From contig JAGODO010000003.1 in NCBI GenBank assembly GCA_017998165.1, positions 6,705 to 39,641 of the forward strand: a stretch of 32,937 nucleotides of DNA, written 5' to 3'. The stretch comes from Flavobacteriales bacterium. Lineage in GTDB: Bacteria; Bacteroidota; Bacteroidia; Flavobacteriales_F; PHOS-HE28. Made by a program: the position numbers and the translations under genes. This document shows positions 1 through 32,937 of this stretch, piece after piece (the first letter of the stretch is position 1; each line of letters starts with the position of its first letter). Below the pieces are notes generated by a model. It was given only the letters and a program-made list of their open reading frames with translations. It did not search any database and was not told the DNA's origin.

Positions 1-493
1 GAACCTTCTCGTACGCCCTACGCGCACTGCCACGGAAATACACCTCGCCGCAATACGTGTAGCCGAGCTTCTCCAGGATCCGCAGCATCGGGGTGTTGTC
101 GAAGTTGGTGTCCACCTTGATGCTCGGAACGCCCCGTTCCCGGCAAAGGTCTTCGGCCATGCGGAAGAACACCGTGCCGATCCCTTGGCCAGCGGCCTTC
201 GGTGAGACGGCCACGCGATGCAACACGAGGTAAGCTCCATTCGTCAGCCACCTGCCTTCAATGCCTTCGTAGGCCGGCTCCGGTTCAAAAATGACGGCCG
301 CATACAGCAACAGTTCCCCGTTCTCTTCCAGCACATAGGCATAGCCTTGCTCCAGGTCATCCTCCAATGTACCAGGTTTCGGGTAACCGTCCTGCCACTG
401 CCGGCTGCCGTCCAGCCGGCGCTGTTCGATGGCGTGCTGGATGATCTCCCAGATCGCGGGCAGCTCTGCTCGTTCAGCCTTCCTCAGTACCAT
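1..493 (-). CDS. GNAT-family N-acetyltransferase (3' end cut by window edge)
   Basis: The reading frame starts at the ATG at 493 (MVLRKAERAELPAIWEII) and stays open for 164 codons to the window edge, so the stop lies outside. The order of elements fits the GNAT fold: an N-terminal beta1-alpha1 segment, a central VLHRVAVSPKAAGQGIGTVF stretch that holds the acetyl-CoA pyrophosphate loop (Q/RxxGxG/A, here AAGQGIG), and a C-terminal NTPMLRILEKLGY segment typical of the last helix and strand. The family moves an acetyl group from acetyl-CoA to an amine; the substrate cannot be told from sequence. A TAGCTTGG box at 510-517 on the minus strand, 16 bases before the ATG, is a plausible -7 promoter element. 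It is divergent from the hydrolase at 553. Confidence 0.85.
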   Translation of the reverse strand, partial: MVLRKAERAELPAIWEIIQHAIEQRRLDGSRQWQDGYPKPGTLEDDLEQGYAYVLEENGELLLYAAVIFEPEPAYEGIEGRWLTNGAYLVLHRVAVSPKAAGQGIGTVFFRMAEDLCRERGVPSIKVDTNFDNTPMLRILEKLGYTYCGEVYFRGSARRAYEKV

Positions 494-552
494 GCTCTTG
501 ATCCGGCCGCCAAGCTATCAGCCCCCACCATGGCCACCGCTACCTTGCCGCC
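494..552. promoter_or_regulatory. Divergent promoter region between acetyltransferase and hydrolase
   Basis: This 59-base spacer separates two divergent genes. It holds a minus-strand TAGCTTGG (510-517) and a plus-strand TACCTTGC (541-548). Both resemble the Bacteroidota -7 consensus TAnnTTTG. The plus-strand box ends only 4 bases before the hydrolase ATG. No Shine-Dalgarno sequence is visible for either gene. The assignment rests on motif resemblance only. Confidence 0.35.
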
Positions 553-1233
553 ATGAACCTCTTGCTCCTGCACGGTGCCTTGGGAAGCGCCCGCCAACTG
601 AAGCCGCTGCAAGAGCGTATGGGCGGCATAACCATCGACCTCGCCGGGCATGGTGGCCGAGAGATCCCCGAAGGCGGACTGACATTCGATCACTTCCTCG
701 CCGACATCGATCGTGCGTTCACCGAGCACAAATGGAAGAGCGCCCACCTCTTCGGCTACAGCATGGGTGGCTATGCGGCGCTGCTCTACGCGGCGAAGCA
801 TCCGGAGCGGGTGGAGAGCGTAGTGACCATAGGCACCAAGTTGCTGTGGACGGATGACGGCTTGCAGAAGGAATTGCGCAAGCTCGATCCGGATATGATG
901 GAGGCCAAGGTGCCGGCGTTCGCGAGCGCATTGGCCGAAGTGCATGGTCCTGATCGTTGGCGGGATGTGGTACACGCCATCGCGAAGAGCATGAGCGAGT
1001 TGGCCGCGTCACCACTATTGGGCCAAGAGGTCTGTGATCGTATACAATGCCATGTGCTGCTTTGCGTCGGAGATGGTGATACCACCGCCGTTCCGCACGA
1101 CACGCGCATTTTCTGCAGTGGGCTGAAGCGAGCGAATGTGGAGGTGTTGCGCAACACGCGCCATCCCTTCGAGGAGGTGGACCTGAACGCGCTGGAAAAA
1201 GTGCTGGAAGGTTTCTGGGGACTCGCTCGCTGA
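553..1233 (+). CDS. Alpha/beta-hydrolase fold protein
   Basis: A 226-residue cytoplasmic protein (no signal peptide) with the alpha/beta-hydrolase layout. LLLLHGALGS at residues 3-12 carries the HG oxyanion-hole motif, GYSMGG with Ser70 is the nucleophile elbow, VGDGDTTAV around residues 172-180 offers the acidic residue (Asp174 or Asp176), and His204 in NTRHPF is the likely catalytic histidine. All three triad members are therefore present. The length suits small esterase/lipase or MenH-like members, but the substrate is not predictable and no menaquinone genes lie nearby. The first ATG of the frame is used; a TACCTTGC box ends 4 bases upstream, which would make the transcript leaderless. 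Confidence 0.9.
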   Translation: MNLLLLHGALGSARQLKPLQERMGGITIDLAGHGGREIPEGGLTFDHFLADIDRAFTEHKWKSAHLFGYSMGGYAALLYAAKHPERVESVVTIGTKLLWTDDGLQKELRKLDPDMMEAKVPAFASALAEVHGPDRWRDVVHAIAKSMSELAASPLLGQEVCDRIQCHVLLCVGDGDTTAVPHDTRIFCSGLKRANVEVLRNTRHPFEEVDLNALEKVLEGFWGLAR

Positions 1234-1256
1234 GGTCTGCCTGGAGGTGAGAGGTG

Positions 1257-2036
1257 TTACCTGCCGATCACCACATAGTACTTCCGTGCCTCCGGTTCCA
1301 CGGCCGTCACCTCTTCCCGCAGGATCCGATACGCCACTTGCTTCTTCGCTTTGCGGCTCCAGCGCTTGGCCGTTATCGTTGCGTGCTTGGTCGCGTTCTC
1401 GTAGATCTCTCCCGTGCTGTATGTGCCGATGCGCACCGTATCGCCGGGTGCAATGGTGTGGTTGCTGTTCTGCATGGCGGGCGAAGGATGCTTCGCCAGT
1501 GCGTCCATCCGGCAAGTGTACTTGCTGGCGTTCACCACGAACACTTCGGTGCTGAACATGCGTTGCTCTTTCACCTCTTCCTGCTTGATGGGCTGTGCCA
1601 CCTGCGGCGCGGGCATTACGCGTACATCCGGTCGGGTGATCGGGCCTTCATTGTCCTGTCCCTGTTCGGTGAAGCCGGTCTGCACGCCGTTCGCATCGAA
1701 GGTGGTGGTGCTGCGATACCACTGGATGCCTCCATCCGGTGCGTCACTCACTTCGGCCTTGCTGATCCCACCGCTCGAGTGGTAGCTGAAGTCCACGCTC
1801 GCATGTCCGCCGATCTTGCGCGTCTGGTGGTTGATCAGCTCCCGACCATCCCTGGCGAACGCCTGGCTCCGGCCCCAGCGATCGTCGATATCCATCCACT
1901 CCTTGGTGCTCAACTGGCCCGTGGTGAAGTAGTGCAGCACCACGCGGCCGCTGTCCGTGTTCACGATCTTCTCACGGCCTTGGGCATGGATGAAGGTGAA
2001 AGGCATGAAGAAACAGAGTGCGGTGGGGAGGCGCAT
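1257..2036 (-). CDS. Secreted hypothetical protein
   Basis: A 259-residue protein I do not recognise. It begins with a short signal peptide (MRLPTALCFFMPFTFIHAQG, likely cleavage after HA or AQ). The N-terminal half, with HYFTTGQLSTKEWMD and long stretches on tests and fields of residues, resembles the antitoxin-like or MORN-like 'toxin-antitoxin system' repeats only loosely and I do not call it. The C-terminal part (FSTEVFVVNASKYTCRMD and IAPGDTVRIGTYSTGEIYEN) looks beta-rich. No catalytic motif is seen. It is divergent from the gene at 2084 with 47 bases between them; a GATGTTTG 16 bases before its ATG is a weak -7 candidate. The function is unknown, probably periplasmic or surface. Confidence 0.75.
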   Translation of the reverse strand: MRLPTALCFFMPFTFIHAQGREKIVNTDSGRVVLHYFTTGQLSTKEWMDIDDRWGRSQAFARDGRELINHQTRKIGGHASVDFSYHSSGGISKAEVSDAPDGGIQWYRSTTTFDANGVQTGFTEQGQDNEGPITRPDVRVMPAPQVAQPIKQEEVKEQRMFSTEVFVVNASKYTCRMDALAKHPSPAMQNSNHTIAPGDTVRIGTYSTGEIYENATKHATITAKRWSRKAKKQVAYRILREEVTAVEPEARKYYVVIGR

Positions 2037-2083
2037 GGCGGCTCGAAGGTGCCAAACATCAGGCCAGCTACTTTAGGGCGGTT

Positions 2084-2620
2084 ATGGGTGCATTGCGTTG
2101 GATCATCCTCTGGGGCCTGCTGGTGCTGGCATTGATGGCTCGCGGCCAGGACCGATTGACACTGTTGGACATCAAGCACGGCGATACGCTCCGGCTCGAC
2201 CCCGCACGCGTGCTGGAGGTGAGGTCCGACAGCCTCTGGCTCCATGGCGGCCTGGCTTCCTGGGACACCGAACAACTCTTCGTCCGTATGAAACGATACC
2301 GCGGCCAGCACCTTGTGGACACACTTGTCGCGGTGCCCAAGGTGGACGTGCGTGAGCTGGTGTCCTGTCAGCTGAAGGATGTGCTCGCGTGCGCCACGTA
2401 CGATGAGCGAGCGGACCGTCGTGAGGTGTACATCAACAAAGGCACGGCCGCAGCGGTTCTCGCTGGCAGCCTTCTCTTCCTCTTCGGCAATAAGGAGACC
2501 GCCGTGCTGGGTGGTATCGTCGCGGTCGGAGGCACCGTTGTTTTCTATGGCGGTGGGCATCTGTTGGCCAACCGGGACAGGAAGCGGTTCCGGATCGGCA
2601 AGCGTTGGAAGTTGCTCTAG
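2084..2620 (+). CDS. Small membrane-anchored hypothetical protein
   Basis: A 178-residue protein of unknown function. The ATG at 2084 is chosen over the in-frame ATG at 2018 because it gives a clean signal peptide or anchor (MGALRWIILWGLLVLALMARG) and because a TACTTTAG box (2069-2076) ends 7 bases upstream. Residues 22-110 are soluble and charged. Residues 122-135 (TAAAVLAGSLLFLF) and 139-160 (glycine-rich) are two hydrophobic segments, followed by a basic tail RDRKRFRIGKRWK that should face the cytoplasm. This design (signal, small soluble domain, C-terminal membrane hairpin) is common among uncharacterised Bacteroidota envelope proteins. It is 36 bases upstream of the biotin carboxylase and may share its transcript. 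Confidence 0.75.
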   Translation: MGALRWIILWGLLVLALMARGQDRLTLLDIKHGDTLRLDPARVLEVRSDSLWLHGGLASWDTEQLFVRMKRYRGQHLVDTLVAVPKVDVRELVSCQLKDVLACATYDERADRREVYINKGTAAAVLAGSLLFLFGNKETAVLGGIVAVGGTVVFYGGGHLLANRDRKRFRIGKRWKLL

Positions 2621-2656
2621 CGCTCGTGTTACGCGCTTTCTCCCCATTTTCACCCC

Positions 2657-4150
2657 GTGACCAAGAAGATCCAAAAGCTCCTCGTTGCCAACCGCGGCGA
2701 GATCGCTCTGCGCGTGATGCGCTCCGCCAAGGAGATGGGCATCAGTACGGTGGCCGTATACAGTGAGGCCGACCGTCATGCGCCGTTCGTCCGGTTCGCC
2801 GATGAAGCCGTATGCATCGGCCCCGCGCCGAGCAAGGAGAGCTACCTCGTGTTCGACAGGATCATCAAGGTTTGCACCGACTTGAAAGTGGATGCGGTCC
2901 ACCCCGGCTACGGCTTCCTCAGCGAGAACGGCGATTTCTGCCGCGCGCTGGAAAAGGCGGGTGTCACCTTCGTCGGGCCCTCCCCCCACGCCATGAAGGT
3001 GATGGGCGACAAGCTCGCGGCCAAGGAGGCGGTGAAGAACCACGGAGTTCCGCTCGTGCCCGGTACCGAAGGCGCTGTGAGCGGGTTGGAGGAAGCGGTG
3101 AACGTGGCGAAGACCATCACGTTCCCGATCCTGATCAAAGCCGCAGCAGGTGGCGGAGGGAAAGGGATGCGCATCGTGGAGAAGGAGAGTGAACTGAAGG
3201 AGGGGCTGGAGCGCGCGATCAGCGAAGCGCAGAACGCCTTCGGCGATGGCAGCGTGTTCATCGAGAAGTACGTTGCCGGGCCACGGCACATCGAAGTGCA
3301 GATCATGGCCGATACGCACGGCAACACGCTCTACCTCTTCGAGCGCGAGTGCAGCGTGCAACGCCGACACCAGAAGGTGGTGGAGGAAGCGCCTTCAGCG
3401 GTGCTCACGCCTGAACTGCGCAAGCGTATGGGCGAAGCTGCCGTGGCCGTGGCCAGAAGTGTTGACTACACCGGGGCCGGCACGGTCGAGTTCCTGCTGG
3501 ATGAGAAGAACAACTTCTACTTCATGGAGATGAACACGCGTCTCCAGGTGGAACATCCCGTTACCGAGATGATCACCGGCCTGGACCTCGTGAAGCTCCA
3601 GATCCGCGTGGCGGAAGGGGAGAAGCTCCCCATGAAGCAGGAGGATCTGCGGATCAACGGGCACGCGATCGAGATCCGGGTGTATGCCGAAGACCCCGCC
3701 AACAACTTCCTGCCGGATATCGGCACGCTCACCACTTATCGTCCGCCACAAGGGCCCGGTGTGCGTGTGGACGACGGCTTCGAGGAGGGCATGACCATCC
3801 CCATCCACTATGATCCGATGATCGCGAAGCTCATCACCCATGGTGCCACACGCGAGGAGGCCATCGGGCGGATGGAGCGTGCCATCGACGATTATGCCAT
3901 TGCCGGTGTGGAGACCACCTTGCCGTTCTGCCGCTTCACCATGGGGCATCCCGCCTTCCGGAGCGGGAAGTATGACACGCATTTCGTCCGGGACCACTTC
4001 AAGCCGGAATACCTGCTGGGCACGGATGCCGGGGAGATCGCGGTGGCCGCGTTGGTTGCCGGGCACCTCGCTGCCGAGACCGGCCGGAAACCCGCGCCAG
4101 TGGCCGCTGGGAGCGGGCATTTGTCCGCTTGGAAACTGAACCGCCGCTGA
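2657..4150 (+). CDS. accC: Biotin carboxylase (acetyl-CoA or acyl-CoA carboxylase subunit)
   Basis: A 497-residue ATP-grasp enzyme that carboxylates biotin on a carrier protein using ATP and bicarbonate. ANRGEIALRV (10-20) opens the biotin carboxylase N domain, the glycine-rich ATP loop is at KAAAGGGGKGM (161-171), HIEVQ is at 211-215, RRHQKVVEEAP at 236-246, and the signature EMNTRLQVEHPVTE at 291-304 carries the metal ligand Glu291 and the active-site Arg295 and Glu299. EIRVYAEDP follows at 339-347. All catalytic residues appear intact. The start is GTG at 2657, directly before TKKIQKLLVANRG. The protein exceeds the usual 445-455 residues by about 45, as an Ala/Gly-rich tail from about residue 455. 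No carrier or carboxyltransferase gene is adjacent, so its partners are encoded elsewhere; acetyl-CoA versus propionyl/acyl-CoA use cannot be settled here. Confidence 0.93.
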   Translation: MTKKIQKLLVANRGEIALRVMRSAKEMGISTVAVYSEADRHAPFVRFADEAVCIGPAPSKESYLVFDRIIKVCTDLKVDAVHPGYGFLSENGDFCRALEKAGVTFVGPSPHAMKVMGDKLAAKEAVKNHGVPLVPGTEGAVSGLEEAVNVAKTITFPILIKAAAGGGGKGMRIVEKESELKEGLERAISEAQNAFGDGSVFIEKYVAGPRHIEVQIMADTHGNTLYLFERECSVQRRHQKVVEEAPSAVLTPELRKRMGEAAVAVARSVDYTGAGTVEFLLDEKNNFYFMEMNTRLQVEHPVTEMITGLDLVKLQIRVAEGEKLPMKQEDLRINGHAIEIRVYAEDPANNFLPDIGTLTTYRPPQGPGVRVDDGFEEGMTIPIHYDPMIAKLITHGATREEAIGRMERAIDDYAIAGVETTLPFCRFTMGHPAFRSGKYDTHFVRDHFKPEYLLGTDAGEIAVAALVAGHLAAETGRKPAPVAAGSGHLSAWKLNRR

Positions 4151-4191
4151 GCCGTTGAACAGGGGCAATGCGCGTCCGGTACGTGCGTTGC

Positions 4192-4199
4192 TAACTTCG
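4192..4199 (+). promoter_or_regulatory. Candidate -7 box for the DUF4294 gene
   Basis: TAACTTCG lies 20 bases before the ATG at 4220 in the short spacer after the biotin carboxylase. It matches five to six positions of TAnnTTTG. No upstream -33 element is obvious, so this is a motif-level call. Confidence 0.3.
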
Positions 4200-4219
4200 G
4201 TCTCGGAACAACGGCGGAC

Positions 4220-4915
4220 ATGCCCTTCCTCAAGCATACGTTGCTCATCCTGTTGGTCGCGGTCGCGCTACCCGCCCTGGCCCAGGAAGAGCAGTTGACG
4301 CCGGTGGTGATCACCGGGGAGGATACCGTGCCCATGTACGAGCTGCCTGATGTGGTGGTGGAGGCCATGATGAGCCCCAAGACACGCAAGCAGTCCGCCC
4401 GCATCGACAAACTGACGCGGAACGTGCAGAAGGTGTTCCCCTATGCGCTGACCACGGCCAAGTTGCTGGACCAGTATGACCATGACCTCGCGTCCATCCA
4501 GAAGGAGAGCGACCGCAAACTCTACCTGAAGCTCGCCGAGGCAGAACTGAAGGCCGAGTTCAGCGAGGAACTCAAGAACATGACCCAGAGCCAGGGCCGG
4601 CTGCTCATCAAGCTGATCGACCGCGAGACCGGGCACACGAGCTATGACCTGGTAAAGCGGTTGCGTGGCTCCTTCGAGGCCTGGGTTTGGCAGGGCGTGG
4701 CGAAGCTCTTCGGTAACGACCTGAAGTCGGATTATGATCCGTATGGTGATGATGTGCTGGTGGAGAGCATCGTGCGCCGCATCGAGAACCGGGAGCTGAC
4801 ATGCACGCCCCGGCCGCCCAGGACGGAAAAGGCCATCGCCCGGCTGGAGAAGCGCAAAGAGCGGCTCTACAAGCGGTACGGGCTGGAGCATTCGCCTACG
4901 AGTCAGCTTCCCTGA
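4220..4915 (+). CDS. DUF4294 domain secreted protein
   Basis: A 231-residue protein with an N-terminal signal peptide (MPFLKHTLLILLVAVALPALAQ). The core from about residue 60 to 190 matches what I know of DUF4294, a Bacteroidota family of unknown function: VQKVFPYALTTAKLLDQYDHD, then a charged helical stretch, then GRLLIKLIDRETGHTSYDLV and GVAKLFGNDLKSDYDP. The tail is basic and helical (RTEKAIARLEKRKERLYKRYG), possibly a short coiled coil. The family is expected in the periplasm. The last 13 bases overlap the convergent DUF2809 gene. No biochemical role is known to me. Confidence 0.88.
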   Translation: MPFLKHTLLILLVAVALPALAQEEQLTPVVITGEDTVPMYELPDVVVEAMMSPKTRKQSARIDKLTRNVQKVFPYALTTAKLLDQYDHDLASIQKESDRKLYLKLAEAELKAEFSEELKNMTQSQGRLLIKLIDRETGHTSYDLVKRLRGSFEAWVWQGVAKLFGNDLKSDYDPYGDDVLVESIVRRIENRELTCTPRPPRTEKAIARLEKRKERLYKRYGLEHSPTSQLP

Positions 4916-5283
4916 GATCTTCGTCGGGCCAGATGCTCTACCGCGAGCGCGGCCGCCGCGCCCGCCGCATAGCAGAGCAGGTCGCCCCATTGGAAGGTGT
5001 CGCCGAGCACCAAACGGACCCACAGCCGGTCCTCCCATCCCAAGCGATGTATGAGTTTGGCCGCTTGCGTGAGTTCCACGACGCATGCGAACAGCAGCAC
5101 CGCGAGTGCCAGGGGCACCGGACGTACGGGCGCCACGGCCGAAACGGCGAAGAACAGCAGCATCACCACGAGCACATCCCCGAGGTAGGGCCGCACGAAC
5201 CCGTCACGCACGAAGAACGCGATGAACGATTCGATGATGAACAGCAACAAGGCCAACGCCGCCCAACGGGGGTGGAAACGCAT
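4903..5283 (-). CDS. DUF2809 family (VanZ-like) membrane protein
   Basis: A 126-residue integral membrane protein with four hydrophobic segments (about residues 7-23, 34-52, 57-71 and 98-118). RDGFVRPYLGDVLVVMLLFF and LGDTFQWGDLLCYAAGAAAA are the two family-typical blocks, with conserved Arg/Asp pairs at the membrane surface. DUF2809 proteins share topology with VanZ-like proteins; their function is unknown. The ATG at 5283 is preceded by TACTTTTT (5310-5317), a possible -7 box. It follows the acetyltransferase by 47 bases and overlaps the end of the opposite-strand DUF4294 gene by 13 bases. Confidence 0.82.
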   Translation of the reverse strand: MRFHPRWAALALLLFIIESFIAFFVRDGFVRPYLGDVLVVMLLFFAVSAVAPVRPVPLALAVLLFACVVELTQAAKLIHRLGWEDRLWVRLVLGDTFQWGDLLCYAAGAAAALAVEHLARRRSQGS

Positions 5284-5330
5284 CGCGACGATGAACGCGG
5301 CCGATCCGGAAAAAGTACCGCCGGGGGCGT

Positions 5331-5821
5331 TCAGATCACGCGGGACATCACGTAGTCGTCCATCACATAGCCGTGCCCGATGTCGATGACCTCCTCGCGC
5401 GCGATGCGGAAACCGTGGCGTTCGTAAAAGTCGATGGCCTTATTGCGCTTGTTCACGTTCAGTTCCACGAGCTTGTCATGCTGCCGCCCGGCATACTGGA
5501 GCACATGCGCCAGGAGTTCGTGCCCCGCGCCCGTCCCCTGTGCTGACGGCCGCACATAGAGCTTGTTCAGGTGCGTCACCGTGCTCCGCGCGTGATGCGG
5601 TGTGCAACTGGCGAACCCCACCGGTATACCGTCCAGTTCGAGCACGAAGAATTGCTGGTTCTTTTTCGTCATCGCCTCGTTGAGCGCCTCCACGCTGTAG
5701 AGCAGTTGCAGCATGTATTCGAGCTGCTCGACGGAAAGGATGGCGGGGTAGTAGGCGTGCGGCCACGTTTCCTGCGCGATCGACCGGATCGCGGGGATGT
5801 CCTCGGTGCCGGCGGGACGGA

Positions 5822-5825
<4 letters not shown>
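5331..5825 (-). CDS. GNAT-family N-acetyltransferase
   Basis: A 164-residue acetyltransferase. The N-terminal IRPAGTEDIPAIRSIAQETW is the beta1-alpha1 region, LNKLYVRPSAQGTGAGHELL carries the acetyl-CoA loop (QGTGAG), and NKRNKAIDFYERHGFRIARE is the C-terminal alpha4-beta6 region. GYVMDDYVMSR at the very end is typical of members that acetylate small molecules or spermidine-like amines, but this is only a resemblance. The ATG at 5825 overlaps the stop codon of the dehydrogenase upstream (ATGA, 5822-5825), so translation is probably coupled. Longer in-frame ATG starts lie inside the dehydrogenase and give an unlikely N-terminus. Confidence 0.9.
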
Positions 5826-6712
<887 letters not shown>

Positions 6713-6731
6713 GGGTGGCGAATGTACCGGC

Positions 6732-6871
6732 GGACAAGCTTCAAGACCCAAGGCTCAAGCTTCAAGGCAAAAACTCAAGACCAAGTCCAAGACCTGGGCT
6801 TCAAGCTTCGAGGTGCAATGGATGTGTCTGGCCCATTTTGGAACTTGAGCCTTGGAACTTGAGCCTTGAAG
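6732..6871. repeat. Inverted arrays of degenerate 7-base repeats (island A)
   Basis: The spacer between the sugar transferase stop (6877) and the dehydrogenase start is built of heptads. The left array has the form nnnCAAG: GGACAAG, CTTCAAG, ACCCAAG, GCTCAAG, CTTCAAG (6732-6766), and continues less regularly to 6812. The right array is the reverse: CTTGAGC, CTTGGAA, CTTGAGC, CTTGAAG (6844-6871). The two arrays are complementary; CCAAGGCTCAAG (6748-6759) pairs perfectly with 6844-6855. The RNA could fold into a long hairpin just after the transferase stop codon, which may act as a terminator or processing site, although no long U-tract follows. Confidence 0.8.
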
Positions 6872-6876
6872 CTTCT

Positions 6877-8292
6877 CTACTTCCCGTCCCCCTTCAACAC
6901 GATGAGCGCGGTGTACGCCAGGATCTTCAGGTCCACGGCCAGGCTCATGTTCTCGATGTAGAGGATGTCGTACTTCAGCCGCCGGAGCATCTGCTCCACG
7001 TTCTCGGCGTAGCCGAATTTCACCTGGCCCCAGCTGGTGATGCCGGGGCGCACCTTGTGCAGGTGCCTGTAGTGTGGGGCCACCTTCGTGATCTCATCGA
7101 TGAAGTGCTGACGCTCTGGCCGCGGACCCACCAGGCTCATGTCGCCCTTGAGCACATTCCAGAACTGGGGCAGTTCATCCATCCGGATGCGACGCAACCA
7201 ACGGCCGATGGGCGTGATCCGGGGATCGGAGGAGTGGCTCAGCTGAGGGCCGCGGCTCTCCGCATTGTGTACCATGCTCCTGAACTTCACGATGTGGAAA
7301 GGACGCCCGTTCAGGCCGATGCGCTCCTGGCGGAAGAACACCGGTCCCTTCGAACTCAACTTCACGAACAGGGCGATGAGGGCCATCGGAACGAAAAGCA
7401 CCATCAGCGCGGTGAGGCTGAACGTGATGTCGAACGCCCGCTTCAGTGCGAACTGCCACGCCGGCATGATCTGCGGGTTCACTTCGATCAGCGGCGCACC
7501 GAAGATGCTCGTCATCTTCACGCTGCCGCTGAGGATGTCGTACATGTCAGGAATGATCTTGATGCGCACCTGCGTGCCCTCCAATTCGTTGATGATCCGG
7601 CTGATGTGCTCGTGCTCCCCGCTCTCTACGGCGATGATCGCTTCCTCCACCTGGTGTTCGGCGATGAGCGGTCGCAGTTCGTCCCACTTGCCCAGTCGCT
7701 TCAGCCCTACGCCCGTGAGCTGTTGGTCACCGCCGTTCACGCTCACGAAGCCGATGAACCGGTTGCCCGGGCTTTTGGGCATGCCTTCGATCTCCTGGTG
7801 GATCGCCACAGCGCGCTCGTTGCCGCCCACCAGCAGGGTGTTGAACCCGATCTCCCGGCCATGCACACGCCGGACCGTACGGCTGGTGAGAATGAAGCGC
7901 AGCATGAAATTCAGCAGGAAGTGCAGCCCGAACAGCACGCCGAACGAGCGGTAGTAGTAGCGGAAATTCGCCACCGTGTCGTCCAGCAGCAGCACGAAGA
8001 AGATCACCAGCGTACCGATGAAGGAGATGAGCAGCGTTTGCCCGAGCTCCTTGATCCGGAAGCGGCGCAGGATGTCCGTGTAGCCTCCGATCACCACATA
8101 CAGGCCGCACCAGAAGACAGGGATGAGCACCAGGCCGGACCAGTAGTTCGTGTCGAACGCAACGGGCACGCTGTAGTGGAACTTGGCCGGCTCCATGTAC
8201 AGCTTGCGGAAGAGGTAGAAGAGCGTCCAAGCCACGGCCGCGGAGACCAGGTCGGCCACCACGTACTTGGCTACTTGGGCACGCTTGTTCAT
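6877..8292 (-). CDS. Polyprenyl-phosphate sugar-1-phosphate transferase (WcaJ/PglC superfamily)
   Basis: A 471-residue membrane enzyme that should load a sugar-1-phosphate from a nucleotide sugar onto undecaprenyl phosphate, the first step of exopolysaccharide or O-antigen repeat assembly. Four hydrophobic segments precede residue 135. NTLLVGGNERAVAIHQEIE (151-169) starts the CoA-binding-like Rossmann domain. KRAFDITFSLTALMVL (284-299) begins the bacterial sugar transferase domain, followed by GPVFFRQERIGLNGRPF (316-332), KFRSM (336-340), the catalytic Asp372-Glu373 pair in MDELPQFWNVLKGDMSLVGP, and RPGITSWGQV (415-424). The ATG at 8292 is used, 5 bases after the stop of the lipoprotein gene; the frame extends further upstream only through that gene. 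The sugar is not predictable. Confidence 0.94.
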   Translation of the reverse strand: MNKRAQVAKYVVADLVSAAVAWTLFYLFRKLYMEPAKFHYSVPVAFDTNYWSGLVLIPVFWCGLYVVIGGYTDILRRFRIKELGQTLLISFIGTLVIFFVLLLDDTVANFRYYYRSFGVLFGLHFLLNFMLRFILTSRTVRRVHGREIGFNTLLVGGNERAVAIHQEIEGMPKSPGNRFIGFVSVNGGDQQLTGVGLKRLGKWDELRPLIAEHQVEEAIIAVESGEHEHISRIINELEGTQVRIKIIPDMYDILSGSVKMTSIFGAPLIEVNPQIMPAWQFALKRAFDITFSLTALMVLFVPMALIALFVKLSSKGPVFFRQERIGLNGRPFHIVKFRSMVHNAESRGPQLSHSSDPRITPIGRWLRRIRMDELPQFWNVLKGDMSLVGPRPERQHFIDEITKVAPHYRHLHKVRPGITSWGQVKFGYAENVEQMLRRLKYDILYIENMSLAVDLKILAYTALIVLKGDGK

Positions 8293-8297
8293 ACCGC

Positions 8298-9158
8298 TCA
8301 ATGATGTACCGTCATGTTGTCCAGGATGATCCGCGCGGTTTCCGCGCCTTCGAGTTGAGCCTCGATGTAGAACTGTCTGTTCACCGTACCGCCCGTCCCC
8401 CAAGCCGTGGAAAGGTCGATGTACATGTGTTTCCAGGGCTGCCCGCTACCGGTCGCGCCGGTCGGGTTCACCACCACGTAAGGCACCGTGTTGGCCTGCC
8501 CATTGTCATACTTCACGCCCACCACGAAGCGTGTATCACTCTTATGGTCGAACTCCAGGAACGTTGGGGTGGTGCCGTTCGGGAAGCCGGGAGTCTCCGT
8601 TGTAACGGCCCTGAATTGGGCATGTGCCGAGTCCAGCAGGATCGCCGCCGATCGCTGGCCCCGGATCACGTCGTCCGGATCGGTTACGAATTCCATGTCC
8701 AATCCGAAATCGCTGAAATCGAACAGGAAGCCCGAAGACTCGAATCCCTCTTCCCATAGTGGCTCTGCATACCACTTGAACTCCGGCCGAACAGTGACCT
8801 CCTGGCCCAACGTCAGGTCCACATCCTGGGACCAAGTGGCATAGAACGGATACTGGATGCGATCCTGGGTGATGCCGTTGCGCCGCACCCCGGCCACGAT
8901 CTTGATGTTCGTGCTTCCTTCGGACAGCACCGGGATCCTGCGGTTCTCCTGCCAGACCCCGATGGCCTCGTCGTTCGCGTACACCCACATGTCCGTGATC
9001 GCCGAGGGCACCACCTCGGAACCATCGGCCGTGCGGGCCTTGGGTTCAAGGATGCGCACGAACGAAGGCGTGCTGCCATCCTTTTCACAGGAGGACAGCA
9101 ACACAAACAGCAGCGGGGCGCACCGCACCGCCGACAAGCGAAGGGCGCGTAACGTCAT
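8298..9158 (-). CDS. Lipoprotein of unknown function in the polysaccharide operon
   Basis: A 286-residue protein with a lipoprotein signal peptide from the ATG at 9158 (MTLRALRLSAVRCAPLLF) and a lipobox LLSSC with the lipid-carrying Cys followed by EKDG. The mature part reads as beta-rich. DMWVYANDEAIGVWQ and NIKIVAGVRRNGITQDRIQY suggest an Ig-like or transthyretin-like N-terminal domain, and a second domain (GQRSAAILLDSAHAQFRAVT to YIEAQLEGAETARIILDNMTV) looks like a jelly-roll. I do not know a named family. It sits between the Gfo/Idh gene (33 bases upstream) and the sugar transferase (5 bases downstream), so it is probably made with them and may act at the outer membrane in polysaccharide export or anchoring. 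That role is inference. Confidence 0.85.
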   Translation of the reverse strand: MTLRALRLSAVRCAPLLFVLLSSCEKDGSTPSFVRILEPKARTADGSEVVPSAITDMWVYANDEAIGVWQENRRIPVLSEGSTNIKIVAGVRRNGITQDRIQYPFYATWSQDVDLTLGQEVTVRPEFKWYAEPLWEEGFESSGFLFDFSDFGLDMEFVTDPDDVIRGQRSAAILLDSAHAQFRAVTTETPGFPNGTTPTFLEFDHKSDTRFVVGVKYDNGQANTVPYVVVNPTGATGSGQPWKHMYIDLSTAWGTGGTVNRQFYIEAQLEGAETARIILDNMTVHH

Positions 9159-9191
9159 TCCGTGACCTATGGAACGCGCGTGCCGCACCGA

Positions 9192-10187
9192 TCAGTGTGG
9201 GGTTGAGAGGTTCATCGTTGACATGGCCTCCAGCACCCGGTGCGCGGTCTCCAACGCGGCGAGACCATCGCCGATCGGGACTTCCGGAGTGCGGTCCTCC
9301 TGGCAGGCCCGCGCGAAGGAGCGGAGTTCCTCGCGTATGGCGTTCACGGCCGGGATCTCCGGCTTGTCGAACGCGATCTCCCGATGCCCGCGGCCATGGC
9401 CCAGATCGATACTCACCGCGAAAGGGTCGGGCTTCTCCACGGGCCGCATGCGCACGATCTCCGTCTTCTTGTCCAACATGTCCACGCTGATGTAGGCGTC
9501 CCGCTGGAAGAAGCGGCTCTTGCGCATGTTCTTCAAGCTGATCCGGCTGGCCGTCAAGTTGGCCACGCAGCCGCCTTCGAACTCGATGCGCGCATTGGCG
9601 ATGTCCGGCGTATCGCTCACCACGGCCACGCCGCTCGCGCTGATCCGCGAAACGGGCCGCCCCACCACATGCAGCACGATATCGATGTCGTGGATCATCA
9701 GGTCGAGCACGACGCTCACATCCGTCCCGCGCGGGTTCCATTGGGCCAGCCGATGCGTCTCGATGAACATGGGCTGGTGGAAGGAGGGAAGGGCCGCGCG
9801 GAGTGCCGGGTTGAACCGCTCCACATGGCCCACCTGCACCTTCAAGCCCGAGCGTGCGGCGATCGAGGCCAGTTCGCGCCCTTCTTCCAATGTATGCGTC
9901 AGCGGCTTTTCGATGAAGACATGGCGGCCGGCCTCCAGCGCTGCTTTGGCGCATGCATGGTGCGCAAGGGTAGGGGTTACCACGTCCACCAGGTCAGCTT
10001 CAGCGATCAGCGCCTCCGAACTGGTGAACACAGGGATGCCGAACTCCGCCGCCACCGCATCGCGCTTCTCCGGGTGAGGGTCATAGATGCCCACGACCTG
10101 CAGTTCGCTCACTTCCAAGGCCTGTTGGACATGGATCCGCCCCAAGTGGCCGGCGCCCAGCACGCCGATGCGAAGTCGTTTTTCCAT
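9192..10187 (-). CDS. Gfo/Idh/MocA family sugar oxidoreductase
   Basis: A 331-residue NAD(P)-dependent dehydrogenase. The Rossmann loop GVLGAGHLGRIHV is at residues 8-20, IYDPHPEK (34-41) gives the acidic cofactor-binding residue, and the family signature EKPLTH with catalytic Lys94 is at 93-98. GHVERFNPA follows, and HDIDIVLHVVG carries the expected histidine and aspartate of the substrate side. The start at 10187 gives the family N-terminus; longer frames upstream antisense pcm. A perfect TACTTTTG -7 box (10198-10205) ends 10 bases before the ATG. It heads the lipoprotein/sugar transferase operon, which suggests a role in making a modified nucleotide sugar, but the substrate is not shown by sequence. 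Confidence 0.93.
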   Translation of the reverse strand: MEKRLRIGVLGAGHLGRIHVQQALEVSELQVVGIYDPHPEKRDAVAAEFGIPVFTSSEALIAEADLVDVVTPTLAHHACAKAALEAGRHVFIEKPLTHTLEEGRELASIAARSGLKVQVGHVERFNPALRAALPSFHQPMFIETHRLAQWNPRGTDVSVVLDLMIHDIDIVLHVVGRPVSRISASGVAVVSDTPDIANARIEFEGGCVANLTASRISLKNMRKSRFFQRDAYISVDMLDKKTEIVRMRPVEKPDPFAVSIDLGHGRGHREIAFDKPEIPAVNAIREELRSFARACQEDRTPEVPIGDGLAALETAHRVLEAMSTMNLSTPH

Positions 10188-10197
10188 GAAAGGCGTG

Positions 10198-10205
10198 CAA
10201 AAGTA
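10198..10205 (-). promoter_or_regulatory. -7 promoter box for the Gfo/Idh-lipoprotein-transferase operon
   Basis: TACTTTTG on the minus strand is an exact match to the Bacteroidota consensus TAnnTTTG, 10 bases before the start codon at 10187. A TTG 15 bases further upstream could be a -33 element, though the spacing is shorter than the usual 17-23. Confidence 0.5.
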
Positions 10206-10298
10206 GACGGATGAGCTTTTCAAGCTGCCCAGCCCTGCGGATAGCTTCGCGCTCAGCTGCGCATGGGCTTGTTCCCGATCCCATGGCCAGCCCCTACT

Positions 10299-10958
10299 AT
10301 GTCCCGACCTGCAGATGATTACCGCCACCAAGGCATGCGCAAGCAACTGGTGGATGAACTGAAACGGAAGCGCATCTCGGACCTCGCCGTCCTTCAGGCC
10401 ATCGGCACCATTCCGAGGCACCTTTTCATCGACGATAGCGCCTTCCTGCGGCTGGCCTACGCCGACCAAGCGTTCCCCATCGCCTGTGGCCAGACCATCT
10501 CCCAGCCCTACACCGTGGGGTTCCAAACCCAATTGCTGCAGGTCAGCAAGGGTGATAAGGTGCTGGAGATCGGCACGGGGAGCGGTTATCAGACCGCTGT
10601 CCTTTGCGCGCTCGGTGCGAAGGTGTTCAGCATAGAGCGCCATCGGCCGTTGCACCTGGCCACCAAACAACGACTGGAGAAGTTGGGCTACCGGGCCAAT
10701 CTTAGCTATGGGGATGGGTACAAGGGACTCCCCACGCACGCACCGTTCGACCGCATCATCGTCACCTGCGGGGCGCCCGAATTGCCCGCTGACCTGCCCG
10801 ATCAGCTCAAGGTTGGTGGAATACTGGTCATTCCGATCGGATCCGATGGTCGGCAGGTGATGTGTACGTTGATCCGTACCGCATCAGATTCCTTTGAACG
10901 TCAGGAACATGGAGGCTTCAGCTTCGTGCCCATGCTGGCGCACAAAGCTGACGGATGA
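10299..10958 (+). CDS. pcm: Protein-L-isoaspartate O-methyltransferase
   Basis: A 219-residue SAM-dependent methyltransferase that methylates isoaspartyl residues so that damaged proteins can be repaired through succinimide. GQTISQPYTV at residues 64-73 is the family block next to the substrate pocket, VLEIGTGSGYQTAVL (88-102) is SAM motif I, SIERHRPL (111-118) holds the acidic ribose ligand, and the region DRIIVTCGAPELP (151-163) is motif II. The length is normal. The ATG at 10299 is chosen over the in-frame ATG at 10263, which would add a proline-rich tail not seen in the family. Intergenic distance to the divergent Gfo/Idh gene is 111 bases. Confidence 0.94.
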   Translation: MSRPADDYRHQGMRKQLVDELKRKRISDLAVLQAIGTIPRHLFIDDSAFLRLAYADQAFPIACGQTISQPYTVGFQTQLLQVSKGDKVLEIGTGSGYQTAVLCALGAKVFSIERHRPLHLATKQRLEKLGYRANLSYGDGYKGLPTHAPFDRIIVTCGAPELPADLPDQLKVGGILVIPIGSDGRQVMCTLIRTASDSFERQEHGGFSFVPMLAHKADG

Positions 10959-11171
10959 CGTTGTTCATTCCAACTATCCCATTACTTTCGCCGCGCCTTT
11001 CAGGGCGACCAGTGCGCCGAAGATGACGACGAACGAAGGCTTCCCCCCATCCACAGTTACTTGTGCATATGTCTGGGGAATGTTCATAAGTTTGCCGCCG
11101 CCTTCGGGTACTTTCGACCGGTCAAAGGCGCTTTCAACAACGCAAAAACACGTCAAACCAAAACGTTCAAC
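10959..11171 (+). promoter_or_regulatory. Long leader and promoter region of the beta-barrel gene
   Basis: This 213-base spacer holds a consensus -7 box TAAGTTTG (11087-11094) with a TTG 23 bases upstream (11061-11063), and a second box TACTTTCG (11109-11116). A further TACTTTCG is at 10983-10990. The start codon is at 11172, so the transcript would have a 50-80 base leader, much longer than those of most genes here. The leader is A/C-rich near the start (AACAACGCAAAAACACGTC), as seen for highly expressed Bacteroidota genes, and has no Shine-Dalgarno. No coding frame in the spacer looks real. Confidence 0.45.
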
Positions 11172-12062
11172 ATGAAGAAGACTGTACTGTTCGCCGCAGC
11201 GATCTTCACCGTATCAGCTGTGTCCGCCCAAACGGGTGAGATTACCAGCGCGAAAGGTGAGAACTGGCTGTCTCAGGACGGGGATTGGGGCCTCACGTTC
11301 GATGCCCAACCGCTTCTGAACTATGCCGGCAATTTGTTCAACAACGGCACCAACAACAACACCATTGCCCTGAACTCGCTTTGGGGTCCTGGTTCCACTT
11401 TCGGTGGTGCGAACAGGGGCATCGTCATCGGCGGTAAGAAGCTGATCGACGCCAACACCGCTTACCGCGGCCGCGTTCGTATCGGCTTCGGCAGCCAGAA
11501 GCGTACCGAGCAAGTGAATGCCAATCCCCAGCCGACCCCGCCGCCGACCCCGTTCGCGCAAGTGGACGACACGGAGAAGCTGAGCTACTTGGGTATCACC
11601 CTGGGTGCTGGTATCGAGAAGCGTGTAGGCAGCACGCGCGTTGTGGGTGTCTATGGTGCTGAACTGGATTTCTCCATCGGCAGCAGCAAGTCGACCTACG
11701 AGTACGGCAACGCGCTGAGCGCCCAGAACACCTTGAACGCTAACGTGTTCGGTCAAGGTGCTGGTGTTACCGAAGTGAAGAACGGTTCCACCTTCGGCAT
11801 CGCGCTGTTCGGCTTCGCTGGTGTGGAGTGGTTCGCTGCTCCCAAGATCTCCATCGGTGGCGAAGTTTCCTGGGGGCTCGGTCTGAGCAGCCAAGGCATC
11901 GGCGAGACGACCTCGGAGAGCTTCAACACCGCTTCCAACGGTGTGCAGTCGATCACGGTTGAGGGCACGGGCGGAGATGAAACTGCTGACAAGACCAGCA
12001 GCTTCACCATCGATACCGGCATCAGCGGTGCTTCGATCAACGTGAACTTCTACTTCCAATAA
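11172..12062 (+). CDS. Outer-membrane beta-barrel protein
   Basis: A 296-residue protein with a clear signal peptide (MKKTVLFAAAIFTVSAVSAQ, cut before TGEITS). The mature chain alternates polar and hydrophobic residues and is rich in Gly, Asn, Ser and Thr, for example GRVRIGFGSQKRTEQ, SYLGITLGAGIEKRVG, VYGAELDFSIGSSKS, FGIALFGFAGVEWFAAPKIS and IGGEVSWGLGLSS. It ends in INVNFYFQ, an aromatic C-terminal strand as in barrels. A Pro-rich loop (NPQPTPPPTPF) lies near residue 118. The family is not one I can name, and a pore function is possible. The long leader, A/C-rich start region and strong terminator suggest a highly expressed monocistronic gene. Confidence 0.85.
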   Translation: MKKTVLFAAAIFTVSAVSAQTGEITSAKGENWLSQDGDWGLTFDAQPLLNYAGNLFNNGTNNNTIALNSLWGPGSTFGGANRGIVIGGKKLIDANTAYRGRVRIGFGSQKRTEQVNANPQPTPPPTPFAQVDDTEKLSYLGITLGAGIEKRVGSTRVVGVYGAELDFSIGSSKSTYEYGNALSAQNTLNANVFGQGAGVTEVKNGSTFGIALFGFAGVEWFAAPKISIGGEVSWGLGLSSQGIGETTSESFNTASNGVQSITVEGTGGDETADKTSSFTIDTGISGASINVNFYFQ

Positions 12063-12080
12063 GCGAAGTCATTGTTCTTG

Positions 12081-12116
12081 GAAGCCCCTGCCGAAAGGCG
12101 GGGGCTTCTTCTTTAC
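12081..12116 (+). terminator. Rho-independent terminator of the beta-barrel gene
   Basis: A 12-bp stem (12081-12092 with 12097-12108, one G-U pair) closes a GAAA tetraloop and is followed by TTCTTTAC. It lies 18 bases after the stop codon at 12062 and before the promoter box of the next gene. Confidence 0.9.
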
Positions 12117-12141
12117 AACCGGTCCTGGAGGTGTATCCGGG

Positions 12142-12149
12142 TACATTCG
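12142..12149 (+). promoter_or_regulatory. Candidate -7 box for nnr
   Basis: TACATTCG ends 7 bases before the ATG at 12157 and lies after the terminator, so nnr probably has its own promoter with a very short leader. Confidence 0.35.
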
Positions 12150-12156
12150 GCCTGTT

Positions 12157-13671
12157 ATGATACCTGTACTCAATGCTGAGCGATCGCGTCAGGCGGATGC
12201 GCACACGATCGCCCACGAACCCGTGGCTGCCGTCGATCTGATGGAACGCGCCGCGCGCGCAGCGACCCAATGGCTTCTGGGCCGATACTCGGCCCGCGCG
12301 TCCTTCCGTGTGCTGGCGGGTTGTGGCAATAACGGCGGCGATGGGCTCGCCATAGCCCGTCTGTTGGCGGACGAGGGGGCAAGCGTTCGCGTATGCCTTT
12401 TCCGGCACAGACCTGAACTGGCTCCAGATGCCCGGGTGAACTTGGACCGGCTCGCCGGTACCTCGGTGGAAATGCTTGATGTGCCGGTCGGATCGATCCC
12501 GGTGCCACCTCCTGAGGATGAGGTGGTGATCGATGCGCTGCTCGGTATCGGGTCGGATCGTCCGCTCCACGGCTGGCTGAAAGACGTGGTGATCAACGTG
12601 AACGGTTGGGTGAACGAGGTCGTCGCCATCGACATGCCCTCCGGTCTGCTGGCGGAGGACAACGCTGCGAACGATCCACGGGCCATCGTCCGCGCGGACC
12701 ATGTCCTCACGTTCCAGGTACCGAAGCTGGCCTTGCTGTTGCCGGAGAACGGACCGTTCGTTGGCGAGTGGCATTGCCTGCCGATCGGCTTGGACCGCGC
12801 CTTCATGGACGGCCTTGGCACGAAGGACCTGCTCATCGAAGCTTCCGACGCAGGCGAACTGATGCCAGAACGACCACGTGCCGGGCACAAGGGCACCTTC
12901 GGCCATGCGCTGTTGGTGGCGGGAAGTGCGGGGAAGACGGGGGCTGCGGTGCTGGCCGCGCGTGCCTGCGCGCGTTCAGGCGTCGGGTTGATCACCGTGC
13001 GGCTTCCCATGGATCTGCAGGCCGTTATGAATGTCGCCCTGCCCGAGGCGATGACCATTGTCGATCCGTTCGAGAAGCGCTCATCGAGCGACGGGCAGGC
13101 ACGCTTCTCCGCCGTCGGGATCGGACCCGGCATCGGCACCGGCTATGAATCGGTCGTGATGCTGAAACGGATCGTCCAAGAAGCGCCTGCCCCGTTGGTG
13201 TTGGACGCGGATGCGTTGAATATCCTGAGCGAGAACCGTACGTGGCTGGCTTTCCTGCCGAAGCGGACCATCCTCACCCCGCATCCCAAGGAGTTCGATC
13301 GGCTCACGGAAAGATCCGCAACGGGCTTTGAGCGTCTGGCCAAGGCGCGCGCGTTCGCCGTCCGGTTCGGCAGTGTACTCGTGCTGAAGGGGGCCAACAC
13401 CGCCATCTGCTCCCCGGACGGCAGGGTATACTTCAATCCTTCCGGCAATCCGGGCATGGCCAAGGGCGGTTCCGGCGATGCGCTCACGGGCATCATCACC
13501 GGGTTGCTTGCCCAAGGGTTGGAGCCTGTTTCAGCCGCCGTGCTTGGTGTCTACGCGCATGGCCTGGCCGGTGATCTGGCCGCCGGACGATCGGGCATGG
13601 ATGGAATGTTGCCGGGAGACCTGATCGACGATCTGCCCTTGGCGTGGAAGCGGATCCGCGCTTCGAGCTAA
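12157..13671 (+). CDS. nnr: Bifunctional NAD(P)H-hydrate epimerase / ADP-dependent dehydratase
   Basis: A 504-residue fusion of the two domains that repair hydrated NADH and NADPH. The N-terminal YjeF_N epimerase (about 1-215) has GCGNNGGDGLAIAR at 55-68 and the catalytic region VVAIDMPSG at 155-163 (Asp159). The C-terminal ribokinase-like dehydratase (about 235-500) has HKGTFGHALLVAGSAGKTGA from 244, GIGPGIG at 321-327, LTPHPKEFDRL (373-383), LVLKGANT (408-415) and the catalytic KGGSGDALTG (436-445). Both active sites look complete and the length equals that of E. coli Nnr. The gene overlaps the convergent YciO-like gene by 4 bases. Confidence 0.96.
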   Translation: MIPVLNAERSRQADAHTIAHEPVAAVDLMERAARAATQWLLGRYSARASFRVLAGCGNNGGDGLAIARLLADEGASVRVCLFRHRPELAPDARVNLDRLAGTSVEMLDVPVGSIPVPPPEDEVVIDALLGIGSDRPLHGWLKDVVINVNGWVNEVVAIDMPSGLLAEDNAANDPRAIVRADHVLTFQVPKLALLLPENGPFVGEWHCLPIGLDRAFMDGLGTKDLLIEASDAGELMPERPRAGHKGTFGHALLVAGSAGKTGAAVLAARACARSGVGLITVRLPMDLQAVMNVALPEAMTIVDPFEKRSSSDGQARFSAVGIGPGIGTGYESVVMLKRIVQEAPAPLVLDADALNILSENRTWLAFLPKRTILTPHPKEFDRLTERSATGFERLAKARAFAVRFGSVLVLKGANTAICSPDGRVYFNPSGNPGMAKGGSGDALTGIITGLLAQGLEPVSAAVLGVYAHGLAGDLAAGRSGMDGMLPGDLIDDLPLAWKRIRASS

Positions 13672-14288
13672 AGGAGATCTTCGATCGGTCCTTTGCCTTC
13701 GCGCAGTACTTGGGGCTCATCCCCACTTAGGTCGATCACCGTGCTGCCTTCCAGACCGCCTGCACCACTATCGATGACGGCGCCGAGCTGATGGCCGAAC
13801 TGGTCATGGATCGCTTCCGGGTCCGAGGCGTGTTCCAGGAACACGTCGGACCCGTGTACGCTTGTGCATACCAGCGCATGACCAAGTGCCTGCACCAAGG
13901 CGATGGGCACGGGATGGGCGGGTACGCGGATGCCCACGGTGCGCTTGTTGTTCTTGAAGATGCGCGGTATCTCGTTGCTCGCCGGAACGATGAACGTGTA
14001 CGGTCCGGGCAAAGCGCTTTTCATGATGCGGAAGGCGGAGGTGGGAACAGCCCGTGCGTAGGTGCTCAACTGGCTCAGGTCCTGGCAGATCAACGACAGG
14101 TCCGCTTTCTGCGGTTTGGCCCCTTTCAAGCGGGCCACCTGTTCGATCGCGCCGGATCGCTCAGCACTGCAAACGAAGGCGTACACGGTGTCCGTGGGGC
14201 ATACGACCACGGCGCCATCGTTCAGCAGGTCAAGTATCTGCTGGAGCTTCCTGGGCTCCGGATTCTTCGGGTGGATCGCTAGGAGCAT
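13668..14288 (-). CDS. Sua5/YciO/YrdC-family protein, YciO-like subgroup
   Basis: A 206-residue protein with the YrdC fold. GAVVVCPTDTVYAFVC (25-40) is the conserved nucleotide/threonine-binding block, PGPYTFIVPA and TVGIRVPAHPVPIALVQALG follow, and the end STVIDLSGDEPQVLREGKG is the family C-terminus. Canonical TsaC/YrdC makes threonylcarbamoyl-AMP for tRNA t6A and needs a KxR motif. At that place this protein reads ARLKGAKPQKADLSLICQDLS, closer to E. coli YciO (FTLMCRDLSELSTY) than to TsaC. A role in t6A is therefore uncertain; it may be a paralogue of unknown function. A TACTTTCC (14371-14378) lies 82 bases upstream. The 109-base spacer before the transaldolase end holds nothing else I can support. 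Confidence 0.85.
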   Translation of the reverse strand: MLLAIHPKNPEPRKLQQILDLLNDGAVVVCPTDTVYAFVCSAERSGAIEQVARLKGAKPQKADLSLICQDLSQLSTYARAVPTSAFRIMKSALPGPYTFIVPASNEIPRIFKNNKRTVGIRVPAHPVPIALVQALGHALVCTSVHGSDVFLEHASDPEAIHDQFGHQLGAVIDSGAGGLEGSTVIDLSGDEPQVLREGKGPIEDLL

Positions 14289-14397
14289 CGTCCGTCTTCC
14301 GCTCGTATCAACTGATGCTCCATGGTGTGTCGCGAAGCGTGATCGGGGCCACGGCCTGTCCGGCCTTATCGGAAAGTACTCCGCAGGGCCCGAAGCC

Positions 14398-15069
14398 TCA
14401 GGCCTTCGCGGTTTGCTGCGCGGCTTTCTTATGGTCGGCCAGGAATTTCTCCAGCCCGATGGTAGTGAGGGGATGCTCGAACAGCGCCGTGATCGCGTTC
14501 AACGGGCAGGTGGCCACATCTGCTCCGGCCTCAGCGCACTGGATGATGTGCATGGCATGGCGGATGCTCGCGGCCAGCACTTGCGTCCCGAACCCGTAGT
14601 TGTCATAGATGCGGCGGATCTGGGCGATCAGCGCTACGCCGTCGGTGCTCACGTCATCCAGCCGGCCGATGAACGGGCTCACGTAGGTGGCACCGGCCTT
14701 CGCGCACAGCAGCGCCTGGCCCGGGCTGAACACCAGCGTGCAATTGGTCTTGATGCCGTTCGAGCTGAAATGTTTGATGGCCTTCACGCCGTCCCGGATC
14801 ATCGGCACTTTGACCACGATGTTCGGGTGCAGCGCCGCCAGCTTTTCGCCTTCGCGCACGATGCCCGCATAGTCCGTGCTGATCACCTCGGCGCTCACGT
14901 CGCCGGGTACGATGTTGCAGATGTCCAAGTAGTGTTGGATGACCCGCTCGTCACCGCTGATGCCTTCCTTGGCCATCAAACTCGGGTTGGTGGTCACGCC
15001 ATCCAGAACGCCCAGGTCCTGGGCTTCTTTGATCTGACTGAGGCTGGCGGTATCGATGAAGAATTTCAT
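14398..15069 (-). CDS. tal: Small transaldolase (TalC/FSA family)
   Basis: A 223-residue TIM-barrel enzyme that moves a dihydroxyacetone unit between sugar phosphates in the pentose phosphate pathway. [17 protein letters not shown] and [13 protein letters not shown] are the family opening, and NIVVKVPM carries the Schiff-base Lys87. The length is that of the short TalC/FSA type. Two positions decide between transaldolase and fructose-6-phosphate aldolase: E. coli FsaA has Gln59 (LFAQVMA) and Tyr131 (YVAPYVNR), while here the matching segments read VSAEVIS (Glu61) and YVSPFIGR (Phe at the Tyr position). Both changes are of the transaldolase kind. A TACCTTCG box (15091-15098) lies 21 bases before the ATG. 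It is 53 bases downstream of the secreted protein gene. Confidence 0.94.
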
Positions 15070-15122
15070 GCGGGCAGGTTCTCGTTGCCGCGAAGGTAGA
15101 GGGGCGCGTGAACTTTCGGCCC

Positions 15123-16784
15123 CTACCAGACCAGCCACCTGAGCGACCGGACGCGCTCGCCGTTCGTGAACCGCACCACGTATGCGCCCTGGCCGATGGA
15201 CGCTTGCGGAAGCTCGATCCGGACGGATCCCATGAGCTGGCCCAAGATGCGTTGCCAGACGATGCGGCCTCCGGCATCAAAGACCTCCACATGCGCCTCA
15301 CCATCCGCATCACCCACGCGCAGGAGGGCCTGATGGGGGCCCTGCAGGACGGATATACCCGGGGGCGGCGCGCAGTCGCAAATGCTCAATGGACCAACGG
15401 TGCCGTCGAGAAGGATGTTCTGGGCATAAATGCCGGCGGCGCTCCGATCGTCCTGCCACACACACACGAGCTGGCCGCCGTTGCTCAGTGCGCCGCAGTC
15501 CACATCATCCTTGTTGCTGTTCAGGGCGCACACATCGATGGTACCGGAGCCCCACACCGTGTTCCCGGCCGTCCCGATGCGCGCGGCCTTGATGTGTTCC
15601 ACGCCAAAACCGCCTTCGCTGTACACCACGATGCAGCCATCCAATGTGCTCGAAACGGCATCGGGAGAGGCCAGTTGCGCGCTTTGAGGAACGATGGTGA
15701 CCCCGTCCGGGCCCAACTGAACGACGCCTGCCGTGTCCAGTCGCTGCACGGCCCAACCACCCTGGCTCTGTGCCGTGTTGGTGACTTTCACCGGCGCCAT
15801 CAGGCCCATGACGTCGTTCAAAAGAGCAAGACCGCCCGTGAAGCGCTGGGTGCTGGTTCCGCTCATCAACTCGGTGCCTGCTTCGCTCCAAATACTGAAG
15901 TCCCCACGCACGCGCTGCACGTAGGCGTCGCTGAGTGAAGCGTTGTCAGGGTTGCCCGTAGTGAAGGGCACATAGAACCCGTCATGACCATCCGGCACCG
16001 GCTCCGGGAAGTGGAAGACGCTGATGGTCTTGGTGGAGACCTGCGCATTCCCGGTGAGGTTGCCCCCGCCATCGAAGCCTTGCGCGAACATCCGACAAGT
16101 GAAGGGGAAGTTGCCAACTTCTTCCACGTACAGGAAGATGAACCCGTTGTCGCTCGTTGAGATCACCTTTGGTCGGGAGTAGTTGTCCGGTCCGGATATC
16201 TGGTGTGGCTCAGAGGACGGCAGCGTACCATCGGAGAAAATGTACTGCGCTGCTATCCACTTATTGACGCCATCAGTCGCGTTCCAGGCGATCATCGCGG
16301 TGTTAGAGGTAAGCACGCCGATAGCTGGGGCCAATCCTTGCGTGGATGCTGGGTCGGTCAGCTGCACGCCATCCACTCCCCAGAGCTGGTTCCCGTCCGG
16401 ATCGACCTTGTACACCACGATGTCCAACTGCCCGGTGCGCTCATCCTGGAAGGCCACGATGGCATTGCTGTCATTGTCCGTCTTCAGGTCGTACCTGAAC
16501 AGCGCGCTGTTCTGCGGATGGTCGCTCACCAACAGGCCGCCCTCTCCCCAGAGCAAAAGCCCTTGGGCATCGATGCGCTGCATGTGCAATTCGTAGCCCC
16601 CGGCCTGGTTCTCGAACCAGGTGACGTAGGTGCTGCCGTCCGGTCCATCGCTCATCAGTGGCGTCACGGCTTCCAAGCCGCTGCTGGCGCGTACCATCGT
16701 GTTCGATTGGACGTCATCGGTCCATTGGGCGGCCGCGTTCCCGCTCCAAAGCGCGGGCAGCAGCAAGATCGTGGTCGTTCTCAT
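15123..16784 (-). CDS. Secreted beta-propeller-like protein with T9SS-type C-terminal domain
   Basis: A 553-residue exported protein. The signal peptide is [20 protein letters not shown]. Residues 40-450 hold repeated motifs of the form 'DxxGNxxWG..G' (for example [30 protein letters not shown], VVWxxRxDG-like units and AGNTVWGSG), as in bacterial WD/PQQ-like propellers. The last 75 residues ([53 protein letters not shown]) have the strand order of a type IX secretion sorting domain, ending in LRWLVW. It is probably secreted or surface bound. TAGCTTTC (16801-16808), 16 bases before the ATG, is a possible -7 box inside the end of the neighbouring gene. Confidence 0.85.
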
Positions 16785-16805
16785 GTTCGTGAGCTGTCCC
16801 GAAAG

Positions 16806-17339
16806 CTACTTGTCCCCGCCGCTACGTATCACGCGCCGAACCACGGCCGAAGCGATAAGCAGGAACAGGGATGGTGACCATACATACTCGACCTCGCTCG
16901 CGAATACGCCGAGACCCCGCTCGGTGAAGAAGGCGCCCACACCGATGGGCGCCACACGGATGGGCCGCCACGGGAAGAACAAGCGCTCGTTGTTGAACGG
17001 TGCCCAGAGCGCACAGCCGAGGCCGCCGTTCGTACACATGTCCAGCAAAGGATGGCTGATCGTCGCCAAAGCAAGTACCACCCACGCCAGCACAAAGCGC
17101 TGACGGAAGAACGCGAATGCGAGCAAGGCACCCCACAGGCACGCGAAGGCCGCCGAATGGGTAAAGCCGCGATGCCCCCAGAAACTATCATACGGAACAC
17201 CCAGCATATGCCCGACGGCATCCAGGTCCGGCACCATCGCACTGAGCGCTGCGGCCAGCAGCAATTTCCAGCGGTCGCGGGCAGTACCAGCGTTCGCAAG
17301 AGCAAGTCCGGCCACGGCGTGCGAGAAGATGCTGGGCAT
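16806..17339 (-). CDS. YdjM-like (DUF457) inner-membrane metal-dependent hydrolase family protein
   Basis: A 177-residue membrane protein. It opens with MPSIFSHAVAGLALANAG, including the early histidine typical of the family. AMVPDLDAVGHMLG (35-48), WGHRGFTHSAAFA (54-66) and SHPLLDMCTNGG (94-105) are the conserved His/Asp clusters of the YdjM/DUF457 family, thought to bind metal, lying between four to five hydrophobic segments. Family members are often regulated by SOS or act on membrane phospholipids in some lineages; neither is shown here. The gene lies 30 bases after the propeller protein stop (17370) and 21 bases before the next minus-strand gene, so the three may be co-transcribed. Confidence 0.88.
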   Translation of the reverse strand: MPSIFSHAVAGLALANAGTARDRWKLLLAAALSAMVPDLDAVGHMLGVPYDSFWGHRGFTHSAAFACLWGALLAFAFFRQRFVLAWVVLALATISHPLLDMCTNGGLGCALWAPFNNERLFFPWRPIRVAPIGVGAFFTERGLGVFASEVEYVWSPSLFLLIASAVVRRVIRSGGDK

Positions 17340-17369
17340 GCTCCGCTGACGCTCCTATGGGTGGTCGGC

Positions 17370-18611
17370 TCAGTTCACGACCACCCGCTCCACGGCCATC
17401 TTTCCGCGCTCGTCCACCACGCTCACCTGGTAAACGCCCGCCGCCAATCCGCCCAGGTCCAGTCGCACTTGGGGCACCAGAGCCCGGCGCTCGGAACGCA
17501 CGAGTTGACCGGTCGCGTCCGTGATGCGCACGTCCACCGATCCCGAACGCAGGCCGGTGGTCAGGAGGGTCACCGCATCGGCAGCCGGGTTGGGGAAGAG
17601 GTGCAGGCCCGTGGTCGTGGGCGCCTCCTCCTCCATGCCGACGACTTCCGAGGGGTTCATTTTCACCACGCCCACCGTGCATGCGAGCCACAAATTGCCC
17701 TGGGCGTCCTTCTTCACCGCGCTCACGCCATTCGCCTCCAGTGGCGAGTTCGAATCGTCGTAGATGGCCGCGATGGTACCGGTGATGCGGTTGTATTTGA
17801 TGAACCCCTGGCTGGTGCCGATCCACAGGTAGTTGCCATCGGCGAGCATACAGTAGTAGAGCGTATTCTCCGGGAAGCCGAAGGACACGTTCTCCTGGAA
17901 GCTCCAGCTGCCGTTGTACTTCAGCAGGCCATCGAAGCCCCCGGCCCACATCGTGCCCGCTTCATCCACGGCCACGGTGTAGGCTATCCAGAGCTGGGTG
18001 GTGAGGGTGGGGTAGAAGGTGAAGGTGTTGTTCTCGTACTTGGTCATGGCCGGTTGCGTGGCCATCCACACCGTGCCCGTGCTGGTGAAGGCGAAGCGGT
18101 TGAAGTCCGCGGAGGTGAGCTGGGAGGGGTAGCCCGTGAGGTTCGTCCAGTTGGTTCCGTCGTACACGGTAACGCCGCCGCTCACGCCCAGGTCGCGCGA
18201 GGCGATCCACATCTTGCCGTCCGGTGCGCGGTTCAGCGTGTACACCTCTTCGCACGGTAGAGGCGTATTGGTGTTGTTGTAGAGAATGAAGTCACCGCCC
18301 TCGAACACGGAGATGCCCAGGTAGCTCGACGCCCAGATGCGCCCTGTGTTGTCGATGGCCAACTCGCTGATGCTGGTGGTGGGCAGCTCGGAGTTGAAGG
18401 TGGTGTAGTGCGTCCAGGTGCTGCCGTTGAACTTCGAGACGCCGAGGTAGCCGCCGGAGGCCCACACGTTGCCGCTGCCGTCGATGACCACGCCGGAGTA
18501 GGGTCCGGAGCCCAGACCGCCGTTGTCCTGATCGTACACGGTCCATCCGGGTTGGGCTTGAAGGCCTGTGAGTGCGCACCACGTGGCCAGGCAGGGTAGC
18601 ATTCTTCGCAT
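17370..18611 (-). CDS. Secreted two-component-regulator-type propeller protein with T9SS type A sorting domain
   Basis: A 413-residue exported protein. The ATG at 18611 (MRRMLPCLATWCALTGLQAQ) gives a signal peptide, and the ATG at 18602 is nearly as good. Residues 25-330 contain repeats of 'G.WxY...NS.LP...I..L..D..GxxWxxx..GLxxf' (DGSGNVWASGGYLGVSKF, DNTGRIWASSYLGISVF, APDGKMWIASRDLGVSGG, DEAGTMWAGGFDGLLKY, DAQGNLWLACTVGVVKM), the classic sensor-propeller unit. LHLFPNPAADAVTLL starts the Por-secretion C-terminal domain, which ends ERGKMAVERVVVN. The domain directs export through T9SS and cleavage at the cell surface. TACATTTC (18631-18638) lies 19 bases before the ATG. Confidence 0.92.
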   Translation of the reverse strand: MRRMLPCLATWCALTGLQAQPGWTVYDQDNGGLGSGPYSGVVIDGSGNVWASGGYLGVSKFNGSTWTHYTTFNSELPTTSISELAIDNTGRIWASSYLGISVFEGGDFILYNNTNTPLPCEEVYTLNRAPDGKMWIASRDLGVSGGVTVYDGTNWTNLTGYPSQLTSADFNRFAFTSTGTVWMATQPAMTKYENNTFTFYPTLTTQLWIAYTVAVDEAGTMWAGGFDGLLKYNGSWSFQENVSFGFPENTLYYCMLADGNYLWIGTSQGFIKYNRITGTIAAIYDDSNSPLEANGVSAVKKDAQGNLWLACTVGVVKMNPSEVVGMEEEAPTTTGLHLFPNPAADAVTLLTTGLRSGSVDVRITDATGQLVRSERRALVPQVRLDLGGLAAGVYQVSVVDERGKMAVERVVVN

Positions 18612-18731
18612 GGGTTCCGGGTTTGTGGGGGAAATGTAGCCCATCATCCTGTGCGGTCTGCCCTGCCGTGGTGAAGTGCTCTCTTCCAAGGACGAGAGTG
18701 GCTGCCCCGTGTGTTCTGATCAAACCCGACA

Positions 18732-19451
18732 TCACTCCTGCTTCTTGGCGCCAGCCACCTCATAGCACAGGGAGAATTGCCACATGCTGGACTTTGCCGT
18801 GGTGCCGGACGACGGGTGGAGGTCGTTCAGGTCCATCAGGTAGCGAGCGCCCAGCAGGAGTTCATCGACCACCTTCACGGTTCCGCCCAGCACCAGTTCG
18901 ACGCTTGTCCTGTTCAATTCCTCGACCGAGTCCGTTCGACCATATCTCGGGGTATAGCCGCTGACCTGGCCAGCCGAGGAGCTCCGTTCGCCCCAGTCCT
19001 GCACATGGCCTGACCGCAGCAACGCAACGGCCGCACCGGCATGGATGGATAGCCGATCGATGGGCCGCACGCAGAGCAGCAGGGGCAGCTCGATGTACTT
19101 GAATTCGTATTCCACCCGGCCCACGTATCGGTGATCCACACCCGACTCGCTCACGGTGTAGTCGTAGGCCATGGATCCGAGCCGTCGGCTGTACTGCACC
19201 TCGAAGATCAAACCGGCGAAGGAGCCACCGGTGGTGTTGAAGTACCCTCCGACGTGCCAGCCACCCCCAGTAGCCTTGATGTCCGGTGGTGGTGTATTGT
19301 TGAGCCCGGTGCCGCCAGGGGTCGTATAGGAGAGTGTCAGCGAACTCAGGTTCGGCCCTGCTTTCACGCCCAACGACGTCTGCGCCATGGTGTGCAGGGT
19401 GAAGAGGACCGCAGCGCTGGCCAGAGTTCCGATATGGATCGGTCGCAGCAT
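18732..19451 (-). CDS. PorT-like outer-membrane beta-barrel protein
   Basis: A 239-residue protein with a signal peptide ending at TMAQ. TSLGVKAGPNLSSLTLSY is the common start of the outer-membrane beta-barrel (PorT/OMP_b-brl_2) family. GGWHVGGYFNTTGGSFAGL, FEVQYSRRLGS, YKYIELPLLLCVRP-like strand pairs, IHAGAAVALL and LLLGARYLMDLNDLHP are further barrel strands, and the last strand MWQFSLCYEVAG is near the end. The ATG at 19451 is preferred over 19478; TATTATTG (19455-19462) ends 3 bases before it. The role is unknown; such barrels range from porins to T9SS parts. The 120-base spacer downstream holds only a weak 5-bp hairpin near 18690. Confidence 0.85.
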   Translation of the reverse strand: MLRPIHIGTLASAAVLFTLHTMAQTSLGVKAGPNLSSLTLSYTTPGGTGLNNTPPPDIKATGGGWHVGGYFNTTGGSFAGLIFEVQYSRRLGSMAYDYTVSESGVDHRYVGRVEYEFKYIELPLLLCVRPIDRLSIHAGAAVALLRSGHVQDWGERSSSAGQVSGYTPRYGRTDSVEELNRTSVELVLGGTVKVVDELLLGARYLMDLNDLHPSSGTTAKSSMWQFSLCYEVAGAKKQE

Positions 19452-19527
19452 TCCCAATAATAGGTATCCGGGCGTCAACGGCGGGTGTCAGGAGCGGCTG
19501 GTGGCTCATGATCCTCCGGATCGGGTT

Positions 19528-20331
19528 TCACTCGTAATGTTTCCCCACCATCTTCTCGAACCTCCTTCCCGGCAGCAACTTCTTCAGCAGCACACTGAGC
19601 TTTTGCACACCCTGCGCCACGCGGTATATGCTGGCCGGTCTTGGTGTGGCGATGATCTTCGCTACTACAACGGCCAGTTCATCGGGGTCCCGGCTGTAGT
19701 GCATGCTGCCCCCCAGGATCTCCATGGCGCGATCATAGCCCTTGCGATAGGGCTCGCTCACGTTCGCAGGCCGCAAACGGGCGGTGGGGATGTTGGTGTT
19801 GAACTCACCCGGCTGCACGGTGACCACTTGGATGCCGAAGGGCTTCACCTCGATGCTGAGCGCTTCGCCGTAGCGGTCCACCGCCGCTTTACTGGCGCTG
19901 TAGAAGGCGCGATAGGGCAGGCCGAAGTTCGCGGCGATGCTGCTGATGTTGATGATGAGCCCGCTCTTCTTGGCGCGCATGTGGGGCAGAACGGCCCGGC
20001 ACACGCGGTGCAGGCCGAAGACGTTGGCCTCGAACAGTTGCTTGGCGAGCGCGTCGTCGATGTCTTCCACCGCGCCTTGGATGCCGGTACCCGCATTGTT
20101 CACCAGCACATCGATGCGCTGGTGCTTGGTGATGATCTCGTCCACTGCCCGCTTCACCGAGGCCTCATCCGTCACATCCATGGCGATGAGCGACCACCCG
20201 GTGGGAGACTTGTCCGGTTTGCGGCCTGTACCGACCACATGATGACCGATGGCCGCCAGCCGCTGGCACATGGCCCAGCCCAGGCCGCTACTGCCGCCAG
20301 TAACGAGGATGACCTTCGGGGAGGAGATCAA
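19528..20331 (-). CDS. Short-chain dehydrogenase/reductase
   Basis: A 267-residue classical SDR. The cofactor loop TGGSSGLG is at 11-18, the structural NNAG at 78-81, the catalytic Ser in IINISSIA (about 130-131), and the catalytic pair YSASK is Tyr144 and Lys148. VQPGEFNT matches the substrate-loop opening after the PG motif. GRKPD after beta2 (Arg37) favours NADP(H). The substrate is not predictable; the C-terminus (KLSVLLKKLLPGRRFEKMVGKHY) resembles SDRs acting on lipid-like substrates, a weak hint. The start is TTG at 20331: there is no ATG or GTG near the family N-terminus and no Shine-Dalgarno. It lies next to repeat island B. Confidence 0.92.
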   Translation of the reverse strand: MISSPKVILVTGGSSGLGWAMCQRLAAIGHHVVGTGRKPDKSPTGWSLIAMDVTDEASVKRAVDEIITKHQRIDVLVNNAGTGIQGAVEDIDDALAKQLFEANVFGLHRVCRAVLPHMRAKKSGLIINISSIAANFGLPYRAFYSASKAAVDRYGEALSIEVKPFGIQVVTVQPGEFNTNIPTARLRPANVSEPYRKGYDRAMEILGGSMHYSRDPDELAVVVAKIIATPRPASIYRVAQGVQKLSVLLKKLLPGRRFEKMVGKHYE

Positions 20332-20344
20332 GGGAGGTGTGGGC

Positions 20345-20412
20345 GTGTGAAGTGTGAGGTGTACGGTGTGAAGTCCTTCGCGAAGCGCTTCGGTGGGGCG
20401 AAGTGCGAAGTT
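20345..20412. repeat. Degenerate 7-base tandem repeats and palindromes (island B)
   Basis: Four heptads GTGTGAA, GTGTGAG, GTGTACG, GTGTGAA run from 20345 to 20372. They are followed by nested palindromes, the longest being the perfect 12-base CGAAGCGCTTCG, and by AAGTGCG and AAGTTCA units up to 20412. The island fills the space between the SDR start codon and the end of the SRP RNA. Confidence 0.65.
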
Positions 20413-20418
20413 CAGTTA

Positions 20419-20431
20419 CCCCCAAAAAAGT
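20419..20431 (-). terminator. Terminator of the SRP RNA
   Basis: On the minus strand the closing helix of the SRP RNA (CTTGCCCC, ending at 20432) is followed by A, C and a run of six T (20424-20429). The terminal helix plus U-tract fits intrinsic termination. Confidence 0.7.
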
Positions 20432-20529
20432 GGGGCAAGCGACCCGCATCGCACCGCTACAACCGTTTACCCTTGCTGCCTTCCGGCCCTGGGGGATTCA
20501 ACGGGAGCTGGTCGTACGGGACTTGCCCC
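20432..20529 (-). ncRNA. ffs: Signal recognition particle RNA (small bacterial type)
   Basis: On the minus strand a 98-nucleotide RNA begins GGGGCAAG and ends CTTGCCCC, an 8-bp closing helix. The middle holds the strongly conserved domain IV: CAGGGCCGGAAGGCAGCAAG, with the GGAA tetraloop and the asymmetric loop that binds Ffh. Inner helices (CCGTT with AACGG, CCCG with CGGG) are present. The length is that of the 4.5S-type RNA. The RNA works with Ffh to target membrane and secreted proteins to the translocon. Its 5' end lies 4 bases after a TATCTTCG promoter box, and a U-tract follows the 3' end. Confidence 0.95.
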
Positions 20530-20533
20530 GGGG

Positions 20534-20541
20534 CGAAGATA
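20534..20541 (-). promoter_or_regulatory. -7 promoter box of the SRP RNA gene
   Basis: TATCTTCG on the minus strand ends 4 bases before the structural 5' end of the SRP RNA. This fits the Bacteroidota -7 consensus and gives an internal ruler for transcription start distance in this genome. The -33 region lies inside the heptamer repeats of island C. Confidence 0.6.
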
Positions 20542-20545
20542 GCTG

Positions 20546-20618
20546 TCGGTTGACGGTTGACAGTTGTCGGTTGTCGGTTGTCCGGCTTCCGACGCTGCCC
20601 CACGAAGCCGGACAACCG
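20546..20618. repeat. Five 7-base tandem repeats joined to a perfect 15-bp inverted repeat (island C)
   Basis: Five heptads TCGGTTG, ACGGTTG, ACAGTTG, TCGGTTG, TCGGTTG run from 20546 to 20580. The last unit is also the start of a stem: CGGTTGTCCGGCTTC (20575-20589) pairs perfectly with 20604-20618 across a 14-base loop. The hairpin ends 5 bases from the stop of the minus-strand gene at 20624, where it could act as a terminator or mRNA 3' stabiliser, though no U-tract follows. Confidence 0.85.
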
Positions 20619-20623
20619 CGCCC

Positions 20624-21262
20624 TCACCGCTTCGTGTTCAGCGCGTTCTCGAGTGCCTCGGTGTACAAGGCCATCACCTGGTTGCCGGTGAGGCCCATCT
20701 TCTCGTCGTATCCGGGCTGCCACCCGGCTTGGCGCTTCAGGTCCGTAGCGCGTGTGCGCTCCATGTACTTCGCTGTCCGGTTGCCCGCGCCGTCGTAGGT
20801 CTCCACGGTCACCTTCATCTCGATGGAGCGGTCGGGTGTCTTCTTCCGGGGGTTCTCGCTCTTGCGCAGAACGGCGAAGACCGTGACCTCCACTTCCACC
20901 ACCATGCCGAATTTGCCATCGGCCAGCACCGCTTTCACTTTCCGGTCGGGAAAGCCGGTGATGCGCTCTTTGCCTTCTCCGCCCGCCGTGCCGTCAACGT
21001 TGAGGTTCTCCAGCCGGATGTCGAGCCGTTTGTCCAGTAGCGCGATGGTGTGGTTGTAGATGGTATCCGCCGTGGGCACGGTGGCAATGGAGCCATCCGC
21101 CGCCTTGTAGGTGAACACCGTGCTGGTGTCGCTCCAGATGGAGTAGGCGGTATCGGCCGTCCAGAAGCGGAAGCGCGAGATGGTGGCGTTCTGGGCGTGC
21201 AGGAAGGAGGAAGCCAGTGCGAAGGACAGGACGCTCAGTATGCGCGGGGGCAGTGTGCTCAT
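20624..21262 (-). CDS. Small secreted hypothetical protein
   Basis: A 212-residue protein I do not recognise. The signal peptide is MSTLPPRILSVLSFALASSFLHAQ. The mature part is beta-rich early (ISRFRFWTADTAYSIWSDTSTVFTYKAADG), then LDKRLDIRLENLNVDGTAG and a run of charged strands (MVVEVEVTVFAVLRKSEN, RSIEMKVTVETYDGAGNRT), and ends with a helix (QVMALYTEALENALNTKR). No catalytic motif or lipobox is seen. The ATG at 21262 is directly preceded by TACTTTGC (21270-21277) with 7 bases between. It is probably periplasmic, and envelope assembly or stress is possible but not shown. Confidence 0.75.
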   Translation of the reverse strand: MSTLPPRILSVLSFALASSFLHAQNATISRFRFWTADTAYSIWSDTSTVFTYKAADGSIATVPTADTIYNHTIALLDKRLDIRLENLNVDGTAGGEGKERITGFPDRKVKAVLADGKFGMVVEVEVTVFAVLRKSENPRKKTPDRSIEMKVTVETYDGAGNRTAKYMERTRATDLKRQAGWQPGYDEKMGLTGNQVMALYTEALENALNTKR

Positions 21263-21269
21263 GGTAGCA

Positions 21270-21277
21270 GCAAAGTA
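21270..21277 (-). promoter_or_regulatory. -7 box 7 bases before the start of the small secreted protein
   Basis: TACTTTGC on the minus strand fits TAnnTTTG in all but the last base. If transcription starts about 5 bases after the box, as at the SRP RNA, the mRNA leader would be only 2-3 bases. Confidence 0.45.
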
Positions 21278-21366
21278 ATCCGGTTCTGTGATCGGACAGG
21301 ACGATCATGCGCCCGGTCGGGGTACCGCGGATCCTGCCGCTGTACCTGACCACCGGCATCCCTCGC

Positions 21367-21385
21367 AGCGCCAAGGGCGCTTTTT
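21367..21385 (+). terminator. Terminator-like hairpin with U-tract in a divergent spacer
   Basis: AGCGCC (21367-21372), loop AAG, GGCGCT (21376-21381) and TTTT (21382-21385; the last T of the stem extends it to five) form a compact intrinsic terminator reading to the right. It lies upstream of the TACTTTAA box (21390-21397) of the following gene, so it cannot end any annotated transcript. Confidence 0.6.
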
Positions 21386-21435
21386 CCGGTACTTTAACAG
21401 GCCTTTCTGCAAGATCCGCAACACCGGAAAGAAGC

Positions 21436-23058
21436 ATGGTCCTCACGCCGGTCCTTCGCATGGCGGGCAGCGCACGATCCTTGCGTTTCCGGCGGTTTTT
21501 CCTGCTCCGGCATTCGGCCATCTGGTGCGCATTGGCCATGGGCGCGGCGCGGGTCATTGCGCAGCCCGTCGTGGACTGCGCACGCTTCGACGCACCGATA
21601 TCCGACCTCTTCTATGCCATAGCGGCTACAGCGGAGAACGAACTGGTGGCGGTCGGAATGGCTGTGGTGGATAGCGGTCTGAATGAGGACCTGTTGGTGG
21701 TACGCATGGGCGCCGATGGCAGCCTTGGCTGGTCCAAAACGCTCGGTGGGGCGGGGCGCGATGCGGGCCAAGGTGTTGCGGTAAGGCCGGATGGTTCCAT
21801 GGTGATCGCCGGCTACACTTCTTCCACCGGGAGCGAAGAGTTCGACTACGGATTCTGGTTGTTGGCCTTGGACCAGGATGGTGATGTCCTATGGTCAACC
21901 GTGTTACAGACTCCAGCAATGGATGGGGCGTTTGATGTGGTCGTGCTCTCTGGAGGCAGTGCGCTGGCCACGGGTCGGCTTGATGGAAGACTGGCCTCGG
22001 TGCGGGTGGATGCGCAAGGACAGATCATGGACGCGCGAGCCGCCACGAACATGTTCTCCTACGGCCAGGCCATCGTCACACTCAGCGATGGTGGTTTCGC
22101 CGTCGCAGGGGTCGCCATCTCCGAAGGCACGGACGCCGACCAACTGGTCATCCGGTTCGACGCGCAAGGTGAACCCGTCTGGCAAAGTACCCTGACCGGT
22201 CTTGTGGCCGATCAGGCTACGGACATCCAGGAAGCGCCGGATCTGGGGGTGGTGGTGTGTGGTGCGGCAGCAGCGGATGACATTCAGCAGTTGGACCAGA
22301 CCCTGGCCCGCTTCGACAGTTCGGGCAACGTTCTTTGGGCCAACATGTACGGCACTGATTCCATGGAATTCGCTGAAGCCGTAGTGCGCACCCCGGACGG
22401 CACTTGGCGCACCGCCGGCTTTTCCACCGAGGTGGGCAGGTCCACCTTGTTGCAGGTGGATCACGGGGATGACGGGGTCGTGAACTGGGCCCGCGCGCTT
22501 TCCATGCACGATACGCTGTTGGAATGCAGGGACCTCGTTCTGGCTCCGGATGGAGGGTTATGGGGTGTTGGTTCGATCTGGCCCAACGACCAGCCGAGCG
22601 GGCTGCTGAGTTCCTCGGACCCCTTGAGCCCTCCCTGCGCTGGCTGCGGCACCTGGTACTCAAAGGATCTTCCGGCCGTCAGCTTGTCCTTTTCGCCCGT
22701 CGAGTTGTTCTTCGGACCCTCTGGCAACGTGGTGCCTTTCGTTCCGGCGGTTACAGGAACTGTTACCTGCCAGTCCAACTGCGTTGTTCCGGACGGCATC
22801 GCTTCTCCTGAGGACGCCAGACCCTGGTACTTCGATGCCCTGTCGGGGCAGTTGATCCACCCGGGTGGTGTGCCGGGAGGTCCTGCGACGGGCTTGAACT
22901 GGCGGACGTTCGATGCGATGGGGCGCCTCCTTGGAACGGGTCACGTTCCGCCGGGCGCATCACACCGCGTTCATCCATCGGGCGTTCCCGGTTTTTTCCT
23001 CCTCGTGGTCGAGCAGGACATGGGTCCGATACGGACATGGCGCGTGGCCGTGCCCTGA
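21436..23058 (+). CDS. Secreted delta-60-repeat-like propeller protein with T9SS-type tail
   Basis: A 540-residue exported protein. The start at 21436 (MVLTPVLRMAG) or 21460 (MAGSARSLRFRRFFLL) gives an export signal ending near VIAQ; the frame is open to an ATG at 21307 but that would run through a terminator-like hairpin and is rejected. A TACTTTAA box lies at 21390-21397. Residues 60-440 carry six to seven units such as DGSLGWSKTLGGAGRDAGQG, VRPDGSMVIAGYTSS, DQDGDVLWSTVL, DAQGEPVWQSTL and DSSGNVLWANMYG, typical of bacterial delta-60/PQQ-like propellers. The tail from LNWRTFDAMGRLLGTG to FFLLVVEQDMGPIRTWRVAV has the layout of a sorting domain but is divergent. It is likely a surface or secreted protein. 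Confidence 0.8.
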   Translation: MVLTPVLRMAGSARSLRFRRFFLLRHSAIWCALAMGAARVIAQPVVDCARFDAPISDLFYAIAATAENELVAVGMAVVDSGLNEDLLVVRMGADGSLGWSKTLGGAGRDAGQGVAVRPDGSMVIAGYTSSTGSEEFDYGFWLLALDQDGDVLWSTVLQTPAMDGAFDVVVLSGGSALATGRLDGRLASVRVDAQGQIMDARAATNMFSYGQAIVTLSDGGFAVAGVAISEGTDADQLVIRFDAQGEPVWQSTLTGLVADQATDIQEAPDLGVVVCGAAAADDIQQLDQTLARFDSSGNVLWANMYGTDSMEFAEAVVRTPDGTWRTAGFSTEVGRSTLLQVDHGDDGVVNWARALSMHDTLLECRDLVLAPDGGLWGVGSIWPNDQPSGLLSSSDPLSPPCAGCGTWYSKDLPAVSLSFSPVELFFGPSGNVVPFVPAVTGTVTCQSNCVVPDGIASPEDARPWYFDALSGQLIHPGGVPGGPATGLNWRTFDAMGRLLGTGHVPPGASHRVHPSGVPGFFLLVVEQDMGPIRTWRVAVP

Positions 23059-23167
23059 ATGGATGGTTGGTGGCGCGGACCGCACGCCGGTCCGACACAC
23101 AGCCTTTCGCTGAAAACCCGGGACGTACCCTCGATCCCCGGCCATTCCCGAGACTTACTTGCGGCCC

Positions 23168-24625
23168 ATGAGCCCCATCCTCCTGCTCTCCATCGTCTTC
23201 GGCTACTTCCTGCTGCTGCTCGGTATCGCCTGGTATACCGGCCGGGGTGCCGGCGAGCATGCCTTCTACAGCGGTGATCGCAAAAGCCTCTGGTGGGTGG
23301 TGGCTTTCGGTATGATCGGCACGAGCTTGAGCGGGGTCACCTTCATCAGCGTTCCGGGAGGCGTGGCCAAGAGCCATTGGACCTACCTGCAACTGGTGAT
23401 CGGGTTCGCCATCGGTTATTGGATCGTGGTGGGTATCCTGCTGCCGCTGTATTACCGCATGCAGCTCACGAGCATCTACGGGTACCTGCGCGAACGGCTT
23501 GGTCCGGTGAGCTACCGTACCGGTGCCTCGTGGTTCATCCTCTCCCGCTTGATGGGCGCCACCCTGCGCATCTACGTGGTGTTGAACGTCATCCATGTGT
23601 TCACGCTTCAAGGCATGGGCATCCCGTTCTGGCTCACCGCCGCGGTGGTCATGCTCATGATCGTGCTGTACACGTTCCAGGGCGGAGTGAAGACCATCGT
23701 ATGGACGGATACGCTGCAGACCGTGTTCATGCTGGCCGCGTTGGTGGGCACCATCATCTTCATCGTCAACAGCACGGGTATGGAAGGGTGGGGAAGCATG
23801 CTCTCATCGAGCGGCATGACGGGCGTGTGGAACCTGGATTGGAAAAGCGACGGCTATTTCCTGAAACAGGTGCTCAGCGGCATATTCATCACCATCGTCA
23901 TGACCGGGCTGGACCAGGAGATGATGCAGAAGAACCTGAGCGTTCGTACGGTGGAAGGTGCCCAGAAGAACATGCGGGTGTTCAGCGTGGTGCTCCTCGG
24001 TGTGAACGTGTTGTTCCTGCTGCTCGGAGCGTTGCTGTGGCTCAAAGCCGGGCAGATGGGCGTGGCCGCACCGGAAAAGAGCGATCAACTGTACCCGATG
24101 ATGGCCTTGCAACAGTTCCCGCCGTGGCTGGGTCTCCTGTTCATCGTGGGCCTCATCAGCGCGCTCTTCCCCAGTGCGGATGGCGCGCTCACGGCGCTCA
24201 CGGCCAGCACCTGCATCGACCTTATCGGCATCCGCGACCGCGGCTGGGACGAAGCCCGCCAGCGACTCGTGCGGCGCATCGTGCACTTGTCCATGGCCTT
24301 GGTGTTCTTCGGCAGCATCCTGTACTTCCACTGGCGGCAGGATCCCACGATCGTCAAAACGCTCTTCGATCTGGCCGCCATCACCTACGGGCCGTTGCTC
24401 GGGCTTTTCGCCTTCGGGCTCTTCACCCGGTTGAACGTGCAAGGGGCCGCGGTGCCATTGGTGTGCATCAATGCCGCGCTCGCCACCTTCCTTCTGCGCG
24501 CCAATAGCACCGCGCTTTTCGGTGGTTATCAGATGGGCTTCGAAACGCTCATCGTGAACGGGGCGCTCACCTTTTTCGGCCTGTGGCTCGTCTCCCGAAC
24601 TCCCCGAGACGTGGTACCGACCTGA
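23168..24625 (+). CDS. Sodium:solute symporter family transporter
   Basis: A 485-residue inner-membrane transporter of the SSS family with about 12-13 hydrophobic segments. FYSGDRKSLWWVVAFGMIGTSLSGVTFISVPG (residues 32-64 region) covers TM2, where the sodium-binding residues lie. TFQGGVKTIVWTDTLQTVFM is the family signature of TM5-6. GLDQEMMQKNLSVRT and GLISALFPSADGALTALTAST are the later core motifs, with the Ser/Ala-rich TM8. The substrate (sugar, amino acid or carboxylate) cannot be told. The ATG at 23168 is used, with TACTTGCG ending 4 bases upstream; a TTG start 9 bases earlier is possible. It is followed after 66 bases by a lipoprotein gene on the same strand. Confidence 0.93.
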   Translation: MSPILLLSIVFGYFLLLLGIAWYTGRGAGEHAFYSGDRKSLWWVVAFGMIGTSLSGVTFISVPGGVAKSHWTYLQLVIGFAIGYWIVVGILLPLYYRMQLTSIYGYLRERLGPVSYRTGASWFILSRLMGATLRIYVVLNVIHVFTLQGMGIPFWLTAAVVMLMIVLYTFQGGVKTIVWTDTLQTVFMLAALVGTIIFIVNSTGMEGWGSMLSSSGMTGVWNLDWKSDGYFLKQVLSGIFITIVMTGLDQEMMQKNLSVRTVEGAQKNMRVFSVVLLGVNVLFLLLGALLWLKAGQMGVAAPEKSDQLYPMMALQQFPPWLGLLFIVGLISALFPSADGALTALTASTCIDLIGIRDRGWDEARQRLVRRIVHLSMALVFFGSILYFHWRQDPTIVKTLFDLAAITYGPLLGLFAFGLFTRLNVQGAAVPLVCINAALATFLLRANSTALFGGYQMGFETLIVNGALTFFGLWLVSRTPRDVVPT

Positions 24626-24691
24626 TCCGCTGCCTGGGCAACAACTTGGTCGTTGAGGCGCTCTTGGTTGTACAAACCGACACATCAACCC

Positions 24692-25636
24692 ATGAGAACC
24701 CACATCCTTCTGCTCGCCTCCGCAGCCGTGTTGTTGTCCATCACCGCATGCAACAAGGACGATGACGGCGGCGGTGGCCCTTCCGCACCCACGTCGTCCA
24801 GTGTGTTGCGGGACCTGTTCGCCGACCACATCACACAGGAGACCCAGGTCTTCACCGTGAACGCCGGCGCAGGTGGACTGGTGACCGGTGCGGCCGGCAC
24901 CCGCATCTTCTTTCCGGCCAATGTGTTCCGCACGGCGAATGGCAATACGGTGAGCGGCACCGTTCAGGTGAAGCTCTTGGAGGCGCTGTCCATCGGACGT
25001 ATGATCTGGACCAATACCCAGACCGTGGGTGACGACAACGGCACGGACCGCCTCCTGCGCAGTGGAGGGGAGATCCGCGTGACAGCAACGCAGAACGGGA
25101 ACGAGTTGCAGTTGGGGCCGGCCGGAATGACGGTGCTCATGCCGACCGGAGCGCCCGATGGGAATATGCGCTTGTTCACAGCCAACGAGCCGCGCGACAG
25201 TGGAATGGTCTGGACACTGGCGGACTCTGTTCAGGTGAGTCTGATAGAGGACACCATGTTCGGCGGCGGTGTGTATTACGAGTTCCAGGCGGACAGCCTG
25301 CAATGGATGAACTGCGACTACTTCGCGAGCTACCCCAGCACGACCTACATCCATGCCACCATCCCCGATGGGCAACCCATGGACAGCACCATGCTCTGGG
25401 TCGGGTTCCCTTCCGAGAACGCGGTGATGGGTTTCAGCTATTCCCTCGGCCAGACAGCCACCTCGTGGCAGGTAGCCCCGGTCGGTATGTCGGCCACCGT
25501 GGTCGGTCTTTACCGCAATGGCACGCAGTATTATTCCGCCTTCAGCAGCGTCTCCATCACGACCGGGATCGATGTGCCGCTGACCTTCGCGCCGACGACC
25601 CTCGCGCAATTCGAGCAGACCATAGACGGCATCTGA
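24692..25636 (+). CDS. Lipoprotein of unknown function
   Basis: A 314-residue protein. From the ATG at 24692 the signal peptide MRTHILLLASAAVLLSITAC ends in the lipobox SITAC with the lipidated Cys followed by NKDDDGGGG, an acidic-Gly linker that in Bacteroidota often marks export to the surface (the lipoprotein export signal). The mature part opens TFTVNAGAGGLVTGAAGTRIFFPANVF and SGTVQVKLLEALSIGRMI, a ZU5/carboxypeptidase-regulatory-like beta fold seen in several Bacteroidota lipoproteins. The rest (DGNMRLFTANEPRDSG onward) is beta-rich with no catalytic motif. It may share a transcript with the symporter. A bidirectional terminator lies about 165 bases downstream. Confidence 0.85.
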   Translation: MRTHILLLASAAVLLSITACNKDDDGGGGPSAPTSSSVLRDLFADHITQETQVFTVNAGAGGLVTGAAGTRIFFPANVFRTANGNTVSGTVQVKLLEALSIGRMIWTNTQTVGDDNGTDRLLRSGGEIRVTATQNGNELQLGPAGMTVLMPTGAPDGNMRLFTANEPRDSGMVWTLADSVQVSLIEDTMFGGGVYYEFQADSLQWMNCDYFASYPSTTYIHATIPDGQPMDSTMLWVGFPSENAVMGFSYSLGQTATSWQVAPVGMSATVVGLYRNGTQYYSAFSSVSITTGIDVPLTFAPTTLAQFEQTIDGI

Positions 25637-25801
25637 GCGTGAGGCCCCCTATCATCCTACAGGACGAGGGTTGGGTTCCAAGGATCGGGAGGGTGATTTC
25701 GCATGAGGCGCGGACGCACCGGGCAGCCTTTCACCCACCTTGACCGTCAATGCAATAGGAACGCGCGGACTTACCACTGGTCCGCAGGTTTTGGTTCAGA
25801 T

Positions 25802-25829
25802 GAAGAAGCCCCGACCCCGGGGCTTCTTC
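25802..25829. terminator. Bidirectional terminator between convergent genes
   Basis: GAAGAAGCCCCG (25802-25813) pairs perfectly over 12 bp with 25818-25829 across an ACCC loop. U-rich tails are short on both sides (CATTTGG to the right, ATCTGAACC to the left on the minus strand). It separates the convergent lipoprotein and secreted protein genes. The rest of this 217-base spacer holds a smaller hairpin (GCGGAC at 25765-25770 with GTCCGC at 25780-25785, followed by TTTT) and no coding frame I trust. Confidence 0.85.
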
Positions 25830-25853
25830 CATTTGGTGCTTCCAAGAGACGGG

Positions 25854-26804
25854 TCACGGGCAGTTCGGAGCATATTCTGCGCCATCGCGCTCGCGGTTCG
25901 TGCGATACCACCGCTCGTTGTTCAAGTAGGTAGCGCCCTCACGATCCTCAAGCAGGTAGTCCCGTACGGTGCCGTCATCGAACCTCAGGCGGAGCAGTGA
26001 CCGGTCAGCGTCCACCTTCACCGCTTTCCACGCGCCTTCGCCCGCGCTGCTGCCGGAGCCGTAGGCCGAAAGACCGTCTCCCCCGAAGTTGTGGTCGCTT
26101 TGGCCGTTGGTCGTGAAGAAGCCCTGTGCGCACAGATCGATCCGGCGCGTGATGCTGTATCCGCCGCTGATGCCGCCGGGGTAGCCCGCAGGCGATGAAT
26201 AACTGTCCATGTACGTGAGGCGGTTACCGGCAAGGCGTTCCTTCCAGTACCCGTCTTCCTGGCCATCGATCGGACCCCGGGCGGTTGAAATGGAAGGCAG
26301 CAGCGAAGCAGGAGCGGCGCTCGTGTACAGCACGCTGGTCTGGACGAGCTTCAACATGGCGAGAAACTCGTGGCTGAACGCTTCCGGTGGTGCGAGCCCC
26401 GCGACGGTAACGGTCTTTCCAGCGGGGTTCCATCTGGCGATGGCGACCACTTTCATCTTCGCTCCTTCCAGGGTACCGGCGTGCGCCACGAACACCGTGT
26501 TGTCCCCGAGGTCCGTAGGGCCTTCCGTGGGGCGCATGGATGTTCCTGCGTTGTCCTCCGTTGGTGCGCCGAGCTCATCGCGCATCGCTTGTGGGCTGGC
26601 GTAGGCCGTGGGTCCGACCAGGATCATGCCCGCTACGGTTCCGCTCGTGAGCGCGTAGCTGCCATTCTGGGATTCACCGGTCCATCCATCGGGAATGGTG
26701 AAGGAATACCCATGGGCGGGTTGTTGCTGCGCGCCGGTCAGTCCTTGGGCGCAGAGCGTGGAGAACGACAGGGCGGAGGACGCGAGGAGAAATGAGGTGC
26801 GCAT
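25854..26804 (-). CDS. Secreted protein with a C-terminal 'LxY..SYSS / DLCAxGxF' domain
   Basis: A 316-residue exported protein (signal MRTSFLLASSALSFSTLCAQ). Residues 32-160 (YSFTIPDGWTGESQNGSYAL, TVFVAHAGTLEGAKMKVVAI, HEFLAMLKLVQTSV) resemble a PsbP/Mog1-like lipid-binding or DcrB-like fold in strand order. The C-terminal part from LAGNRLTYMDSYSS through RIDLCAQGFF, SSAGEGAWKAVK, LRLRFDDGTVRDYLL to ATYLNNERWYR matches a small beta domain I have seen often in bacterial secreted proteins but cannot name. No enzyme motif is visible. CATCTTTG (26821-26828) lies 16 bases before the ATG. The gene is 72 bases downstream of the suhB stop. Confidence 0.78.
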   Translation of the reverse strand: MRTSFLLASSALSFSTLCAQGLTGAQQQPAHGYSFTIPDGWTGESQNGSYALTSGTVAGMILVGPTAYASPQAMRDELGAPTEDNAGTSMRPTEGPTDLGDNTVFVAHAGTLEGAKMKVVAIARWNPAGKTVTVAGLAPPEAFSHEFLAMLKLVQTSVLYTSAAPASLLPSISTARGPIDGQEDGYWKERLAGNRLTYMDSYSSPAGYPGGISGGYSITRRIDLCAQGFFTTNGQSDHNFGGDGLSAYGSGSSAGEGAWKAVKVDADRSLLRLRFDDGTVRDYLLEDREGATYLNNERWYRTNRERDGAEYAPNCP

Positions 26805-26876
26805 GATTCGGAAGTGCCTCCAAAGATGCGATCCAAGGGCTTGTCGGAACGGCTTGCGTCCGGGCCCGGCGGACGG

Positions 26877-27668
26877 TCAACGCCCGAAGAACTTCCCGAT
26901 GGGCCCGATGAGCTCGGCGTGGATGGTGCCATTGCTGGCCACGATCTCCTCGCCGAAAACATACCTGCCGCCGCCGCCGAAATCGGTCACGGTCCCGCCC
27001 GCTTCCGCCACGATCAACGCGCCAGCGGCCACGTCCCATGGGTTCAGCCCGTATTCGTAGAAGGCCTCGAACCGCCCGCAGGCGACATAGGCCAGATCGG
27101 CGGCCGCGCTCCCCAAGCGCCGGATCCCCCGGCTGTTGTGCATCAATGCGCGCAGGAGTTCCATGTACTGTGCTTCGCGGCCGAAATCATCGTACGGGAA
27201 CCCGGTCGCGAGCAGGCTCTCCACCAGGGTCCTCCGGCCGCTTACGCGGATGGGGTCGCCGTTCAAGAACGCGCCGCCACCCTTCCAAGCGCTGAAACAC
27301 TCATCGCGCGTCACTTCCAGGACCACGCCAAGCAGGATGTCGTCACCGTTCATCAGCGCCACACTCGTACAATAGCAGGGGATGCCGTGGATGAAGTTGG
27401 TGGTGCCGTCCAGCGGGTCGATCACCCAGTTCAATTCCGCCGCGCGCGCGCCGGTGCCTTCCTCGGCGATGAAGCCGGCTTCGGGCAGCAGCTTGGAAAG
27501 CCCGTCCACGAAACGCTGTTCGGCGCCCTTGTCCACATAGCTCACCAGATTGTTCAGGCTCTTGCTCTCCACGCTCGCTTCGGTGAAGCGCTGGCCCTCG
27601 ATGCGGATGAAAGCCGCAACCTCGCGGCTGAGGGCGATGACCCCCGAGGTGAGCTTCTCGGGATTCAT
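26877..27668 (-). CDS. suhB: Inositol monophosphatase family protein
   Basis: A 263-residue Mg2+/Li+-sensitive phosphatase. The metal ligands are all in place: Glu70 in GFIAEEGT (66-72), Asp84 and Asp87 in WVIDPLDGTTNFIHG (81-95), and Asp212 in NPWDVAAGALIVAEAGG (209-225). The length matches SuhB. Members hydrolyse inositol-1-phosphate or related sugar/nucleotide phosphates; in bacteria without inositol the true substrate may be 3'-phosphoadenosine phosphate or NADP. The ATG overlaps the lgt stop (ATGA, 27665-27668), indicating coupled translation as last gene of the mtaB-lgt-suhB operon. Confidence 0.94.
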   Translation of the reverse strand: MNPEKLTSGVIALSREVAAFIRIEGQRFTEASVESKSLNNLVSYVDKGAEQRFVDGLSKLLPEAGFIAEEGTGARAAELNWVIDPLDGTTNFIHGIPCYCTSVALMNGDDILLGVVLEVTRDECFSAWKGGGAFLNGDPIRVSGRRTLVESLLATGFPYDDFGREAQYMELLRALMHNSRGIRRLGSAAADLAYVACGRFEAFYEYGLNPWDVAAGALIVAEAGGTVTDFGGGGRYVFGEEIVASNGTIHAELIGPIGKFFGR

Positions 27669-28891
27669 GCGCCGTTGGGATCACGCACCGCGTCGGGGCC
27701 GACCGTTGACGATCCTGAACGGCCTCTGCTGAACCACCACAGGCCGAAGGCTCCGCCCAGCACCAGCACGGAGCTGATGACTTCCGCCTGCGTCCAGGAA
27801 CCCAACCACGGATCGTTCACGCGGATCTTCTCGATGAGGAAGCGCTCCACACCGTCGAAGATCAGGAACAGGCAGAACATGATGCCCGGCACACGGATAC
27901 GCTTGCGCAGCATCCACAGCACCCCGAAGAGCAGCACGCACGCGATGGCCTCATAGAGCGGGGTGGGGTAGACGCCCGGTACCAGATGCCAGCAGTACTT
28001 CTCGAAACCCGGCGGGCAGGATGCCATCTTCTCGCCCACATAACCACCGATCTCGTCCACACCCTTGAACGCGTTCACGTTGTGCGGATAGTCATAGCTC
28101 CAGAGCCATTGCGGCAACCAGGCCGGTTTCGGAGCCGCGTTCGCGATGCCCCAATCGCCATCACCGCTGACATGGCAGCCGATGCGGCCGATGCCGTAGG
28201 CCAGCAACACCCCGGGTGCGGCAGCGTCGACCGACGGCCAGAAGGCCAGCCCGTTGGTGCGGAAATAGCGCATCACCATCAGGCCCGCCAGGATGAGCCC
28301 CCCGTACATGGTGAGGCCCGTCACGATGTCTTCGGCATTCGGTGACGTGAACATCGCGACGAAGGAATCCGGGTTCTCCAACCAATGGAACAGTTTGGCC
28401 CCGACAAAGCCCCAGATCGCCGCGGTGAGCGTGATGTTGCCCGCGTGTTGCGCAGCCGGCACCTCGATCACGCGTCGCTCCGGCTGCTCCAGCTGTTGCT
28501 TCTTCTTCTCCCGCCAATTGAGCCAGGCGAAGAGGCTGCCGAGCACCAGCCCGCCCAGGATGTTGCCCTTGGCGCTGAGCAGGAAGGCCGGCGGGTTCGC
28601 GGTCACTTCGGCCACGTGCATGATGATGTACAGGCCCTTCCATCCGAGCACGAAGCCCATCAGGCCCTGCACCACGATCTCCATCATTTTCGGGGGCTCG
28701 CCGATCGTGATCGTGCGTTGCGTGGCCTTCAACAGACCTCGGCCGGTCTTGCGGCGCAACTCGGCGGCCAAGGTGTAATGCGCGGCGACGAACGCGATGG
28801 CCACGAAGAACCCGAAGCTGTTCAGGATCTTCAGTAAGCGCAGGTCCACGCCGAAAAGGTCGAGGAAGGCGTGGTAGAGGGTCGGGTACAT
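27665..28891 (-). CDS. lgt: Prolipoprotein diacylglyceryl transferase
   Basis: A 408-residue inner-membrane enzyme that transfers diacylglycerol from phosphatidylglycerol to the lipobox cysteine of prolipoproteins. SFGFFVAIAFVAAH (25-38) is the early membrane motif, LTMYGGLILAGL is the region of the E. coli HGG motif (with Tyr in place of His, which occurs in many other Lgt proteins), LLAYGIGRIGCHVSGDGDWG is the signature with the essential Arg, and YPTPLYEAIACV and GVERFLIEKIRVND close the core. It is about 110-120 residues longer than E. coli Lgt because of a loop around residues 55-160 (KKKQQLEQPERRVIEVP) and another near 255-305. It is 15 bases after mtaB and overlaps suhB by 4. Confidence 0.94.
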   Translation of the reverse strand: MYPTLYHAFLDLFGVDLRLLKILNSFGFFVAIAFVAAHYTLAAELRRKTGRGLLKATQRTITIGEPPKMMEIVVQGLMGFVLGWKGLYIIMHVAEVTANPPAFLLSAKGNILGGLVLGSLFAWLNWREKKKQQLEQPERRVIEVPAAQHAGNITLTAAIWGFVGAKLFHWLENPDSFVAMFTSPNAEDIVTGLTMYGGLILAGLMVMRYFRTNGLAFWPSVDAAAPGVLLAYGIGRIGCHVSGDGDWGIANAAPKPAWLPQWLWSYDYPHNVNAFKGVDEIGGYVGEKMASCPPGFEKYCWHLVPGVYPTPLYEAIACVLLFGVLWMLRKRIRVPGIMFCLFLIFDGVERFLIEKIRVNDPWLGSWTQAEVISSVLVLGGAFGLWWFSRGRSGSSTVGPDAVRDPNGA

Positions 28892-28895
28892 AGTT

Positions 28896-28943
28896 CGATC
28901 GGGTGATCAGACCATCAGATGATCGGAGGATGTGAATGACTGT
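28896..28943. repeat. Degenerate 8-base tandem repeats across the mtaB stop codon (island D)
   Basis: Octads CGATCGGG, TGATCAGA, CCATCAGA, TGATCGGA, GGATGTGA and ATGACTGT run from 28896 to 28943. They contain the mtaB stop codon (28907-28909) and its last dozen codons, and reach within 5 bases of the lgt start. The units carry the self-complementary core GATC. Confidence 0.7.
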
Positions 28944-30280
28944 TGCCGACCATGGGCGGTGGCCGCTTCCATGTGCCCGTCCCCATTGATGCGCATGAGC
29001 GGTGTTTCCACGATGCCGTTGACCGATGAATGCTCGAACGGCGCGCTCACCCGGATGTAGTTGTCGGTGTAGCCCAGCATGGTGCCGTCCACGTTCTCCG
29101 CTTCCCACAACACCGGACGTTCCGTGCCGGTGTGCCGCTCGTAGTGCGCGCGCTGGAATTTGCTCCCGAGGATCCGTAGCTGCTTGGTGCGCTCGCGACG
29201 AACGTCCATCGGTACGACGTCCTCCATGCGTACCGCCGTGGTGTTGGCGCGTTCGCTGTAGGTGAAGACGTGCAGGTAGTCCACCGCGATGGAGCGCAGG
29301 AAGGCATGCGTCTTCAGGAATTCCTCGTCCGTTTCGCCCGGCGTGCCGGTGATCACGTCCGCGCCGATGCAAGCGTGCGGCATCACGCGTTTGATGTGCG
29401 CGGCACGATCAGCGTACAACGTGGTGTCATAGCGGCGGCGCATGCGTTGGAGGATGGCATCGCTGCCGCTCTGCAAGGGCATGTGGAAGTGCGGCATGAA
29501 CTTGCCGCTCGCCGCCACGAAGTCGATGATGCGGTCATCGCACAGGTTCGGCTCGATGCTGCTGATGCGGAAGCGTTCGATGCCCGCCACACGGTCCAAT
29601 GCCTCGATCAAGGACAGGAGATCCTCGCCGTGCACGCGACCGAAGTCACCGGTGTTCACGCCGGTCAACACGATCTCCTTCACCCCGTTCGCCGCGATAT
29701 CGTTCGCGATGGCGACCGTCTCGGCGATGGTGGCACTGCGGCTCCTCCCGCGCGCAAGGGGAATGGTGCAGAAGGAGCAGAAGTAGTCGCATCCGTCCTG
29801 CACCTTCAAGAAGGTCCGGGTCCTATCGTTGGCGTTGTAGGAGGGAACGAAGGTCCTTACATCCTTGATGGGCGAGAAATGCGCGATACCGCCCTCGATC
29901 CCCGACCCCTTTTCCCGGGGAGAAGGGGCGTTCAGGGATCTTTCGACATACCCCGCCAGGTCGAACTTCTCGTTCGCGCCCAGCACGAGATCCACTCCCG
30001 GGATGGCAGCGATCTCCGTGGGCTTCAATTGCGCGTAACAACCCACCACCGCCACGAACGCCTCCGGATTGATGCGCTGGAACCGACGTACCCACTGGCG
30101 GCACTCCTTGTCCGCATTCTCCGTCACGCTGCATGTGTTGAGCACGAAAACGTCCGGTCGCTCCTCCACCTTCACGCGGGCATAGCCTGCTTCCTCCAGC
30201 GAACGCGCGAGCGTGCTGGTCTCGGCGAAGTTCAGCTTGCAGCCAAGGGTGTGGAAGGCGGCGGTCTTTGAGTTGCCCAT
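28907..30280 (-). CDS. mtaB: tRNA t6A37 methylthiotransferase
   Basis: A 457-residue radical-SAM enzyme that converts N6-threonylcarbamoyladenosine at tRNA position 37 to its 2-methylthio form. The N-terminal UPF0004 domain has the three cluster cysteines Cys14 (TLGCKLNF), Cys50 (LNTCSVTE) and Cys81 (VVGCYAQ). The radical-SAM motif DGCDYFCSFCTIP gives Cys164, Cys168 and Cys171. HMPLQSGSD, TGTPGETDEEF and the C-terminal TRAM-like part follow. TLGCKLN marks MtaB rather than MiaB (which has TYGCQMN). The ATG at 30280 is used; an in-frame ATG at 30304 would add eight residues. Both ends of the gene run into octamer repeats, and the C-terminal residues QQSFTSSDHLMV are encoded by island D. TACTTTCG (30339-30346) is the likely promoter box. 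First gene of an operon with lgt and suhB. Confidence 0.94.
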   Translation of the reverse strand: MGNSKTAAFHTLGCKLNFAETSTLARSLEEAGYARVKVEERPDVFVLNTCSVTENADKECRQWVRRFQRINPEAFVAVVGCYAQLKPTEIAAIPGVDLVLGANEKFDLAGYVERSLNAPSPREKGSGIEGGIAHFSPIKDVRTFVPSYNANDRTRTFLKVQDGCDYFCSFCTIPLARGRSRSATIAETVAIANDIAANGVKEIVLTGVNTGDFGRVHGEDLLSLIEALDRVAGIERFRISSIEPNLCDDRIIDFVAASGKFMPHFHMPLQSGSDAILQRMRRRYDTTLYADRAAHIKRVMPHACIGADVITGTPGETDEEFLKTHAFLRSIAVDYLHVFTYSERANTTAVRMEDVVPMDVRRERTKQLRILGSKFQRAHYERHTGTERPVLWEAENVDGTMLGYTDNYIRVSAPFEHSSVNGIVETPLMRINGDGHMEAATAHGRQQSFTSSDHLMV

Positions 30281-30322
30281 GTGCTCATCTGCCCATGCGG
30301 ACATGTGCCCATGTCATCATGT
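30275..30322. repeat. Degenerate 8-base tandem repeats across the mtaB start codon (island E)
   Basis: Six octads on the plus strand, GCCCATGT, GCTCATCT, GCCCATGC, GGACATGT, GCCCATGT and CATCATGT, fill 30275-30322. The mtaB start codon (30278-30280) is in the first. On the minus strand most units contain an ATG, each one frame apart from its neighbour, so the array creates several alternative start codons. Confidence 0.8.
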
Positions 30323-30338
30323 TCCGGCAAGCGGGCCG

Positions 30339-30346
30339 CGAAAGTA
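30339..30346 (-). promoter_or_regulatory. Candidate -7 box of the mtaB-lgt-suhB operon
   Basis: TACTTTCG on the minus strand lies 58 bases before the mtaB ATG. The leader of the transcript would consist mostly of the octamer repeats of island E. Confidence 0.45.
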
Positions 30347-30378
30347 CCCCGTCGCGCCGCAACCCGGACCGAGGTCCC

Positions 30379-32685
30379 TCACTCCTTCGTGAACCGCGCG
30401 CTCACGCGCCGGCCCGTCCGGTCGTGCAGCGTGAGCACGTAAGCTCCCGGTGGCAGATGCTCCGTGCGGTATTCCGCCTGAGGAGCGACGATGCTCCGCG
30501 TGAACAATGGGATGCGTCGGCCATCCACGCCGATGGCGAAGGCGCTTACAGGGTCGAAGCCCGAAGGCAGGATGGCGTTGAGCGTGCCCTTTACAGGAAC
30601 AGGGAACACGAGCAGCTTCTCAGGCTTCACCGCCGGACGCACACCGGTTTCATCCGTTACGACCACGGTGGCCGAAGGTGTGTGGATCGGTGGGTTGAAG
30701 TCGAAGTAGATGTCGGCCGTGTTGGAGATCACCTGTCCGAGGGTGAGCGGCAGGATCGGCTTGATCCTGAAATTCACCAGCCCGTGGCTCAGCGGTTCGT
30801 TGGTGTTGCTGTCCGGCAGCAGGATGTTCGCGAAGGTGAAGGTGAGGATGCCGTTGCCGGTGAGGGTGTAGGTATAGGGGTGCGAGGCCACGCCCATCTC
30901 GAAGGTGCGTGTGTCCACGTCCAACGGTAGGGTGTCCCGTACTACTGCGGTGAAAGCTGTGTCGTTGCCCGTATTCTGGAATCGGATGGTGTAGTCCAGG
31001 ATGCTGTCGTTCTCGATGTGGTAGAACTCACGCGGCGATACGAGCTTGTCGTTCGGGTCATAGCTGCCGGTGATCTCGCGCGTGATGGTCGTGCTGTTGT
31101 TGGACAGACTGTACTCCGTACTGTCTTGGGCTACGCTGAACGTGTGTGTCAATGTGGTCCCAATGAGTCCCGGATCAGTCGGAATGGTGAATTCAACATA
31201 GGCCAGTTCATGGCCGTAACTGCCAAGGGCCGGACCGTCCGTCCATGTGATGGTGTTGCCCAGCACGCTTGTGGGCTCAGGAACAGCGCTGACATAGGTG
31301 AGCAGAGGGTCGAATGTCAACGTGCATGTCAATGGCGCGCTGGAACCATCACCCAGATTCGCTGTTTCCGTGTATACCACATATCCGAATCCGGGGCGCG
31401 CCGGGCCGGAACTGCCGTGCGCTGTGATGTCGATGATGTTCATACCGAAGCTTTCCCCGACGTTGATGGTCCACGACTTCAATTGGTCGGGGAAGGAGGA
31501 CACGATGTTGCCATTGGTTACTGGAGGGGCAGGCGTTGTGACGGTCGGCAAGGCGGTCGGCTGGAACGCGCATGACAGGTCGTCCACGCTGACCGCGATC
31601 GTTACGCTCACCCATTGTGTCGGCTCAGCGTACCCGAGGTAGTTGCTCGACTGGTACACGAATACCGAATCACCTCGCAACCCGAGCAATTCGATCAACC
31701 TTGCATTGTTTGAAGTGGCCCACGCAGCCAGGGGCGTGCCCGATGGGTCCAAACGAAGCAATTGGCCGATAGTGTCTCCGAACGCTATCGGGCAAGAGGC
31801 GAGCAGATCGCCGTTCGGCATCCAATCAAGATGAGCCAGATTAGTGCTGTAATGTTTCATCCAATCGAAGTTGCCATCACTGCCGAAGTGGAAGAGATCG
31901 CCAGAGCCCAGCCCCCAATTTCCACAGGCCACGTAGAATGACCCGTCGGCCGCGCGTAGGAGGTCATTCACGTTCGAGCCCAGAAGCGGATAGTGATAGG
32001 CCCACAGAGGCTCGCCTTCTGAGGTGGTATGTACCAAGGTCAGACCACTTCCGCCCGCGTGTCCCAGCAGTGTGATCCCGTTGTCTGGTTCGAGTGCGAG
32101 GTCTACAACATAGGTATACGGCATCTCCGTGGGGTAGCGTTTGTACCAGACCGGGATCCCTTCAGCATCCAAACGAGCGATCCCAAGGGTGTTCCGCCCA
32201 TCCACGGCCACGATATGGTCGCCATCGGAGCGCTCCGCGAATCGAACAAAACGGGCACCGACCGAGCCGTAGTCGGTGGAATCGGTCATGTAGGTACGGC
32301 CCCATTCGGTTTGACCGTCCGGGCCGATGGAAACGATACCTGGAGCATCGTAGTCGAATGCTGGACTGAATCGTCCATTGACAAGCAAGCCGCCATTTGA
32401 GCGGGGATGCACCGACCCCGGCCACAACGAATGCACCGGGTTCATGTGCCGAACGCCACGTTCCCACAATGGCTGCCCAGCAGCAGTTGTGCGGCCGACC
32501 ACCATGCCCATCCCCGCTGCAGTAGACGCGCTTGAATAGACAACGCCGCCGGAGGGGTGGATGCCAGTACCGGTCCAAAACCAATTCGGGTCTGTCACCG
32601 GTGGGGTGTGAAGCACATGGAAGCAGTCCTGGGCATGGGCAAGAAGGCCGACGCCGGCGAACAGTAGGGTAGCGGATGCTCTCAT
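30379..32685 (-). CDS. Large T9SS cargo protein with DUF7619-type repeat domain and sorting tail
   Basis: A 768-residue secreted protein. The signal peptide is MRASATLLFAGVGLLAHAQ. Residues 35-370 look like a propeller of the delta-60/WD type (GPDGQTEWGRTY, DAEGIPVWYKRY, TSEGEPLWAYHYP, GSDGNFDWMKHYS, DPSGTPLAAW). Residues 400-540 form a beta-rich adhesion-like domain. GSYDPNDKLVSP (540-551) opens the conserved Bacteroidota repeat domain (DUF7619, DUF11-like) with YTIRFQNTGNDTAF and ISNTADIYFDFNPPI (654-668). The sorting domain covers about 690-768 (LLVFPVPVKGTLNAIL to RRVSARFTKE). TACTTTCG (32704-32711) ends 18 bases before the ATG at 32685. A paralogue with a near-identical tail lies directly upstream. 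Confidence 0.9.
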   Translation of the reverse strand: MRASATLLFAGVGLLAHAQDCFHVLHTPPVTDPNWFWTGTGIHPSGGVVYSSASTAAGMGMVVGRTTAAGQPLWERGVRHMNPVHSLWPGSVHPRSNGGLLVNGRFSPAFDYDAPGIVSIGPDGQTEWGRTYMTDSTDYGSVGARFVRFAERSDGDHIVAVDGRNTLGIARLDAEGIPVWYKRYPTEMPYTYVVDLALEPDNGITLLGHAGGSGLTLVHTTSEGEPLWAYHYPLLGSNVNDLLRAADGSFYVACGNWGLGSGDLFHFGSDGNFDWMKHYSTNLAHLDWMPNGDLLASCPIAFGDTIGQLLRLDPSGTPLAAWATSNNARLIELLGLRGDSVFVYQSSNYLGYAEPTQWVSVTIAVSVDDLSCAFQPTALPTVTTPAPPVTNGNIVSSFPDQLKSWTINVGESFGMNIIDITAHGSSGPARPGFGYVVYTETANLGDGSSAPLTCTLTFDPLLTYVSAVPEPTSVLGNTITWTDGPALGSYGHELAYVEFTIPTDPGLIGTTLTHTFSVAQDSTEYSLSNNSTTITREITGSYDPNDKLVSPREFYHIENDSILDYTIRFQNTGNDTAFTAVVRDTLPLDVDTRTFEMGVASHPYTYTLTGNGILTFTFANILLPDSNTNEPLSHGLVNFRIKPILPLTLGQVISNTADIYFDFNPPIHTPSATVVVTDETGVRPAVKPEKLLVFPVPVKGTLNAILPSGFDPVSAFAIGVDGRRIPLFTRSIVAPQAEYRTEHLPPGAYVLTLHDRTGRRVSARFTKE

Positions 32686-32703
32686 GGCCGAGGGTTTGGT
32701 GTG

Positions 32704-32711
32704 TCGAAAGT
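32704..32711 (-). promoter_or_regulatory. Candidate -7 box of the large T9SS cargo gene
   Basis: TACTTTCG on the minus strand, directly preceded by an overlapping TACTTTCT, ends 18 bases before the start codon. It shows that this gene has its own promoter despite the paralogue upstream. Confidence 0.45.
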
Positions 32712-32775
32712 AGAAAGTACTGGGGATCACCATGGCTACCCATGCGGAATCATCCACTTTGAGGATGATCGCTGC

Positions 32776-32937
32776 CTACTCCTTGGTGAACCGCGCGCTC
32801 ATCCGCTTGCCCGACTTGTCTATCAGCGTGAGTACATAGGCTCCCGAGGGCAGGTTCTGCACGCCGTACTCGGCCCGTTTCTCCATCACATTCGGACGGA
32901 ACAGCGGAACACGCCGGCCATCGGCACCGATCGCGAT
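32776..32937 (-). CDS. C-terminal end of a second T9SS cargo protein (5' part outside the window)
   Basis: The frame is open from the window edge for 53 codons and ends at the TAG at 32776-32778. It encodes IAIGADGRRVPLFRPN, EKRAEYGVQNLPSGAYVLTL and DKSGKRMSARFTKE. This is the same sorting-domain end as in the neighbouring 768-residue protein: by hand count 32 of 53 aligned positions are identical. It is therefore the tail of a tandem paralogue whose body lies to the right. Whether the body also has the propeller and DUF7619 domains cannot be seen. Confidence 0.85.
   Translation of the reverse strand: MAIGADGRRVPLFRPNVMEKRAEYGVQNLPSGAYVLTLIDKSGKRMSARFTKE

Follow-up and report, generated by a model that had tools for sequence, protein, structure and literature searches.

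Tandem heptamers beside the SRP RNA gene of a Flavobacteriales bacterium as a probable copy of a dispersed family of intergenic hairpins

The small SRP RNA gene (ffs) of a Flavobacteriales bacterium is preceded by a run of tandem heptamers (island C) which, together with a perfect inverted repeat behind the stop codon of the next gene upstream, is best interpreted as a single member of a hairpin family scattered through the genome; it appears fairly likely that this family is a lineage-amplified set of intergenic elements with opposed tandem-heptamer arms. Comparison within the genome and among relatives establishes the architecture of these elements, their dispersal, their preference for positions behind stop codons and the absence of the array from ffs in the relatives. 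Any action of the element would most likely take place on the 3' side of the gene that precedes ffs, behind its stop codon, and the effect on ffs itself is probably small. What seemed peculiar to a single RNA gene becomes a genome-wide pattern.

The -7 consensus of Bacteroidota is TAnnTTTG, and a -7-like promoter box, TATCTTCG, lies at positions 20534-20541 of the minus strand in the analyzed stretch of 32,937 nucleotides (hereafter the window), with a box of the same type at this place in 20 relatives. The gene served by this box, ffs, was identified on the minus strand at 20429-20535 (RF04183 in Rfam, 109.2 bits, full model 1-107). Read along the minus strand, a gene encoding 212 amino acids without a Pfam family (20624-21262, TGA at 20626-20624) is followed after 5 bases by the inverted repeat (20618-20604/20589-20575), island C (20582-20544), the box (20541-20534), ffs and the T-rich stretch at its end, island B and the gene of a short-chain dehydrogenase (PF00106, 19528-20331, minus strand). 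The sole match in a scan for canonical terminators was the 3' end of ffs.

The earlier note described ffs as flanked by two heptamer islands, and both exist, island C far beyond chance expectation and island B marginally so. Island C (20544-20582), composed of CAACCGA/CAACTGT-type units on the minus strand, was reported by TRF with a period of 7, 5.6 copies and a score of 57; its period-7 score was reached at a single position among the 32,898 of the window and in none of 60 first-order Markov windows. With the box at 20534-20541 on the minus strand, the array abuts it and fills the stretch upstream, so that the placement of the heptamers next to the -7 box and in the -33 region of ffs stands as originally described. 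At its other end the array, which forms the long arm of the hairpin, runs into the left arm of the inverted repeat (CGGTTGTCCGGCTTC, 20575-20589), and the right arm (GAAGCCGGACAACCG, 20604-20618), identical to it over all 15 nt (100%) in inverted orientation, begins 5 nt past the TGA of the upstream gene. The structure is lopsided, the far arm scarcely exceeding one heptamer. Folded as DNA it reaches -20.1 kcal/mol vs -13.6 in shuffled sequences (z -2.95), and as RNA z values of -2.94 and -3.63 are obtained for the two strands. Since no U-run follows, this hairpin is not a standard terminator.

Island B (20345-20374), a weak GTGTGAA array with a TRF score of 32 and 73% matches, is close to the background of the scan and was equalled or bettered in 5 of 60 simulated windows; it folds no better than its shuffled versions (z -0.61 as DNA, -1.00 as RNA). 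The palindrome CGAAGCGCTTCG at 20381-20392 was listed under the same island. The exact pattern CTTCRCACTTCRCAC, tried as the signature of a genome-wide family, was discarded, as it gave seven matches, two of which are the window's own, against six for the control. By eye, loci L244 and L245 have inverted arrays of the GTGTGAA type. Judged by its sequence, island B is an array of a different heptamer word, weaker and one-sided, which is carried by this genome and lacking in the nearest relative.

The family to which island C is assigned was delineated with the pattern AACYGWCAACYGWCAAC, which, with one mismatch allowed, has 159 matches in the genome vs 2 for the reversed control. The common plan comprises (GTTGTCG)n, often followed by GGCTGCCG, then a core of variable length and the reverse complement. 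Clusters were extracted from 30 pattern loci, 32 stretches of the same genome (29 surrounding sites from the first 100 of the 159 matches and three around Y1_Tnp genes), the window and a 20-contig sample; those with fewer than three unit matches were removed, which leaves out single-armed copies such as L010 and L016. In the resulting set, the order (GTTGTCG)n...(CGACAAC)n was found in 37 of 39 clusters and the opposite order in none; in the remaining two (the window and L017) the pattern matches the left arm only, and a right-hand arm is visible by eye in both. Cluster sizes range from 25 to 199 bases, with a median of 117. The consensus of the arms is symmetric.

The periodicity of seven is equally characteristic. 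Strict arrays in 202.5 kb (the window plus the 20 contigs) number eight at period 7, and the remaining periods between 4 and 15 have three in total. When looser arrays were considered, a downstream inverted partner was present for 10 of 23 arrays of period 7 and for 1 of 121 arrays of periods 5, 6 and 8-12 together (Fisher p 1.5e-8), in a sample in which three of the ten partnered rows represent one doubled element in L141 and which includes the window, itself chosen for its islands. GTTGTCG is not the sole word, GGAGAAT, GAGTGGC and others being used in the same genome.

With gene positions taken from a simple codon-based model of our own making, 38 of the 39 clusters are intergenic, non-coding sequence making up 12.0% of the 202.5-kb sample; the exception, L115, falls within a predicted frame of 2376 bases that may be an error of the model. 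Among the 35 clusters with both neighbors, 13 and 10 lie between tandem genes, nine between convergent and three between divergent ones, although 28% of intergenic bases belong to divergent gaps (p 0.012). Between tandem genes the stop codon is closer than the next start in 18 of 23 cases (p 0.011). Two single-armed copies, in L016 and L010, are located in frame inside genes. The L016 gene encodes an amidase (Pfam PF01425), read as GatA-type, and the L010 gene was read by eye as a glycosyltransferase. With the heptamer copy at L016:1496-1535, a variable loop of the amidase is 7-9 residues longer: the aligned region spans 61 residues, vs 52-54 in the 16 congener loci caught by the pattern out of 29 fetched.

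Two further repeats were noted in the window. The third heptamer-armed hairpin, with TCAAGGC/GCCTTGA-type words, occupies 6735-6874, directly behind the stop (6877) of the gene at 6877-8403; one of its 20-nt arm pairs is 90% complementary, and its RNA fold (z -3.77) is better than that of all 200 shuffled sequences. A degenerate 8/16-bp TGCCCATG repeat is located at 30274-30322.

Taken together with the dispersal of the family, the ffs locus of related genomes bears on the suggestion of the earlier note that changes in repeat number act as a promoter switch, i.e. that the heptamers constitute a phase-variable or tuning upstream element of ffs in which gain or loss of units sets the output of SRP RNA. 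Across 20 relatives (19 congener loci and the metagenome-assembled genome SZAS-75), five positions of the -7 box are invariant and the other three carry 1.5 bits or more; upstream of it, all columns between -50 and -1 stay at or below 0.65 bits. The island C array is present at ffs in none of the 20, so the gene manages elsewhere without it. In SZAS-75, the nearest relative in which the gene order is the same, the box is TATCTTTG and neither island is found. By eye, the spacer between the upstream stop codon and the -7 box is about 100 nt there vs 82 here and contains scattered heptamer-like pieces, so a clean insertion does not account for island C; between ffs and the dehydrogenase gene the spacer measures about 31 nt there vs 97 here. 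From these spacers, island B looks like added sequence and island C like replaced sequence.

The abutment of array and box speaks for such a switch, as does the situation in G239, a genome of another family of Bacteroidia, in which TAnnTT[TC]G follows 7 of 12 arrays in the same orientation at a distance of 5-13 nt, vs none of 12 for the control motif. The array-before-box geometry therefore recurs, and the idea has a parallel, though it is not the rule in the genus. The arrays of G239 (L345-L349, L358-L364) are made of CAACTGA, and most of the seven box-adjacent ones follow a T-run and CTGAC; they may be real promoter elements. On the other side, in the genome studied here TAnnTT[TC]G occurs within 25 nt of 4 of 81 array ends, vs 1 of 81 for the control motif, and the corresponding counts are 0/33 in G053, 0/16 in G059, 0/8 in G226, 0/6 in G002, 0/9 in G054 (control 2), 0/4 in G326 and 0/1 in G183, with single cases in G052 (1/16) and G027 (1/5). 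Besides, an extra tandem unit would leave the bases at -33 nearly unchanged, contrary to the proposal that each gained unit alters the upstream element. Membership of island C in a dispersed family, the lack of an array or of conserved upstream sequence at ffs in the relatives, and the change of words at gene boundaries described below make a phase-variable ffs promoter unlikely; it was set aside as the main reading on the relatives' ffs genes and the box counts of the own genome, and G239 keeps it as a rival.

Under the preferred reading, a copy of a dispersed hairpin family, the long arm would by coincidence occupy the unconserved sequence that precedes the ffs -7 box. On RNA, the hairpin would stand directly behind the stop of the gene at 20624-21262, where it could protect the 3' end of the message and separate this message from ffs. 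The family itself may have multiplied as a neutral repeat or one of slight benefit, with slippage inside each arm and copying from one arm to the other keeping the two similar.

The abundance of the family varies widely among genomes. In 45 relatives, heptamer matches range from none (10 of the 45) to 243 (G049). An inverted partner was found for 1 of 19 period-7 arrays in a 400-kb sample of G004 (other periods, 3/320) and for 2 of 29 in a sample of G010 (other periods, 1/491), which indicates that some congeners have the pattern at low density; likewise, congener loci not picked for heptamers (19 ffs, 19 Y1 and 29 gatA) contained ten period-7 arrays, none of them partnered. In a class-wide sample, the 24-base pattern is present in 30 of 295 genomes. 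Outside the genus, the inverted plan is seen in G226 (4/4) and G027 (2/3) and is missing from the arrays of G326 (0/4) and G239 (0/6). A cyanobacterial genome reached through L195 had no matches. The G326 locus L341:403-532 contains a near-perfect single-armed array of about 18 AACCGTC units.

Dispersed palindromic elements in intergenic regions, with copy numbers that differ between species, would also be expected of a REP element or MITE that a transposase such as RAYT mobilizes, and the genome does encode three Y1_Tnp proteins. REP elements associated with RAYTs are described as palindromic, present in many copies and located downstream of genes, with some inside genes (PMC3733652). All three Y1_Tnp genes are, however, flanked by unrelated palindromes of their own, and the sole heptamer unit in the three stretches is about 1.7 kb from one of the genes; a RAYT-borne REP was rejected as the likely carrier, since family copies flank none of the three. 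These RAYT-like genes (L132:138-833, L130:1493-2206 and L131:1107-1865) are each accompanied by a different G+C-rich palindrome, as in REP-RAYT pairs. Target-site duplications are likewise lacking: beside the array ends of the 39 clusters no exact match of 5-9 nt was found and one of 4 nt was, and a clean insertion with duplication was seen neither there nor in the comparison with SZAS-75. Most hairpin cores bear no relation to one another (a relative at 1e-4 exists for 7 of 34), unlike those of a classical mobile element, and the arms are heptamer arrays of several words. In view of this evidence, transposase-driven spread is improbable, and the heptamer periodicity and the distance from the Y1_Tnp genes of the same genome set the family apart from REP/RAYT systems.

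Another alternative is that the arrays are simple repeats made independently by slippage, with no function and with the inverted order as a by-product of hairpin template switching. Heptanucleotides are the commonest long repeat class in most surveyed prokaryotic genomes (Mrazek 2007, as cited in PMC4679880), and different words can occupy the same site. The strict left-right order of the arms is at odds with this explanation, and the dominance of one word with 159 dispersed matches requires copying between places; independent slippage thus deserves little credence compared with the spread of a hairpin family.

The replacement of words was followed at conserved gene boundaries. At the first site of L101, GGCGAAT-type arms are found in G010 and G039, and in G051 by eye, where the detector missed them; G053 has nothing. 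At the second site, G010 and G039 carry a non-heptamer palindrome, G051 has GAGTGGC arms and G053 one arm (by eye). For six sites of the own genome both flanks could be located in G010, and three of them (the first site of L101 and elements 35 and 38) coincide with a period-7 inverted locus of another word; no such locus was found at the second site of L101 or at elements 2 and 12, although a degenerate remnant is visible by eye at element 2. At site 13, G010 has other downstream sequence and no hairpin. The same detector returned 12 period-7 inverted loci in 480 kb of G010, several of which look like chance by eye, and 1 to 5 loci for each other period. Assuming about 440 intergenic regions in the 480 kb, which is our estimate, the co-location has a p of 3.8e-4 (3/6 sites), or 0.0043 for the sites from an even sample (2/4). 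Element 9, the only site open to comparison in G004, is empty there, and sites 25, 27 and 28 differ in gene order. Orthologous boundaries of other species can, from these comparisons, carry hairpins of different heptamers, and different words at the same boundaries in related species are more like a spreading genome repeat than an ffs switch.

The closest known kind is the GGGAATC repeat of Xanthomonas, described by Rehm et al. in 2015 (PMC4692102) as short tandem repeats of a heptamer, of which 89-93% are intergenic; most follow an ORF closely, they are rare between divergent ORFs, and there are 70 (Xcc) and 75 (Xac) convergent inverted array pairs. The authors identified no role in gene regulation. 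The window family shares with it the 7-nt tandem units, the convergent inverted arrays, the location at gene 3' ends, the intergenic placement and the avoidance of divergent gaps. The differences are that the single G-rich word of Xanthomonas has been read as a G-quadruplex former, whereas here several words without G-runs coexist, GGGAATC not being among the words of the family, and that nearly every cluster here is an inverted pair. TAACTGA direct repeats are reported from Beggiatoaceae, Cyanobacteria and five Bacteroidetes by MacGregor (2015; PMC4679880), with one inverted case in 170 sets in the main genome and 7-nt indels between Cyanothece strains; in the same source, Mrazek is credited with the suggestion that seven bases may be a length interacting with polymerase. 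Those repeats resemble the present ones in being dispersed intergenic heptamer arrays of a word close to the CAACTGA/CAACCGA found here, but they are mostly direct repeats upstream of start codons, in contrast to the inverted pairs behind stops; the words and positions in the own genome do not correspond to exact TAACTGA just upstream of starts. The intergenic repeat csR1.1 of Nostoc 7120 (ttgtcagttgtcagttgtca; GTTGTCA in tandem, 44 appearances) is reported to form no hairpin (PMC2408588); the same heptamer word occurs in tandem in the present family. No report of such heptamer hairpins in this bacterial group was found in the mostly open-access literature searched. Relative to these known kinds, the many words within one genome and the turnover of words at conserved sites appear, on sequence evidence, to be new.

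Heptamer tandem repeats of bacteria are known but unexplained, and here nearly all of them form inverted pairs located behind genes. Where repeats precede an essential gene, they should not be read as a switch before a genome-wide check. Why the unit is seven and how the words spread can be tested by comparison of sister strains. A more tentative proposal, to which we lean less than to the alternative that it is wrong, is that a hairpin site is older than its sequence, the hairpin persisting while both arms are rewritten from word to word, lineage by lineage. If so, an active process, such as concerted copying between arms and sites, would renew post-stop hairpins in the genus, and a dedicated enzyme or protein binding in 7-nt steps might be involved; the single arms upstream of -7 boxes, at ffs and in 7 of the 12 arrays of G239, would then represent an additional use of these words on the promoter side.
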